Assembly: GCA_025457915.1 (NCBI GenBank)
Contig: JALOTL010000020.1
Span: forward strand, 1 to 56,961
Reading direction: 5' to 3'
DNA from: Spirochaetota bacterium
GTDB lineage: Bacteria > Spirochaetota > UBA4802 > UBA5550
DNA length: 56,961 nucleotides
Position numbers and translations under genes: made by a program. Shown piece after piece: positions 1 to 56,961 of this stretch (the stretch's first letter is position 1; each line of letters opens with the position of its first letter). The notes beneath the pieces were generated by a model that saw only the letters and a program-made list of their open reading frames with translations, had not been told where the DNA came from and ran no database searches.

Positions 1-115
1 CTTTGTTCTGATCGGATAATAATCCGAAACCGTAGAGAACACAAAGAAAACTTTATCAATCTAACCTCCGCTTGCTTTTATCATAACACCACTGTACATA
101 CCACTGTGCAAATTA
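1..115. other. AT-rich non-coding edge
   Basis: This is the window edge, downstream of the minus-strand acyltransferase that ends at 116. I see no coding frame, tRNA-like fold or clear terminator here. Confidence 0.4.
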
Positions 116-733
116 TCAAATATTTGGAATAATAATTTTTTCTTCTTTTACAAGATTAAAATCTTCAATATTTAGCGGCTTTATATTATATTTTGTATAT
201 ATTTTTTTTTCTAACTGATGTATATACTCATTATTCCTTTTTTTAATAGGTTTTGCAGGTGAACCTACATTAATTGTCCAGGGTTCTACATCATTTAATA
301 CAACACTATTTGATCCAATAACAGCCCCTTCACCGACTGTAACACCAGGATGAATGATAACATTTGTTCCTAAAAATGAATGTTTTTTTAAATGAACATA
401 AGATCTTTTAATCGCTCTAAATTCTGCTGGTATTGTTGGATTTGTTAATCCTTCACCATTAACAAGTTCTGTACCGGTAATAATTTTTACAGATGCGCTT
501 AAACCGACAAAATCTTCAAAAATACAAACTCCTCCACCGGCAATACTTGAAAAATTTGCAATGTGAATATAATTTCCAATTATACATCTCTCCCCTCCGT
601 GTATCCAATTATATTCACTTATTATGATATTACTTTTTAAATGAATTTTATTCATATTTATAAAAGTACATAGTGGATAAAGTTGAACATTTTCCCCTAC
701 TTCTGCAAAATCACTCATATTATACATATTCAA
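116..733 (-). CDS. Left-handed beta-helix acyltransferase (WbbJ/Vat-like)
   Basis: A 205-residue hexapeptide-repeat acyltransferase, probably an acetyl-CoA-dependent O-acetyltransferase for a surface sugar. The chain shows successive hexapeptide turns, an HxG-type active-site region (LGTNVIIHPGVTVGEGAVIG, about residues 122-141) and the usual terminal VGSPAKPI. It overlaps the 3' end of the upstream MaoC gene by 4 bases, so the two are translationally coupled. Its base composition is far more AT-rich than the rest of the window, with long A/T runs, which suggests recent transfer as part of a polysaccharide cassette. The acceptor cannot be read from the sequence. Confidence 0.85.
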   Translation of the reverse strand: MNMYNMSDFAEVGENVQLYPLCTFINMNKIHLKSNIIISEYNWIHGGERCIIGNYIHIANFSSIAGGGVCIFEDFVGLSASVKIITGTELVNGEGLTNPTIPAEFRAIKRSYVHLKKHSFLGTNVIIHPGVTVGEGAVIGSNSVVLNDVEPWTINVGSPAKPIKKRNNEYIHQLEKKIYTKYNIKPLNIEDFNLVKEEKIIIPNI

Positions 734-1149
734 TCCACCTTTTTTTCAATCCAGCCTGGAAGTTTAACACGAGCAACGCCATCAATTGCGATCTCATCAT
801 TTATATTTCTGACAAAAAAAGATAAAACAGCATCATATTTTTGATTTATTTCATTTAAAACAACTTCAATTGTTATTGTTTCTCCAATATAAATTGGTTT
901 TTTAAAAATAAATGAATGCATTAAATAAATGGTGCCTTTACCGGGAAATTCTGTTCCGACAATTTGTGATATATAACCGATAATTAAATCACCATGAGCA
1001 ATTGTTTTGCCAAATTTTGTTTTTTTAGCATAAGCAGTATCATAATGAATAGGATTTTTATCTCCTAACAAATCGATATAATTTTTTACTAATTCATCAG
1101 AAATTGTAAATTTTTTTTTATAATTTGCTCCTACTTTAAGCTCATTCAT
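730..1149 (-). CDS. MaoC-family (R)-specific enoyl-CoA hydratase
   Basis: A single hot-dog-fold MaoC/PhaJ-like protein that would hydrate trans-2-enoyl-CoA to (R)-3-hydroxyacyl-CoA or a related acyl thioester. The catalytic Asp/His motif appears as GDKNPIHYD, followed by AHGDLIIGYISQI, as in the family. I prefer the internal ATG at 1149 (protein begins MNELKVGANY) because family members start there and a GAGG lies upstream; an ATG six codons earlier (1167) is also open. It is AT-rich like its downstream neighbour. Next to sugar acyltransferases, it may make the hydroxyacyl group that is then attached to an amino sugar; that link is inference. Confidence 0.8.
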   Translation of the reverse strand: MNELKVGANYKKKFTISDELVKNYIDLLGDKNPIHYDTAYAKKTKFGKTIAHGDLIIGYISQIVGTEFPGKGTIYLMHSFIFKKPIYIGETITIEVVLNEINQKYDAVLSFFVRNINDEIAIDGVARVKLPGWIEKKVD

Positions 1150-1181
1150 TAAATAACAAAACCTCATTATAAATCAATCTT

Positions 1182-1372
1182 TTAATGCCATTTATTATAT
1201 GGATAAAATAACGGACGGGTTTCAATAACTGCTTCTGCAAGTGCATCATGAAACGGGTCCCGAACTTGTTGTTTTATTTATGTGTATGGAATACATCCAA
1301 TTAGAATGTCTTACTTCACCAACTTCTATAAGAATAATAACTGTTTTTTTAAACTCTGTTCCGGGTCATGTC
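1182..1372 (-). pseudogene. Decayed C-terminus of a DegT/DnrJ sugar aminotransferase
   Basis: Reading the minus strand, one frame gives EVGEVRHSNWMYSIHINK (about 1325-1272). A second frame then gives RDPFHDALAEAVIETRPLFY and ends YPYNKWH at a stop at 1182-1184. These match, in order, two neighbouring C-terminal signatures of perosamine-synthase-type DegT/DnrJ/EryC1 aminotransferases: the WMYSI strand and the IETRPLFYP loop. They lie in different frames with stops between, and the N-terminal and PLP-lysine parts are missing. This is a gene remnant between the NeuD-like and MaoC genes, in the same direction. The family call rests on these motifs only. Confidence 0.6.
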
Positions 1373-1381
1373 ACTTGGAGT

Positions 1382-2005
1382 TTAACCTGTTTTTACCGCC
1401 GGAGAATCCGTATAAATCCCGCTCGCTACTATGTTCATTATTACCGTGGATTCCATTCCTACCATCGCATTGTCGCATATCGTTATACCGTCGATTACGG
1501 TAGCCCCGACCCCGATGAAAACGCAGCTGCCGAGACGGCTTCTCCCGGATATCGTGGCATTCGGGCCGATATGGCAGTGGGGGCCGACTTCGACCTCATG
1601 GTCGACTACCGCGCCGTTGTTGATTACAGTATCATCGCCGATCGAAGATGAAGGGCCGATATGCGAATAATTGCCAATGAAACAGCCCCTGCCGATGGCG
1701 CTGTTTTTCCCGAGATGGGATTTCCCGGATATGATCGATATGATGTTTAAATCGGACAGCCTCTCGAATTCGGCCTTTCTTTTCTGGTTGTCCCCGATGG
1801 CTATGAATACCATGTCCAAGGATTTGAGCTCGATTTCCTTCAGGACGGGAAATCCGAATATGGTTTCCCCTGCTTCAGCGTTGCCGTCGATAAAGGTAAT
1901 ATCGACGCCGCGCCGCGAATCGATCAGCACATCGGCCACGCTCCTGCTGTGCCCGCCGCAGCCGAAGATTATGACCTTTTCTTTTTTTGTGGTTTTTGAT
2001 TTCAT
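1382..2005 (-). CDS. NeuD/PglD-family sugar O/N-acyltransferase
   Basis: A 207-residue two-domain acyltransferase. Residues about 8-90 form the PglD-type N-terminal Rossmann domain, with the nucleotide-sugar loop IIFGCGGHSRSVADVL. Residues about 95-200 are a left-handed beta-helix with hexapeptide repeats, and the catalytic His is probably in NNGAVVDHEVEVG. Family members acetylate amino sugars such as bacillosamine or sialic acid for surface glycans. GC content is normal for the window, unlike the AT-rich genes downstream, so the composition break lies near 1380. No strong ribosome-binding site precedes the start. Confidence 0.85.
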   Translation of the reverse strand: MKSKTTKKEKVIIFGCGGHSRSVADVLIDSRRGVDITFIDGNAEAGETIFGFPVLKEIELKSLDMVFIAIGDNQKRKAEFERLSDLNIISIISGKSHLGKNSAIGRGCFIGNYSHIGPSSSIGDDTVINNGAVVDHEVEVGPHCHIGPNATISGRSRLGSCVFIGVGATVIDGITICDNAMVGMESTVIMNIVASGIYTDSPAVKTG

Positions 2006-2331
2006 GTTTTATTGTTGGCGCCGGTCCGCGCGGATTTCATGAAATGATCAATTGAAGAATATAATTTCCGTTTGATGGAAAATTAAAAAGTAATTCATAG
2101 AGAATCGCCTGATTAAAAACCTGCTGTCAACAAAAATCTTTTTTTCTATATTCGAATTTTTCCGTATTATTTAACCATGCGGGGCCCTCCGGCCGGCTTG
2201 AGGCCTTAACCCGATAATGCGTAAAACAGCAGAAATAAATTGACTTTTATGGGGCTTTTTTTTTTATATTCACAGGATTTCATCATATTTATATCATGCG
2301 ATATTTTTGAATTGCCGGCAGGCGGTCAATT
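2006..2331. other. Divergent intergenic region (326 bp)
   Basis: This separates the minus-strand sugar cluster from the plus-strand activase gene. It is AT-rich, with T runs, and contains the predicted promoter at 2240-2268. I see no small gene or stable RNA fold. Confidence 0.4.
2240..2268 (+). promoter_or_regulatory. Predicted sigma-70 promoter for the activase gene
   Basis: A TTGACT -35 box (2240-2245) and a TTTATA -10 box (2263-2268) are separated by 17 bases. A TATATT two bases further downstream is an alternative -10. The start codon follows about 60 bases later. Confidence 0.4.
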
Positions 2332-5300
2332 ATGGCGGGAAGGAACATGCGGGAAGACGGGTTGTTTTTAGGCATCGATATAGGCTCGGCGACGGTTTCC
2401 ATCGCCGCCCTGGATGCTGAACGGCGCATAGTCCGCTCGTCGTATCTATTTCACGGGGGCAGGGCGAAAGAGGTCCTTGCCGGGCTTCTGTCCTCCGGGG
2501 ATTACGGGAAAATGGCTGCGGGGATAGCAGTCACATCGACATCGCCCGAAATACTGAAAAACCCGTATGTCTGCGATACCAGGATATCGTTCATCGCCGC
2601 CGCGAAAAGGATGCACGGCCGGGTCGGATCCATCATGATCGTCGGCGGGGAGAGGTTCGGTTTAATCAGGTTCGACGGAAACGGCGACTACAGGAGCTAC
2701 ACTGCCAATTCCTCCTGCGCGGCGGGCACGGGCAGCTTTCTCGACCAGCAGGCCAAGAGGCTGAACATCTCCGGCATCGAGGAGCTTTGCTCCCTGGCCC
2801 TCTCCAACAAAGGCGGCATCCCGCAGATCGCATCCAGGTGCGCCGTTTTCGCCAAGACGGACCTTATCCACGCCCAGCAGGAGGGATACACCCTCGAGGA
2901 GATTTGCGACGGTCTCTGCTACGGGCTGGCGAAAAATATAGTCGACACCCTTTTCTGCGCCGGGCCGCCTCCCGATCCGGTTATATTCATCGGGGGCGTG
3001 TCCAGGAACGGGGCCGTTGCCTGTCATATCGAAAAGCTTATCGGCACCGGGCTTCTGGTGGACCAATACTCGGTCCATTACGGTGCCGTCGGCGCGGCGC
3101 TCAGTATGATGGATAATGAAGGGGCCCTGGCTGGCGGAACGGTTGATCTCAGTGGAGTCCTGACGGACGGGAGGGAGGAGAAAAGCTATTTTTATGAACC
3201 CCTCGTGCTGAAATCGGATTACCCGGAATTCAGCGGTCCGGGCAACTATCTCTTCGAGCCCGGTTTTTCCGGCCCGGGTGTGCCTGTCGAGGTCGAGATA
3301 TACCGGGAAATGGAGCGCGGTTCGCGTTATGACGTCTTTCTGGGGATCGACATAGGCTCAACCAGCACGAAGGCCGTGATCATGGACGGCGGACGGGGCC
3401 CGATTGCGGGTTTCTACACGAGAACATCGGGAAGGCCGCTCGAGGCAGTCAGGGCGGTTTTTGAATCGATCGAGGGCCTTGAATCGGACAGCGGCGCGAA
3501 ACTCAACGTGGCCGCAGCCGGCACCACCGGGTCGGGCAGGAAGTTCATAGGATCGATCATCGGGGCGGACCTGGTCGTCGACGAGATTTCGGCACACGCA
3601 AGGGCCGCCTTCGAACTTGATCCGGAAGTGGATACCATCATAGAAATCGGCGGACAGGATTCCAAGTTCACCACCGTCAATAAAGGCATGGTGACATTTT
3701 CAGTAATGAATAACGTCTGCGCGGCCGGCACCGGCAGTTTCATCGAGGAGCAGGCGCAGAGGCTCGGCTGCGGCCTGGATGAATATTCCGGAAGGACTCT
3801 GGGGGTCCGTTCCCCCATGGCCAGCGACAGGTGCACGGTATTCATGGAAAGGGACATCAACCATTTCGTCAACAGCGGATACGAGGTCGACGAGATACTG
3901 GCGGCAGTGCTTCATTCCGTCCGAGACAATTACCTTTCCAAGGTTTCCGGCGAGGCCAGGATCGGGGAGAGGATCTGCTTCCAGGGCGCCACGGCCAGGA
4001 ACAAGGCCCTCGTCGCTGCTTTTGAGCAGAAGCTCGGCAGGAAAATTTTCGTGTCAAGGTTCTGTCATATCACCGGCGCGATGGGGGTTGCTCTCATGCT
4101 TTCAGAGAGAAAGGCCTCCGGAAAATTCAGGGGCCTCGGCCTGTACAGGAAGGAGATACCGGTTAAAAACGAGGTCTGCGGCCTGTGCGCGAACAGCTGC
4201 AAACTCAAGATCGCGGAAATTGACGGCGGGAAAACCGCGTTCGGTTTTCTCTGCGGCAGGGATTACGAAACGGAAAAATTCGTCGACAGGAACGTGTCCG
4301 GCTTCGATCTGCTTAAGTCGCGGAAGAGGTCGTTCGCGGTCGATTCGCGCGGCTCAGGCAGGGGCGGGGTCGTGCTGGGGATACCGGCCACTCTTCACAT
4401 GTACGACGAACTGCCCCTGTGGAAGAAGTTCTTCAGCCTCCTCGGGATAGACATCATCACAAGCGAGGGACTTTCGGACACCGTTAAAACTGGGAAAAGC
4501 CTTGCCGGGGCGGAGTTCTGCGCCCCGATACAGGCGCTGCACGCTCACGCCGAATACATAGCCGACAGGTGCGACCATGTATTTCTTCCCGTTTACGTTG
4601 AGGCCGGCGACAAACTGAAATGGAACAGGAAGCAGTACTGCTATTATACCCAGTTCGCGCCGTCGCTGGTTTCCACGATTGAAGGGAAAAAAAGGAATAG
4701 ACCGTACCTGATGCCGCTCATCAACAGGGTGTTCAGCCCGTACATGACGAAAAAGCAGATATACCGCTCCCTGAAAAAAGCCGTGGACGTCAGCTTTTTC
4801 GAGGTCTCGTCAGCGTTCGACGGGGCCTGCAGGTTTTACGAGGACTGCCTTGCCGGGGCCAGGGAGATTTTCGTCAGCGAAAGGTCGGGATATGACGATG
4901 TGAGCGTGGTGCTGCTCGGCAGGCCGTATACCGTTCTTGACCGGGACCTGAACAAGGGCATCCCGGGGATTTTCGGTTCGCTGGGAATCAAGACCTTCTA
5001 CCAGGACATGCTGGGAATCGATGCCTGCGACGTGGAGGAGATAGCGCCGCTGCTGAAGGCCTTCCACTGGAATTATGCCAGGAAAATACTGGAGGCCGCC
5101 GAGGTCGTTTCCAAGATGAAGGGGACGTACCCGGTGCTCATCACTTCCTTTAAATGCGCGCCGGACTCCTTCGTGATTGAATATTTCAAGAGGATAATGG
5201 ATTCCAGGGACAAGCCGTACCTCATCCTGCAGATAGACGAGCATGACTCGAGCGTCGGATACGAGACGAGGATCGAGGCCGGGATCAGGTCTTTCAGGAA

Positions 5301-6561
5301 CCACTACGGGTCGGCCGGATCTACCGCCATACTGAAAAGGAGGCTCCCGGTCGTTCCGGAAATTTCGCGCGACCTGCGGGGCAAAACGCTCCTGATGCCG
5401 AACTGGGACGACATCTCGTGCAGGCTCATTTCCGCCTGCCTGAAAAGGGTCGGGATAGACGCGAGGGTCCTCGTCGAGGACGATGAGAAAATCAGGAAGG
5501 GGCTCAAGCACAACGTGGGCCAGTGCATCCCGATAAACGCGATAGCCGAGGAATTCATAGATTACGTGGAGAAAAACGGGATAAGGCCCCGGGACGCCGT
5601 ACTCTGGATGATGCAGTCTGAGGTCGCCTGCAACATCAAGCTCTATCCTTACTTCATCAAGAGCATCTTCGAGTCTTACGGCAGCGGCTTCGAGAGCTCC
5701 AGCGTTTATGTCGGAGACATGTCCTTCATGGACATATCACCCAAGGCCGTGCTCAATGTGTATTTCGCCTTCATGTTCGGAGGGCTTGTAAGAAAGGCGG
5801 CGTGCAGGATAAGGCCGTACGAGAGGATCAAGGGCTCCACTGACCTGGCGGTCGAAAAGTCGGTTGAAATACTTTACGAATCCTTTCTGGGGAATATCAG
5901 GAAGGAAGAGGCGCTTGAGGAGGTGAGGAGGCTTTTCTCCTCGATAGGGACGCATGGGGAGAGAAGGCCCAAGGTCGCTATATTCGGCGACCTCTACGTG
6001 AGGGACAACGAGGTGATGAACCAGAACCTCGTCAGGACGATAGAGGACGCGGGAGGCGAGATAATCGTCACGCCGTACAGTTATTACGTCAAGATGTCGG
6101 CCGAGGCCTATTTCCGCAAATGGTTCATGGAAAAGAAATACCTGGACGTCATGAAGAGCAGGGCGATCCTGGCCGCGATAAACCTTGTCGACAGGAAATA
6201 TTACAGGTACTTCGAGGATATCCTGGGCGAGCCGTATCCGGTTTACACTACATCCGCGGACGATATAAAGTCCATGTTCAACCTGACCATACAGAATTCC
6301 GGGGAATCGGTCGACAACCTGATAAAGATATTCTGCCTGCTGGACATATACCCGGACATATCCCTTTTCGTGCAGACAAGCCCGGCGTTCTGCTGTCCGT
6401 CTCTCGTGACCGAGGCGATGAAAAACGACATAGAAAGGATAACCGGGATACCGGTGGTGTCGCTGACCTACGACGGTACCGGCAGCTTCAAGAATGATGC
6501 GGTGATCCCGTATCTCAAGTATCCCAGGAGCCGGTCCGGCAGGGCCGCGTCAGGGGGATGA
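2332..6561 (+). CDS. Giant acyl-CoA dehydratase activase (BadF/HgdC-HgdB-like fusion)
   Basis: A 1409-residue ATP-dependent activator of 2-hydroxyacyl-CoA dehydratases or benzoyl-CoA reductase-like enzymes. It contains two ASKHA ATPase modules. The first runs from about residue 12 to 260 (GIDIGSATVSIAALD), the second from about 335 to 600 (GIDIGSTSTKAVIMD). Each has a CAAGTGSF loop, with Cys129 and Cys463, whose Cys ligates the 4Fe-4S cluster shared by the dimer in HgdC. A Cys cluster (CGLCANSC, about residue 617) leads into a DUF2229 region and a C-terminal HgdB-like region. The length is typical of the long family form. No dehydratase subunits are nearby, so the substrate is unknown. The start is supported only by a weak GGCGG; an ATG at 2350 is possible. 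Confidence 0.85.
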   Translation: MAGRNMREDGLFLGIDIGSATVSIAALDAERRIVRSSYLFHGGRAKEVLAGLLSSGDYGKMAAGIAVTSTSPEILKNPYVCDTRISFIAAAKRMHGRVGSIMIVGGERFGLIRFDGNGDYRSYTANSSCAAGTGSFLDQQAKRLNISGIEELCSLALSNKGGIPQIASRCAVFAKTDLIHAQQEGYTLEEICDGLCYGLAKNIVDTLFCAGPPPDPVIFIGGVSRNGAVACHIEKLIGTGLLVDQYSVHYGAVGAALSMMDNEGALAGGTVDLSGVLTDGREEKSYFYEPLVLKSDYPEFSGPGNYLFEPGFSGPGVPVEVEIYREMERGSRYDVFLGIDIGSTSTKAVIMDGGRGPIAGFYTRTSGRPLEAVRAVFESIEGLESDSGAKLNVAAAGTTGSGRKFIGSIIGADLVVDEISAHARAAFELDPEVDTIIEIGGQDSKFTTVNKGMVTFSVMNNVCAAGTGSFIEEQAQRLGCGLDEYSGRTLGVRSPMASDRCTVFMERDINHFVNSGYEVDEILAAVLHSVRDNYLSKVSGEARIGERICFQGATARNKALVAAFEQKLGRKIFVSRFCHITGAMGVALMLSERKASGKFRGLGLYRKEIPVKNEVCGLCANSCKLKIAEIDGGKTAFGFLCGRDYETEKFVDRNVSGFDLLKSRKRSFAVDSRGSGRGGVVLGIPATLHMYDELPLWKKFFSLLGIDIITSEGLSDTVKTGKSLAGAEFCAPIQALHAHAEYIADRCDHVFLPVYVEAGDKLKWNRKQYCYYTQFAPSLVSTIEGKKRNRPYLMPLINRVFSPYMTKKQIYRSLKKAVDVSFFEVSSAFDGACRFYEDCLAGAREIFVSERSGYDDVSVVLLGRPYTVLDRDLNKGIPGIFGSLGIKTFYQDMLGIDACDVEEIAPLLKAFHWNYARKILEAAEVVSKMKGTYPVLITSFKCAPDSFVIEYFKRIMDSRDKPYLILQIDEHDSSVGYETRIEAGIRSFRNHYGSAGSTAILKRRLPVVPEISRDLRGKTLLMPNWDDISCRLISACLKRVGIDARVLVEDDEKIRKGLKHNVGQCIPINAIAEEFIDYVEKNGIRPRDAVLWMMQSEVACNIKLYPYFIKSIFESYGSGFESSSVYVGDMSFMDISPKAVLNVYFAFMFGGLVRKAACRIRPYERIKGSTDLAVEKSVEILYESFLGNIRKEEALEEVRRLFSSIGTHGERRPKVAIFGDLYVRDNEVMNQNLVRTIEDAGGEIIVTPYSYYVKMSAEAYFRKWFMEKKYLDVMKSRAILAAINLVDRKYYRYFEDILGEPYPVYTTSADDIKSMFNLTIQNSGESVDNLIKIFCLLDIYPDISLFVQTSPAFCCPSLVTEAMKNDIERITGIPVVSLTYDGTGSFKNDAVIPYLKYPRSRSGRAASGG

Positions 6562-6565
6562 CGCG

Positions 6566-7201
6566 ATGAATATAAGAAGATTCGCGATGGTTTCGTCCCC
6601 GCTGTCCGTAATATTGTGCGGTTTTCTGATCGTCGGCAATTATTCCTTCGAGCTAGTTTCGGTCATTGTTCTCAACCTGCTGTGGATGGTGGTCGAGTCT
6701 TTCATAGCCTCGAAGCAGGATTACAGGGGCTCGGCCCCGAGGATAAAATGGATCATGGCCAGCAGGTTCATGTGGGTCCTTTCCGTGATGCTCACATTCA
6801 TGGACATGAGGCTTGGAATTACGACGGTAACAGTGCCGGTCGCGGTGTCGGTCCTTGCCCTCGCGCTCATGGCTTTCGGTGTAGCCCTCAGGCTCTTCGC
6901 ATTCATCCAGCTCGGAAAATACTTCACCTACGACATAAGGGTGGGCGAAGACCACAGGCTTGTCACCGAGGGCATCTATTCCGTCATAAGGCACCCCGCA
7001 TACCTTGCCGTCTGCATGCTGGGAACCCTGCCTGCGGTCGTCGTCGGGAGCGTTTCAGGATTTTTTTTCCTGTCGGTTTTTACCGTTCCCCAGACGGTAT
7101 ACAGGCTTAATCTCGAAGACAGGATGCTTGAAAGGTCATACGGGGATGATTTTCTCCTGTATAAAAGAAAGAGCTACAGGCTTATACCCTTCGTATACTG
7201 A
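6566..7201 (+). CDS. Isoprenylcysteine methyltransferase-family membrane protein
   Basis: A 211-residue polytopic protein of the ICMT/NnrU-like methyltransferase superfamily. About five hydrophobic segments lead to the C-terminal signature [11 protein letters not shown], then [17 protein letters not shown] and a final [13 protein letters not shown]. This is the SAM-binding region of the fold. The start lies 4 bases after the activase stop, with GGGGGA seven bases upstream, so the two genes are probably co-transcribed. Bacterial members methylate unknown membrane substrates; prenyl-cysteine is not implied. Confidence 0.75.
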
Positions 7202-7229
7202 CCGCCCCTGTCGCGGACGCGGTTTTTTT
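7201..7229 (+). terminator. Possible intrinsic terminator
   Basis: An ACCGC/GCGGT stem starts at the stop codon and is followed by a run of seven T. The stem is short with a large loop, so strength is doubtful. Confidence 0.4.
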
Positions 7230-7320
7230 ATATCCGGGACCGGATCCGGCGGGAAAAGTATTTGCAATAATTCATCGTTGCCGGGAAGGATCCGGTAAAG
7301 ATTTATATCTGGTGGATGCA

Positions 7321-8085
7321 ATGCTGGCTAAAAGAATAATACCGTGCCTTGACGTCAAGGACGGCAGGGTGGTAAAGGGGGTCAATTTTGTAGACCTGCG
7401 GGACGCCGGTGACCCGGTTGACAACGGCAGGTTCTACGATGACGAGGGGGCCGACGAGCTGGTGTTTCTCGACATAACCGCTTCCTCGGACAGGAGGGAC
7501 ATCATACTCGGGATGGTCAAGAAAGTCGCGGAGACTGTTCATATCCCGTTTACGGTCGGCGGAGGGATAAAGAGCGTCGAAGACGTAAGGATGATCCTGG
7601 AAAACGGGGCCGACAAGGTTTCCATCAATACCGCCGCTGTTTTAGATCCGGACATCATAACGCAATCCGCGGTGAAATTCGGCTCGCAGTGCGTCCTCGT
7701 GGCCATCGACGCCAAGAGGAACGACTCCGGGGGATGGACCGTATACCTTCACGGCGGAAGGACGCCGACGGACAGGGACGCGGTCGAGTGGGCCGTTGCC
7801 GCTGAAGAGCTCGGGGCCGGCGAAATACTTCTGACCAGCATGGACAGGGACGGCACGCGAATAGGATATGATCTGGAGCTGACGAGGATCGTCAGCGAGT
7901 CGGTTGGGATCCCGGTCATAGCCTCCGGCGGGGTGGGTACGATTGAACACATGTATCAGGGACTTACTGACGGAAGGGCGGATGCCGTTCTCGCAGCCTC
8001 AATTTTCCACTACAGGGAAATTTCAATCAGGCAGGTAAAGGAATTTTTGGCCTCGAAGGGGGTTCCTGTCAGGATGGTGGATTGA
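7321..8085 (+). CDS. hisF: Imidazole glycerol phosphate synthase cyclase subunit HisF
   Basis: A TIM-barrel cyclase that joins with HisH to convert PRFAR and ammonia to imidazole glycerol phosphate and AICAR in histidine synthesis. The protein begins [20 protein letters not shown], holding the first catalytic Asp. The second is in [15 protein letters not shown], and both phosphate-binding glycine loops (VGGGI, ASGGVG) are present. At 254 residues it has the family length. I chose ATG 7321 over GTG 7312 because a GGTGG sits five bases upstream and the family begins at that Met. No other his gene is in the window. Confidence 0.95.
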
Positions 8086-8103
8086 CCCGGTTTTAACGAG
8101 CGG

Positions 8104-8125
8104 GGACCGGCATGCCGGGAGGTCC
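8104..8125. other. Nested inverted repeat between convergent genes
   Basis: GGACC (8104-8108) pairs with GGTCC (8121-8125), and a CCGGCATGCCGG palindrome lies inside. It sits just after hisF and before the end of the minus-strand gene. It may be a shared terminator, but there is no T run. Confidence 0.3.
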
Positions 8126-8128
8126 GTT

Positions 8129-9199
8129 TCAGAAGAAAATTATCGCGAGCGTGACCACGGTTCCTATGAATATCACGATGCAGAAGATCAGGAATGCTAT
8201 GCGCTTGTTTGATATTTCCACTTTTTCAGAGACGTCCTCGATCGTTTGCTCCATGGCCACCTTTATGTTGTCCTCTTCCTCGTCTATCCTGACGAATATT
8301 CCCTTCGCTATTATGGCGTAAATCATATATCCGCCCTCAGGCCGCCTCCCGCAGTGCACGACGCGTCCTGTTATCGGCATTATTTTCCCGTCCGAGACGG
8401 CATTGAAGGCCCCGGCAATGGATTTGACCTTGGGATGGTTGTCTATGAGAGTCAGCCTGATCCTGTCGCCGGACTGTACCGTTGATATGTCCTTGCCCCT
8501 GACCGGGGAAAGGACCACGCTGGCAAGCAGTAGCAGCCTTACGTCCATTCCCTGGAGGATTTTATTGTCGGAGTCCAGCGACTGGTTCTGATGTTTTTTT
8601 CTCTGCTCCTCCTGTTTTTTCCTTTCCATCTGGCTGAAGTCGATTTTTTTACTGGTCAGCGACTCGAGCTCCATGGTGAGGGATGATATTTTTTCGCACT
8701 TTACGATTATGCTGATATTCTTGAAGTTCATCTTCTCATGTATGATTTTCTGGAAGTATCTGTTGATGGACAGGTCGTCATTCGTCTCGATGAGCCTGTT
8801 CATTCCCAGGATGAACTGGTAGCTGAGTCCGGTAAATATCGCGTCCTTGAACTGTTCCTCGAACACCTCGTCATGGGGCAGGGAATTATAGCTTTCAAGG
8901 AGCTCCTTCTCGAATTCTTTCCATCCCTTTTCGGGATCAATCTCGCCTATCTCGAAGGAGCGCGTCAGGATCGATTGCGTGCTGACGTGATAAAATCTCT
9001 CGAAATTGTAGAATGTTATAAATGCGCCGTATACCGCGGGCGATGAATACTTGCCCTTGAATACGTAAACGTCCTTGTACCCGCCTTCCAGCATCTGGCC
9101 GGCCCTTTGTTCGTCTCCAAGGGTATAATATTTAGCGATCTCGAGACGGCTGTCGTTTTCCGGACTCTGGGCTGCGGATGCATTTGGATTTTCTGGCAT
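8129..9199 (-). CDS. Unknown protein with C-terminal membrane anchor
   Basis: A 356-residue protein I do not recognise. The N-terminal 40 residues are polar. A charged helical middle part ends in a Lys/Glu/Gln-rich coiled-coil-like stretch around residue 190-215. A more compact region follows (VVLSPVRGKDISTVQSGDRI to IDEEEDNIKVAMEQ, about 230-330). The last 24 residues are one hydrophobic helix (LIFCIVIFIGTVVTLAIIFF), so the protein is probably tail-anchored with its bulk in the cytoplasm. I start at 9199 because GGGTGA is six bases upstream; ATG 9205 is too close to it. The receiver-domain gene lies 14 bases upstream in the same operon, suggesting a joint signalling role. Confidence 0.7.
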   Translation of the reverse strand: MPENPNASAAQSPENDSRLEIAKYYTLGDEQRAGQMLEGGYKDVYVFKGKYSSPAVYGAFITFYNFERFYHVSTQSILTRSFEIGEIDPEKGWKEFEKELLESYNSLPHDEVFEEQFKDAIFTGLSYQFILGMNRLIETNDDLSINRYFQKIIHEKMNFKNISIIVKCEKISSLTMELESLTSKKIDFSQMERKKQEEQRKKHQNQSLDSDNKILQGMDVRLLLLASVVLSPVRGKDISTVQSGDRIRLTLIDNHPKVKSIAGAFNAVSDGKIMPITGRVVHCGRRPEGGYMIYAIIAKGIFVRIDEEEDNIKVAMEQTIEDVSEKVEISNKRIAFLIFCIVIFIGTVVTLAIIFF

Positions 9200-9213
9200 T
9201 ATCATTCACCCGG

Positions 9214-9678
9214 TCAAATGGAGGTCTGGCTTTTCTGTTTTTTTTCGATGGCGTTTTTAATTCTGGCCAGTACGGTTCTTCTGTCGATGGGCTTTAAAAT
9301 ATAGTCCGCTATTTTCATCGAGAGGAGATCCTGCATCACACCTTTCGTCGTCTCTTCGCTTATGAAAACGATCACCGGATTTTTGGGCCGCTGGTTCAGT
9401 TCGTAGACCAGGGCGTATCCGTCCAGTATCGGCATGTCGAGGGTGGTTGTTACGAGATCAACATCGCCGTTGAGCATGTCGAATTTCTGAAGGGCCTCCC
9501 TGCCGTTTGAAGCGGTCGCAACTATCTTGTAATTCTCGGATTCCAGGATCTGGACGATCTGTTTTTTCTGGAATTCCTTTTCTTCGACTACCATTACCTT
9601 GAAGGGTTTGCCGCCCGGTTTAATGCCGTCCGGCCTTTTTGTATTTATATTCGGAAAGTCCCCGTTACCTTTCATCAT
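9214..9678 (-). CDS. Degenerate receiver-domain protein
   Basis: A 154-residue protein with a CheY-like receiver from about residue 26. Key positions are altered. The acidic pair is EE (VVEEKEF), and the phospho-acceptor Asp is replaced by Thr79 in VTTTLDMPILDGY, one position before the L-D-M-P motif. The switch Ser (VFISEE) and catalytic Lys (YILKPID) remain. It probably works by protein binding rather than phosphorylation. The start at 9678 has a GGAG five bases upstream; a longer frame to 9765 lacks one. It is followed 14 bases later by the tail-anchored protein gene. Confidence 0.8.
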   Translation of the reverse strand: MMKGNGDFPNINTKRPDGIKPGGKPFKVMVVEEKEFQKKQIVQILESENYKIVATASNGREALQKFDMLNGDVDLVTTTLDMPILDGYALVYELNQRPKNPVIVFISEETTKGVMQDLLSMKIADYILKPIDRRTVLARIKNAIEKKQKSQTSI

Positions 9679-9999
9679 AATAGCTCCGTGAAATATATCA
9701 TTACTGAACCAGCCGGTTAAATAATATTTAAAATCTGGCAACAGAACGATAATGCCGGATTTCATCTTTTTCAGTCAATAGGATTTGATTTTGTAAGGCA
9801 GATCTTTCTGTCGCATCAAGTGTATCGATTATCCGTTATTATAAATAAATACCTTTGTCAACAGAAAAAAATCCGGTTTGAATGCCGGCTTTTCAAAATT
9901 TGATGACCTGTCCTGAAAAAACGCCTTTTTCGTAACTGCCGGATATTATTTAGAAACATTCCGGGGTTGTTTTAAGGGAACCTCAATAAATTATATTTT
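9679..9999. other. Non-coding region upstream of the receiver gene
   Basis: About 320 bases of AT-rich sequence with no convincing reading frame of its own. It should contain the promoter of the minus-strand receiver operon, but I cannot point to a good -35/-10 pair. Confidence 0.35.
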
Positions 10000-10186
10000 T
10001 GCCGATTTTTATTAAACATCCATGTTTAAATCGGCATTCGCAACCTCCTGTTGCTCGATGTTCCATTGCGGCCGCTTCACTGCATCCATTTAGTCGCGGC
10101 ATCAGTGCTTCCGTGCACGCCATGTAAAATAACTGATAAAATCAGGAATTATGATTTATAATACCAGGGAAACTCCTGATTTTTTT
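10000..10186 (+). ncRNA. Candidate structured RNA or attenuator leader
   Basis: This non-coding stretch begins with a long hairpin. TGCCGATTT (10000-10008) pairs with AAATCGGCA (10028-10036), with a nested AAACAT/ATGTTT stem. A GCAAC/GTTGC stem-loop follows (10040-10054). After GC-richer sequence it ends in an intrinsic terminator: AAATCAGGA (10138-10146) against TCCTGATTT (10174-10182), with T's running to 10186. The following HDOD gene starts 72 bases later. It could be a small RNA of about 190 bases or a regulatory leader. It does not match a riboswitch consensus that I know. Confidence 0.4.
10138..10186 (+). terminator. Intrinsic terminator upstream of the HDOD gene
   Basis: A 9-bp perfect stem (AAATCAGGA with TCCTGATTT) has a 27-base loop and ends in a T run. 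No protein gene precedes it on this strand for over 2 kb, so it must end a non-coding transcript or attenuate the next gene. Confidence 0.55.
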
Positions 10187-10258
10187 ATTTATTTTCAAAA
10201 TCGACGAGGCGGGGGATTGTTATTTTATACTTGACTCTTTAGGGGTGTTTTTTAAATT

Positions 10259-11881
10259 ATGATAAAAACACTTGATTATTTTGGAGCAATCAGCGATATA
10301 TCACAGTCGGGATTTTTCATTTCAGCGAAATTAAAAATCATAATTCCTGACCGTTTGGAGTTCGATTTGGCGAGAACCACTTCAAAAAACATCACCATAA
10401 ACCCGCCTGATTTCCTTAATGCCATATTGAAAGGATCAGACCTGTATATCCATTTTTCTTCATTCAGTTCCGAGGCTGAATCGGTTCTCATTAAAATAAT
10501 ACACAGGTATCTGGAGAAATACGACCTCATGTATTTGAGGGAAGCCATTATAAGCATCGTGAAGGAGCTTATTGCGAACGCCGTCAAGGCCAATCTTAAA
10601 AGGTTATTCTTCAAAATGAAGGGGTTGGACATCAACAAGCCGGAAGAATACCGCAGGGGAATGGAAAGCTTCAAGGAAGAGATTTTCGAGGAAGATAATG
10701 AATATTTCGACAAGCTGGAACAGTCGAACCTGGCGGTGAGGGTCCTTTTCAAGTCGGCCCACGACAGGCTGAGGATCAGCATAGTCAACAACGTGGTGAT
10801 TCTCGAGTCAGAGCTTGTAAAAATAAACTCGAGGGTGAAGAAGGCGTACAAGTACAGCGACATCGCCGAGGCCTTCGACGACGTGCTCGACGATTCCGAG
10901 GGGGCCGGCCTCGGCCTTATCATGGCCATGATGCTGTTTAAAAATTCCGGTTTCCCCGCGGATTCATTCAGGATATACAAAAAAGACGACCTCACGGTCT
11001 CTTCCATAAGCATATTCCATGATATGAGGGAAGTTGAATCGAAGATAAAGATCACCGGGGAGATAATGAAAGAGGTCGATGAGATTCCGGCATTTCCCAA
11101 GAACATAATAATGATACAGCGGCTGTGCAGCAACCCGGAATCGACCATGAAGGTGATCGCCGACCATATATCCCTGGATCCGGGACTGACGACGTCGATA
11201 CTCAAGCTTTCCAACTCGGCGGGATATGTAACAATGAAAAGGATTGAGTCCATTGAGGACGCGGCAAAGGTCATCGGCATAAAGGGAATAAATACGCTCC
11301 TCATGGCCACGGGCGTGCACAAGGTAATCGACTCGAGATACAAGAGGTTCGAGCAGATATGGGAGAATTCCTACAAGAGGGCCTATTATTCACAGAAGAT
11401 ATCCATAGAAACGAAGAGAAACAGGTTCAGCGAATCCGCATATCTCAGCGCCCTTCTGTCCGACATCGGCACCATCGTAATACTTTCAATCAACCATGAT
11501 CTCATGCTCAAGCTGAGGGAGGTCGCCGGGAGAAAGGGGATTGAGGACCCGAACCTGCTTGAGGAAATCAGCCTGGGAATAAGCCACAGCACCATAGGAG
11601 GCATGATCTGTTCCAAGTGGAAATTCAACGAGTCCCTGATCAAGGCCGTTGAGTTCCATCACAGGCCGCATATGTCCCCGGAAAAATTCAGGGACCTGAT
11701 CTACATAGTTTACCTGGCTGATTGTTTCACCGAAATAGAAAAAAGCAGGTTCAGGTTTGATTTCATCGACGAGGACGTTCTCAAGCATTTCAACCTCACC
11801 GAAAAAAAATCCTTTGACTATCTTCACAATATGCTGAAAGAAGGTTATTCAAACCAGATGAAGATTCAGATGGAAAAATAA
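10259..11881 (+). CDS. GHKL ATPase-like plus HDOD signalling protein
   Basis: A 540-residue regulator. The N-terminal half (about 85-255) has the GHKL/HATPase N-box in VKELIANAVKAN and a G-box in SEGAGLGLIMAMM, but no phospho-acceptor His domain. The second half (about 270-470) is an HDOD domain, with IPAFPKNIIMIQRL at its start, SNSAGYV and SALLSDIGTIVIL inside, and HHRPHMSPE further on. HDOD domains are HD-GYP relatives, usually without hydrolase activity, that organise signalling complexes. The fusion suggests an ATP-dependent switch. An AGGGGTG lies about 12 bases before the ATG. A structured leader precedes it. Confidence 0.8.
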   Translation: MIKTLDYFGAISDISQSGFFISAKLKIIIPDRLEFDLARTTSKNITINPPDFLNAILKGSDLYIHFSSFSSEAESVLIKIIHRYLEKYDLMYLREAIISIVKELIANAVKANLKRLFFKMKGLDINKPEEYRRGMESFKEEIFEEDNEYFDKLEQSNLAVRVLFKSAHDRLRISIVNNVVILESELVKINSRVKKAYKYSDIAEAFDDVLDDSEGAGLGLIMAMMLFKNSGFPADSFRIYKKDDLTVSSISIFHDMREVESKIKITGEIMKEVDEIPAFPKNIIMIQRLCSNPESTMKVIADHISLDPGLTTSILKLSNSAGYVTMKRIESIEDAAKVIGIKGINTLLMATGVHKVIDSRYKRFEQIWENSYKRAYYSQKISIETKRNRFSESAYLSALLSDIGTIVILSINHDLMLKLREVAGRKGIEDPNLLEEISLGISHSTIGGMICSKWKFNESLIKAVEFHHRPHMSPEKFRDLIYIVYLADCFTEIEKSRFRFDFIDEDVLKHFNLTEKKSFDYLHNMLKEGYSNQMKIQMEK

Positions 11882-11945
11882 AAACCAAGTCCGGCGGCAG
11901 GTTTTCATATACTGCGCGGAATTGGTCCCCGGGCATGGAGCATTT

Positions 11946-13316
11946 ATGGATAAATTGCCGAGTAAAAAGGCCGCGCTCGCGGTTGCGACTCTCAGCTCTT
12001 TCCTTCCGCCTTTTACGGGTTCGTCCATAAATATAGCGCTTCCGTCTATTGGGGCGGAATTTTCAGCGGATGCCCTGATGCTGAACTGGGTGGCCAGCAG
12101 CTACCTCCTTTCGGCCGCCATATTCCTCGTGCCATTTGGAAAAATAGCGGACATATTCGGGAGGAAAAAGATATTCCTTTCCGGCATCGCGATATTCACG
12201 GCCGCGTCCACGCTGTGCGCGTTTTCTCCGGACCTGAATTACCTTATCGCTTTCAGGATACTGCAGGGATTCGGTTCCTCGATGGTATTCGGAACGAGCG
12301 TGGCTATGCTCATGTCGATCTTTCCCGCCGGTGAAAGGGGGAAGGCGATCGGCATTAATAGCACCGCGGTGTATCTCGGCCTGTCCGCGGGACCTATCAT
12401 CGGCGGCTTTCTCACCCAGCATCTCGGCTGGAGGAGCATCTTCATACTGATGGCGCCGATCGGCATCGCGGCAATCGTTCTCACTATAGTAAAGATAAGG
12501 ACGGAATGGGCCGAATCCAGAGGCGAAAAATTCGATCTTGCCGGGTCCGTCATCTACAGCCTGTCCCTCGCGTCGCTCATGTACGGTTTTTCAAGGGTCC
12601 CCGAGCCGACCGGTATCTGGCTCATAGCTGCGGGTGCCGTATTGCTTGCGGTATTCACGATCTGGGAGTTGAGGACCAGCGCCCCTGTCCTGGACCTGAA
12701 GCTTTTCAGGAACAACTCCGTGTTCGCATTTTCCAATCTCGCCGCCTTTATAAATTACAGCGCCACTTTCGCGGTGGGATTCCTGCTCAGCCTGTACCTT
12801 CAGTACGTGAAGGGTATGGATCCCCAGCACGCGGGGATCGTTCTCGTCTCCCAGCCGGTAGTGATGGCCTTTTTTTCATCCTACGCTGGCAGGCTTTCGG
12901 ACAGGACCGAGCCGAGGATCGTGGCGTCGGCCGGCATGGCGCTGACCCTTGCGGGGTTTATTTTCCTGTGCTTCATTTCCGAGGACACGGCCCTGTATTC
13001 AATTATCGCCAGCCTTGTCCTTTTCGGACTTGGTTTCGCTCTTTTCGCGTCGCCCAATACTAACGCGGTGATGAGCTCGGTGGACAAGAGGCATTACGGC
13101 GTTTCCGCCGCCGTTATCGGCACGATGAGGCTTACGGGGCAGATGTTCAGCATGGGCATTTCCATGCTGGTATTCGCGGTAATGATCGGCAAAACGCGCA
13201 TTACACACGGGAATTTCCATGATTTCATATCCAGCCTGCGGGTGGTTGTCATATTGTTTTCGTTGCTGTCATTCATCGGAATTTTTGCGTCCCTCGCAAG
13301 GGGAAGACTGAGGTGA
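11946..13316 (+). CDS. MFS exporter of the DHA2 (EmrB/QacA) type
   Basis: A 456-residue inner-membrane transporter with 12-14 hydrophobic segments. The family signature between helices 2 and 3 appears as GKIADIFGRKKIFLSG, and the antiporter motif C region as GLSAGPIIGGFLTQHLGWR. It would export drugs or other amphiphiles in exchange for protons. I start at ATG 11946 because GGAG lies five bases upstream; an upstream TTG frame at 11922 has no such support. It follows the HDOD gene by 64 bases. The substrate is not predictable. Confidence 0.85.
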   Translation: MDKLPSKKAALAVATLSSFLPPFTGSSINIALPSIGAEFSADALMLNWVASSYLLSAAIFLVPFGKIADIFGRKKIFLSGIAIFTAASTLCAFSPDLNYLIAFRILQGFGSSMVFGTSVAMLMSIFPAGERGKAIGINSTAVYLGLSAGPIIGGFLTQHLGWRSIFILMAPIGIAAIVLTIVKIRTEWAESRGEKFDLAGSVIYSLSLASLMYGFSRVPEPTGIWLIAAGAVLLAVFTIWELRTSAPVLDLKLFRNNSVFAFSNLAAFINYSATFAVGFLLSLYLQYVKGMDPQHAGIVLVSQPVVMAFFSSYAGRLSDRTEPRIVASAGMALTLAGFIFLCFISEDTALYSIIASLVLFGLGFALFASPNTNAVMSSVDKRHYGVSAAVIGTMRLTGQMFSMGISMLVFAVMIGKTRITHGNFHDFISSLRVVVILFSLLSFIGIFASLARGRLR

Positions 13317-13388
13317 ACCGGCCGGCCGTTAAGTATACGGGACCCCTTCCATCGGTGACGCGTATTAATACGGGAGCCGTTTGTTGAC

Positions 13389-14576
13389 ATGAAGGTTCTC
13401 TTCGATCATCAGATATTCAGCATCCAGAAATTCGGCGGAATCTCCAGGTACTTCGTCGAATTGATGAAGAATTTCACTGAGTCCGGAGCCGTGGATTATG
13501 AGCTCGCTCTCAGGTATTCCGCCAACGAACATCTCATGGAATTCGGCAGGCCGGGCGATTTCAGCGGGAGGCCGTATTCCGGGACCGTGAGGGAGGGACT
13601 GTCGTCGTTTCTCGACGGATTTGAAAAAAAGCATTCCTTCCCGGGCAAGACGACCATGCTTAAAGCCGTCAGAAGCATCACGGGGACCTATAATGCGGAA
13701 ACCCTCAACGAATCCTACAGCAGGGAAAGGATAACCGGGGGGGATTTCGACGTCTTTCATTCCACGTATTACAGCCCGTATTTCCTCGATTGCATCGGCG
13801 AAAGGCCGTTCGTTGTGACTTTTTACGACCTGATACAGGAGATTTTTTTCGATATTTTCAGGGATTCCCTTACCATATCCTGGAAGAAAATGCTGCTTGA
13901 AAAGGCCTGCAGGGTCATCGCGATATCGGAAAACACGAAAAATGATATCATGAAATATTATTCTATCCCATCGGAAAAAATCAGGGTCATACACCTGGGG
14001 AGCTCACTTGATCCCGAAGGGGTCAGAAAAACGCCGCGGGGCCTTTCCCCGGGATACCTGCTGTTCATAGGCAACAGGTCCTACTACAAGAATTTCGACT
14101 TGCTCGCGCGTTCGATTTCCGGGCTTCTGGTCAGAAAAAATCTGCACCTGGTCTGCGGCGGCGGCCCTGAATTCTCCGCTGCGGAAACTGAAATGCTCGC
14201 CGACCTCGGCATTTCCGACAGGGTAAGGCGCATCGGTTTCAGTTCCGACAGCGAACTGGCCGGCCTTTACGGAAACGCGGCCGCTTTCATATTCCCCTCG
14301 GGCTACGAGGGTTTCGGCATACCGGTGCTGGAGGCCTTTTCATGCGGCTGTCCGGTCCTGCTGAGCGACAGGAGCTCCCTTCCCGAGGTCGGAGGCGATG
14401 CGGCGATGTATTTCGATCCCGGGGATCCGGATTCGCTGAGGGAGTCCGTTGAAAGAATTATTAATGATGAGGACCTGAGGAAGAGGCTGGCGGACCTTGG
14501 ATTAAGGCGACTGCGTGATTTTTCATGGAAAAAGACCGCGGCCAGGACGGTTGAGCTTTACAGGGAGGTCATTTGA
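13389..14576 (+). CDS. GT4-family glycosyltransferase
   Basis: A 395-residue GT-B retaining glycosyltransferase of family GT4 (Glycos_transf_1). The N-terminal Rossmann domain starts MKVLFDHQIFSIQKFGGISR, with the acceptor glycine loop. The C-terminal donor domain carries LLFIGNRSYYKNFDLLARS and the EX7E motif in SGYEGFGIPVLEAFSCGCPV. It probably adds a sugar to a lipid-linked or surface glycan. It opens a run of glycan genes through 18268 on the same strand. Confidence 0.88.
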   Translation: MKVLFDHQIFSIQKFGGISRYFVELMKNFTESGAVDYELALRYSANEHLMEFGRPGDFSGRPYSGTVREGLSSFLDGFEKKHSFPGKTTMLKAVRSITGTYNAETLNESYSRERITGGDFDVFHSTYYSPYFLDCIGERPFVVTFYDLIQEIFFDIFRDSLTISWKKMLLEKACRVIAISENTKNDIMKYYSIPSEKIRVIHLGSSLDPEGVRKTPRGLSPGYLLFIGNRSYYKNFDLLARSISGLLVRKNLHLVCGGGPEFSAAETEMLADLGISDRVRRIGFSSDSELAGLYGNAAAFIFPSGYEGFGIPVLEAFSCGCPVLLSDRSSLPEVGGDAAMYFDPGDPDSLRESVERIINDEDLRKRLADLGLRRLRDFSWKKTAARTVELYREVI

Positions 14577-14643
14577 ACCGGCAATTGCGGCTTCCGTTCA
14601 TATCCTGTGATATAATCCCCGATGAATGGTCCGGGAATTATTA

Positions 14644-14672
14644 TTGACATAAAGATTAATAAATAGAATCAT
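14644..14672 (+). promoter_or_regulatory. Possible promoter of the sugar operon
   Basis: A consensus TTGACA (14644-14649) lies 17 bases before AATCAT, a poor -10, just upstream of the aminotransferase start at 14682. Confidence 0.3.
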
Positions 14673-14681
14673 CCCGGCATC

Positions 14682-15830
14682 ATGCGCATACCATTTCACA
14701 AACCTAGCATCACCCAGAGAGAGATCGACGCCGTTGCAGAATGCATGAGGAGCGGCTGGCTCACCATGGGCAGGGCCACGTTCGAATTCGAGAGGAAATT
14801 CGCCGGATACATCGGCGCGGGCAACGCCGTGGCCCTCAACTCCGGCACCTCGGCCCTTCATCTCGCGCTCAGGGCGGCGGGCCTTGCCCGGGGCGACGAG
14901 GTAATAGTACCGGCGATGACCTTCACTGCGACCGCCGAGGTGGTCAGGTATTTCGACGCCTTCCCTGTGATCGCAGACGTAGGCAGGGAGACGCATAACA
15001 TAAGGGTGGACGAGATCGAAAAAAAAATCACTCCAAAGACCAGGGCCGTGATACCGGTCCATTATTCAGGCCAGCCCGCGGACATGGACGAGATAATGGA
15101 CCTTGCCCGTAAAAAGGGGATCGCGGTCATTGAAGACGCCGCGCATTCCCTGCCGGCGAGCTACCGCGGCAGGAACATAGGCGTCATCGGGGACATGACC
15201 TGCTTCAGTTTTTACGCCACGAAGACCCTTTCCACCGGTGAGGGCGGCATGATCACCACGGAAAACAACGGGTGGGCCGAGGAGATCCGGACCCTCAGGC
15301 TTCACGGCATATCGAAGGACGCGTGGAACAGATACGAGCACGGCGGTTCCTGGAGGTACGATGTCGTCGACGCTGGATATAAATACAATCCTACCGACAT
15401 AAGCTCGTCGATGGGGCTTGTGCAGCTCGAGCGGCTCGATGAAATGCAGAAAAAAAGGGAGGCGATCGCCGCTTTTTACGGCGAATGCTTCCGTGACAAC
15501 GATTCGCTGATAACCTATGAGCCCGGGCCTGACAGGAAAAGCTCGTGGCAGCTTTATCCCCTGAAGCTCAAATTGGAGTCCCTCTCCGTCGGCAGGGATG
15601 AATTCATCGCCAGGCTCGGGGAGAAGGACGTCGGCGTATCGGTGCACTTCATACCGCTTTACAGGTTTTCATATTATAAAAGTCTCGGCTATGACGCAAC
15701 CGCTTTCAGTGACAGCGAATGGATCTTCGAGAGGACCCTGTCCCTGCCCATATATCCCGACATGACCGCCGCTGAGATGGAATACGTGGCCCGGGCCGTA
15801 GCCGACACGGCCGGGGAGTGCAGGAGATGA
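14682..15830 (+). CDS. DegT/DnrJ/EryC1 nucleotide-sugar aminotransferase
   Basis: A 382-residue PLP-dependent fold-type I aminotransferase acting on a 4-keto or 3-keto nucleotide sugar (ArnB, PseC or PglE type). It shows LNSGTSALHLAL for the cofactor phosphate, VIEDAAHSLPASYRG for the pyridine-contacting Asp, and Lys181 in FSFYATKTLSTGEGG as the Schiff-base lysine. The C-terminus is complete. Its stop overlaps the following dehydratase start as ATGA, so the two are coupled. The likely pathway is 4,6-dehydration by the next enzyme, then transamination, giving an amino sugar such as bacillosamine. The precise product is inference. Confidence 0.9.
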   Translation: MRIPFHKPSITQREIDAVAECMRSGWLTMGRATFEFERKFAGYIGAGNAVALNSGTSALHLALRAAGLARGDEVIVPAMTFTATAEVVRYFDAFPVIADVGRETHNIRVDEIEKKITPKTRAVIPVHYSGQPADMDEIMDLARKKGIAVIEDAAHSLPASYRGRNIGVIGDMTCFSFYATKTLSTGEGGMITTENNGWAEEIRTLRLHGISKDAWNRYEHGGSWRYDVVDAGYKYNPTDISSSMGLVQLERLDEMQKKREAIAAFYGECFRDNDSLITYEPGPDRKSSWQLYPLKLKLESLSVGRDEFIARLGEKDVGVSVHFIPLYRFSYYKSLGYDATAFSDSEWIFERTLSLPIYPDMTAAEMEYVARAVADTAGECRR

Positions 15831-17305
15831 AGCCTAAATCGTTGATACTGATCGTCGGAGCGGGCGAGGCCGGACGCGTTGTCCTCTCTGAATATGAAAA
15901 AAGGGGCAGGGGGGACCTGGTGGCCGGTTTCGTTGACGACGATCCGGCCAAGAAGGGATCGCTGTTAAACGGGAAGAGGGTGCTGGGAGGCACCGGAAGG
16001 ATCCGGGCAATAATAAAAAAGCATTCAATCGGGCAGGTTATAATCGCCATGCCTTCGGTCGAGGCCGGGATCGTATCCGGCATCATAAGGAAAATATTTT
16101 TAAAACATTCCGAAGTAAACGTCTACATTGTTCCGGCCGCCGAAAAATTTTTCGATGCCGTGCCCATATCTCCGTCCCTCATGGAGCTTCCCTTCGCCGA
16201 GCTTTTCGGCAGGGAGGAGTTCACTGTGGATGTGGACCTTATCAAGGAAAGGTTCGCTGGCAGAAAAATCATGATAACCGGGGCCGGCGGGAGCATAGGC
16301 TCCGAGATATGCAGGCAGATGCTCAAGTTCGACATCGGCGGGCTACTTGCCATGGGCAGGGGGGAGAATTCGATATACAACCTGATAAGGGACCTGAATG
16401 AATACACCGGCCTCATGGAAAGGGCGCCGGATATAAGCTACAGGATTGCCGACGTGAAGGACGCGGCGATCATGCGGAGGATCTTCGACGAATTCAGGCC
16501 CGATATCGTTTTTCACGCCGCGGCCCACAAGCACGTCCCCCTGATGGAATTCAACGAAGCGGAGGCCCTCAGGAACAACGTGCTCGGAACACTGAACATG
16601 CTGGAGCTCTGCTCCGAATTCGGGGCGGGAAGCTTCGTCATGATTTCGACCGACAAGGCCGTGAGCCCCACGAGCGTGATGGGCGCGACAAAAAGAATCG
16701 CCGAGCTGGTGACCGGCCGCTACTGCAGGAAAAAGGGCATAAACGCCTCCGTGGTCAGGTTCGGTAACGTTATAGGCAGCAGGGGATCGGTCGTGCCGCT
16801 TTTCAGGGAACAGATCGAGAGGGGAGGACCGGTTACCGTCACCCATCCGGAAATATCCAGGTTTTTCATGACGATTCCAGAGGCGTCTCTGCTCGTGATA
16901 AACGCCGCTGCGATCGCCAGGGGCGGGGAAATTTTCATCCTCGACATGGGCAGGCAGTACAGGCTGGAGGAAATTGCGAGAAGGCTCATAGAATTTTACG
17001 GATACAGGCCGGGAATCGACATCCGGATTGAATATACCGGGCTCAGGCCAGGCGAAAAGATAGAAGAGGAGCTTCATTACGATAACGAGAGGGTGGTGAC
17101 GACTGGCAATGAGAAGATCTTCGTCCTCGAGGCGGAGCAGGACAGCGGCGATGCCATGGATTCCTTCATTCTGAACGACCTTCCTAAAACTGCCGGCATG
17201 AGCGGGACCGAGATCAGGACCCTCATAAAAAAGCTCGTTCCCGAGTACGGGTGGGATGACAGCGTGGAATATAAAAAAACCGGGAATAAAAAACTCGTAA
17301 ATTAA
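15827..17305 (+). CDS. CapD/PglF-type nucleotide-sugar 4,6-dehydratase, soluble form
   Basis: A 492-residue protein combining an N-terminal Rossmann domain (ILIVGAGEAGRVVLSEYEKR) with a C-terminal short-chain dehydrogenase domain (MITGAGGSIGSEICRQM, about residue 150). The catalytic stretch is MISTDKAVSPTSVMGATK, with Met in place of the usual SDR Tyr, as in this family. It should make UDP-4-keto-6-deoxy sugars. The four N-terminal membrane helices typical of PglF/WbpM are absent, so this is a cytosolic version. The start is the ATG overlapping the previous stop (ATGA), with GGGGAG eight bases upstream. Confidence 0.87.
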   Translation: MKPKSLILIVGAGEAGRVVLSEYEKRGRGDLVAGFVDDDPAKKGSLLNGKRVLGGTGRIRAIIKKHSIGQVIIAMPSVEAGIVSGIIRKIFLKHSEVNVYIVPAAEKFFDAVPISPSLMELPFAELFGREEFTVDVDLIKERFAGRKIMITGAGGSIGSEICRQMLKFDIGGLLAMGRGENSIYNLIRDLNEYTGLMERAPDISYRIADVKDAAIMRRIFDEFRPDIVFHAAAHKHVPLMEFNEAEALRNNVLGTLNMLELCSEFGAGSFVMISTDKAVSPTSVMGATKRIAELVTGRYCRKKGINASVVRFGNVIGSRGSVVPLFREQIERGGPVTVTHPEISRFFMTIPEASLLVINAAAIARGGEIFILDMGRQYRLEEIARRLIEFYGYRPGIDIRIEYTGLRPGEKIEEELHYDNERVVTTGNEKIFVLEAEQDSGDAMDSFILNDLPKTAGMSGTEIRTLIKKLVPEYGWDDSVEYKKTGNKKLVN

Positions 17306-17314
17306 AGGCGGCAC

Positions 17315-18268
17315 ATGGCATCGATTGAATATCTTGAATCCTCGGATTTTAAAATCAGCGAGCTTGCGTCATTGAAAGCCGGCAGGCTTGTATATGTCGT
17401 TTTCTCGACCCTGGGGGAAAGGGAGGCGGATATTCTCGGCAAAAAGCTCGTTCTTATAAAGAATGATCTCGCGGGGTTCGTTGACGGCGTGTTCCTGTCT
17501 CACAGGAGAAGGACGGGATCGAAGGAATCAACCGAGTCCAGGGCCGAGGAGTCCTATCCGGGAATCGAAATAATCCTCTGCGGCGAGACGTCCGTTCCAG
17601 ACATGGGAGAGGAGTCCGGGAAGGGATCGGATATGAGGAGGGCCCTTTACAGGATAAACACGGGATTCCGCAGGGGGCGCGTTCCCGGGGACGTCGTCGT
17701 CGTTTTTCTGGATGCCGACGTCGTTACGGAATATTTCGGTCCGCATTTCATACTCGGGCTCGCCGGCGGCGTGCTGAAGGGCTTCGATTTCGCGAAGGCC
17801 GGGTTCTGGAGGGCGATGGGCAGGGTGAAGAAGTTCGTTTCGCAGCCACTGAATTCGGTAATCGAGCACCCGTCGCTCGATATCCTGCGCGGCTTTTCAT
17901 ATCCCCTTTCCGGCGAGTGCGCCGGCACGCTGGAATTCTTTAATTCCGTTAATTTCTGGCAGGCCTACGGCATCGAGACCGGCATAAACGTTGATTCCTG
18001 CATGGGGGATTACAGGATCGCGGACGTCAACCTGGGCCTTTACGATCACGAGCACAGGCCGGAGATCGACATCCAGAAAATGTCGTTTTCCATCATCAGG
18101 TGCTTTCTCGTACAGATGGCCGATTACGGCCTGATCGAGTTTAAGAACGGCGCCTCCGTCTCGGACGTTTTCAGGGCGGTTTACATAGACGGGGACGGCA
18201 GCCGGAAGGAAATGAAGTTCGACCTGCCGGAAAAAAAATACACGCCCCTTAAAAAAATGCTTGGATAA
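17315..18268 (+). CDS. GT-A glycosyltransferase resembling glucosyl-3-phosphoglycerate synthase (GT81)
   Basis: A 317-residue GT-A protein. The metal-binding DXD is Asp133-Ala-Asp135 in VVFLDADVVTEYFGPHFI. The stretch GFSYPLSGECAGTLEFF and the following QAYGIETGINVD match the acceptor region of GpgS-type GT81 enzymes, which make glucosyl-3-phosphoglycerate, a compatible-solute precursor. A late ADVNLGLYDHEHRP also fits. It follows the dehydratase by 9 bases in the glycan operon, so an acceptor other than phosphoglycerate is possible. The first 100 residues are divergent, with a charged Ser/Glu-rich insert. Confidence 0.65.
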   Translation: MASIEYLESSDFKISELASLKAGRLVYVVFSTLGEREADILGKKLVLIKNDLAGFVDGVFLSHRRRTGSKESTESRAEESYPGIEIILCGETSVPDMGEESGKGSDMRRALYRINTGFRRGRVPGDVVVVFLDADVVTEYFGPHFILGLAGGVLKGFDFAKAGFWRAMGRVKKFVSQPLNSVIEHPSLDILRGFSYPLSGECAGTLEFFNSVNFWQAYGIETGINVDSCMGDYRIADVNLGLYDHEHRPEIDIQKMSFSIIRCFLVQMADYGLIEFKNGASVSDVFRAVYIDGDGSRKEMKFDLPEKKYTPLKKMLG

Positions 18269-18430
18269 CATACGAACGCTTCCTGGTTTTTTTAAGGTTT
18301 ATCCATGCAAATCCCGTTTTTTAATAATAGCCATTATTTATCGGATTAATGACAAATAATAGTTGACTCGCCTGATGGCGGATATCTTCTCGAAAATAAT
18401 TAAAACTTTCAACATTCAGGATGACATTCA

Positions 18431-19036
18431 ATGAGCAGGTTTTTGAAATCCGCCGGAGAGAAAGCCCACGAGAGAAGCATCAGGATATCGACATGTCCGG
18501 TGGACGATTCGTACATGGTCGTCGAGGGCGAACTCATAGATGACAGGATCAAGGACTATTATCTTGTCACCGGGGAAAAGAGGCCGTCCGGAAAGATTCA
18601 TCACATGGTGGTCAGGCTCCTGATCAGGATCAATGACATGCTGATTGATGATGTCGAGGTGGAGATGCTTTCCGTGCCGAGGGATGAATGCAGCGAAACT
18701 TTGAACAGCCTTGATATAATCAAGGGCCTCAGGATAACCAGGGGTTTCTCCTCGGAGATCAGGTCTCTGCTCGGGGGGACAAAGGGCTGCACCCATCTTG
18801 TGACGCTCCTCACGTCCATGGCCCCTGCCGCGCTCCAGGGACTGTGGGCTTATAAATCGCAGAAGCCGGTGGACTCCTCGGTCGCGTCGTACTCCGACGA
18901 CCGGGATAGGATAGAGAAAATGTCGGGGGTTCTCATCAACTCGTGTTACGTATGGCGCGAGGACGGCCCGGCCTGCCGGAGGCTCAGGGACGCGATTGAG
19001 AAGCTTGATGAAAAAATGGGTACGGGAAAGCCCTGA
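18431..19036 (+). CDS. DUF2889 protein
   Basis: A 201-residue cytosolic protein matching the DUF2889 pattern: KIHHMVVRLLIRINDMLIDD, then SVPRDECSETLNSLDIIKGL and GGTKGCTHLVTLLTSMAP. Conserved His and Cys residues (HH, C, CTHL) could bind a metal, but no activity is established. Its stop abuts the end of hypB on the other strand with no space between. A small CGCCTGATGGCG hairpin lies in the 160-base gap upstream. Confidence 0.8.
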   Translation: MSRFLKSAGEKAHERSIRISTCPVDDSYMVVEGELIDDRIKDYYLVTGEKRPSGKIHHMVVRLLIRINDMLIDDVEVEMLSVPRDECSETLNSLDIIKGLRITRGFSSEIRSLLGGTKGCTHLVTLLTSMAPAALQGLWAYKSQKPVDSSVASYSDDRDRIEKMSGVLINSCYVWREDGPACRRLRDAIEKLDEKMGTGKP

Positions 19037-19705
19037 TCAGGCGCTCTTCTTCTTTTTAATATTCTCTTCAATGTATCTGATCAGATCATCCATTCCATCG
19101 CCCTTGGTGGAGCTAACATTGAACACCCTGATGTTCGGGTTCACCCTTTTGAGGTATTCGCTCATCCGGTCCAGTTTGTAATCAAGGTAAGGCAGAAGAT
19201 CTATCTTGTTGAGGACCATCGTTTTCGAGGTGTTGAAAACGAGCGGGTACTTGATCGGTTTGTCCTCGCCCTCGGTCACGCTGAGAACGACCATTCTCTC
19301 GTCGTCGCCCAGTTCGAATTCCGCCGGGCATACAAGGTTTCCGATATTTTCGATTATTATCAGGTCGGTATTGTCGAGGTCGAAGGATTCGAAGCACTTC
19401 ATGATCCAGGAGCTCTCAAGATGGCATCCGCCGCCGAACCTCTCGGTCTCTATCTGGATGAGCTGGATGTCGTGTCTGGAGAGCCTTTCCGCGTCCTGCG
19501 TGGTCTTCACATCGCCCTCGATAACGGCTATCCTGTATTTGCCTTTAAGGGACGATATGATCCTGTCGATCATCGTGGTTTTGCCAGACCCCGGGGAGCT
19601 GATTATGTTTATCATGTATATTTTTTTGCTTTTTAAAAGGGATTTGATGTCCGACGCCATTTCCCTGTTGGATTCCATTATATCCTTTAAAACACGGATT
19701 TCCAT
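19037..19705 (-). CDS. hypB: Hydrogenase nickel incorporation GTPase HypB
   Basis: A 222-residue SIMIBI GTPase that works with HypA to deliver nickel to the [NiFe] hydrogenase precursor. It has the P-loop NIISSPGSGKTTMIDRI, the metal-binding Cys-His in GGGCHLESSWI, the second Cys in IGNLVCPAEFELGDDE, and the guanine-specificity NKID. The N-terminal Cys motif and His-rich nickel-storage stretch found in some HypB proteins are absent. I start at ATG 19705 because AGAGGTGA sits directly upstream; the GTG at 19714 lies inside that site. It is divergent from hypF and supports the hydrogenase at 44.7-54.8 kb. No hypA, C, D or E is in the window. Confidence 0.95.
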   Translation of the reverse strand: MEIRVLKDIMESNREMASDIKSLLKSKKIYMINIISSPGSGKTTMIDRIISSLKGKYRIAVIEGDVKTTQDAERLSRHDIQLIQIETERFGGGCHLESSWIMKCFESFDLDNTDLIIIENIGNLVCPAEFELGDDERMVVLSVTEGEDKPIKYPLVFNTSKTMVLNKIDLLPYLDYKLDRMSEYLKRVNPNIRVFNVSSTKGDGMDDLIRYIEENIKKKKSA

Positions 19706-19998
19706 AACAATCACCTCTATTGGATTTAGATAACGCGTCCATTTATGATCCTGTCTTGACGGACCGCCTTACCGAGATGCATCTGGATCAACGGGCCCTG
19801 CCGTCCAGGTTCCCGGTCTGTTCCTCACCGTTAGATCTACTAAATCAAATACCCGGGACATGTCAATTTATTATTCATTTTTTAAGGGACGCCGTCCATT
19901 AAAACGGCCGTCAACCGGATTTCCATTTTTTTCCTCATTGCGAGCGGTTGTCAAAGAAATCATTGACTCAGGAGCACCCGGGGTGTTTTTTCAATTAT
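19706..19998. other. hypB-hypF divergent control region
   Basis: About 290 bases between the divergent maturation genes. It contains short inverted elements such as GGACGGCGTCC-like sequence, but no clear operator. Promoters for both genes should lie here; I cannot place them with confidence. Confidence 0.35.
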
Positions 19999-22269
19999 AT
20001 GGCAAAAAGGCTTAAAATCAGGATCAGGGGAATAGTGCAGGGCGTCGGCTTCAGGCCCTTCGTGTTCAACCTCGCCCGGATTCACGGCATCAGGGGCGAA
20101 GTGATAAACGATACCGAGGGGATCCTCATCGAGGCCGAGGCCGGTGAAGAGGAGCTCGGCGCGTTTCTCGATGAATTGAAAAACCGCCCGCCCCGCCTTT
20201 CGTATATCTATTCAACGGACGAGGAGGTCCTGGAGCCCCGGGGCTTTGATTCGTTTACCATAGGAAAAAGCAGGGCGGCGGCCGGAAGGGACGCTTTTTA
20301 CTCGCCGGACATTGCGGTCTGCGGAGACTGCCTCCGGGAATTCTTCGACCCCGCTGACAGGCGCTATCATTATCCGTTCATCACATGCATAAATTGCGGG
20401 CCCAGGTTCAGCATCGTGAACGACGTACCCTACGACAGGGAAAATACAACCATGTCGGGGTTCCGTCTCTGCCCCGATTGCACGGCGGAATATTCCGATT
20501 TCAGCGACAGGAGATTTCACGCCCAGCCGATAGCCTGCCCGCTTTGCGGCCCGGAACTCGTCCTTACGGACCCTTCAGGGAAAATCGTTTCAGGAAAAAC
20601 CGGCGATATCGCTGACCGGTGTTTGGAATTCCTTGAAAGGGGGATGATTCTGGCAGTTAAGTCCACTGGCGGCTATCACCTCGTCGCGGACGCGAAAAAC
20701 GGCTCCGCTGTAAGGGTCCTCAGGGAGAGGAAGAGGAGGCCGTTTAAACCTTTCGCGATCATGGCAGGTTCCATTGAATCCGCGGAATCCTTCCTGGATG
20801 TGTCCGATGAAGAGAAGGCCCTTCTCCTCTCAAAGGAAAGGCCAGTGGTCCTCCTGAAGCAGAGGAAGTCGGCTGTCGATCCGTTTGTTGCTCCGGGAAT
20901 GACCTACCACGGCGTTATGCTGCCGTCTACTCCGTTCCAGCACCTGCTTTTTTCCATCGATCCGGAAATGGTCCTTATCATGACGAGCGGAAACCTTTCG
21001 GAGGAGCCCATAGCCTACAGGGACGGCGACGCGCTGTCGCGCCTTGGCGGGATCGCTGATTATTTCGTCTCGTACAACAGGGAGATAACTGTCCAGAGCG
21101 ACGACAGCGTGCTATTCGTGTCGGACGGCGAGCCTTATTTCGTCAGGAGGGCGAGGGGGTACGTTCCGGCGCCGTTCAAATCGAGGAAGACCGGCAGGGT
21201 CATGCTCGCGCTCGGCGGCGACCTCAAAAACTGCTTCGCCGTCGCGAAAAAAGACATCGTGATACTCAGCCAGCACCTGGGCGACATGTCCGACATGGAG
21301 ACCTACAGGGCTTTCAGGAGCACGGTATCGCACTTCATGAGGGTGTTCGACGCCGGTGCGGAGCTTGTCGTCACGGACATGCATCCATCATACATGACCT
21401 CCGTTTTCGGAGACGAGTTCGAGGATGCCGGCTTGAAGAGGCTCAGGGTCCAGCACCATCACGCGCATGTCGTATCCGTGATGGAGGATGCGGACATCGA
21501 CGGGAAGGTCATCGGGATAGCCTTCGACGGCACGGGTTACGGCACGGACGGCACGCTTTGGGGAAGCGAGTTCCTTGTCGCGGACAGGGCCGGGTTCGAG
21601 CGGGCGGCCCATTTTTCGGATTTCCCCCTGCCGGGCGGGGAGAGCGCGATCAGGGATGTATGGAAGATCGGGCTTTCCCTTTTATACTCGAGGTTCGGGA
21701 GGGGATATTCAAATTCACTGGATCCCGCGGAAGAGGAGGTGATTGAAATGATCGATAAAGGCATATCATCTCCCTCCACGTGCAGTATAGGCAGGATTTT
21801 CGACGGGGTGGCCTCCATCCTGGGAATATCCTCATCCGTGAGCACCGAGGCCGAGGCCGCAATGCTGCTCGAGGAGGCGGCCTATGAAGAATACGGCCGG
21901 GCGGAGGCCTATGATGCCGGTTTCAGCATGAAAGACGGGGCAATAGAGATAAGCACCGGTGATATCATCGAATACATCTACGACCGTTTGAAGCAGGGAC
22001 GTTCTGTTGGCGAGGTGGCTGCCCTTTTCCACAGGTCGGTTGTTTCGACTTCCCTGAAGGCCGCGGCGGAGATAAGGGAAAGGACCGGTATCGGTAACGC
22101 GGTATTGAGCGGGGGCGCATTTCATAACAGGATCCTTTTGCATGGAATAAAATCAGGGCTCGAGGCATGCGGATTCAGGGTCTTTGTCCCCCGCAGGGTG
22201 CCTTTTAACGACGGGTGCATTTCCCTCGGTCAAATTGCCGTAGCCAAAGAGATAATATCTTTAGAGTAG
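19999..22269 (+). CDS. hypF: Carbamoyltransferase HypF
   Basis: A 756-residue enzyme that makes the thiocarbamate on HypE, the source of CN ligands for the [NiFe] active site. Domains in order are an acylphosphatase (RIRGIVQGVGFRPFVFNLAR), two zinc-finger repeats (CGDCLREFF with CINCGPRF; CPDCTAEY with CPLCGPEL), a YrdC domain (about 200-390) and a Kae1-like domain with QHHHAHVVSVMED. Length and order are complete. I start at ATG 19999 because the acylphosphatase begins there; a TTG frame to 19948 adds an unlikely leader. Confidence 0.95.
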   Translation: MAKRLKIRIRGIVQGVGFRPFVFNLARIHGIRGEVINDTEGILIEAEAGEEELGAFLDELKNRPPRLSYIYSTDEEVLEPRGFDSFTIGKSRAAAGRDAFYSPDIAVCGDCLREFFDPADRRYHYPFITCINCGPRFSIVNDVPYDRENTTMSGFRLCPDCTAEYSDFSDRRFHAQPIACPLCGPELVLTDPSGKIVSGKTGDIADRCLEFLERGMILAVKSTGGYHLVADAKNGSAVRVLRERKRRPFKPFAIMAGSIESAESFLDVSDEEKALLLSKERPVVLLKQRKSAVDPFVAPGMTYHGVMLPSTPFQHLLFSIDPEMVLIMTSGNLSEEPIAYRDGDALSRLGGIADYFVSYNREITVQSDDSVLFVSDGEPYFVRRARGYVPAPFKSRKTGRVMLALGGDLKNCFAVAKKDIVILSQHLGDMSDMETYRAFRSTVSHFMRVFDAGAELVVTDMHPSYMTSVFGDEFEDAGLKRLRVQHHHAHVVSVMEDADIDGKVIGIAFDGTGYGTDGTLWGSEFLVADRAGFERAAHFSDFPLPGGESAIRDVWKIGLSLLYSRFGRGYSNSLDPAEEEVIEMIDKGISSPSTCSIGRIFDGVASILGISSSVSTEAEAAMLLEEAAYEEYGRAEAYDAGFSMKDGAIEISTGDIIEYIYDRLKQGRSVGEVAALFHRSVVSTSLKAAAEIRERTGIGNAVLSGGAFHNRILLHGIKSGLEACGFRVFVPRRVPFNDGCISLGQIAVAKEIISLE

Positions 22270-22716
22270 TATATATCCTTATCATGTTACTTTTTTTATT
22301 TTTATTAATATTTATTATTTGATTTTATAATTAGACTTATAATTCTGTATAAAAATAAAACATCCGCATATTATAAATAATAAAGATTTTATATTAAATT
22401 CTCTTAAACCGGGACCATTCAATAACGAAATATTCATTCTCATGTTCCGGGAACTTGATTTATAAAAGATTTTTAATAATAAGCGCTTTTGTTAAAAAAA
22501 CATGACATGGATACTTTTTAAGTTGAAAAAAAAAAGATTCAAATTAGCGTTAGTGATAGTAAAGATGTAATTTTGTTCATAATTATATCTTTAGCTGAAA
22601 GGATACAACATTATGAAGTATAATAAGCAATATGCCGGATGTTTGTATGTAATGCCGTTAAAAAGTTACAACAGGGTGAATCTAATAAATTGAATTTAAA
22701 CAAAAGGAGTACTTCC
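22270..22716. other. AT-rich intergenic region (447 bp)
   Basis: Very AT-rich sequence between hypF and a response regulator. A weak promoter pair, TTGTTA (22489-22494) and TACTTT (22512-22517) with a 17-base spacer, is the best candidate for the regulator. There is no credible small gene. Confidence 0.35.
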
Positions 22717-23094
22717 ATGGCTGATAATAAGAAGATATTAGTAATCGACGACGATCCGGATATTCTCGAATCGGTTAAGGCCATTCTCGAGGCCAACGGT
22801 TTTGAAGCAATAACAGCCATCAGCGGCAAGGAAGGCGTCGAGGCTTATAAGACAAAGAAGCCTGATCTGATACTCTGCGACATGATGATGGAGAATGTGG
22901 ATGAGGGATCCAAAGTCGCGCACGCGATCAGACAGCAGGACAAAAAGATACCCATTTATCTGATGAGCAGCATAGGATCGGCGACAGCTTCAAATATAGA
23001 GATTGATAAGCTCGGATTTAACGGTGTTTTCCAGAAGCCGTTGTCCCCTGATTCGGTTGTCTCATCTTTAAAAAAGGCTCTTGGTTTAAAATAA
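22717..23094 (+). CDS. Stand-alone CheY-like response regulator
   Basis: A 125-residue single receiver domain. The acidic pocket is IDDDPD (residues 10-15), the phospho-acceptor is Asp55 in LILCDMMMENVDEG, and Lys is in FQKPLSP. It has no output domain, so it signals by protein contact. The start at 22717 has AAGGAG eight bases upstream. It resembles the regulator at 54886, next to a sensor kinase. It stands alone with its own terminator, and no partner kinase is adjacent. Confidence 0.88.
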   Translation: MADNKKILVIDDDPDILESVKAILEANGFEAITAISGKEGVEAYKTKKPDLILCDMMMENVDEGSKVAHAIRQQDKKIPIYLMSSIGSATASNIEIDKLGFNGVFQKPLSPDSVVSSLKKALGLK

Positions 23095-23117
23095 GTTCCG
23101 CATTTAATAAAACTTCA

Positions 23118-23143
23118 AAGGGGACTTTCAGTCCCCTTTTTTT
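23118..23143 (+). terminator. Strong intrinsic terminator
   Basis: A 9-bp perfect stem, AAGGGGACT with AGTCCCCTT, has a 3-base loop and is followed by a T run, right after the response regulator. Confidence 0.9.
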
Positions 23144-23369
23144 ATTCTTTAAATTTTAATTTTTGATAATTGTATCAAAATTAGTCTCATTTTGAGAATT
23201 TATTCAATATTATTTCCCATATCACTCAAATAAGGAATTATTATAGGCATTAATGGTATTAATGATTATTAATTCTTTAAAAAAAACAAAAAAAACATGT
23301 GAAAAATTAATTAAAAGGCATATATTATGCAATATATAGTATCAGTTGATTTAATAATGGAGGCAGAAT

Positions 23370-24815
23370 ATGAAGCCAACAAAATACATCATCTCTTTCC
23401 TTGTGATAGCATTAGCTGCTTTCATGATAGGATGTTATGATAGTAACAAAAAGAAAATGCTTCCTCTGCTTGATGTAGCCGGTTACGGTAAGCCGGATAC
23501 AGGCAAGTCTACAGGAAACACAAACACGGGCAATAATTCCGGAACCGGAAGCACTGTTGCTGATAACAACGGTAATACCGGCGGAACCACTGACAACAAC
23601 GCTGGTTCAGGCGGGTCCGGAAGCCAGTATGTTAATGACCAGAATTCGAGCGGCGACGATTTCAATTACAACACATCTAAGCCCATCGATGTATCCCTTA
23701 CGGTAAAGGATGCCGATTCGATGGCTCCGATTTCGCAGGTCATCATCAGCGTGTATAACGAAAAGGATGAATTGATATCCGGCGCGGTCACCAATGCCGC
23801 GGGGGTGTCTGACTTTTCGATTGCACCGGATATTGTCAACAAGGGCATAGTCATAACGGTCAAGCATGACGGTTACGGCGAGTTCCAGATACCGATCGCG
23901 AACGAGCAGGAACTCGCGAAGATTGAAAGGTACATCATGCTGAGGAAGATACCCGTTGAGGTCAAACCGCTGGACAGCGACGGCGACGGCGTGGCTGACG
24001 CGGATGATGAATTCAAGAATGACGCCAGGTACGTAAAGGCCGTCAAGGGCGAATACACCCTGGCTTTCGAGGACAAGTTTTTCCAAAAAGGTGAAGCTGA
24101 CTTCAACGACGCAGTGATCAAGCTCACTTTCGAGGAAAGAATCAACGCGCAGAACAAGGTAGCGTATGTAAAAGTGACCGCTGTCGCGCTTGCGAGCGGC
24201 GCAGGATACCACAACCAGTTCGCGATCAACATTCTCGGAAAGAAATACGTGCTGATTAACGATCTCAAGGACGATTTGAAGAAGCCGTTCACCGAGAAGA
24301 AAGACAAGAAAAACGACAAGTGCGTGCCCGGAGTCGAACACTCCGCTGAAATAGTACTGGATGTGCCGGTGGACAGGGACACTCTCGGCCCGATGCCGTA
24401 TGACCCGTTCCTCATCCCTGAAGGCGGAAAGCTGGAAAACAGGGCTGAAGAGATTCACCTCTCCTTCGTGGAATCAGTCTACAAGGCGAAGGGAAACAAG
24501 GTCCTTGATAATGACGGATTCCCGTGGGCCCTTGTGGTGCCGGGCAACTGGTGCTGGCCTTATGAATCAGTGGATATAAGGACCGCGTATCCGCAGTTCC
24601 AGACCTGGTACACATCCCAGGGGAAGAGCGCCCAGGACTGGTATCTGCACCCGAACACTGACGAGGTTTACTGCAACTGCGCAGAGTCTTCCGGACTGGC
24701 CAACTATATCATAGGGGTCGGCAGGAGCAACAAGATGGTTCTCATTGGAGGTCTCGTGCTTGTAATGATTTCCATAGGCGGGGTCTTCATCGTCAAAAAG
24801 ATAAAACGCAAGTGA
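23370..24815 (+). CDS. LruC-domain lipoprotein with C-terminal membrane helix
   Basis: A 481-residue exported lipoprotein. The signal peptide ends in a lipobox, AAFMIGC (Cys22). A low-complexity Gly/Asn/Thr/Ser linker follows (about 40-90), then a Carboxypeptidase-regulatory-like domain (ISQVIISVYNEKDELISG). A calcium-type DSDGDGVADADDEF (about 203-216) precedes a LruC domain (EADFNDAVIKLTFEER and GAGYHNQFAINI). LruC domains are known from Leptospira surface lipoproteins and other surface proteins. Unusually, it ends in a hydrophobic helix followed by KKIKRK, giving lipid and helix anchors at opposite ends. GGAGG lies just upstream of the ATG. Confidence 0.82.
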   Translation: MKPTKYIISFLVIALAAFMIGCYDSNKKKMLPLLDVAGYGKPDTGKSTGNTNTGNNSGTGSTVADNNGNTGGTTDNNAGSGGSGSQYVNDQNSSGDDFNYNTSKPIDVSLTVKDADSMAPISQVIISVYNEKDELISGAVTNAAGVSDFSIAPDIVNKGIVITVKHDGYGEFQIPIANEQELAKIERYIMLRKIPVEVKPLDSDGDGVADADDEFKNDARYVKAVKGEYTLAFEDKFFQKGEADFNDAVIKLTFEERINAQNKVAYVKVTAVALASGAGYHNQFAINILGKKYVLINDLKDDLKKPFTEKKDKKNDKCVPGVEHSAEIVLDVPVDRDTLGPMPYDPFLIPEGGKLENRAEEIHLSFVESVYKAKGNKVLDNDGFPWALVVPGNWCWPYESVDIRTAYPQFQTWYTSQGKSAQDWYLHPNTDEVYCNCAESSGLANYIIGVGRSNKMVLIGGLVLVMISIGGVFIVKKIKRK

Positions 24816-24835
24816 TAGCATAAATTACCTTCCTT

Positions 24836-24861
24836 AAAGGCGGCATATGCCGCCTTTTTTT
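24836..24861 (+). terminator. Strong intrinsic terminator
   Basis: A 22-base perfect palindrome (AAAGGCGGCAT with its complement) is followed by a T run, closing the LruC gene. Confidence 0.9.
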
Positions 24862-24960
24862 ATTTTCATTGCGTCCTTAACGGAAAGCTTTCCCGGGGAT
24901 TTTTTTATTGAAATATTAATCAGGTGATGTTAAGGTAAGCGGATTCAGGAGAGGTGACAC

Positions 24961-25563
24961 ATGAGCGATCGTCTGGTGAAATGGCTGTTAATAACAAGCC
25001 TGGTTTTGATAACCGCGTGGTCGGTTGTTTTTCCAAAGGACCTTCTGACCTGGTTCCTTGAGGCATTTCCGGTAATAATCGGGGCCCTTCTGCTTTTTTT
25101 TACGCAAAAAAATTTCAGGTTCACAAGGCTCGTCTACATCCTGCTATGGGTCCACGCGATCATCCTTCTCGTCGGGGCCCACTACACCTACGCGGAGAAC
25201 CCGCTTTTCGAATGGATTAAAATCCAGATGGGCCTGGAAAGGAACAATTACGACAGGCTCGGGCACCTTGCGCAGGGGTTCATACCCGCGATGGTGGCCA
25301 GGGAGCTCATCCTGCGCACAACTCCTCTTCAAAAAGGGAAGTGGCTTTTTTTCATCGTCACATGCATCTGCCTTGCCGTAAGCGCGTTCTACGAGTTTAT
25401 CGAATGGTGGGCCGCGTTGCTGATTGGCCAGTCGGCCGATTCCTTTCTCGGCACCCAGGGGGACGTCTGGGACACCCAGTGGGACATGTTCATGGCATTT
25501 ACGGGCTCCATCCTGTCGCAGTTGATTTTATCACGCATGCACGACAGGGCGCTGGAAAAATAA
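24961..25563 (+). CDS. DUF2238 (YjdF-like) membrane protein
   Basis: A 200-residue integral membrane protein with about five to six helices. The DUF2238 hallmarks are present: GAHYTYAENPLFEWI, RNNYDRLGHLAQGFIPA, and YEFIEWWAALLIG with GDVWDTQWDMFMA. The conserved acidic and His residues between helices suggest a buried catalytic or binding site, but no function is established. An AGGTGACAC precedes the ATG. The radical SAM gene follows 18 bases later. Confidence 0.85.
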   Translation: MSDRLVKWLLITSLVLITAWSVVFPKDLLTWFLEAFPVIIGALLLFFTQKNFRFTRLVYILLWVHAIILLVGAHYTYAENPLFEWIKIQMGLERNNYDRLGHLAQGFIPAMVARELILRTTPLQKGKWLFFIVTCICLAVSAFYEFIEWWAALLIGQSADSFLGTQGDVWDTQWDMFMAFTGSILSQLILSRMHDRALEK

Positions 25564-25581
25564 ATACCCGGAAAATCCCTC

Positions 25582-27096
25582 TTGTTTAAGATACTTCTTG
25601 TTTCGCCGCCTTTTTGCGATTTTTATGCAACCGGAGCGAGAAACGAACCGCTGGGGCTTCTTTATATCAGGAAGTCCCTGGAGGGCATGGACGGCGTGGA
25701 GGTTCATCTGCATGATTCCCTGCTTTCTGGCAGGAAGAAAAGGTTGAAGACGCCGTCTGAGTTCGATTACCTTGAAGAAATATACTGCGAGGACCGCTCG
25801 CTTTTTTCTCTGCTGAACGGATTTTACCGCTTCGGTGATTCCTGCGGCGGGATTATCGGCAGGATAAAATCCGGCGGATATGATCTGGTCGGCGTCTCCT
25901 GCATGTTTACGGGATATTACCCTGACGCGGAAAAACTCATTTCACTCATAAAGAAAGAGACGGGCAGCCTTGTCGTCGCCGGGGGCTGGGCCGTGGATGC
26001 GGGCGGAACGAGGTTGTTTGAAAAAAGCAGGGCGGATTTTTTTCTTGTGGGCGCGGGCGAACATTCAATGCCATTGCTCGCAGGGGCCCTTATGGGAGAC
26101 ATGAAACTCGAGGACGTCCCCGGCCTGATTTACAGGTGCGGTGGAGCTGTCCGTTCCGTTCCGCCGGCGCAATGGGCAGTCCCGGATTATTTTCCCGGCA
26201 GGATGGATTTTTACCGCTGGAACGGAAAAAGGATCGCCAAAATGATCACCGGAACCGGGTGCGGCCATGCCTGCCCGTTCTGCGCGGTGGGCAGGTACAG
26301 GAAGAGGTCGGCGCGCGGGCTGGATTCGATAGACCGTGAGCTGGGATACCTCTCCTCTGCCGGAGTCGAGGTCGTTGATTTTGAAGATGACAATATTTTT
26401 TCTGACCCGGAAACGGCCCCCGCGTTGCTGCGTATTTTAAAGAATCACCATGCCGGGGGCATTTCCTACGCTGCGATGAACGGTATGACCGCGTCCAATA
26501 TCAGGGGCCGGGTAAATGACATCATTGATGCCGGGTTCATTGAGATCAATCTGTCGCTGGTCGCTTCCGGTCTTTTCCGGGCCAGGCCGTTCGGGACAGA
26601 TGTCATCGATGAAATCGTCAGGGAGATAAACGGCAGGGTCAAGACAATCGTTTACCTGATAGCCGGGCTTCCTGGGAGCAGTCCCGCGGACCTGATGTCG
26701 GATATAATCCATCTGGCCGCGCTTCCGGTAACGATAGGGATTTCACCCCTTTATCTCCTGCCGGGGATCCCGGATCTTGAAAAAATCGGGCTTCCGGAAA
26801 ACCACGCCCTCTGCAGGGGGAGCGCCCTGTATAAATTCGGGGATGGTTTTTCCAGGGAGGACGTCGCATCCGCATGGAAATTTGTAAGGATGATAAACCG
26901 GGTAAAGGCGGGTCCCGATGGATCAGTTGAAGAGTATTCGGAAAACCTGCATTATTTCAGAAAATCGATCAGGGAAAAAACATGGCACAGGAAACTGAAG
27001 AACGGAAACTGGGCCAGAGGATTTTCGTTCGGGATTGATCTCCCGGAAAATATTGATATCATGACCTGCGACGGGAGAATGGCTGGATTTAAATAA
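25582..27096 (+). CDS. B12-binding-type radical SAM protein
   Basis: A 504-residue protein. The N-terminal 190 residues have the Rossmann fold of cobalamin-binding radical SAM enzymes (ILLVSPPFCDFYATG, GLLYIRKSL, LVVAGGWAVDAGG), though the lower-ligand DxHxxG motif is not evident. The radical SAM core begins at about 220, with the cluster motif CGHACPFC in TGTGCGHACPFCAVGRYRK. The C-terminus is unassigned. Relatives include methylthiolating and hopanoid- or lipid-modifying enzymes, but the substrate is unknown. The start codon is TTG, with GGAAAA eight bases upstream; no nearby ATG fits the conserved beginning. Confidence 0.82.
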   Translation: MFKILLVSPPFCDFYATGARNEPLGLLYIRKSLEGMDGVEVHLHDSLLSGRKKRLKTPSEFDYLEEIYCEDRSLFSLLNGFYRFGDSCGGIIGRIKSGGYDLVGVSCMFTGYYPDAEKLISLIKKETGSLVVAGGWAVDAGGTRLFEKSRADFFLVGAGEHSMPLLAGALMGDMKLEDVPGLIYRCGGAVRSVPPAQWAVPDYFPGRMDFYRWNGKRIAKMITGTGCGHACPFCAVGRYRKRSARGLDSIDRELGYLSSAGVEVVDFEDDNIFSDPETAPALLRILKNHHAGGISYAAMNGMTASNIRGRVNDIIDAGFIEINLSLVASGLFRARPFGTDVIDEIVREINGRVKTIVYLIAGLPGSSPADLMSDIIHLAALPVTIGISPLYLLPGIPDLEKIGLPENHALCRGSALYKFGDGFSREDVASAWKFVRMINRVKAGPDGSVEEYSENLHYFRKSIREKTWHRKLKNGNWARGFSFGIDLPENIDIMTCDGRMAGFK

Positions 27097-27102
27097 CGCT
27101 CA

Positions 27103-27315
27103 TTACTCGCATTTCACCGGATTCCCGCTGTCGTCAAGCTTGGGGGCCAGCCCGTTGTTCGGTTTGATGATATAGTAGACGTGTTTTTCTATGCAGACGG
27201 CGCTTATCCTGCCGCCCATTTCGTCGGTGAATCCGACGCTGTCTATGGACCTGGATTTTTTTTCCCCGCACGCGAAGATCGTCAGCAGGCAGAGGACTAA
27301 TATTTTTTTCATCAT
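27103..27315 (-). CDS. Small lipoprotein of unknown function
   Basis: A 70-residue lipoprotein. It starts MMKKILVLCLLTIFACGEKK, with the lipobox IFAC at about residue 16. The mature part is about 55 residues with two further Cys (VCIEKH and the terminal KCE) that could form a disulphide. AGGG lies about seven bases upstream. The longer open frame to 27384 has no ribosome site and a non-signal leader. It converges on the radical SAM gene and follows the chemoreceptor gene on the minus strand. Confidence 0.65.
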   Translation of the reverse strand: MMKKILVLCLLTIFACGEKKSRSIDSVGFTDEMGGRISAVCIEKHVYYIIKPNNGLAPKLDDSGNPVKCE

Positions 27316-27393
27316 TTTAAAACCCTGAAGTAATTTCTTGAAAACTCCGGGTATTTTTAAAAATCGCGGCCGGTCCTCTGTCAAGAAAGTTTT

Positions 27394-28938
27394 TCAGGCA
27401 ATCATGGAATCCGAAAGATTTTTTAATTTGGAAGCCATTTCATTCAGGGATTTCACTGATTGAAAAATATTCACGGATATATCGACGATCTGCTGGGACC
27501 CGGATGACAGGTGGAAGGTCGTTTTATTGAGCTCGCCGGTAGATATCTTCTGTTCGGTCGTTGAATTTTCAATGATCTTGCTGGTTTCATGCACCTTTGA
27601 ATTTATTCCTTTGATCGATTCTATGGTCCTGTCTATGTCCCCCATCAGTCCCCCGACCGCCCCGATCTCCTCCCTTATTTTCAGCACGGAAAGATTGAGA
27701 CGCTCGATGAGTCCCGCGGATTCGTCTATTATCAGGCTGCTCCTGTCAATCAGCTCGTAATTCTGACCGATTATCCTGGCGATTTCCTTGGAATTCTGCG
27801 TGGTGGCGTCTGCCAGCTTCGATATCTCGTCCGCGACCACGGCGAACCCCTTTCCGTATTCACCCGCGCGTGCGGCTTCGATGGCCGCGTTCAGGGACAG
27901 GAGGTTTACCTTGTCCGCGATGTCGTCTATGATCTGGACGAAATTCGACATCTCGACGCTTTTGTTTTTCAGGCTCACGAACTGGTCCTTGGCCTCCAGT
28001 ATGCGTCCGGAGGAGGACTTAGAATAATCGGAAATCTGACCGAGGGTATCGGCTATCTGGGTGGCATTCGACTGGATGCTGTCGTTGACCGACTTCAGCT
28101 TTTCCACGGACTGGGTGTTTGAGCCCAGTTCATTGTAGAGCGATTTGGCGATGTCGTTAAGGGAGTCGGAATTCGCCGAAAGCTCCTCGATCGAGGCCGA
28201 GACCTCCTCCAGCGATGAAGCCTCGTCATGCGAAATATTGCTCAGCGTCTCGGAGATGCCGCCGAGCCCGTCTGTATGGCTCTTCAGCGTGTTGACCGAA
28301 TTGATGACCTCCCTCGCTATAGTTATGAGATTATCGGAGCTCTGACAGGCCTCGTTGTTTTTCAATATGGCGAGCTCGAGGATTTTTTTCGTGGCCTCGG
28401 CCCCGATCGCCGAGCTCAACCCGACCCATAAGTAAACGAGGTAGCGTATTATCAGGTTGCTGGCCGGACCGTCCGGAATGAGTCCCGGCTGGACGATGAA
28501 CAGTGTTGTCTGTGAAATCAGGACAAGGGCCAGGGTATACGCCGAGTTTCTCCAGTTGAAATAAAAGACGCTAAGGGTGAGGGTGATGTAGTTGACCGCG
28601 AAGAGTTCCTTGGCGCCGTGCATGAAGTACTGGAATATCCACAGGCAGATTATGATCCCGGTAATTGTCGTGTAGCTCGAGGATATCCGGCCCCGGAGTC
28701 TTTTTTCAATGAGAAAGGTGGAGGTCAGAACCAGTACATCCAGCATGAATTCGATTCCTATGCTCATGTAAGTCAGGTACTGGGAGCCCTTTCCCGTGAA
28801 TTTTATCGCGACTGTCGCGACATTGGCGAGCAGAAAAATCGAGGAGATGGCGATTATCAGTCGCCGGTTGTTTGCCGACAATACCCTTGAAAAAAGCTCG
28901 TTTTTTTCAATGTTTGATATACCCTCGGTGAATTTCAT
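27394..28938 (-). CDS. Methyl-accepting chemotaxis protein with polytopic N-terminus
   Basis: A 514-residue chemoreceptor. Residues about 28-195 form six hydrophobic helices with little periplasmic sequence, so ligand or energy sensing is probably within the membrane. The cytoplasmic part is a long coiled coil with the hairpin tip [20 protein letters not shown] (contact site for CheA and CheW), followed by [16 protein letters not shown]. There is no HAMP domain between membrane and signalling parts. A GGGGTGGACGGAA precedes the ATG. No che genes are in the window. Confidence 0.88.
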
Positions 28939-28996
28939 TTCCGTCCACCCCTTTAATTTTTCTTAAGTCAGGATTACATTTATTTTAATTTTTTTT

Positions 28997-29034
28997 AATA
29001 AAAAAGAGCCACAAAACAGAGGCTCCTTTTTATT
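28997..29034 (-). terminator. Intrinsic terminator for the rubrerythrin gene
   Basis: On the minus strand GAGCC pairs with GGCTC around a 10-base loop, extended by complementary A and T runs, and is followed by a T tract. It lies about 50 bases after the rubrerythrin stop. Confidence 0.75.
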
Positions 29035-29079
29035 AAACATACAAAATTTTCCATGCGGAAATTTTTTCGTCGTAACGCG

Positions 29080-29694
29080 TCATTTTATGGAAATGAACTT
29101 TGCCTTCGGTTCGCCGCAGATGTTGCAGATATTCGGGACGTTTTCCCCGAAGGTGTTTCCGCACCTGGGGCATACCATGTATTCTGCCGGCATTTTTTTC
29201 ATGTCTTTTTTCTTTAACTGGACCAGGGCCTCGGTGTAGGCCGCCAGATGTACCTTCTCCGTGTCCATTGCGAAGTTGAAGCTTTCAACCGGTTCATTGA
29301 TTTTTTCGTCACCGGCGGTCTTGATGAACTCGGGATACATGGTTTTGATTTCATATGATTCGCCCTTGATGGCGTCTTCGAGGTTTTCCTTTGTGGGCTT
29401 GACTTCGAACTTCGGTGTTATTTTGGACATCTTCTGGCCCATTTTTTCCAGCACGGCAGCATGGTTTGCCGCATGGATTGCTTCGGCCTTTGATGCGGCC
29501 CTGAACAACGCGGCTATTTTCCCAAAACCTTCATCATCGGCCTTTTTCGCATAGGCCGCGTATTTTGCGCTGGCGGTAGTTTCGCCGGTTATGGCGGCTT
29601 TAAGATTGATGACGGTTTTTGATTCGCCCTTGCATCCCGCGGCGATCGACAGGGTCATGGCCGCAACTGAAATTATTATCAATATCTGTCTCAT
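29080..29694 (-). CDS. Lipoprotein rubrerythrin
   Basis: A 204-residue exported rubrerythrin. The signal peptide MRQILIIISVAAMTLSIAAG ends at a lipobox Cys. The mature protein is a four-helix diiron domain (TGETTASAKYAAYAKKA, KAEAIHAANHAAVLEKMG, MYPEFIKTA, DTEKVHLAAYTEAL) followed by a rubredoxin-like module, CPRCGNTF with CNICGEP. Rubrerythrins reduce peroxide and are normally cytosolic, so a lipid-anchored version would act in the periplasm. The start at 29694 is firm, with GGGAGG five bases upstream. Confidence 0.88.
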   Translation of the reverse strand: MRQILIIISVAAMTLSIAAGCKGESKTVINLKAAITGETTASAKYAAYAKKADDEGFGKIAALFRAASKAEAIHAANHAAVLEKMGQKMSKITPKFEVKPTKENLEDAIKGESYEIKTMYPEFIKTAGDEKINEPVESFNFAMDTEKVHLAAYTEALVQLKKKDMKKMPAEYMVCPRCGNTFGENVPNICNICGEPKAKFISIK

Positions 29695-29779
29695 GCAAAC
29701 CTCCCGAAAATGTTGCTTAAGTAAAAATATCCCGTGGTGAATGTCAAGGAGTATATTGCGGTCCACCGGTAAGGACGGT

Positions 29780-30352
29780 TTATTTGCCGACGAAAACGCC
29801 ATTGATATACCGGCCCTTTTCAACGGTTCCGTCCGGCCCTGTAAGGATGCCCATTCCGTTTTTATCGTCGTTTTTCCACCCGCCGGTGTACCTGGCACTG
29901 TTGGGCCATGTCATGGTCCCCTGGCCGTTCTTTTTGCCGTTGAGCCAGCTTCCGGTATAGGCCGTGCCGTCCGGTTTTTTCATCGTGCCGCTGCCGTTGA
30001 TGACATCGTCCTTCCAGTCGCCGGTGTAGCTCGCGCCGTCTGCCCAGGTCATGGTTCCGTTTCCGGTCTTTTTATTGTTGACCCACTGCCCTGAATAAAC
30101 AGACCCGTTGGACCACTTCATCGTTCCCTGGCCCTGTTTTATTCCTTCTTTCCAGTCCCCTTCATACCTGTCGCCGTTGGCCCAGTTGAACACACCCCTT
30201 CCGTTCATGGTATTATTGAGCCAGCCGCCCCTGTAGGAGTTTCCGTTCGGCCATGTATAGGTTTTTTCTCCTTCCTCGACCGTGGCGCAGCTGATTATAT
30301 GGAAAACAGCGGACAATATTATGGACGCGACCAATATCCTCGTTTTTAGCAT
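29780..30352 (-). CDS. MORN-repeat lipoprotein (six repeats)
   Basis: A 190-residue lipoprotein. The signal peptide MLKTRILVASIILSAVFHII is followed by the lipobox Cys in IISCATVEEG. The mature protein is six tandem MORN repeats, recognisable by YRGGWLNN, YEGDWKEG, YSGQWVNN, YTGDWKDD, YTGSWLNG and YTGGWKND. MORN repeats form extended beta sheets that bind lipids or proteins. I start at 30352 because AGGAG lies six bases upstream. It is divergent from another MORN lipoprotein at 30503. Confidence 0.85.
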   Translation of the reverse strand: MLKTRILVASIILSAVFHIISCATVEEGEKTYTWPNGNSYRGGWLNNTMNGRGVFNWANGDRYEGDWKEGIKQGQGTMKWSNGSVYSGQWVNNKKTGNGTMTWADGASYTGDWKDDVINGSGTMKKPDGTAYTGSWLNGKKNGQGTMTWPNSARYTGGWKNDDKNGMGILTGPDGTVEKGRYINGVFVGK

Positions 30353-30502
30353 GTCATTCTCCTGTTTCAATTTTTGCATATTATTTAATGATGTTTTTAT
30401 GAATCAGTCAACAAAATATTCTGTTCCCGGAACGTGGAAAATATTTATCCCGGCTGGAAAAAGGCTGTTGACTTTCAGCCTTTTATTATTTTTCTTTTTT
30501 AT

Positions 30503-30973
30503 ATGAGATACTTTTTTCTTTTAGCCGTTGTTTTTATACTGTGCTGCGCCCAGGCACCGGCCGTGAAAAAGGCCCGTTCTGGGAAATGCATTCTGGGAGA
30601 CTGCCTGAAGGTTTACGGGGTCATGGTGTATCCGGACGGGGGCAGGTACGCCGGGAGATGGGAAAACGGGGCCAGGCATTATTTCGGCGAGATGATCTAT
30701 CCGGACGGAAGCAGGTACGTGGGCGAATGGAAGGACGACATGAGGCATGGGTCCAGGGGGTCCATGACATGGCCCGGCGGGGAGAGCTATTTCGGCAGAT
30801 GGAGGGACGACATGAGGAGCACCCGCATGGGCGAATATATTTACAGGAACGGGGACGTCTATATCGGCGGGTGGAAAAACGACAGGATGGATGGATTGGG
30901 CTTCATCATGGACAGGAACAATAAAATTGTGAAGAAGGGCTTCTGGAATGATGGTAAATACTCCGGTGAATGA
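30503..30973 (+). CDS. Second MORN-repeat lipoprotein (four repeats)
   Basis: A 156-residue protein with signal sequence MRYFFLLAVVFILCCAQAP and probable lipidation at one of the paired Cys. Four MORN-type repeats follow (YAGRWENG, YVGEWKDD, YFGRWRDD, YIGGWKND), preceded by a Cys pair (KCILGDC) that could be a disulphide. The start is uncertain because no clear ribosome-binding site exists; an ATG at 30434 would add a non-signal leader. It faces away from the six-repeat paralogue. Confidence 0.7.
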   Translation: MRYFFLLAVVFILCCAQAPAVKKARSGKCILGDCLKVYGVMVYPDGGRYAGRWENGARHYFGEMIYPDGSRYVGEWKDDMRHGSRGSMTWPGGESYFGRWRDDMRSTRMGEYIYRNGDVYIGGWKNDRMDGLGFIMDRNNKIVKKGFWNDGKYSGE

Positions 30974-31143
30974 TCATCCCGTATTCCCGGCATCTGAAAC
31001 CCGGGATTGATTTCCACCGAGATTGTTTTTTCTTGAATTTATTTTCATGCAGGATATCATAAACGCTGAAAAAGGGGCCGGCTTTTCCATGATGGTCTGA
31101 TCCGATAAATAGACAATGTCGGACCCCAGACCGGGAGGTGGAA

Positions 31144-31460
31144 ATGAACGTCGGCCTGAATCCGGTAAAAATCATCTGGATGATGATGTGGGCCGCCATC
31201 GCATCCATACTGCTGTTCTTTTCCATAACTGTATCCGCTATCCTCAGTAAAACCGGCAACCTGGCCTTTACGTTTTCAAAAATCCGGGGGGGATAATGCC
31301 GGGCGTCACCTTCGTCCGTTGCGAAATCCTGAACCGCGCGCGGATAATAAAGGGGCAGTCCTACGTCATCATATCCAACCACCAGTCGCATTTCGACATA
31401 CTGGCTATCGTCGATAAGACGAGAAAGGCAATTATCGAGAATTTCAATCCCTCTTTTTAA
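31144..31460 (+). pseudogene. Broken plsC-type 1-acylglycerol-3-phosphate acyltransferase
   Basis: A frame from ATG 31144 (GGAGG five bases upstream) encodes the membrane N-terminus of a PlsC, starting MNVGLNPVKIIWMMMWAAIA and containing SKTGNLAFTFSKI. It stops at 31294, right after a run of seven G. The sequence continues in another frame (31296-31460) with KGQSYVIISNHQSHFDILAI, the NHX4D catalytic block, then jumps to DKTRKAIIENFNPSF, which looks like the family C-terminus. One extra G would rejoin the first two parts. The central 150 or so residues, including the FPEG-type block, are gone. It is therefore a frameshifted, internally deleted pseudogene. Confidence 0.75.
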
Positions 31461-31635
31461 GATTTTTAAAAAAAATTTCACTCTTTTATAGTCCGCCGGT
31501 GTTGTTTTTTTTAAACACGGCGTAAATTTTACCCTGTTTTATATCCGTTTCACAACAACTGAAAAAATAAATCAGATTCCGGCAACATTTCGGGGCCAGT
31601 CCCGATGTTGAAATATTTTTTATCAGGAGATAAAA

Positions 31636-32991
31636 ATGAGGAGCATAAAAAAATTATTGGCCTGTTTTATCGGCGTTGCGTTATCGTGCATTTTCATGGC
31701 TGGATGCAATCCGTCCGTTACGCCGCCTGCCGGCAGCTTGACCGTCAGCGGGAGATTGAATCCCGGCGCGATTCTGTTGTCTCTGGGATTTAAAATGAAC
31801 GTTTACAGCCAGGACGGGACGCTGGTCGCGGAAGGAGTAGAGCGGGACTCGATGAATAGAATTTCTTTCAATGTATCCGCTCCGGGCACCTACATCTGCA
31901 GGGTGCAATACGACCAGCCCATGCTTTACATGGCAATCCCAAGCATCGGTTTAACCATGCAGTCCTTCGTTATCGATGTTCATGCGGACGGTAAAAGTCA
32001 TTTCAAGGGGGTCGACGCTTACATGGGGGATTTTGGTTTTATTCCTGAGCCGATAGAGCTTGACAAGCCGGCATTTCTTCCTTCTGCCTTGAATCTGTCC
32101 GGGACCTATGCATCCATTTACGGCAGCTCGAACGCATATATCGAAAATACTTACGACACGCAGAACAGGCGGACCCTGAGCAGGATTTATCTCGGGACCG
32201 ATTCAAGCGGGACCCTTTTCTGCACCAGTACCTATGCCTATAATGCCGATGGAATGCTTGCGACTGTGACTACGGACGCGACCGATAATACCAAGGACAC
32301 CCATATCGCTTACGCCTACAGCGGGAAAAAGCCGGTCGAGGTCAGGTATTATTCCGGGCTGGATTCCAGCGGAACGCTCACCAGCATCCTGAACTTCACT
32401 TATAACGCCGACGGAAGGCTGACAAACTGCAAATACTATTTTTCGGCCCTTAACAGCTACACGGAAAATTCGGTAACGTACAACCCGGACGGACGAGTGA
32501 CCGGGATAACCTGCTATCGCGGAACGCTGCCGGGCGGAACAGGCAAGACCGTTTCCAGTATCGATACGGTGTCCTATGATTCAAACGGCTGCATGATAGG
32601 CTATACATCGGACGGCTCGGTTTCAGGCAATGACGTCAGATATGACTTCACGCTGAATTCCTCGCGTCTTCCCGTCAGCATGGATACTTTCATGGGGGAT
32701 CTTCCCGGCGCGATGACGAAGCAGTCAACCGCGAATTATACTTACGGCGGCATTTACGGTCTTATAACCGGCAAACAGGATCCGAATATGAACTACACGT
32801 ACAGCTATGATCCGTCATGGGCGCAGACATCGCTGACTGTAAATTCTTCCATAGACCTCACGGATGCCTTCATTGAATACTCTTACGATGCCGACGGGAA
32901 CCTCTCAACATATAAAAAGTATTCCGGAAAGACCGCGCCCTCCGGTACCCCGGACGCGTCGATGACTTATTCGTGGATTTTCTCAAATTAG
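31636..32991 (+). CDS. Lipoprotein with N-terminal beta domain and YD-like repeats
   Basis: A 451-residue lipoprotein with signal peptide and lipobox FMAGC at about residue 24. Residues about 34-95 form a small domain (GFKMNVYSQDGTLVAEGVER to GTYICRVQYD) that recurs in the 84-residue protein at 44163. The rest has YD-repeat-like units: YNADGML, YNADGRL, YNPDGRV, YDSNGCM, YDADGNL. Such repeats build surface beta shells in Rhs/teneurin-type proteins, but there is no toxin or core domain. AGGAGATAAAA precedes the ATG. The domain call is by pattern only. Confidence 0.7.
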   Translation: MRSIKKLLACFIGVALSCIFMAGCNPSVTPPAGSLTVSGRLNPGAILLSLGFKMNVYSQDGTLVAEGVERDSMNRISFNVSAPGTYICRVQYDQPMLYMAIPSIGLTMQSFVIDVHADGKSHFKGVDAYMGDFGFIPEPIELDKPAFLPSALNLSGTYASIYGSSNAYIENTYDTQNRRTLSRIYLGTDSSGTLFCTSTYAYNADGMLATVTTDATDNTKDTHIAYAYSGKKPVEVRYYSGLDSSGTLTSILNFTYNADGRLTNCKYYFSALNSYTENSVTYNPDGRVTGITCYRGTLPGGTGKTVSSIDTVSYDSNGCMIGYTSDGSVSGNDVRYDFTLNSSRLPVSMDTFMGDLPGAMTKQSTANYTYGGIYGLITGKQDPNMNYTYSYDPSWAQTSLTVNSSIDLTDAFIEYSYDADGNLSTYKKYSGKTAPSGTPDASMTYSWIFSN

Positions 32992-33011
32992 CGGATTTGA
33001 TATCACGCATC

Positions 33012-33046
33012 AAAAGGGCCGCCCGTCATCCGGACGGTCCTTTTTT
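33012..33046. terminator. Bidirectional intrinsic terminator
   Basis: AAAAGGGCCGCCCG (33012-33025) pairs with CGGACGGTCCTTTT (33031-33044) through 14 pairs including two G-U pairs, with a 5-base loop. It is followed by a T run on the plus strand and, after the complementary arm, a T run on the minus strand. It serves the convergent lipoprotein and cbiO genes. Confidence 0.85.
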
Positions 33047-33072
33047 CGTCTTAACCGGCCGGATGATCCTGT

Positions 33073-33888
33073 TTAATCGTCGTGCCTGTGATAGAGATAG
33101 TGTGAATGGACGTGCCTGTGCAGTTTTTTCCCGTGCCTGTGCACGTGCTCATGGACCAGGTTGTTTTTCCTGAGGAGCTCCGTGTCCCTGAGTATGGCGT
33201 CAACGCTGCCGACCTTTTCTATCCCGTGGTTTTCGGACATTACCGCTATCCTGGGCTCCAGGTGCCCTATGAGCTCGAGGTCGTGCGTGGCTATCACTAT
33301 GGTTTTCCCGGCCTCGTGAAGGGAGAGCATGAGGTCGGTCAGGAAGGACTCCGTCCCCAGGTCCAGGCCTCCGGTCGGTTCGTCCAGCAGCAGCACCTCG
33401 GGGTTCATAGTAAGGACGGACCCTATGGCCACCTTCTTTTTTTCGCCGCCGGAGAGCATATGCACCGGCCTGTCCGCGAGGCGTTCGATGCCGAGCATTT
33501 CCATGGCCTCGCTGCACCTTTCCATGGCCTTGCCTGGGGGTATATCGGTCTGCAGGGGGCCGAACATCAGCTCGTCAAGCACGGTCGGGCAGAAGAGCTG
33601 TACGTCGGAGTTCTGGAAGATGATGCCGACCCTGCTCCTGAAGAAACGGTTGAAGTCCCTGTCTCTCAGGGCCTTGCCGGTGATCTCTTTGCCCCTGAAT
33701 CTGATTTTTCCGGATGACGGCATCAGGAGCGCGCACATTATCTGGAGGAGCGTCGACTTGCCGCTCCCGTTCTGACCTATGACGGCGAGCATCTCGCCTT
33801 TCCTGACATCAAGGGAAACGTCGGTAATGGCGGGAATGGTCCCGTGATAGCTGAAGTTTATTTTACTGAGCTCAAATAATTTATCCAT
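33073..33888 (-). CDS. cbiO: ECF nickel/cobalt transporter ATPase CbiO (NikO)
   Basis: A 271-residue ABC ATPase of the energy-coupling factor type. It has Walker A GQNGSGKST, the signature LSGGEKKKVAIG and Walker B VLLLDEPTGGLD. The last 26 residues hold ten His in an alternating pattern (VHRHGKKLHRHVH and so on), a metal-binding tail not needed for ATPase activity. It is last in the operon after cbiM, a small membrane subunit gene and cbiQ. With the hydrogenase and hyp genes nearby and no cobalamin genes, nickel is the more likely cargo, though cobalt cannot be excluded. Confidence 0.92.
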   Translation of the reverse strand: MDKLFELSKINFSYHGTIPAITDVSLDVRKGEMLAVIGQNGSGKSTLLQIMCALLMPSSGKIRFRGKEITGKALRDRDFNRFFRSRVGIIFQNSDVQLFCPTVLDELMFGPLQTDIPPGKAMERCSEAMEMLGIERLADRPVHMLSGGEKKKVAIGSVLTMNPEVLLLDEPTGGLDLGTESFLTDLMLSLHEAGKTIVIATHDLELIGHLEPRIAVMSENHGIEKVGSVDAILRDTELLRKNNLVHEHVHRHGKKLHRHVHSHYLYHRHDD

Positions 33889-33894
33889 TGGACC

Positions 33895-34746
33895 TCATAA
33901 CGCGGATATTATTATTCCGGGGGCCATGACCGCGGCGAAGAGGGCCAGGTCCGCGGCCGTGATCCTGTCCGTAAGGTAAAAACTGACGCTGCCGGAAAAG
34001 CCCCTCGCCACCATGGCCCTGTAGACCTCCTCGTAGGCGGCGGTCGATTTTTTAAATACCAGGAAGGTCCTTCCGGCGATGATGTCCCTTATTTCCGAGC
34101 CCTTAACATTCCCTATCAGCCTGCTTTTCAGGGCGAGATAAAAATCCTCTATCGTTTTCGAAAGGATGAATATGTATTTGTATGAAAGAAGCACGATCAT
34201 TATGAAGGAATCCGGGACCCTGAAGGTCTTCAGCGATTTCATGAGATCGTAAAATGGCGTCGTGAATATTATCAGCAGTGAAACCGATACGGAATTCATC
34301 ACCCGCAGGCACAGCATCGCCACGCCGCTGAGTCCCTCCCTGGTGATCCCTATCTCCGCGGGTATCCTGTATATCCAGAACTGCCTCGCGCCGTCAAGCC
34401 TGGCCAGGTGCAGGACGATCTCGCCGTCCGTTATAATGTTCAGGGAGGAGGGCAGGGCGACGAGAAATCCGAAAAAGAACCCGGCGAATAAAATTTTTTT
34501 ATAGATCCTGAACAGGTCGAGTCTTGAAACTGTTATGAAAATGAACATGATCAGGAACAGGAAAGCCTCGGAGGAGACGTCTTTTTTAATGCTGATGAGC
34601 AAGATGTTGAATATGAAGAATACTAGCTTCAGGCGCGGATTCAGCCTCTGGAACAGTCCGTTTTTTTTTGACGTTTCCCATTGTACGTAATTGGCCCCGA
34701 CTATTTCGGCAAGGGATTTAAGGCTTTTATCGATAAAATTAAACAC
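33895..34746 (-). CDS. cbiQ: ECF transporter transmembrane subunit CbiQ (NikQ)
   Basis: A 283-residue membrane protein that couples CbiO ATPase action to CbiM. It has the CbiQ start (NPRLKLVFFIFNILLISI), five to six helices, and the cytoplasmic helix with the ATPase-contact motif in KSRLIGNVKGSEIRD. The start is GTG 34746, with AAAGGAGG four bases upstream. That site lies in the loop of a perfect 10-bp hairpin, and the GTG lies in the hairpin arm, implying control of translation. It is 6 bases before cbiO. Confidence 0.9.
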   Translation of the reverse strand: MFNFIDKSLKSLAEIVGANYVQWETSKKNGLFQRLNPRLKLVFFIFNILLISIKKDVSSEAFLFLIMFIFITVSRLDLFRIYKKILFAGFFFGFLVALPSSLNIITDGEIVLHLARLDGARQFWIYRIPAEIGITREGLSGVAMLCLRVMNSVSVSLLIIFTTPFYDLMKSLKTFRVPDSFIMIVLLSYKYIFILSKTIEDFYLALKSRLIGNVKGSEIRDIIAGRTFLVFKKSTAAYEEVYRAMVARGFSGSVSFYLTDRITAADLALFAAVMAPGIIISAL

Positions 34747-34776
34747 CGGGCCTCCTTTTAATAAAACCCGGTGTTT
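34741..34776 (-). promoter_or_regulatory. RNA hairpin enclosing the cbiQ ribosome-binding site
   Basis: AAACACCGGG and CCCGGTGTTT form perfect 10-bp arms around a 16-base loop. On the minus-strand RNA, the loop presents AAAGGAGG and the 3' arm contains the GTG start of cbiQ. No T run follows, so it is unlikely to be a terminator. Confidence 0.7.
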
Positions 34777-34800
34777 AATTTAATAGCCGGAGTGTTCGTG

Positions 34801-35136
34801 TCATTCATTTTTTTTAACTAGGAGCCTGGACAAAAGATAGAGCAGGCCGCCGCAGACGATGATCCCGATCGCCCCGGACAGCATGTAGGACAGCGCCTGT
34901 ACCATGAATGTGGATTTTTCATCTCCCAGGTTGTAGTCCGGGATCGGGGCCTTCCAGATTTCCGAGTCCTTTTCCATGCCTGCGGGAACGTATCCTATCA
35001 TCTCCTTTATCTTGTCCTTCGACCATTCGCCCCATGCCTCTCCCGCCTTCATCAATTCAGGGAGTTTGATCCCTATGGGGGATACGACGGCCATGACCAC
35101 CAGTCCGATAAGCAGTTTTTTCTGAAAGCTGTTCAT
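34801..35136 (-). CDS. CbiN/PDGLE-like small subunit of the nickel ECF transporter
   Basis: A 111-residue protein with an N-terminal helix (LLIGLVVMAVVSPIGIKLPE), a periplasmic segment with AWGEWSKDKIKEMIGYVPAG, and a C-terminal helix (GAIGIIVCGGLLYLLSRLL). This layout is that of the PDGLE/CbiN-type subunit needed by CbiM for metal loading, though the literal PDGLE motif is not present. AAGGAGG, located within the last codons of cbiM, is six bases before the ATG, so it is coupled to cbiM. Confidence 0.75.
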   Translation of the reverse strand: MNSFQKKLLIGLVVMAVVSPIGIKLPELMKAGEAWGEWSKDKIKEMIGYVPAGMEKDSEIWKAPIPDYNLGDEKSTFMVQALSYMLSGAIGIIVCGGLLYLLSRLLVKKNE

Positions 35137-35137
35137 G

Positions 35138-35815
35138 TTATTCCTCCTTCATGGCGTGGATGGACGCCGGATCGCTGATCAGGAAAAATTTTAAAATTAC
35201 CGCGGTCACCAGACCCTCGATGATGCCGAAGAGCAGGAGGTGCTCCAGTGCCATCGCCGGGACCGCGACGGACAGCCCGTAGGGGGCGTAAAGGGGCCTG
35301 CCCGCCTCCGATGCTATGAGGGGCTGGATGCCGAATTCTACGGCCGTAAGGAGCGCTGCTACGTTGAGGCCTATATATCCCGCGGCGAACGCAGCGGCGA
35401 TGACCCTTCTGCCTTCCCTGGTTTTTCCTTTTATGAATCTGAACGACCAGTATGAAACGAAAGGTATCACCACGCCCATGTTGAAGCAGTTGGCCCCGAT
35501 CGCGGTTATGCCGCCGTCTCCGAAAATGAGGGCCTGTATGATGAGCGCAACGGACACGGCTATGACCGCGCTCCAGGGGCCGAGAAGTATTGCGATGAGG
35601 CCGGCGCCCACGGCGTGCCCGGTCGTCGCGCCGGGGATCGGCACGTTGAACATCATTATGAGAAAAGAGAAGGCGGAAGCCATCCCCAGGTACGGAATGG
35701 TCTGCGCGGATAAAACCGACCTGATTTTTTTAAGCGCCGCCGCCAGGAAGCCCGCGAACAGCGCGTAAAATGGTATATAGGTCTGAGGACTGAGATAACC
35801 GTCTGGTATGTGCAT
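35138..35815 (-). CDS. cbiM: ECF nickel/cobalt substrate-binding subunit CbiM (NikM)
   Basis: A 225-residue S-component. The N-terminus MHIPDGYLSPQTY has the Met-His pair whose amino terminus and His2 ligate Ni(II) or Co(II) in NikM structures, so this exact start matters. The conserved PGATTGHAVGAGL and FGDGGITAIGANCFNMG loops supply further ligands. It has about seven helices. An AAGGAG lies six bases before the ATG. It is the first transporter gene after the outer-membrane protein gene. Confidence 0.93.
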   Translation of the reverse strand: MHIPDGYLSPQTYIPFYALFAGFLAAALKKIRSVLSAQTIPYLGMASAFSFLIMMFNVPIPGATTGHAVGAGLIAILLGPWSAVIAVSVALIIQALIFGDGGITAIGANCFNMGVVIPFVSYWSFRFIKGKTREGRRVIAAAFAAGYIGLNVAALLTAVEFGIQPLIASEAGRPLYAPYGLSVAVPAMALEHLLLFGIIEGLVTAVILKFFLISDPASIHAMKEE

Positions 35816-35833
35816 GTTGGGTCTCCTTTATGA

Positions 35834-36754
35834 TTAAAATCTTATCGTCACTCCGGACATTGCCGAGTAATCAGTTTCGGCCTTCGTCAATCCGTATTTG
35901 AAGCCCGCGTCGAAGTCGAAATTTTCGGTCGGCGACCAGATGAAGCCCCCCAGGACGAACACCGGAGGCATGCCGGTTATCCTATCCGGGTCCCGCGGGT
36001 CCCGCCTGGTGAGGTTTACCCTTGTGCTTTTTTCGGGGTTCCTTTCAGCGCCTGTATTGGCAACAAGTCTGAACCCCTTGACCAGTTCGAACTCGCATGC
36101 GGCGGAAGCGTGCCAGATGTCCTTTTTTTCGTGGACCGTATTTTCATTTCTGATGTATCCAAGGTTGACATGTATGGTGAAGGGTTCCAGGTTTATCGTC
36201 GTTATCAGGAATCCGTATGCTCCGAATTTCCCGGCGCCGAGGTCGCCTCCTGTCGGAACTGAAATGCCGGGCTTCAATGCGAAATTGAATCTGCCCGATT
36301 CCAGAAAGTTCCATTTCAGCTCAACAGAATTGTCGCCGAACCCGGACTCGGTGCTCGTGGTCCTTTTAAAAAGCGGTGCCCAGTCGTCATAGGTGGCCGC
36401 GATGAAGGCCTTCAAGTCGTCGGAACCGGCTTCCTTATTGAATAACCCAATGATCGGATATGTCCTGATCTTGACAGATTGATAAGGGAAATTGACGCTC
36501 AGGTCCAGTTTATCGATAATCCCGTATGTCATGGTGAACTGCGTGGATGTTGAAAACTCTCTTTCCTGGTGCGTTCGCTCGTATCCATATTCTCCGTTGA
36601 ATTCCAGCTCGAACTTTCCTTTTCCCTGGGTGCCGGTGTCGTCCGTTATAAGCGGATGGGCCGCGTGAATGTTTTCATTAATAAAAAGCAATAAAAATGA
36701 CATGACCGTCAGACAATAACAAGCTTTTCTTTTTTTCTTATTTTGATCAAGCAT
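35834..36754 (-). CDS. Outer-membrane beta-barrel of the phenol_MetA_deg/transporter type
   Basis: A 306-residue exported protein with a signal peptide ending near NIHAAHPLITDD. The mature protein is built of alternating beta strands and ends with Phe (TDYSAMSGVTIRF), as outer-membrane barrels do. The start HPLITDDTGTQGKGKFELEF is typical of the MetA-pathway/transporter family. It is the first gene of the nickel transporter operon, 18 bases before cbiM, so it may pass nickel or a nickel complex through the outer membrane. This is context-based inference; family members have varied or unknown substrates. Confidence 0.75.
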   Translation of the reverse strand: MLDQNKKKRKACYCLTVMSFLLLFINENIHAAHPLITDDTGTQGKGKFELEFNGEYGYERTHQEREFSTSTQFTMTYGIIDKLDLSVNFPYQSVKIRTYPIIGLFNKEAGSDDLKAFIAATYDDWAPLFKRTTSTESGFGDNSVELKWNFLESGRFNFALKPGISVPTGGDLGAGKFGAYGFLITTINLEPFTIHVNLGYIRNENTVHEKKDIWHASAACEFELVKGFRLVANTGAERNPEKSTRVNLTRRDPRDPDRITGMPPVFVLGGFIWSPTENFDFDAGFKYGLTKAETDYSAMSGVTIRF

Positions 36755-36800
36755 AATTTTATAACCTCTTTGTGCGTTTAGTAATATTTTTTATAATTTT

Positions 36801-36830
36801 ATAATACTTAACGACACAAAAAAGTTTCAA
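36801..36830 (-). promoter_or_regulatory. Promoter of the nickel-uptake operon
   Basis: On the minus strand a TTGAAA -35 box is followed after 18 bases by a TATTAT -10 box; each matches consensus at five of six positions. The outer-membrane protein ATG is about 47 bases downstream. Confidence 0.6.
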
Positions 36831-36879
36831 TAATATTAATTCAATAAAATTATGCTTTTAATGTTATTTTTTTAAATTT

Positions 36880-36893
36880 ATTATACGTATAAT
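36880..36893. promoter_or_regulatory. Palindrome upstream of the nickel operon
   Basis: ATTATACGTATAAT is a perfect 14-bp palindrome about 50 bases upstream of the predicted -35 box. It could be an operator for a metal regulator such as NikR or a Fur relative, but it does not match a well-known NikR consensus. Confidence 0.35.
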
Positions 36894-36932
36894 TGTGCAG
36901 ATAATCAACTTAATACAGAAATTTTTGAGGTT

Positions 36933-37592
36933 TCAGGATATCAGCGCGGAATTTATGAAATCATTGAGGGGTTTGATCGCTTTGAATGACCTGATGCATG
37001 TTTGCGGGAATGATTTAGACATCAGTTCCGGGTCGCTGACCGGTTTTGTTGCGGTGAAGCTGAAGTATCTGAGCATGTCCATTGCCGGATGGTTCTTCGG
37101 ATAGCCCTTTGGATAGGTCTTGAGCCTTGCTTCATCAAGAGACGTATATTCGCTTGCGAATCCCTTTTTGCCGAGGATTTTCCTGAACTCTTCGTGCTTC
37201 CGGGCGATAGCGGCCCTGATCATGTTCAGCTCTTTCGACTGGGGCATGTATGTCCCACCTCCCAGGAAACAGCTGCCCGGCTGCACCTGGAGGTAGTATC
37301 CGGCGCCGGCCGTCTTTCTGCCGCCCCTTTTCATGAATATTCCGAAATAGGTCTTGTACGGGCTTTTGTCCATTGAAAAGCGTGTGTCCCTGTAAATCCG
37401 GAACAGGCAGTCCTCCGGGGAGACATCAGCGACCGATGGATCGAACCTTTCGATCTCTCCCAGGAGGAACATGGTGACGTGGTAGATGTCTTCACGGGCC
37501 TTTTCGTAAAGGCCCCTGTTTTTTCCGAACCACTCCCTCGTGTTGTACTTCGAAAGCTTTTTTAGAAAATCGAGAGTATCTTTATTGATCAT
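36933..37592 (-). CDS. DUF2461 protein
   Basis: A 219-residue cytosolic protein with the DUF2461 features: FLKKLSKYNTREWFGKNRGL near the start, RIYRDTRFSMDKSPYKTYFG, then YYLQVQPGSCFLGGGTYMP and YPKGYPKNHPAMDMLRY. The family is widespread and has no proven activity. It lies between the nickel operon and a CsgG-like lipoprotein gene, all on the minus strand. No strong ribosome-binding site precedes the ATG. Confidence 0.85.
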   Translation of the reverse strand: MINKDTLDFLKKLSKYNTREWFGKNRGLYEKAREDIYHVTMFLLGEIERFDPSVADVSPEDCLFRIYRDTRFSMDKSPYKTYFGIFMKRGGRKTAGAGYYLQVQPGSCFLGGGTYMPQSKELNMIRAAIARKHEEFRKILGKKGFASEYTSLDEARLKTYPKGYPKNHPAMDMLRYFSFTATKPVSDPELMSKSFPQTCIRSFKAIKPLNDFINSALIS

Positions 37593-37610
37593 GTTCTTAT
37601 AAAATTGAAC

Positions 37611-37636
37611 GGCCCGGGCATCTGCATGCCCGGGCC
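37611..37636 (-). terminator. Strong hairpin after the CsgG-like gene
   Basis: GGCCCGGGCAT and ATGCCCGGGCC form an 11-bp perfect stem with a 4-base loop. On the minus strand a moderately T-rich stretch follows, so it probably ends or attenuates the lipoprotein transcript. Confidence 0.65.
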
Positions 37637-37644
37637 CGCTGCAG

Positions 37645-38259
37645 TCAATCTTTCATTTCGCTCTTCAGATCGTCGCCCATTCCCTGGATGACCCTTTCCC
37701 TGAACCTGGCGAGGGTCGTGCTGTCCGTGATCTCGTAATCGCTTTCAGGGTACTTGTTTTTCATGGTCATGATGGTGTCGCCCGTAACGGTGGAAACAAG
37801 CCTGATGTGGAGCTGGAAGGTGAAGAATTTTTTTATCTTCTGCTTCTGGAAGCTTTTTTTAAGCTTCCTGTCGTATTCGCTGTAGGTGACGGTTTTCCTC
37901 TCTTCCCTGTTCTGGGTTATTTTTCCGAAAAGCAGGGCCTGCGCGCCGGAGAGACGCCCGATCTGCACCGAATCGTCGACGACGCCCGCCTGTGATTTTT
38001 CAATTTCCTTCAATACTGAATTCAGCCTCTCCCGCTCCACCACCTTTTTCCCGATGTTGAGGAAATGCCCCCTGAAGCTTTCCTCGGCCTCGACCGCTAT
38101 CCTGGGGTCTATTCCCGGCTCGCATTCAAACTTCATGACAGCAAGGGCCTGGATTTTTTTCATTTCCTCCCTGTTCACGGAGATGGTGGTGGTCTTGCAG
38201 GACATCACCGGAACCAGAAGACACGCAAGCATTATGACAGGGATCTGTTTTTTTAACAT
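37645..38259 (-). CDS. CsgG/LpoB-like lipoprotein
   Basis: A 204-residue lipoprotein with signal peptide and lipobox PVMSC at about residue 21. The mature part resembles the CsgG/LpoB-like fold: IQALAVMKFECEPGIDPRIA, KKVVERERLNSVLKEIEKSQ, then VQIGRLSGAQALLFGKI. LpoB activates a penicillin-binding protein and CsgG forms a secretion pore; which applies cannot be told. AGGA lies about ten bases before the ATG. Confidence 0.75.
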   Translation of the reverse strand: MLKKQIPVIMLACLLVPVMSCKTTTISVNREEMKKIQALAVMKFECEPGIDPRIAVEAEESFRGHFLNIGKKVVERERLNSVLKEIEKSQAGVVDDSVQIGRLSGAQALLFGKITQNREERKTVTYSEYDRKLKKSFQKQKIKKFFTFQLHIRLVSTVTGDTIMTMKNKYPESDYEITDSTTLARFRERVIQGMGDDLKSEMKD

Positions 38260-38499
38260 GTTTTTTATTCCTGCTGTGTATAATTTTTTTTATTACATCC
38301 TTATGATAAGGCCTGATTCATAAATTTGTCCATTATTTTTTATGTGGCCGGTTTCTTTTTGGGGCCGGGGTATGCGATAATCCCCGTTGAAATGCTTCCC
38401 TTTTTTCCGCGATATAAAATAATTGACCTCTCCGCCGGTGCCTGAATTAATGAAAAAAGATGGAATTTGAAAAAGTCTTGCGCTTCAACCGGTGAGTTT

Positions 38500-38994
38500 A
38501 TGAATAATCCTGCAATGCTGTTTGAAAAATCGGACAATCTTGAAAGCTTCAGGAACGGCATTATCGGGCTCGGCGGCGTTTTTCCATTTGAGAGGGACGA
38601 TATGATAGAGCTCGGGGAGAAATATTTCGAGAGATATCCCGAATGCTACAGCAACAGGGACTGTTCCACGGTCCAGATAGGCTACCAGATAGTCAGGATC
38701 TGCATCATTGAAAAGCTGGTCGAGGGGATGCCGGAGAGCGCCAAATCCGGATACAGGAAGATATTCACGGACGTCTCCTCGATAAAGGAAACGGTTGAAA
38801 GACTCGTTAGGGCCAACGGCGCCGATTCGGTAATGAGGGACTATAAAAGCATTTCGGAAAAGGCGGACGCGATCAGGACGACAATAGACACGATCCCGGT
38901 AGGGATGGTGAAGGAAAGGTTCGTGGGAGGCGTGAGCAACATTTACAACATTCTTTATCTTCTGAAAACCAGTTTATCCGTCCATACGGGGTGA
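38500..38994 (+). CDS. Unknown protein paired with the hybrid kinase
   Basis: A 164-residue, soluble, mostly helical protein that I do not recognise. It has no signal or membrane segment. A conserved-looking core reads GIIGLGGVFPFERDDMIELG, with two Cys at ECYSNRDCSTVQIG. The start at 38500 has GGTGAG four to five bases upstream. It ends 7 bases before the hybrid histidine kinase gene, so it is likely an accessory or partner in that pathway. Confidence 0.65.
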   Translation: MNNPAMLFEKSDNLESFRNGIIGLGGVFPFERDDMIELGEKYFERYPECYSNRDCSTVQIGYQIVRICIIEKLVEGMPESAKSGYRKIFTDVSSIKETVERLVRANGADSVMRDYKSISEKADAIRTTIDTIPVGMVKERFVGGVSNIYNILYLLKTSLSVHTG

Positions 38995-39001
38995 GAGCTC
39001 C

Positions 39002-41944
39002 ATGATTGATGCCGTAAAAAAATTTTTCCTGGACAGGCTGAGGGTGAACAGCCTCAAGACCAGGATCATTTTATGGACCTGCATCGTGTCTTTTTCTTCA
39101 CTTGCAATACTCGCCGTCGTTTTTTATTTCAGGACCAGCAACGCGCTGATGGAAAACGAATCCCGCGGGCTGGTGGCGGTCAGGGACCTGTATTCAAGGG
39201 AAATCGGGCTCTGGCTGGACGGCGTGTCCCATGATCTGAAAAACATATCAGGGAGCGGGGAGATAAGGTCACTGTCCGAGGCGGCGCCCGGTGGCGCGCT
39301 GACGGACGCCCTGAGGCCCCTTCTGCAGAACCGCATGAACGCGTACAGCATTTTTTACGAGATCATGCTGGTGGACTCCGGCGGCAGGGTGATTGCCTCC
39401 ACCAGGGAGAGGGGAAGCGGCGAAGACGCGCAGGCCGGGGCGCTTGCGGCGGAATCCGTTAAATCGGGCGAGATACTGGTCAGGGACGCGTTTTATTCAA
39501 AGGAAATGAATTCGGCGGTGATCGTCGCGGCCGCGCCGGTATATTCCGCGTCGGACGGCAGGAGGATAGTAGCCGCCGTCGCCGGGAAGATAATTTACGA
39601 GAAGGCGCTTTCCGGAATCGTCTCCGGAAGGACGGGCCTGGGAGATTCGGGGGAAGTCCTCCTGATCAATAAAAAGCTCAATCCCCTGGGAAGGCTCATG
39701 GGATACAACGGCAACCCGGCCGACCTCAGGATCGATGAAAAGTATTCGCGCCTGGCGCTCGGCGGAGGGACCGGCGTCACGGAGGGATCCGACTACAGGG
39801 GGAAGAAGGTCCTTGCCGCGTACATGAATATCCCTCGGACGGGGTGGGCCCTGGTGGCCAAGAGGGACACAGAAGAGATAATGAAGCCGCTTAGGTCGGA
39901 CGTCGTGCTGATCTGGCTGCTTCTACTCGTGCTTGGACTTGCCGTTTTCTCCGAGGCGGTCATGATGGCCAGCAACGCTTCCGGTCCGATAATAAGCCTC
40001 ACGGATTTTTCGAACAGGGTAAGGGAAGGGGATTACTCGGCCAGGATCGCGGCCGGCAGGATCGACGAGTTCAACGACCTTTCCAGGGCGCTGAACGGCA
40101 TGGCGGACTCCATCCTCTCGCAGCTGGACGTTCAGAAGAGGAGTCTGGAGCTAATCGAGGTGATGGTGTCGTCCCTGGACCTGAACGATTTCAGCCGCGG
40201 CCTGCTGTCGAGGCTCATCGAGATCACCGAATCCAGCATAGGGGCCTTCTACGTGCTCTCGAAGGACGGGAGCGATTTCATACACCTGAGCTCGATAGGG
40301 CTGGATTCGGACAAGCTTGACGCTTTCCACTCGGAGAGGTTTGAGGGCGAGTTCGGCAGGGCGCTCGCCACCAGAAGCGTGGCCGTTACCAGGAACATAG
40401 ACGGCAGCTCGATACTTAACCTCAGGACGATTATCGGAGACGTGCCTCCGACCGAGATAATGACCATCCCCGTCATAGTGAAGAACAGGAGCATGGCAAT
40501 CATATCGATGGCGACCATGAGCGCTTATACGGACGAGATGCTGAGAATACTTGACACGGTCAGGCCCGTGATGAGCACGGCGTTTTCCAACATCCTGGCC
40601 AACGAGGAGACCAGGAGGCTCATGCTGGAGCTATCGGAAAAGAACCAGATGCTCGAGTCGCAGAAGGACGCGCTGGAGTTCCAGGCGGACGAAATGAGGA
40701 GGCAGAGCGACCAGCTCAAGAAGCAGAACATCGAGCTCGACATGCAGAGGGTCAGGGTAGAGGAGGCGAACAAGCTCAAGAGCGAGTTCCTGTCAAACAT
40801 GAGCCACGAGCTCAGGACGCCGCTGAACTCCATACTGGCCCTGTCCAGGGTGCTGTCGATGCAGCTCAAGGACAGGCTCTCGGACGAGGAGTCCGGCTAC
40901 ATAAAGATAATCAACCAGAACGGCGGGAAGCTCCTCACGCTGATCAACGACATCCTGGACCTTTCCAAGATCGAGGCGGGGAGGATAGACCTGCGGCCGA
41001 AAAGGATCGCCCTCCATTCTATAATAGGGATCATCACCGACAACCTCGAGCAGCTTGCGGAGGAAAAGGGCATATACCTGAAGGTCGACGTCCCCAGGGA
41101 CCTCCCGCAGATCGAGAGCGACGAGTCCAGGGTCTACCAGATATTCCAGAACATCATCGGCAACGCCGTCAAGTTCACCGAGGAGGGAGGGGTTGAAATA
41201 ACCGCTGATGGCGGTCCCGGGACTGTGAAGATAAGGGTCAGGGACACCGGGATCGGGATCGCGGAGGAAAACCTTCCCCACATATTCGAGGAGTTCAGGC
41301 AGATTGACGGCACCCTGACCAGGAAATACGACGGCACCGGGCTGGGGCTTGCCATAGCGTCGAAGTCCGCGGAGCTGATATCCGGTACGATCAGGGCCGA
41401 GAGCAGGCTCGGCGGGGGTTCGATGTTCGAGGTAACGCTTCCGGTCGCATGGGCCCGCCAGGACTTCGGCAACGGCAGGGTCAGCGTGTCCGCAGGCCGG
41501 GATCCGGACCCGGGCCCCGTGGACGGGACAGGCGCGGAATCCAGGACTGACGAATCCCCGGCTCCGGGCCGGAGGTACAGGGTACTCGTCGTGGACGACG
41601 ACAGGGACAACATCACCACTCTAAACGCCGTTCTGCAGAACCGCTACGAGATCCTGGAGGCCAGGGACGGGAAGAGCGCCGTTGAATACGCGCTCAACAT
41701 GAACCCGGACATCATACTCCTCGATATAGCCCTTCCGGGGATGAGCGGCTTCGAGGTGGCGGCGGTACTCAAGGCTGACAGGATCGCGAGGAGGATCCCG
41801 ATAATCGCCGTGACCGCGCTTACGATGGTCGGCGACAGGGAAAGGATACTCAGGGCGGGATGCGACGACTACATTCCGAAACCATACAGCATAGACGATC
41901 TGCTCTCCAAGATGGAGAGATGGCTCAGGGTGGCGCATGAATAA
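39002..41944 (+). CDS. Hybrid sensor histidine kinase (Cache-HAMP-GAF-HK-REC)
   Basis: A 980-residue membrane sensor. The order is helix (about 20-42), periplasmic dCache domain (about 45-295), helix (about 303-323), HAMP (about 325-378), GAF (about 390-545), coiled coil with SEKNQMLESQKDALEFQADE, and HisKA with His602 in FLSNMSHELRTPLNSILALS. HATPase follows, with NIIGNAVKFTEEGG and YDGTGLGLAIASK. The C-terminal receiver has phospho-acceptor Asp908 in IILLDIALPGMSGFEV. Cache domains bind small extracellular molecules. Its last 8 bases overlap the next gene, a kinase-regulator fusion, suggesting a phosphorelay. Confidence 0.93.
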   Translation: MIDAVKKFFLDRLRVNSLKTRIILWTCIVSFSSLAILAVVFYFRTSNALMENESRGLVAVRDLYSREIGLWLDGVSHDLKNISGSGEIRSLSEAAPGGALTDALRPLLQNRMNAYSIFYEIMLVDSGGRVIASTRERGSGEDAQAGALAAESVKSGEILVRDAFYSKEMNSAVIVAAAPVYSASDGRRIVAAVAGKIIYEKALSGIVSGRTGLGDSGEVLLINKKLNPLGRLMGYNGNPADLRIDEKYSRLALGGGTGVTEGSDYRGKKVLAAYMNIPRTGWALVAKRDTEEIMKPLRSDVVLIWLLLLVLGLAVFSEAVMMASNASGPIISLTDFSNRVREGDYSARIAAGRIDEFNDLSRALNGMADSILSQLDVQKRSLELIEVMVSSLDLNDFSRGLLSRLIEITESSIGAFYVLSKDGSDFIHLSSIGLDSDKLDAFHSERFEGEFGRALATRSVAVTRNIDGSSILNLRTIIGDVPPTEIMTIPVIVKNRSMAIISMATMSAYTDEMLRILDTVRPVMSTAFSNILANEETRRLMLELSEKNQMLESQKDALEFQADEMRRQSDQLKKQNIELDMQRVRVEEANKLKSEFLSNMSHELRTPLNSILALSRVLSMQLKDRLSDEESGYIKIINQNGGKLLTLINDILDLSKIEAGRIDLRPKRIALHSIIGIITDNLEQLAEEKGIYLKVDVPRDLPQIESDESRVYQIFQNIIGNAVKFTEEGGVEITADGGPGTVKIRVRDTGIGIAEENLPHIFEEFRQIDGTLTRKYDGTGLGLAIASKSAELISGTIRAESRLGGGSMFEVTLPVAWARQDFGNGRVSVSAGRDPDPGPVDGTGAESRTDESPAPGRRYRVLVVDDDRDNITTLNAVLQNRYEILEARDGKSAVEYALNMNPDIILLDIALPGMSGFEVAAVLKADRIARRIPIIAVTALTMVGDRERILRAGCDDYIPKPYSIDDLLSKMERWLRVAHE

Positions 41945-44111
41945 GATACTGGCGATAGACGACAAGGCGGACAACCTGGTTACCGTATCCGCGCTCATCA
42001 GGAACCTTCTCCCCGGGACGGAGGTGATCGCCGTGCAGTCCGGCAGGGAAGGCATCGCGGCCGCGGAAAGGGAGCTCCCGGACGTGATCATACTCGACGT
42101 GAAGATGCCGGAGATGGACGGCTTCGAGGTGTGCAGGCTGCTGAAATCGAACGACGCAACGAAGCACATACCGATAATCCTTCTGACCGCGATAAAAACC
42201 GACGTGCCGAGCAGGATCCACGGCCTGGAGCTGGGCGCCGACGCCTTTCTGACCAAGCCGATAGACGAGACCGAGCTTGTAGCGCAGATAAACGTGATGC
42301 TGAGGATCAAGCACACAGAGGACCTGCTCAGGATGGAGAAGGAGCTGCTGGAAGTGATGGTCGAGGAGAGGACCGAGGCGCTCACCAAGGAGAGGGACTT
42401 CATAAAGAGCCTGGAGGACGCGTCGCCCGCATACTACGTGGCGCTGGGCCCGGAAGGCGGTGTGATGACCATGAACAGGGCCATGCTCGCCGCCCTCGGC
42501 ACCGTAAACGACAGGGCCAGGGGGCTGGATTTTTTCGAAGGGTTCGTCCACGAGCAGGACAGGGAGATGGCCAGGAGGGCCTTCTCCCTCATGATGGAGA
42601 ACAGGAAGACGCCGACCGTGGAATTCGGACTGGTCGCGGAAGACGGGCGCGACCTGCTGGTCGAGTGGCAGGGGAGGCCCTTCTACGCGAAGGGCGGGGC
42701 TCTTGAGTTCGTGTTTTTCGTGGGGATAGACATAACGGAGAGAAAGCGCCTTGAAAAAATAATAATGAACGACAGCGAGAAGGAGAGGAACAGGATCGGG
42801 CAGAACCTGCACGACGGACTGGGCCAGCACCTCGCGGGCATCGCGTTCAAGAGCGAGATCCTCAAGCTGAAGCTGAGGGAAAGGTCCGCGGAATCGAACG
42901 AAGACGTTGACGAAATAATCATGCTGGTGAACCAGGCCATCGACCAGGCGAGGGACCTGGCAAAGGGGCTCTGTCCCGTGGACATGTCCGCGGGCGGGCT
43001 CAGGAGCGCCCTCGAGGATCTGAGGAACAATACATCCAGGCTGTTCGGCGTCAACTGTCTCCTGGACTGGGACGAGATGGTAAGCATAGAGGGCGACATG
43101 GAGGGGTCCCACCTCTACTACATCGCGAAGGAGGCGGTAAACAACGCTGTCCGGCACGGGAAAGCCAGGAATATACTCATATCGATGGGCCTCATGGAGG
43201 GGTCGGCAGCAATGAGGATAACCGACGACGGCATAGGGATACCGGAAAACACCGACGAGGCGATCGGGATGGGACTGAAGATAATGCGCTACAGGGCGTG
43301 GATAATCGGGTCATCCTTCGAGGCCAAAAGGAGCCCCGGGGGCGGCACCGAGGTCGCCTGCGTCATAAGGGGCGCGGCATGGAAGGAGGATGGGGCGCTT
43401 CCAGAAGACCTGAAGATGAGGTTCCTTTCGGAGAGGAACGACCACAGGGCGAGGATCCTGGTCGTGGACGACCACCCGATCGTCAGGCAGGGGCTTGTGC
43501 AGATAATCAACCGCGAGGAAGACCTGTTCGTGTGCGGTGAGGCGAGGAGCGCCGAGGAGGCGATAAGGCTCGTTTCACGCCTGGAACCGGACATGCTCAC
43601 GGTCGACATATCGCTCGAGGGGTCAAGCGGCCTTGACCTCATCAAGGCCATGAAGTCCAGGTACCAGGGGCTTCCCGTCCTGGTCCTGTCGATACACGAC
43701 GAGTCGATTTACGCCGAGAGGGCCGTGAGGGCCGGCGCGAGGGGATACATAATGAAGCAGGAGGCGCCGCAGACCGTGGTGTCCGCGATAAGGACGGTGC
43801 TTTCAGGCGGCCAGTACCTGAGCGACAATTTGAAAAAGACCCTGCTTAACAGGGACTTCTTTGGAGAGCCTTCCGGCAGGGCCGCGCCCGAGGAGGTGCT
43901 GACGCACCGCGAGTTCGAGATATTCCAGCTGATAGGCCAGGGCCTCGGCAACAGGCACATCGCGGACAGGCTCAACATAAGCGTCAAGACGGTAGAGAAC
44001 ATAAGGGACAAGATCAAGAACAAGCTGAACATAGAGAGCGCGTCCGATGTCGCCCGTTTTGCGATACAATGGACCATAGAGAAGACCAAGCCGGAGGGGA
44101 AGGGGAATTAG
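41937..44111 (+). CDS. REC-PAS-histidine kinase-REC-LuxR fusion regulator
   Basis: A 724-residue cytosolic protein with a full phosphorelay in one chain. The N-terminal receiver has Asp54 in VIILDVKMPEMDGFEV. A PAS domain follows (about 150-265), then a HisKA_3 NarX-type kinase with His292 in GQNLHDGLGQHLAG and an ATPase domain with AKEAVNNAVRHGKA. The second receiver has Asp557 in MLTVDISLEGSSGLDLI. It ends in a LuxR helix-turn-helix, with LTHREFEIFQLIGQG and GNRHIADRLNISVKTVENIR. Kinase and DNA-binding output are thus fused. It overlaps the hybrid kinase gene and lies just before the hydrogenase operon, which it might regulate. Confidence 0.93.
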   Translation: MNKILAIDDKADNLVTVSALIRNLLPGTEVIAVQSGREGIAAAERELPDVIILDVKMPEMDGFEVCRLLKSNDATKHIPIILLTAIKTDVPSRIHGLELGADAFLTKPIDETELVAQINVMLRIKHTEDLLRMEKELLEVMVEERTEALTKERDFIKSLEDASPAYYVALGPEGGVMTMNRAMLAALGTVNDRARGLDFFEGFVHEQDREMARRAFSLMMENRKTPTVEFGLVAEDGRDLLVEWQGRPFYAKGGALEFVFFVGIDITERKRLEKIIMNDSEKERNRIGQNLHDGLGQHLAGIAFKSEILKLKLRERSAESNEDVDEIIMLVNQAIDQARDLAKGLCPVDMSAGGLRSALEDLRNNTSRLFGVNCLLDWDEMVSIEGDMEGSHLYYIAKEAVNNAVRHGKARNILISMGLMEGSAAMRITDDGIGIPENTDEAIGMGLKIMRYRAWIIGSSFEAKRSPGGGTEVACVIRGAAWKEDGALPEDLKMRFLSERNDHRARILVVDDHPIVRQGLVQIINREEDLFVCGEARSAEEAIRLVSRLEPDMLTVDISLEGSSGLDLIKAMKSRYQGLPVLVLSIHDESIYAERAVRAGARGYIMKQEAPQTVVSAIRTVLSGGQYLSDNLKKTLLNRDFFGEPSGRAAPEEVLTHREFEIFQLIGQGLGNRHIADRLNISVKTVENIRDKIKNKLNIESASDVARFAIQWTIEKTKPEGKGN

Positions 44112-44162
44112 AAAACCTGCTTTGTCGGGCCCAAAAGGACCGGTTATCCAAATAATAAACCG

Positions 44163-44420
44163 CTAGTTGAAAAAAACCCTGTAAACATAGGCGCCTGCAG
44201 TCGGAAAGGCAAAACTTTCATCCCGCTCAATACTGCCCGTTGCTATTGCGCTGTCTTTTTTATAAATGTTAATTTTGAATCCCAGTGGACCTGTCATGCT
44301 GCTGTAATTCATTTTAACGCTATCCGGTAAATCTGGTTCTACGGAAGTATCGCATCCCAGGTAAATGAGACTTTTCAGAGTTTTGATTATCATTTCGGCG
44401 AGAGCTTCTTTTATTATCAT
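44163..44420 (-). CDS. Small protein sharing a domain with the 31636 lipoprotein
   Basis: An 85-residue protein. The segment LGFKINIYKKDSAIATGSIE, followed by the ending AGAYVYRVFFN, matches the N-terminal domain of the lipoprotein at 31636 (LGFKMNVYSQDGTLVAEGVE, PGTYICRV). A short stretch LKSLIYLGCDTS resembles a lipobox, but the hydrophobic part is too short for a good signal peptide, so it may be a truncated relative. GGGG lies seven bases before the ATG. It is isolated between two plus-strand operons. Confidence 0.6.
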   Translation of the reverse strand: MIIKEALAEMIIKTLKSLIYLGCDTSVEPDLPDSVKMNYSSMTGPLGFKINIYKKDSAIATGSIERDESFAFPTAGAYVYRVFFN

Positions 44421-44604
44421 TTTTTATCCCCTTTTTTTTAAAAATATTTTAATATTAAAATTGGGCCTTATAATAACCCTTCAGTTTGTGATGCATCATA
44501 TTATAAGCGTCGAAAAACCCGCCAAACTGACAAAATTTTCATGAAAAAAATTATAAATTTTATTTTTTCAGGTTAAATATAAACAAAAAATATTTTTTAT
44601 ATAG

Positions 44605-44642
44605 GATGATTCCCCTATCCGATTAATGGATCATTCCCCTAT
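44605..44642 (+). repeat. Tandem 14-bp repeat at the hydrogenase promoter
   Basis: GATGATTCCCCTAT (44605-44618) and GATCATTCCCCTAT (44629-44642) differ at one base and are spaced 24 bases start to start. The second overlaps the predicted -35 box. The layout fits a pair of activator sites. Confidence 0.6.
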
Positions 44643-44671
44643 TTACAAGCACCCCGTTTTCTGCCTATATA
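44642..44671 (+). promoter_or_regulatory. Predicted promoter of the hydrogenase operon
   Basis: TTTACA (44642-44647) and TATATA (44666-44671) are separated by 18 bases. The -10 is imperfect, consistent with dependence on an activator bound to the overlapping repeats. The first gene starts 70 bases later. No sigma-54 GG/GC pair was found. Confidence 0.45.
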
Positions 44672-44740
44672 TTATCCGACAACCATGACGAACCGGAAGG
44701 ATACCGATAGCGCGAATATAAATCTTGAGGAGTTGACTCT

Positions 44741-46756
44741 ATGAATTATAAGGCTGGCGTTTGTAATTTCTGCGGTACGGGATGCGGCCACATCCTGAAC
44801 GTCGAGGGCGGCGCGGTTAACGGCGTATTCGCCCTCCAGGGACACCCGGTCAGCAAGGGCAGACTATGCGTGAGGGGCTGGCACATGCACGAGCTTCTCC
44901 GCGACAGCCAGAGGATCGATTCTCCGATGATAAAGAAGAACGGCAGGTTCGAAAAGGCCGGATATGACGAGGCCATATCCCTTGTCGCGAAGAAGCTCGG
45001 AGAATACAAAAATCCGTCTTCCGAGATAGCCTTTCTCGCGTCACCCAGGTCCTCCAACGAAGACGGCTACCTCCTCATGAAGCTCGCCAGGTCTGTATTC
45101 AAAACAAACAACATCAGCCTCGATTCGGAGTCCGGGCACAGGAACAGCCTGAACGTATTGCACAGGGGCACCGGGATGGCTGGAATGCTCGGTTCACTTG
45201 AAGACATAAAAAAAGCGGAATACATACTCGTAATAGGCACCGACCTCACCAGGCAGAACCCGATAATCGGGAGTGAAATACACATGGCCGCCAGGGCCGG
45301 CTCGAAGGTGGTGACGGTCGGCAGTAAACTGACTCAAATTGCTAAACTCAGCGACGTGCATCTTCAGCTCAAGCCCGGATCCAAAAAAGTTTTCCTAGCT
45401 GCTGTGGCAAAGTCGCTCATAGAAGAAAATCTGCACGACGCCGAGTTTATTCAAAAGCATACTGAGGGCTTTGACGGCTTCGCCAACTCTCTCGGCTCTC
45501 TCAGTCATAACGATATCTCCTCCATAACCGGGCTTGGGCTTGAAGATATCAAAACCGTCGCGAGGGACCTCGCGACGGCGAAAACAGCTATGGTGTTCTT
45601 CACCTCCGGGATTTCCGGGCTGGATGAGGACACCGTGTCATACATATACAACCTTTTCGTTATCGCGGGAAAGATCGGCAAGGAGGGATGCGGCGTGAAC
45701 CCGGTGACGGGCATCTGCAATCTACAGGGCGGATACGACATGGGACTGGCCCCCGACCTCCTGACGGGCTTCAGGCCGATCTCCGACAAATCCGCCGCAA
45801 AAAGCTTCAGCGACGCCTGGGGGGCCGGGTTCCCCGATGAGCCGGGCAGGGGCGTGTACGAGATGCTGGCGGACAAATCGTCGGGCCTCAAGGCCCTTGT
45901 CGTCGTAGACCACGACGAGAGCATAGTGCGGCAGGCCGAAGCGATAAAGAAGCTCGACTTCGTGGTGTACGTGGGCTCGTTCGAGAACCCCTTCGCCGAA
46001 TACGCGGACGTCGTCATTCCATCTGCGGCTTACGTGGAATACGACGGCACATATACCAGTACCGACAGGCGCGTCCAGCTTTCCAGGAAGAAGACGGAGC
46101 CTGCCGAAGGCGTGATGCCGGCATGGCGGATTTTTACCGGGATCGCGGAAAAGGCCTCCGCCAGATGGAGCTATTCGTCCCCGGCCGACGTGATGGCAGA
46201 GATTGCGAAACTGACCCCTTCGTATTCCGGGATCAGTTATGACAGGTTCAGCGGCGTCGGCGGCATACAGTGGCCGTGCGACGGCAGGCGGCCTGAAGGG
46301 ACCAGGTACTTCAGGGTCGATGACGCGGCATCGAAGATTAAACTCGCCGGCGTGACCGGCAGCTTCAAGACGATGAGGCCGAGCGGCGAGTACCCGTGGC
46401 TGCTCATGGTGGGCAAGGCCAACCACTTCTGGCACCAGAACAACCTCATGAAGCGGACTTTCATCCCGAAGAGGGAATACAACGCGACCCTTCTCCTCTA
46501 TCCGAAGGGCTACGTCGAGATTTCAGGAGATGACGCCAAGAAGCTCCAGGTTAGGGACAGATGGCCCGTGAACATAGTATCGCAGTACGGATCCATGAAG
46601 GTCGCGGTAAGGGTGTCGGACGAGGTCAGGTCAGAGACGGCCTTCGTGCCTTACTTCATACAGGACATGATAACCGAGTTCCTGCTCGCGCACAACGAGC
46701 TCATAATCGAGCAGGGCGAGGACGCAATAATACCAATAAGGATCGAGAAGGTATAA
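44741..46756 (+). CDS. Formate dehydrogenase-like molybdopterin subunit lacking Sec/Cys
   Basis: A 671-residue member of the FdhF/DMSO-reductase family. The N-terminal 4Fe-4S site is complete (CNFCGTGCG and GRLCVRG: Cys8, 11, 15, 43). Aligning NNISLDSESGHRNSL with the FdhF segment NVDCCARVUHGP puts Gly132 at the selenocysteine, with the adjacent His133 kept. There is no UGA codon in the frame. The molybdopterin-guanine dinucleotide regions (ILVIGTDLTRQNPIIG, NLQGGYDMG) look intact. It may use another substrate, or act as a structural/electron-transfer subunit as NuoG does. It is first in the hydrogenase operon, 3 bases before the Fe-S subunit gene. Confidence 0.85.
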   Translation: MNYKAGVCNFCGTGCGHILNVEGGAVNGVFALQGHPVSKGRLCVRGWHMHELLRDSQRIDSPMIKKNGRFEKAGYDEAISLVAKKLGEYKNPSSEIAFLASPRSSNEDGYLLMKLARSVFKTNNISLDSESGHRNSLNVLHRGTGMAGMLGSLEDIKKAEYILVIGTDLTRQNPIIGSEIHMAARAGSKVVTVGSKLTQIAKLSDVHLQLKPGSKKVFLAAVAKSLIEENLHDAEFIQKHTEGFDGFANSLGSLSHNDISSITGLGLEDIKTVARDLATAKTAMVFFTSGISGLDEDTVSYIYNLFVIAGKIGKEGCGVNPVTGICNLQGGYDMGLAPDLLTGFRPISDKSAAKSFSDAWGAGFPDEPGRGVYEMLADKSSGLKALVVVDHDESIVRQAEAIKKLDFVVYVGSFENPFAEYADVVIPSAAYVEYDGTYTSTDRRVQLSRKKTEPAEGVMPAWRIFTGIAEKASARWSYSSPADVMAEIAKLTPSYSGISYDRFSGVGGIQWPCDGRRPEGTRYFRVDDAASKIKLAGVTGSFKTMRPSGEYPWLLMVGKANHFWHQNNLMKRTFIPKREYNATLLLYPKGYVEISGDDAKKLQVRDRWPVNIVSQYGSMKVAVRVSDEVRSETAFVPYFIQDMITEFLLAHNELIIEQGEDAIIPIRIEKV

Positions 46757-46759
46757 GCC

Positions 46760-47818
46760 ATGTTTTTGATAAAAAAGAGCGAAGTACTGAAACTGGCGGA
46801 GGAGCTTTCGAAGACGTACGCCGTATACGGGCCCGTGGTCGAGAAGGAATCAAACCAGACCTTCTTCGTGAGGCCGGACAGCATCGGAGACATCGACCTT
46901 GATGCCCCGATCCCGTCCCAGCCCCCGAAGCACACGGTGTTCCCGCAGATCGAGAGGATTTTCCATTACAGCTACGACAAGGGGGCGAAGAGGGCCGAGA
47001 TTATCGCGGACTTCAAGCCCGAGCCCAAGGCCCTGTTCGGCCTGCGTTCGTGCGACCTCAACGGCGTCCAGTGCCTGGACAGGTTCTTCATCGGCCAGGA
47101 ATTCACGGACGACGTGTACCTTGAGCACAGGAAAAAGACCTTCATCGTGACCAATACCTGCGTGAAGCCGTTCAAGCAGTGCTTCTGCGTGTGCACCGAC
47201 AGCGGGCCGAGCGCCCGCGAGGGATACGACCTCAACATGACCGATCTCGGCGACGAGTACCTTGTAGAGGCCGGCAGCGACAGGGGCAAGGCCCTGGCTG
47301 AAAAGATGGGACTGAAAAAGGCCGGGAGCGGCCACCTCGAGGCCAAGAAGGCCGTGGTCGACGGATCGATATCAAGGTTCGAGAGCATAGCAACCGACAA
47401 CAAGGCATGGATTTCACGGGTGATGAACAGGATCACGACGGGCTTCATTAAGGGTGAGATCTGGGAATACATAGGCAACCAGTGTTTCGAGTGCGGGGCC
47501 TGCACCTTTGTGTGCCCGTCATGTTCCTGCTTCAACATCGAGGACGTCAACAGGAAGGACTCCTCAACCGACAGGCTGAGGTCCTGGGACTCCTGCTCCT
47601 TCGAGGGCTACACCAGGATGGCCGGCGACCACAACCCGAGGAAACCGGTCGAGGACAGGAGGAACAAGAGGTTCTTCTGCAAGCTTTCATACTCGCAATC
47701 CAAAAAATACCTGAGGCCCGGATGCGTGGGCTGCGGCAGGTGCCAGTGGGTCTGCCCGGGCGACATAGGGTTGCCGAACGTTGTGACCTATATTAGAAGA
47801 GAAATTACAAGCAGGTGA
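46760..47818 (+). CDS. Sulfhydrogenase beta/AsrA-like Fe-S subunit
   Basis: A 352-residue protein of the HydB/AsrA family, which passes electrons between a flavin subunit and a hydrogenase or sulfite reductase. Two 4Fe-4S motifs lie in the C-terminal half: CFECGACTFVCPSCSC (Cys242, 245, 248, 252) and CVGCGRCQWVCPG (Cys322, 325, 328, 332). Further Cys at CFCVCTDSG and RSCDLNGVQCLDRF are family-typical. It follows the molybdopterin gene by 3 bases and precedes the flavin subunit. In Pyrococcus such subunits serve soluble group 3b hydrogenases, but here they sit with a membrane group 4 enzyme. Confidence 0.88.
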   Translation: MFLIKKSEVLKLAEELSKTYAVYGPVVEKESNQTFFVRPDSIGDIDLDAPIPSQPPKHTVFPQIERIFHYSYDKGAKRAEIIADFKPEPKALFGLRSCDLNGVQCLDRFFIGQEFTDDVYLEHRKKTFIVTNTCVKPFKQCFCVCTDSGPSAREGYDLNMTDLGDEYLVEAGSDRGKALAEKMGLKKAGSGHLEAKKAVVDGSISRFESIATDNKAWISRVMNRITTGFIKGEIWEYIGNQCFECGACTFVCPSCSCFNIEDVNRKDSSTDRLRSWDSCSFEGYTRMAGDHNPRKPVEDRRNKRFFCKLSYSQSKKYLRPGCVGCGRCQWVCPGDIGLPNVVTYIRREITSR

Positions 47819-47823
47819 CGGAC

Positions 47824-48678
47824 ATGTGTGAAAAGGGAAATTGCGAAAATACCAACAGGGCGGTCACCATCCCGGAAATCGCCACCATCGACGAGATCAA
47901 GGACGAGATAGAGGACGTAAAGACCTTCTATCTTTCATTCGACGACAAGAAGCTGGACGGCTCTTTCAGGATCAAGTCCGGTCAGTTCATCATGTGCACG
48001 GTATTCGGCGCGGGCGAGTTCGCCGTGTCCCTGCCGCCCAGCCCGGAAAACGACCGCTTCCACATCTCCGTCAGGAAGGTCGGCAAGGTGACCGACGCGC
48101 TACACGAGCTCACGGCCGGGGACAAGGTCGGGATACGCGGGCCGTTCGGCAACGGGTTCCCGTTCGACGAGATAAAGGGGAAGAACGTCGTTTACGTCGC
48201 CGGCGGAATCGGGCTCATACCGCTGAGGTCATCGATCGTGCACGTGCTCCAGCACAGGGAGGATTTCGGCAGGATCATACTGCTCTACGGGGCCAGGTCG
48301 CCGAAGGACCTGATGTACGAGTACATGATAGAAAAATGGCAGAAGATCGACGGTTTCGAAACCTTCATCTCCATAGACAACCCGGTGGATGGATGGAAGG
48401 GGGAGGTCGGCTTCGTAAACCAGCTGATAGAGAAGGCGAACGTCCCGGCTGAAAACACGGTGGCGTTCGTGTGCGGGCCCCCGGTGATGTTCAACAACGT
48501 CATAAGGGACCTGATGGCAAGGGGCCTGAAGGACGACAGCATCATTTCGACGCTGGAAAGGCACATGAAGTGCGGGATAGGAAAATGCCAGCATTGCGCG
48601 ATAGGCAGGACCCTGGTCTGCACAGACGGGCCGGTGTACACCTACAGGCAGATAAAAACTTTAGGCGAGCAGATCTGA
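47824..48678 (+). CDS. Sulfhydrogenase gamma/AsrB-like FAD-NAD(P) reductase subunit
   Basis: A 284-residue ferredoxin-NADP reductase-type protein of the HydG(gamma)/AsrB/PyrK group. The FAD-binding beta barrel occupies about 15-110 and the nucleotide-binding domain starts at VVYVAGGIGLIPLRSSIV. VAFVCGPPVMFNNV marks the NAD(P) contact. The C-terminal 2Fe-2S motif is CGIGKCQHC with a fourth Cys at 266 (Cys250, 255, 258, 266). I start at ATG 47824, with AGGTG just upstream, rather than GTG 47815. It should exchange electrons between NAD(P)H and the AsrA-like subunit. Confidence 0.88.
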   Translation: MCEKGNCENTNRAVTIPEIATIDEIKDEIEDVKTFYLSFDDKKLDGSFRIKSGQFIMCTVFGAGEFAVSLPPSPENDRFHISVRKVGKVTDALHELTAGDKVGIRGPFGNGFPFDEIKGKNVVYVAGGIGLIPLRSSIVHVLQHREDFGRIILLYGARSPKDLMYEYMIEKWQKIDGFETFISIDNPVDGWKGEVGFVNQLIEKANVPAENTVAFVCGPPVMFNNVIRDLMARGLKDDSIISTLERHMKCGIGKCQHCAIGRTLVCTDGPVYTYRQIKTLGEQI

Positions 48679-49175
48679 TGGAAGTTCTGGATAAGATAGA
48701 GAGTCTCCTCAAAGACAATACTTGCCTTGTCGGCATGGGAAATTACCTGAGAAGCGACGACGCGGTAGGACTCTACATAGTGGACGAGCTGAGGGACAGA
48801 GAAGTCCCCGGCAACCTGAGCATACTCAATGTCGAAGACGTGATTGAAAGCTATGTGTACAAAATTGCGGGACTGGACTGCGACAACGTGGTTATTCTGG
48901 ACGCCGTGAAAGCGGATTCAACTATCGGATCAATAGTGTTCGGCAGGCTGAATGACTTTGAGGAGCTCCTGTCTGATTACTCTACCCACAAGCTCTCGCT
49001 CAAGATCTCAGGAAAAATACTGGAAGAGCACAACAAGCAGATCTATCTCCTCGGAATAGTCGCGGACAACCTGGACTACGGGACCGGGATCTCGGACGAG
49101 GTCAAAAAGAGCGCGGATCTGCTGAAGGATTTCATAATAAAATCGATCGCATCAAACAAAGGAGTATGTCAATGA
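48678..49175 (+). CDS. hycI: Hydrogenase maturation protease (HycI family)
   Basis: A 165-residue endopeptidase that trims the C-terminus of the hydrogenase large subunit after nickel insertion. It has GMGNYLRSDDAVGLYIVDEL, LDAVKAD and the His in STHKLSLK, giving the nickel-sensing acidic and His residues. Its ATG overlaps the stop of the flavin subunit (TGATG), and its own stop overlaps the next start (ATGA), so it is coupled on both sides. Its presence agrees with the 31-residue tail on the large subunit at 51108. Confidence 0.88.
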   Translation: MEVLDKIESLLKDNTCLVGMGNYLRSDDAVGLYIVDELRDREVPGNLSILNVEDVIESYVYKIAGLDCDNVVILDAVKADSTIGSIVFGRLNDFEELLSDYSTHKLSLKISGKILEEHNKQIYLLGIVADNLDYGTGISDEVKKSADLLKDFIIKSIASNKGVCQ

Positions 49176-51082
49176 ACGCCGAGATTTACGGAAACCTGCT
49201 GACCGCCATGGCAGTACTCTTGCTGTCAGCAATCATAGTCCCGATCGCTGCCGGAAAAAGAAAGCTCGCCGGCTGGCTCAACTTCATATTCGTGTCCGCA
49301 GCGGCCGCAATCATCCTGAACATCAGCCTGGCCTCCATATTCGCGGGCTCCGTAGGGATCCTCGACCTCGGGCCGCTCGGCCTCGCGGGGCTCGCGGAAA
49401 AGTCCCCGGCGGCTCTCGCACTGGGCGGCTTCAGGATATACATCCTGGTCGACCCGTTCGCGGCTTTCTTCATGGCCATCATATCGTTCATGGCCGTCAT
49501 GAGCGCGTTTTATTCCATACAGTACATGGAGCACTACCCGGATTACGGCCTGAGGGCATACTACCTCAACTTCCCGGTCTTCGTGGCCGGGATGATCGGC
49601 CTGGTCACCTTTGACGACCTCTCGATCGGGTTCACCATAGCCTGGCAGCTCATGACCGTTTCGTCGTACTTCCTGGTCAGGTTCGAGTTCAGGGAAAAGG
49701 GCAACGTCAGGAGCGCGAATAAGTACCTGGCCCTCATGGAGCTCGCCTGGGCGATGATCGTTGGAGCCACCCTGTTCATCAACGGCGCGGCGCCCGGCGA
49801 TTCGATACACACGATAGTACAGAAGCTCTCCCAGACCGGGGCCGCCTACCACTACGTCATATTCGGACTCATATTCATCGGCTTCGGCTTCAAGGCGGGC
49901 ATATTCCCTCTAGGCCAGCTCTGGCTGCCGGACGCGCACTCCATAGCTCCGTCCCCGATCAGCGCGCTGCTCAGCGGCGTGATGCTGAAGACCGGGATAT
50001 ACGGCATAATGAGGACCTTTTTCTGGATGGTGCCGCACGGCGAGGGAGCGCATTTCGACTCCTTTTTATGGGGGGTCGTGATCGCGTCGTTCGGCGTGGT
50101 GACGCTCTTCATCGGCACGGTACAGTCCATGAAGCAGAGCGACGCCAAGAGGCTCCTCGCGTACAGCTCGATCGGACAGATAGGATACATCGTCTTCGCG
50201 ACGGGCGCGGCCCTGCTCATGACCGGGGTCGAGAGCCAGTTCGTCAGGATGCTCGGACTGGTCGCGATAATCGGGGCCGTTTACCACGTCCTCAACCACG
50301 CGGTCTTCAAGGGCCTCCTCTTCCTCACGAGCGGCAGCGTGCTTTACGCGGCCGGGACCAAGGACCTCAACAGGCTGGGGGGGCTGATAAAGTTCATGCC
50401 GGTGACCGCGGTCGTCGCCGGGATAGCGTCCCTTTCCATATCGGGAGTGCCTCCCTTCAGCGGGTTCGCCAGCAAGTGGACCATAATATCGACGTCGATC
50501 CTGGCCGGGAGCGAGATCGCCTTCCTGGCCCTGTTCGGAATAATCGCGCTTTTCACGAGCGCCGTGACCCTTTCCTGTTACGTGAAATTCTTCGGGATGA
50601 CCTTCACCTCCGCCGGCACGGAATGGACGGTGAAAAGGGACATAAAAGAGGTCCCGGGCACCATGCTCCTTCCGAAAATCATACTCACGGCCGCATGCCT
50701 GGTTCAGGGCCTTGTTCCGTTCTTCTATATCAGCATGATAGCCGGGATATTCAGGAACTCGGCCGGATCGCTGCTGACCGCGGCCTTCGGCAGTTTCGAC
50801 GCGGCAACCGCCATGTCGGCCCCGCTTCTGGGGGCCGGAATCAGGGGGGCTGACGGGACGGGCATTACAACCGCGGTACCGGCGGTCGTTCTCGGCATCT
50901 TCCTCGCGGCGCTGCTTTTCGCATGGCTGCTAAAGAGGTCGGGCGGCTCGCAGGAGAGGGTGGCTCCCACCTGGCTCTGCGGGTACCAGGAGCTCCGCGA
51001 CTCGAACAGGTACAAGGACAGGAACATGTTCTCGTCTCTGAAGAACTTCCTCTGGTGGACAGGGGGAAACGTCAAGAAATGA
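49172..51082 (+). CDS. hyfB: Proton-pump-like membrane subunit HyfB/HycC (NuoL/M family)
   Basis: A 636-residue antiporter-like protein of the NuoL/NuoN/MrpD family in group 4 hydrogenases. It has about 14-16 helices. LLAYSSIGQIGYIVFATGAA and GIFPLGQLWLPDAHSIAPSP are the typical ion-channel segments, with Lys and His residues of the half-channels. The C-terminal tail carries APTWLCGYQELRDSNRYKDR, as in HyfB. I start at ATG 49172 because AAAGGAG lies seven bases upstream and it overlaps the protease stop. It is the only pump-type subunit, unlike Hyf complexes that have three. Confidence 0.9.
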   Translation: MNAEIYGNLLTAMAVLLLSAIIVPIAAGKRKLAGWLNFIFVSAAAAIILNISLASIFAGSVGILDLGPLGLAGLAEKSPAALALGGFRIYILVDPFAAFFMAIISFMAVMSAFYSIQYMEHYPDYGLRAYYLNFPVFVAGMIGLVTFDDLSIGFTIAWQLMTVSSYFLVRFEFREKGNVRSANKYLALMELAWAMIVGATLFINGAAPGDSIHTIVQKLSQTGAAYHYVIFGLIFIGFGFKAGIFPLGQLWLPDAHSIAPSPISALLSGVMLKTGIYGIMRTFFWMVPHGEGAHFDSFLWGVVIASFGVVTLFIGTVQSMKQSDAKRLLAYSSIGQIGYIVFATGAALLMTGVESQFVRMLGLVAIIGAVYHVLNHAVFKGLLFLTSGSVLYAAGTKDLNRLGGLIKFMPVTAVVAGIASLSISGVPPFSGFASKWTIISTSILAGSEIAFLALFGIIALFTSAVTLSCYVKFFGMTFTSAGTEWTVKRDIKEVPGTMLLPKIILTAACLVQGLVPFFYISMIAGIFRNSAGSLLTAAFGSFDAATAMSAPLLGAGIRGADGTGITTAVPAVVLGIFLAALLFAWLLKRSGGSQERVAPTWLCGYQELRDSNRYKDRNMFSSLKNFLWWTGGNVKK

Positions 51083-51107
51083 TCCAGAATAGCATAAGGG
51101 GTGGCAT

Positions 51108-52790
51108 ATGAAGGCTGCAGAAAACATATCAAAAAAGCTGAAGGACAGGTTCGGCGCCAGCGTCGTCAAGACCGAGAGCCCTTACGACTCCAGGCTTTTC
51201 GTGGAAATAAAGAAGGAGGCCGTGAAGGAGATCTCGAACGAGCTCATAGCGCTCGGCGCGAGATACCTGGTCGGCGTCGGATACGACAGCATAAAGAGGG
51301 ACGGAAACCTGGGGATGGTCCATACCTTTTCCTTCGACAGGGACGACCTTTTCGTGTGCATTAAGATGGCGGCCCCGGCCGACAGCCCGGTGTTCGATTC
51401 CATCACTCCGGACATCCCCAACGCCGGATGGTCCGAGAGGGAATACATGGACCTGCTCGGCATGAAGTTCACAGGGCACCCCAAGCCGAAGAGGCTTATA
51501 CTGGCGGACGACTGGCCCGAGGGAATCTATCCCCTCAGGAAGGAGGTCCCCCACAACCTGATGCCTCCCGCGGCGGAGGACGTCGCCTACCAGCTCGACG
51601 AGGCGCCTGAGGGCACCACGACCGTGCCGATAGGCCCGTTCCATACATGCCTTCACGAGCCTGCCCACTTCGCGGTTTACGTGGACGGCGAGACGATCAA
51701 GGGCTGCGACTACAGGGGTTTCATGACCCACAGGGGGATCGAGAAGCTCTGCACCACGGAGGTCAGCTACAACGAGGTGCCGTTCATAGCGGAAAGGATA
51801 TGCGGGATCTGCGGATCGGTCCACGCGACGTCCTATTCCCAGGCTGTCGAGCTTGCTGCCGGGCTCAAGATCTCCAGGAGGGCCGAGTTCATAAGGACGA
51901 TAATGCTCGAGATCGAGAGGCTCCATTCCCATCTCCTCTGGCTGGGCGTCGCGGGCCACCTGATAGGCTTCGACACTGTCTTCATGCAGGCATGGAGGAT
52001 CAGGGAGCGCATAATGTGGCTGGCCGAGAGGATAACGGGAAACAGGAAGACCTACGGAATGATAGTAATCGGCGGGGTGAGAAGGGACCTCACGCCGGAG
52101 AACATACAGGAGCTCCTCGACGTGTTGAAGAAGGTCGAGGAGGAGATGCTTGTGGTGCAGAAGGCCATCATAGGCGACACCGCGATACACAAGAGGACCA
52201 GGGGAGTGGGATGCATAACGAAGGAAGAGGCCGTGAAATGGAGCCTCGTGGGACCGGTCGCCAGGGCAAGGGGAGTCGACATCGACACGAGGCGCGACCA
52301 TCCCTACGCGGCCTACGACGAGATGAAGTTCGACGTGCCGGTCTTCGATTCATGCGACGTGTGGGCGACCGTGCTTGTGAGGATAGTCGAGACCTTCGAG
52401 GCGATCAAGATAATCAGACAGGCGGTCGACAAAATGCCGGCCGGCCCGGTAATGACCGAGTTCGACGAGGCAGTAAAGCCGCTGGTCCATTCCATATCCG
52501 CGGTCGAGGCGCCGCGCGGCGAGGTGGTGCACTACGTCATAACCGGCGAGGATAACAGGGCCGACCGATGGAGGGTGAGGGCCCCGACCTATCCGAACCT
52601 CCAGGGTGTGCCGATGATGCTCCTCAACGACCAGTTCGCCGACTTCCCTATTATACTCGGGAGCATCGACCCGTGCTTTTCGTGCACGGACAGGGTCGAG
52701 GTGGTGGACGTCAGGAGCGGCAGGGTTTCCGTGGTGGGCAGGAACGAGCTCGAGGAGCTGTCCCGCAAGAAGAATACGGGGGTGAATTGA
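51108..52790 (+). CDS. hycE: Group 4 [NiFe] hydrogenase large subunit (HycE/HyfG type)
   Basis: A 560-residue catalytic subunit, with a NuoC-like domain (about 1-130) fused to the NuoD-like large subunit. Nickel ligands are intact: RICGICGSVH (Cys232, Cys235) and DPCFSCTDR (Cys523, Cys526). Residues 530-560 follow the DPCxxC motif and would be removed by the HycI-type protease, probably after Arg529, as in E. coli HycE. It should make or oxidise H2 while coupled to the membrane arm. It is closest by layout to formate hydrogenlyase group 4a enzymes. GGGGTGG precedes the ATG. Confidence 0.95.
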   Translation: MKAAENISKKLKDRFGASVVKTESPYDSRLFVEIKKEAVKEISNELIALGARYLVGVGYDSIKRDGNLGMVHTFSFDRDDLFVCIKMAAPADSPVFDSITPDIPNAGWSEREYMDLLGMKFTGHPKPKRLILADDWPEGIYPLRKEVPHNLMPPAAEDVAYQLDEAPEGTTTVPIGPFHTCLHEPAHFAVYVDGETIKGCDYRGFMTHRGIEKLCTTEVSYNEVPFIAERICGICGSVHATSYSQAVELAAGLKISRRAEFIRTIMLEIERLHSHLLWLGVAGHLIGFDTVFMQAWRIRERIMWLAERITGNRKTYGMIVIGGVRRDLTPENIQELLDVLKKVEEEMLVVQKAIIGDTAIHKRTRGVGCITKEEAVKWSLVGPVARARGVDIDTRRDHPYAAYDEMKFDVPVFDSCDVWATVLVRIVETFEAIKIIRQAVDKMPAGPVMTEFDEAVKPLVHSISAVEAPRGEVVHYVITGEDNRADRWRVRAPTYPNLQGVPMMLLNDQFADFPIILGSIDPCFSCTDRVEVVDVRSGRVSVVGRNELEELSRKKNTGVN

Positions 52791-52792
52791 AT

Positions 52793-53695
52793 ATGAAGAC
52801 CGCATACATTTTCGTGAATATAGCGCTCTTTCTGCTGCTCGCGCCGCTTTTCGAGGGCATAATCAGGAAACTCACGGCCAGGGTGCAGTCCAGGCAGGGG
52901 CCCCCGGTTTACCAGCCTTACCTGGACATACTCAAACTGCTCGGCAAGGAAACTATAAATTCGGCCGACAACTGGGGGTTCAAGATAGCCCCGGTAATGG
53001 CCTTCGCTTCGATCATTTCCGTGATAGCGTTCCTGCCGCTGGGGTCCAGGGCGAACGCCCTCTCCGGATACGCGGACGTCATCACGGTGATATACCTCCT
53101 GACGCTCGGCGGCGTTTCGATACTTCTCGGCGCCCTCTCCAGCAGGAACACCTTCGCGATGATCGGGGCGAGCAGGGAGATGGTCACCATGATCATGGTG
53201 GAGCCCGTGCTTGCGATGACCTTCATACTGGGCGCGGTAAAGGTGAAGAGCCTCGGCATTGACGCGACCGTGTTCAGCGTCGGGAATTCCGGGTACAACT
53301 GGTCCGTGTTCCTGATGCTGGCCGTGTACCTGCTGGCCCTCCAGGCCTTCGTGGGAAGGCAGCCCTTCGACATAGCCGAGGCAGAGATCGAGATCCTCGA
53401 GGGACCGCTCGTCGAGTACAGCGGGCCGGGATACGGTCTTTTCAAATATACCAAGATGCTGAAACAGATGTTCTACGCGGCCCTCTTCGTGGCCGTGTTC
53501 CTCCCGGGCTTCAACACCGGCTTCTACGCCGCCGACCTGGCGATACAGGTGGGCTTCATCGCGCTGGTGTTCGTGTTTATAGCCCTGATCGGGGCGACCA
53601 ACCCGAGGCTCAGGATAGACCAGGCGATAAGGTATTACTCGGTGATGATATTGCTGGCCCTGTGCGCGGTGGGACTGTCGGCGTACGGAATCTAA
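52793..53695 (+). CDS. hycD: Membrane subunit HycD/HyfC (NuoH family)
   Basis: A 300-residue NuoH-like protein that links the hydrogenase arm to the membrane pump. It has about eight helices. The conserved loop ARVQSRQGPPVYQPYLDILK is the quinone-site-like region, and FVGRQPFDIAEAEIEILEGP is the second, followed by EYSGPGYGLFKYTKMLKQMF. It starts two bases after the large-subunit stop, with GGGGGTGA eight bases upstream. Confidence 0.93.
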   Translation: MKTAYIFVNIALFLLLAPLFEGIIRKLTARVQSRQGPPVYQPYLDILKLLGKETINSADNWGFKIAPVMAFASIISVIAFLPLGSRANALSGYADVITVIYLLTLGGVSILLGALSSRNTFAMIGASREMVTMIMVEPVLAMTFILGAVKVKSLGIDATVFSVGNSGYNWSVFLMLAVYLLALQAFVGRQPFDIAEAEIEILEGPLVEYSGPGYGLFKYTKMLKQMFYAALFVAVFLPGFNTGFYAADLAIQVGFIALVFVFIALIGATNPRLRIDQAIRYYSVMILLALCAVGLSAYGI

Positions 53696-53713
53696 GGAAA
53701 AAGGAGAACTGCA

Positions 53714-54259
53714 GTGTGGCTAACCAGTAAAATAAAACAGGTCTTGATGGTATTGAAGCCGGGGGTGGTGACGCTGAAGTACCCGTTCGAGCCCCATCCG
53801 GCGCCGGAAACCTTCAGGGGGGCGCCCCACTGGGACCATCACAAGTGCGTCGGCTGCGGCGCGTGCTCGAACCACTGCTCCTCGAGGTGCATCCTCGTCA
53901 GGGACATGTGCCAGGAGCTCAGGGTGATGCTCTACGACGGCTCGAGGTGCACATACTGCGGCAGGTGCGCGGACGTGTGCCCGGAAAAGGCGATAACGAT
54001 AAGCACCGGCTTCGAGTACGCGACGGGCGACAAGAACGACATAACAGAAAGGGTCGAGCTCTTTATGCTCACATGCCAGAGGTGCGGGAGGTGCTACGAC
54101 ATGGAGCACACCAACGCGATCGACAGGCTCGACCTCAGGGGATACAGGTACGACAACCTGGAGGCGAGGGCCCTCATAAGAAAGACCTCCGACCAGTTCG
54201 ACCAGAAGCTGTTCGACGAGACCGATAAATTCGCAAGACCGACTAAAATAGGAGAATAG
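53714..54259 (+). CDS. hycF: Polyferredoxin subunit HycF/HyfH (NuoI family)
   Basis: A 181-residue Fe-S protein with two 4Fe-4S motifs: CVGCGACSNHC (Cys45, 48, 51, 55) and CTYCGRCADVC (Cys79, 82, 85, 89). A third Cys group, CQRCGRC (121, 124, 127), corresponds to the extra Cys found after the ferredoxin domain in HycF/HyfH. It should carry electrons from the input module to the small subunit. The start is GTG 53714, with AAGGAG upstream. Confidence 0.9.
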   Translation: MWLTSKIKQVLMVLKPGVVTLKYPFEPHPAPETFRGAPHWDHHKCVGCGACSNHCSSRCILVRDMCQELRVMLYDGSRCTYCGRCADVCPEKAITISTGFEYATGDKNDITERVELFMLTCQRCGRCYDMEHTNAIDRLDLRGYRYDNLEARALIRKTSDQFDQKLFDETDKFARPTKIGE

Positions 54260-54261
54260 CC

Positions 54262-54792
54262 ATGCTAGCCAAACTCTGCAAAAAGGCCTTTCCGAAATCC
54301 CTCTGGGTATATCACTGCAATTCAGGGGCCTGCAACGGGTGCGACATAGAGATTCTGAACGTGCTCACGCCCTACTATGACGTGGAGAGGTTCGGGATCA
54401 AGCTGGTCGCTTCCCCGAGGCACGCGGACGTGATGCTGCTCTCCGGCGCGGTCACCAGGCCGACGCTGCCGCTGGTGAAGAAGGCCTATGACGCCATGCC
54501 GTCCCCCAAACTCGTGTTCGGCATCGGTTCATGCGCGACCGGGGGCGGATCGTGGTTCGACTGCTACAACGTTACCGGAGGCGGAGACAAGGCCATTCCC
54601 GTGAACTACTACATACCGGGCTGTCCTCCAAGGCCGGAGGCGATAATATACGGCGTGGCGCTGGCGCTCGGTCTCGTGGACAAGAAGGTGGCGCCGGTAG
54701 AGCTCAAGCAGATGGAGTTCCCGATAGACGCATACGAAAGAAACAGGGCCTGGGAGAACAGGAACGTGATCTACAAGCTGTTGGATGATTGA
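54262..54792 (+). CDS. hycG: [NiFe] hydrogenase small subunit HycG/HyfI (NuoB family)
   Basis: A 176-residue NuoB-like subunit holding the single cluster nearest the active site. Ligands are Cys24 and Cys27 (GACNGCDIE), Cys91 (GIGSCATGGG) and Cys121 (IPGCPPRPEAI). It starts two bases after hycF and ends the operon. A very stable GC hairpin follows. Confidence 0.93.
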   Translation: MLAKLCKKAFPKSLWVYHCNSGACNGCDIEILNVLTPYYDVERFGIKLVASPRHADVMLLSGAVTRPTLPLVKKAYDAMPSPKLVFGIGSCATGGGSWFDCYNVTGGGDKAIPVNYYIPGCPPRPEAIIYGVALALGLVDKKVAPVELKQMEFPIDAYERNRAWENRNVIYKLLDD

Positions 54793-54823
54793 GGAATAAA
54801 TCATGGGTGATTTATGAAAAGGC

Positions 54824-54853
54824 CCCCCGCCGCGCCCTCAGGAGCGGCGGGGG
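54824..54853 (+). other. GC-rich hairpin after hycG
   Basis: CCCCCGCCGC and GCGGCGGGGG form a perfect 10-bp all-GC stem with a 10-base loop. No T run follows, so it may protect the 3' end of the operon mRNA or cause partial termination before the response regulator gene. Confidence 0.65.
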
Positions 54854-54885
54854 CACCCTGCAAAGATAATCGACCGAGGGATCAT

Positions 54886-55287
54886 ATGGCAAAAAAGATA
54901 ATGATAGTGGACGACGACAAAGACCTGGTGGCAACGCTGAGCCAGGCGCTCAAGGTGAACGGATACGACGTGGTAAGCGCGTACAGCGGGACCGAGGGCC
55001 TGGGGATGCTCCTTTCCGAGAAGCCGGACCTGGTGATACTCGACGTTATGATGGAGACGGACACGGCCGGCTTCGAGGTCGCGTACCAGATCAGGAGCGG
55101 CAGGCCGACCTCGAAGTACCTGCAGCAGAAGGGCGTGCCCATCATAATGCTCACGGCCATAAACCAGGTGACCAACTCGAGGTTTTCGCTGAACGACAAA
55201 GAGAGCTTCCTGCCGGAGATCAACGATTTCATGACGAAACCGGTCAACATCGACGATCTCCTTGCGAAGATCAAAAAGCTTGCCTGA
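54886..55287 (+). CDS. Stand-alone CheY-like response regulator
   Basis: A 133-residue receiver protein. The acidic residues are IVDDDKD (8-14), the phospho-acceptor is Asp53 in VILDVMMETDTAGFEV, and Lys is in FMTKPVNIDD. It has no output domain. The start at 54886 has GAGGG five bases upstream; a longer frame from 54814 runs through the hairpin and is unlikely. It lies between the hydrogenase operon and a sensor kinase gene, which is probably its partner. It resembles the regulator at 22717. Confidence 0.88.
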   Translation: MAKKIMIVDDDKDLVATLSQALKVNGYDVVSAYSGTEGLGMLLSEKPDLVILDVMMETDTAGFEVAYQIRSGRPTSKYLQQKGVPIIMLTAINQVTNSRFSLNDKESFLPEINDFMTKPVNIDDLLAKIKKLA

Positions 55288-55431
55288 TAAGGGCTTGTCA
55301 ATGGCGGACATGCCGGCTGGATGCACGCCGGCGGCGGGTCTTTCCCCGGGGAGAGTCCCTTTCATTTATGGATTGATTTTTTCAGCCCACGCCTGTATGT
55401 TTAACACAGGCGAGTACTTCGCGAAATACAA

Positions 55432-56961
55432 ATGAAGAGATTTATCAAGGCAAGCATCAGGGCCAAGCTCATAATGAGCTTCCTGGGCGTGGTGCTGATC
55501 ACCGGCATCGCGTCCATGATCATCGGCGCCAACATTATAAACAGCAACGTTGTGGGCCAGGCCTACGAGGACGTCCAGACCGACCTTGAAAACGCACAGT
55601 ACATATACAACGACAAGATAATAGTCAAGCACAGGTTCCTCAACTATCTTTCTTCCATCCCCGCCTTCAAAACGGCAATAATGACAAGGGACAGGCAGCT
55701 GATAAACGAAAAGCTTTCAGACCTTAAAAGAGAGCTGGACATAGACATACTCAACGTGACGGACGCGAACGGCAGGATAATTGTGAGGTCCAGGAACTTC
55801 GGCCTTTACGGCGACGATGTCACGAACGACACCTTCGTCGATTACGTCCTCAAAAACGGCAAGGCGGTGTACGGTTCGGACATAATGCGGCAGGAGGACC
55901 TCGGGAAGGAGGGCGCGGACCTGGCGGAGCAGGCCAGGATCAGGATAATACCGACGCCGAAGGCCGCCAAGAAGAGCAGTCTCTACGAGACAAGGGGGAT
56001 GGTGATAAAGGCCGCCTCGCCTGTGTTCCAAAACGGCCGGCTGATAGGGGTGATTTACTGCGCCAAGCTCCTGAACAACTACTTCGAGCTCGTCGACCGC
56101 TTCAAGAGCCTGGTATTCAAGGGGGAAAAACTGGACGGCTACGACCTGGGCACCGCCACGATTTTCCTCGAGGACGTGAGGGTGTCCACGAACGTCAGGA
56201 CGAGGGACGGCCAGAGGGCCGTGGGAACGCAGGTGTCGCAGGAGGTCTTCGACAGGGTCTTCAGGCAGGGCAAGCAGTGGATAGACAAGGCCTTCGTGGT
56301 GGAGAAGTGGTACATATCCGCCTACGCCCCGATCCACAGCATAGAGAACAGGGTGATCGGGATCCTGTACGTCGGGGTCCTCGAGGAGAAATACAACAAG
56401 ATGCTCAGGAACACCACGCTTTATTTCCTGCTGGCCATAATGATCTGCGCCATACTGGCCGTGGTCCTGTCGACCTACCTTATAAACCAGGTGCTCAGCC
56501 CGGTGAAGATATTCATCGACGCATCCAGGGACATCATCGAGGGCAGGTACAGGAAGATCAACATCAACACCGACGACGAGATGGCCTATCTCAGCAATAT
56601 ATTCAACAACATGGTCGAGGCCATCCACCAGAGGGACGAACAGCTCAAGGAGCGCACCCAGAAGCAGATAGTCGAGTCCGAGAAGCTCGCCTCCCTCGGA
56701 AGGCTGGCGTCCGGCATAGCGCACGAGATCAATAACCCACTCACGGGGATACTGACGTATTCGAGCCTCCTCCTGGAGGACCTCGGCGACACGGACTACG
56801 AGGAGGACCTCAGGATCATAGTCAACGAGACCATGAGGTGCAGGAAGATCGTCAAGGGGATACTGGACTTCGCCAGGGAGACCAAGCTCGAGAAGCAGCA
56901 CATGAGCCTCAACAAGATAATAGAGGACACCCTCTCCATCCTCGAAAAGCACTTCAACTTC
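55432..56961 (+). CDS. Membrane sensor histidine kinase, cut by window edge
   Basis: The first 510 residues of a sensor kinase, open to the last base. A helix (about 12-34) is followed by a Cache-type periplasmic domain (about 38-320, including LYETRGMVIKAASPVF and VIGILYVGVLEEKY), a second helix (about 325-347) and HAMP (about 348-400). The HisKA domain has His431 in GRLASGIAHEINNPLTGILT, of the NtrB/ZraS-like type. The ATPase domain is outside the window. A short linker separates it from the receiver gene. No strong ribosome-binding site is seen. Confidence 0.88.
   Translation, partial: MKRFIKASIRAKLIMSFLGVVLITGIASMIIGANIINSNVVGQAYEDVQTDLENAQYIYNDKIIVKHRFLNYLSSIPAFKTAIMTRDRQLINEKLSDLKRELDIDILNVTDANGRIIVRSRNFGLYGDDVTNDTFVDYVLKNGKAVYGSDIMRQEDLGKEGADLAEQARIRIIPTPKAAKKSSLYETRGMVIKAASPVFQNGRLIGVIYCAKLLNNYFELVDRFKSLVFKGEKLDGYDLGTATIFLEDVRVSTNVRTRDGQRAVGTQVSQEVFDRVFRQGKQWIDKAFVVEKWYISAYAPIHSIENRVIGILYVGVLEEKYNKMLRNTTLYFLLAIMICAILAVVLSTYLINQVLSPVKIFIDASRDIIEGRYRKININTDDEMAYLSNIFNNMVEAIHQRDEQLKERTQKQIVESEKLASLGRLASGIAHEINNPLTGILTYSSLLLEDLGDTDYEEDLRIIVNETMRCRKIVKGILDFARETKLEKQHMSLNKIIEDTLSILEKHFNF

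Follow-up and report, generated by a model that had tools for sequence, protein, structure and literature searches.

A predicted stem-loop encloses the cbiQ start codon in a CbiMNQO-type transporter operon of a spirochaete

Results

The window, by which we mean the whole 56,961-nt stretch of spirochaete DNA that was analyzed, carries on its minus strand a gene cluster for an ECF transporter of the NikMNQO/CbiMNQO type, with the M, N, Q, and O subunits all encoded together. The first gene is an outer-membrane Phenol_MetA_deg-like gene with an HPLITDD motif (positions 35834 to 36754), followed by the genes for CbiM/NikM, the S component (35138 to 35815; PF01891), a CbiN/NikN-like protein with a PDGLE domain (34801 to 35136; PF13190), CbiQ/NikQ, the T component (33895 to 34746; TIGR02454 and PF02361), and CbiO/NikO, the ATPase (33073 to 33888; ECF ATPase match). 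From the spacing we infer that the M-N-Q-O genes form one transcript. The 54-nt gap between cbiN and cbiQ is the loosest joint in the operon, the others being 1 and 6 nt. It is at this gap that the stem-loop described below is found, and the earlier note correctly placed it at the junction between a CbiM/CbiN-like half (the CbiM and PDGLE/N genes) and a CbiQ/CbiO half (the CbiQ and CbiO genes).

CbiN has been termed cobalt specific and NikN nickel specific (PMC2667541); in our own reading, the PDGLE-type N protein suggests that nickel is the metal transported here. The genome encodes a NikR repressor and large subunits of [NiFe]-hydrogenases, and a membrane-bound energy-converting hydrogenase-like complex is encoded at positions 51700 to 53500 of the same contig. 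A Phenol_MetA_deg-like gene also heads the transporter operon in five relatives, and its product may contribute to nickel uptake at the outer membrane.

Read on the minus strand, positions 34784 to 34733 have the sequence ATTAAATTAAACACCGGG-TTTTATTAAAAGGAGG-CCCGGTGTTTAATTTTAT, that is, an ascending 5' arm (34767 to 34784), a 16-nt spacer (34751 to 34766), and a descending 3' arm (34733 to 34750). The two 18-nt arms match at 94%, and their innermost 15 nt are perfectly paired, giving an inverted repeat of 15 perfect pairs (34736 to 34781). The earlier note had described a 10-bp stem at 34741 to 34776; its arms AAACACCGGG and CCCGGTGTTT, with 16 nt between them, are present, but the stem is longer and comprises 15 to 19 bp. 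The claim that the cbiQ start codon is buried in the 3' arm was borne out: the GTG at 34746 to 34744, which opens the sole CbiQ-coding frame, lies in the descending arm together with codons 2 to 4. The Shine-Dalgarno sequence AAAGGAGG (34751 to 34758), recognized by its sequence, lies within the spacer, 4 nt ahead of the GTG. It had been pictured as presented in the loop, and this holds for its position in the 16-nt spacer but not for its GAGG half, which is predicted to pair with the UUUU of the spacer, leaving an 8-nt loop, AUUAAAAG. The predicted fold of 19 bp with this 8-nt loop has a free energy of −25.2 kcal/mol, compared with −19.3 kcal/mol for the form with a 16-nt loop. The RNA is predicted to be more closed than the 16-nt-loop picture implies, with the Shine-Dalgarno sequence half-paired. 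In the fold prediction, the start codon has a pairing probability of 0.9998, and in the model the opening of positions −14 to +15 around the start would require about 23.0 kcal/mol, a cost that falls to 9.7 kcal/mol when the 5' arm is occupied beforehand.

How unusual this structure is was assessed in a 1.19-Mb sample of the same genome. A lone 10-bp repeat would be unremarkable: repeats whose length is exactly 11 bp number 31 in the sample, and those of exactly 12 bp number 25. Perfect repeats of at least 15 bp with a loop of 3 to 24 nt occur 18 times in the 1.19 Mb and not at all in two Markov-shuffled copies, and the cbiQ repeat is the only one covering a start codon among the 102 perfect repeats of at least 11 bp in the sample. 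Most of the GC-bearing repeats of the sample lie between convergent or codirectional genes, which is a terminator-like placing. When 974 start regions taken from rough in-house gene calls were compared, that of cbiQ ranked 2nd by shuffle z-score and 22nd by raw energy; its z-score varied between −3.6 and −4.75 with the stretch folded. The repeat is single copy in the genome even when 3 mismatches are allowed, which rules out a REP/MITE-type repeat.

The operon is present in eight genomes of the order, this one and seven relatives, and the orthologous operons belong to six species of a neighboring genus and one from another family in the order. One of them is on the spirochaete metagenome-assembled genome JAFGJX010000126.1, and a scan of named genomes for the operon returned one locus, a duplicate of that of relative G019. 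The pairing conservation that the earlier note had proposed to look for in relatives is absent. None of the seven orthologous junctions has a counterpart of the start-burying stem, which occurs in this genome only among the eight; consensus folding of the eight junctions gave zero pairs. The N-Q gap, 54 nt here, measures 114 nt in G015, 111 in G019, 57 in G017, 36 in G018, 20 in G002, and 19 in G012; for G036, a gap of 16 nt was counted from the sequence, and the value returned by our script, which used a different N frame, was set aside. Two of these gaps contain strong hairpins of their own upstream of cbiQ, namely CGGGGTTTTCC..GGGAAACCCCG with the U-tract TATTTTTATTT in G015 and GCGGGGTTTTTCC..GGGGAGACCCCGC with the U-tract AATTTTTCC in G019. 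Both are single copy, leave the start codon outside, and do not align with the stem in the window. The shuffle z-score for positions −75 to +20 is −4.75 in the window, −4.17 in G015, and −6.54 in G019, and ranges from −1.1 to +1.8 in the others; a strong N-Q hairpin is missing in five of the seven relatives. Three of the four N-Q gaps longer than 50 nt (those of the window, G015, and G019) hold a strong hairpin, a post hoc grouping of few genomes, and with the same reservation the common tendency is a strong stem-loop in a long N-Q gap, not a start codon within a stem. The cbiQ start in the window lies one codon upstream of that of the relatives (VFNFID versus MNFID or MTFID).

The start-burying stem-loop is thus real, statistically striking, and lineage specific. 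A palindrome that arose in this lineage, for example, by templated mutation, and is tolerated with no selected role would be single copy and absent from seven relatives, as observed, and perfect arms are the expected trace of a recent templated event. We nevertheless consider such a neutral origin unlikely, since so stable a structure covering a transporter gene's start should come at a cost in expression, and since strong hairpins recur in three of the four long junctions.

Could the structure act on transcription instead? A weak partial intrinsic terminator, or a stabilizer of the 3' end of the cbiMN message, would have the burial of the start as a by-product of U-rich cbiQ codons that serve as the terminator tail. 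Termination inside an operon as a means of setting expression is known (PMC10450193). The GC-rich stem CACCGGG..CCCGGTG followed by the tail TTTAATTTTATCG scores 14 to 18, a weak value, on a d'Aubenton-Carafa-type scale. Hairpins at gene ends in the genome have a median score of 37.5 and a lower quartile of 16.2, and the 95th percentile inside genes is 2; the element of the window is near the former quartile and above the latter percentile. In G015 and G019, the hairpins of this gap with their U-tracts score 18.6 and 8.4, respectively, and among codirectional gaps of 35 to 70 nt in the sample, 3 of 80 score at least 14. However, the loop, of 8 nt (if G-U pairs are counted) to 16 nt, is long for a genome in which most GC-rich repeats have loops of 3 to 8 nt, the U-tract is broken by AA and is part of conserved codons (N-F-I), a standard terminator scan did not call the hairpin, and five of the eight orthologous junctions have no such hairpin. 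A terminator or stabilizer is possible but rather doubtful. Both termination and start burial would lower cbiQO relative to cbiMN.

The earlier note also considered a switch that opens or closes the cbiQ start in response to Ni2+ or Co2+, temperature, or a protein. Its position in a metal-uptake operon speaks for such a switch, and nothing else does. The start codon would stay closed at any physiological temperature, with a pairing probability in the model of 0.96 even at 90°C. As to metal sensing, a comparison of the junction with Rfam gave no hit above threshold, and even at an E-value of 5 nothing relevant appeared; no aptamer-like sequence is conserved among the orthologous junctions, the stem is a plain helix that does not resemble an aptamer, and the genome encodes NikR. 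We consider a sensing switch very improbable; NikR acting at the promoter would be the simpler explanation for metal control.

The presence of NikR and the form of the repeat, a dyad with a 16-bp spacer, also raise the question whether the repeat is an operator on the DNA, bound by a repressor such as NikR. This seems extremely improbable for an element that lies inside the operon, is single copy even with 3 mismatches allowed, and has arms far longer than operators need; the half-sites are presumably also unlike NikR sites. Upstream of the operon in six relatives (loci L094 to L099, from G012, G015, G002, G017, G018, and G019), we noticed by eye a conserved motif, TTGACAGTA[AGT]CAC, followed by an AT-rich spacer and a second CAC box, as in TTGACAGTAACACCAATAGTATAAAAATAACAC. 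This promoter-proximal motif may represent an operator of the NikR type that overlies the promoter. It is not evident upstream of the operon in the window (36755 to 36932), and a dyad search upstream of the operon returned no NikR-type dyad common to more than two genomes.

Discussion

Why would a transporter operon hide the start of one of its genes in a stem? We tentatively favor the hypothesis that the stem-loop damps cbiQ-cbiO relative to cbiM-cbiN, chiefly through concealment of the cbiQ start, and that this start is freed mainly by ribosomes arriving from cbiN. A stem of such stability over a start blocks de novo initiation. The suggestion of the earlier note that the hairpin could set subunit ratios, which we take to act through lower cbiQ translation, follows from the predicted stability of the stem over the ribosome site (about 23 kcal/mol) and has become our leading reading, with folding in the cell, the reduction of cbiQ, and the opening by upstream ribosomes all presumed. 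What counts against it is that the start-burying form is found in one genome only and that the hairpins of G015 and G019 leave the start free, so any common feature would not be start occlusion.

Under the damping hypothesis, the cbiQ start on free RNA would be shut in the descending arm despite a strong Shine-Dalgarno sequence, and ribosomes coming from cbiN would run into the ascending arm and free the descending one. The cbiN stop is 16 nt short of the hairpin, and therefore a ribosome terminating there is not expected to be at the stem. Ribosomes could enter the arm by restarting at an ATGA/ATGAATGA that overlaps the cbiN stop. Two short frames from the cbiN stop enter the 5' arm and are candidates for this route: MNDTNTPAIKLNTGFY (34758 to 34808, minus strand), whose ATG overlaps the end of cbiN and which runs through the 5' arm to a TAA (34760 to 34758) that abuts the Shine-Dalgarno sequence, and MTRTLRLLN (34775 to 34804, minus strand), which begins with the ATGA overlap with the cbiN stop and, with its own stop, ends inside the 5' arm. 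Alternatively, ribosomes might slip on the run of eight A residues ahead of the cbiN stop. Either way, a ribosome would be left beside the Shine-Dalgarno sequence and could initiate at cbiQ, a coupling by unfolding or reinitiation, and weak transcription termination might add to the damping of cbiQ-cbiO.

The short frames themselves are weak evidence because they are short (9 to 16 codons) and have no Shine-Dalgarno sequence; their openness is near chance, and their peptides are not conserved. A more elaborate scheme, a translational attenuator in which ribosomes leaving cbiN enter a leader frame of 9 to 16 codons that crosses the ascending arm, with the fraction entering or pausing there setting the amount of energising module per metal-binding module, would draw on these frames and appears to us improbable. 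A run of 6 to 8 A residues just ahead of the cbiN stop is seen in most relatives (positions 34801 to 34820 in the window). It is a possible slippage site, and by the sequence a −1 slip in the window would read into the 16-codon frame; it may also merely encode a lysine-rich tail. Separately, a candidate internal promoter, ATGACA-N16-TAAATT (34804 to 34777), which would give an RNA with part of the 5' arm missing, was at chance level and was rejected.

Coupling by unfolding or reinitiation is known for phage f1 VII/IX, MS2 coat/lysis, and E. coli atpHA (reviewed in PMC12548453). As in unfolding coupling, the downstream start in the window lies in a predicted stem whose other arm is intercistronic and which would have to be opened by upstream ribosomes; the difference is that the upstream gene stops 16 nt before the stem, so that a short frame, reinitiation, or a frameshift would be needed. 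The axe-txe minigene, a 2-codon frame with a measured effect proposed to act via mRNA stability (PMC8708949), is a precedent for the possibility that a tiny frame just upstream of the ribosome site of a downstream gene sets expression, although the frames here are putative, have 9 to 16 codons, and center on a hairpin. With operon-internal partial terminators (PMC10450193), the element shares a structure and a U-rich tail between gene subgroups of one operon, but it differs in its long loop, its interrupted U-tract, and its overlap with the start of the next gene, and that study concerned an archaeon. If the damping is real, one operon would supply the two halves of an ECF transporter, substrate-binding and energising, in unequal amounts through RNA structure alone. 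Starts gated by structure are familiar, and hence the gain would be a further example, from an uncultured spirochaete lineage, with no new principle.

The genome also contains similar dispersed palindromes with loops of 13 to 22 nt (TATAAATTAGATTTTT.., AAAAAACCAGCTT.., and AAAAACCAGGAGT..), most of them intergenic. They fall into three groups, located at L042:17850-17898, L081:15209-15257, L064:409-455, and L066:15471-15511 (group 1), at L064:18407-18454 and L068:6678-6723 (group 2), and at L062:11793-11839, L068:15223-15261, and positions 10126 to 10195 of the window (group 3), and possibly represent a small mobile or repeat family.
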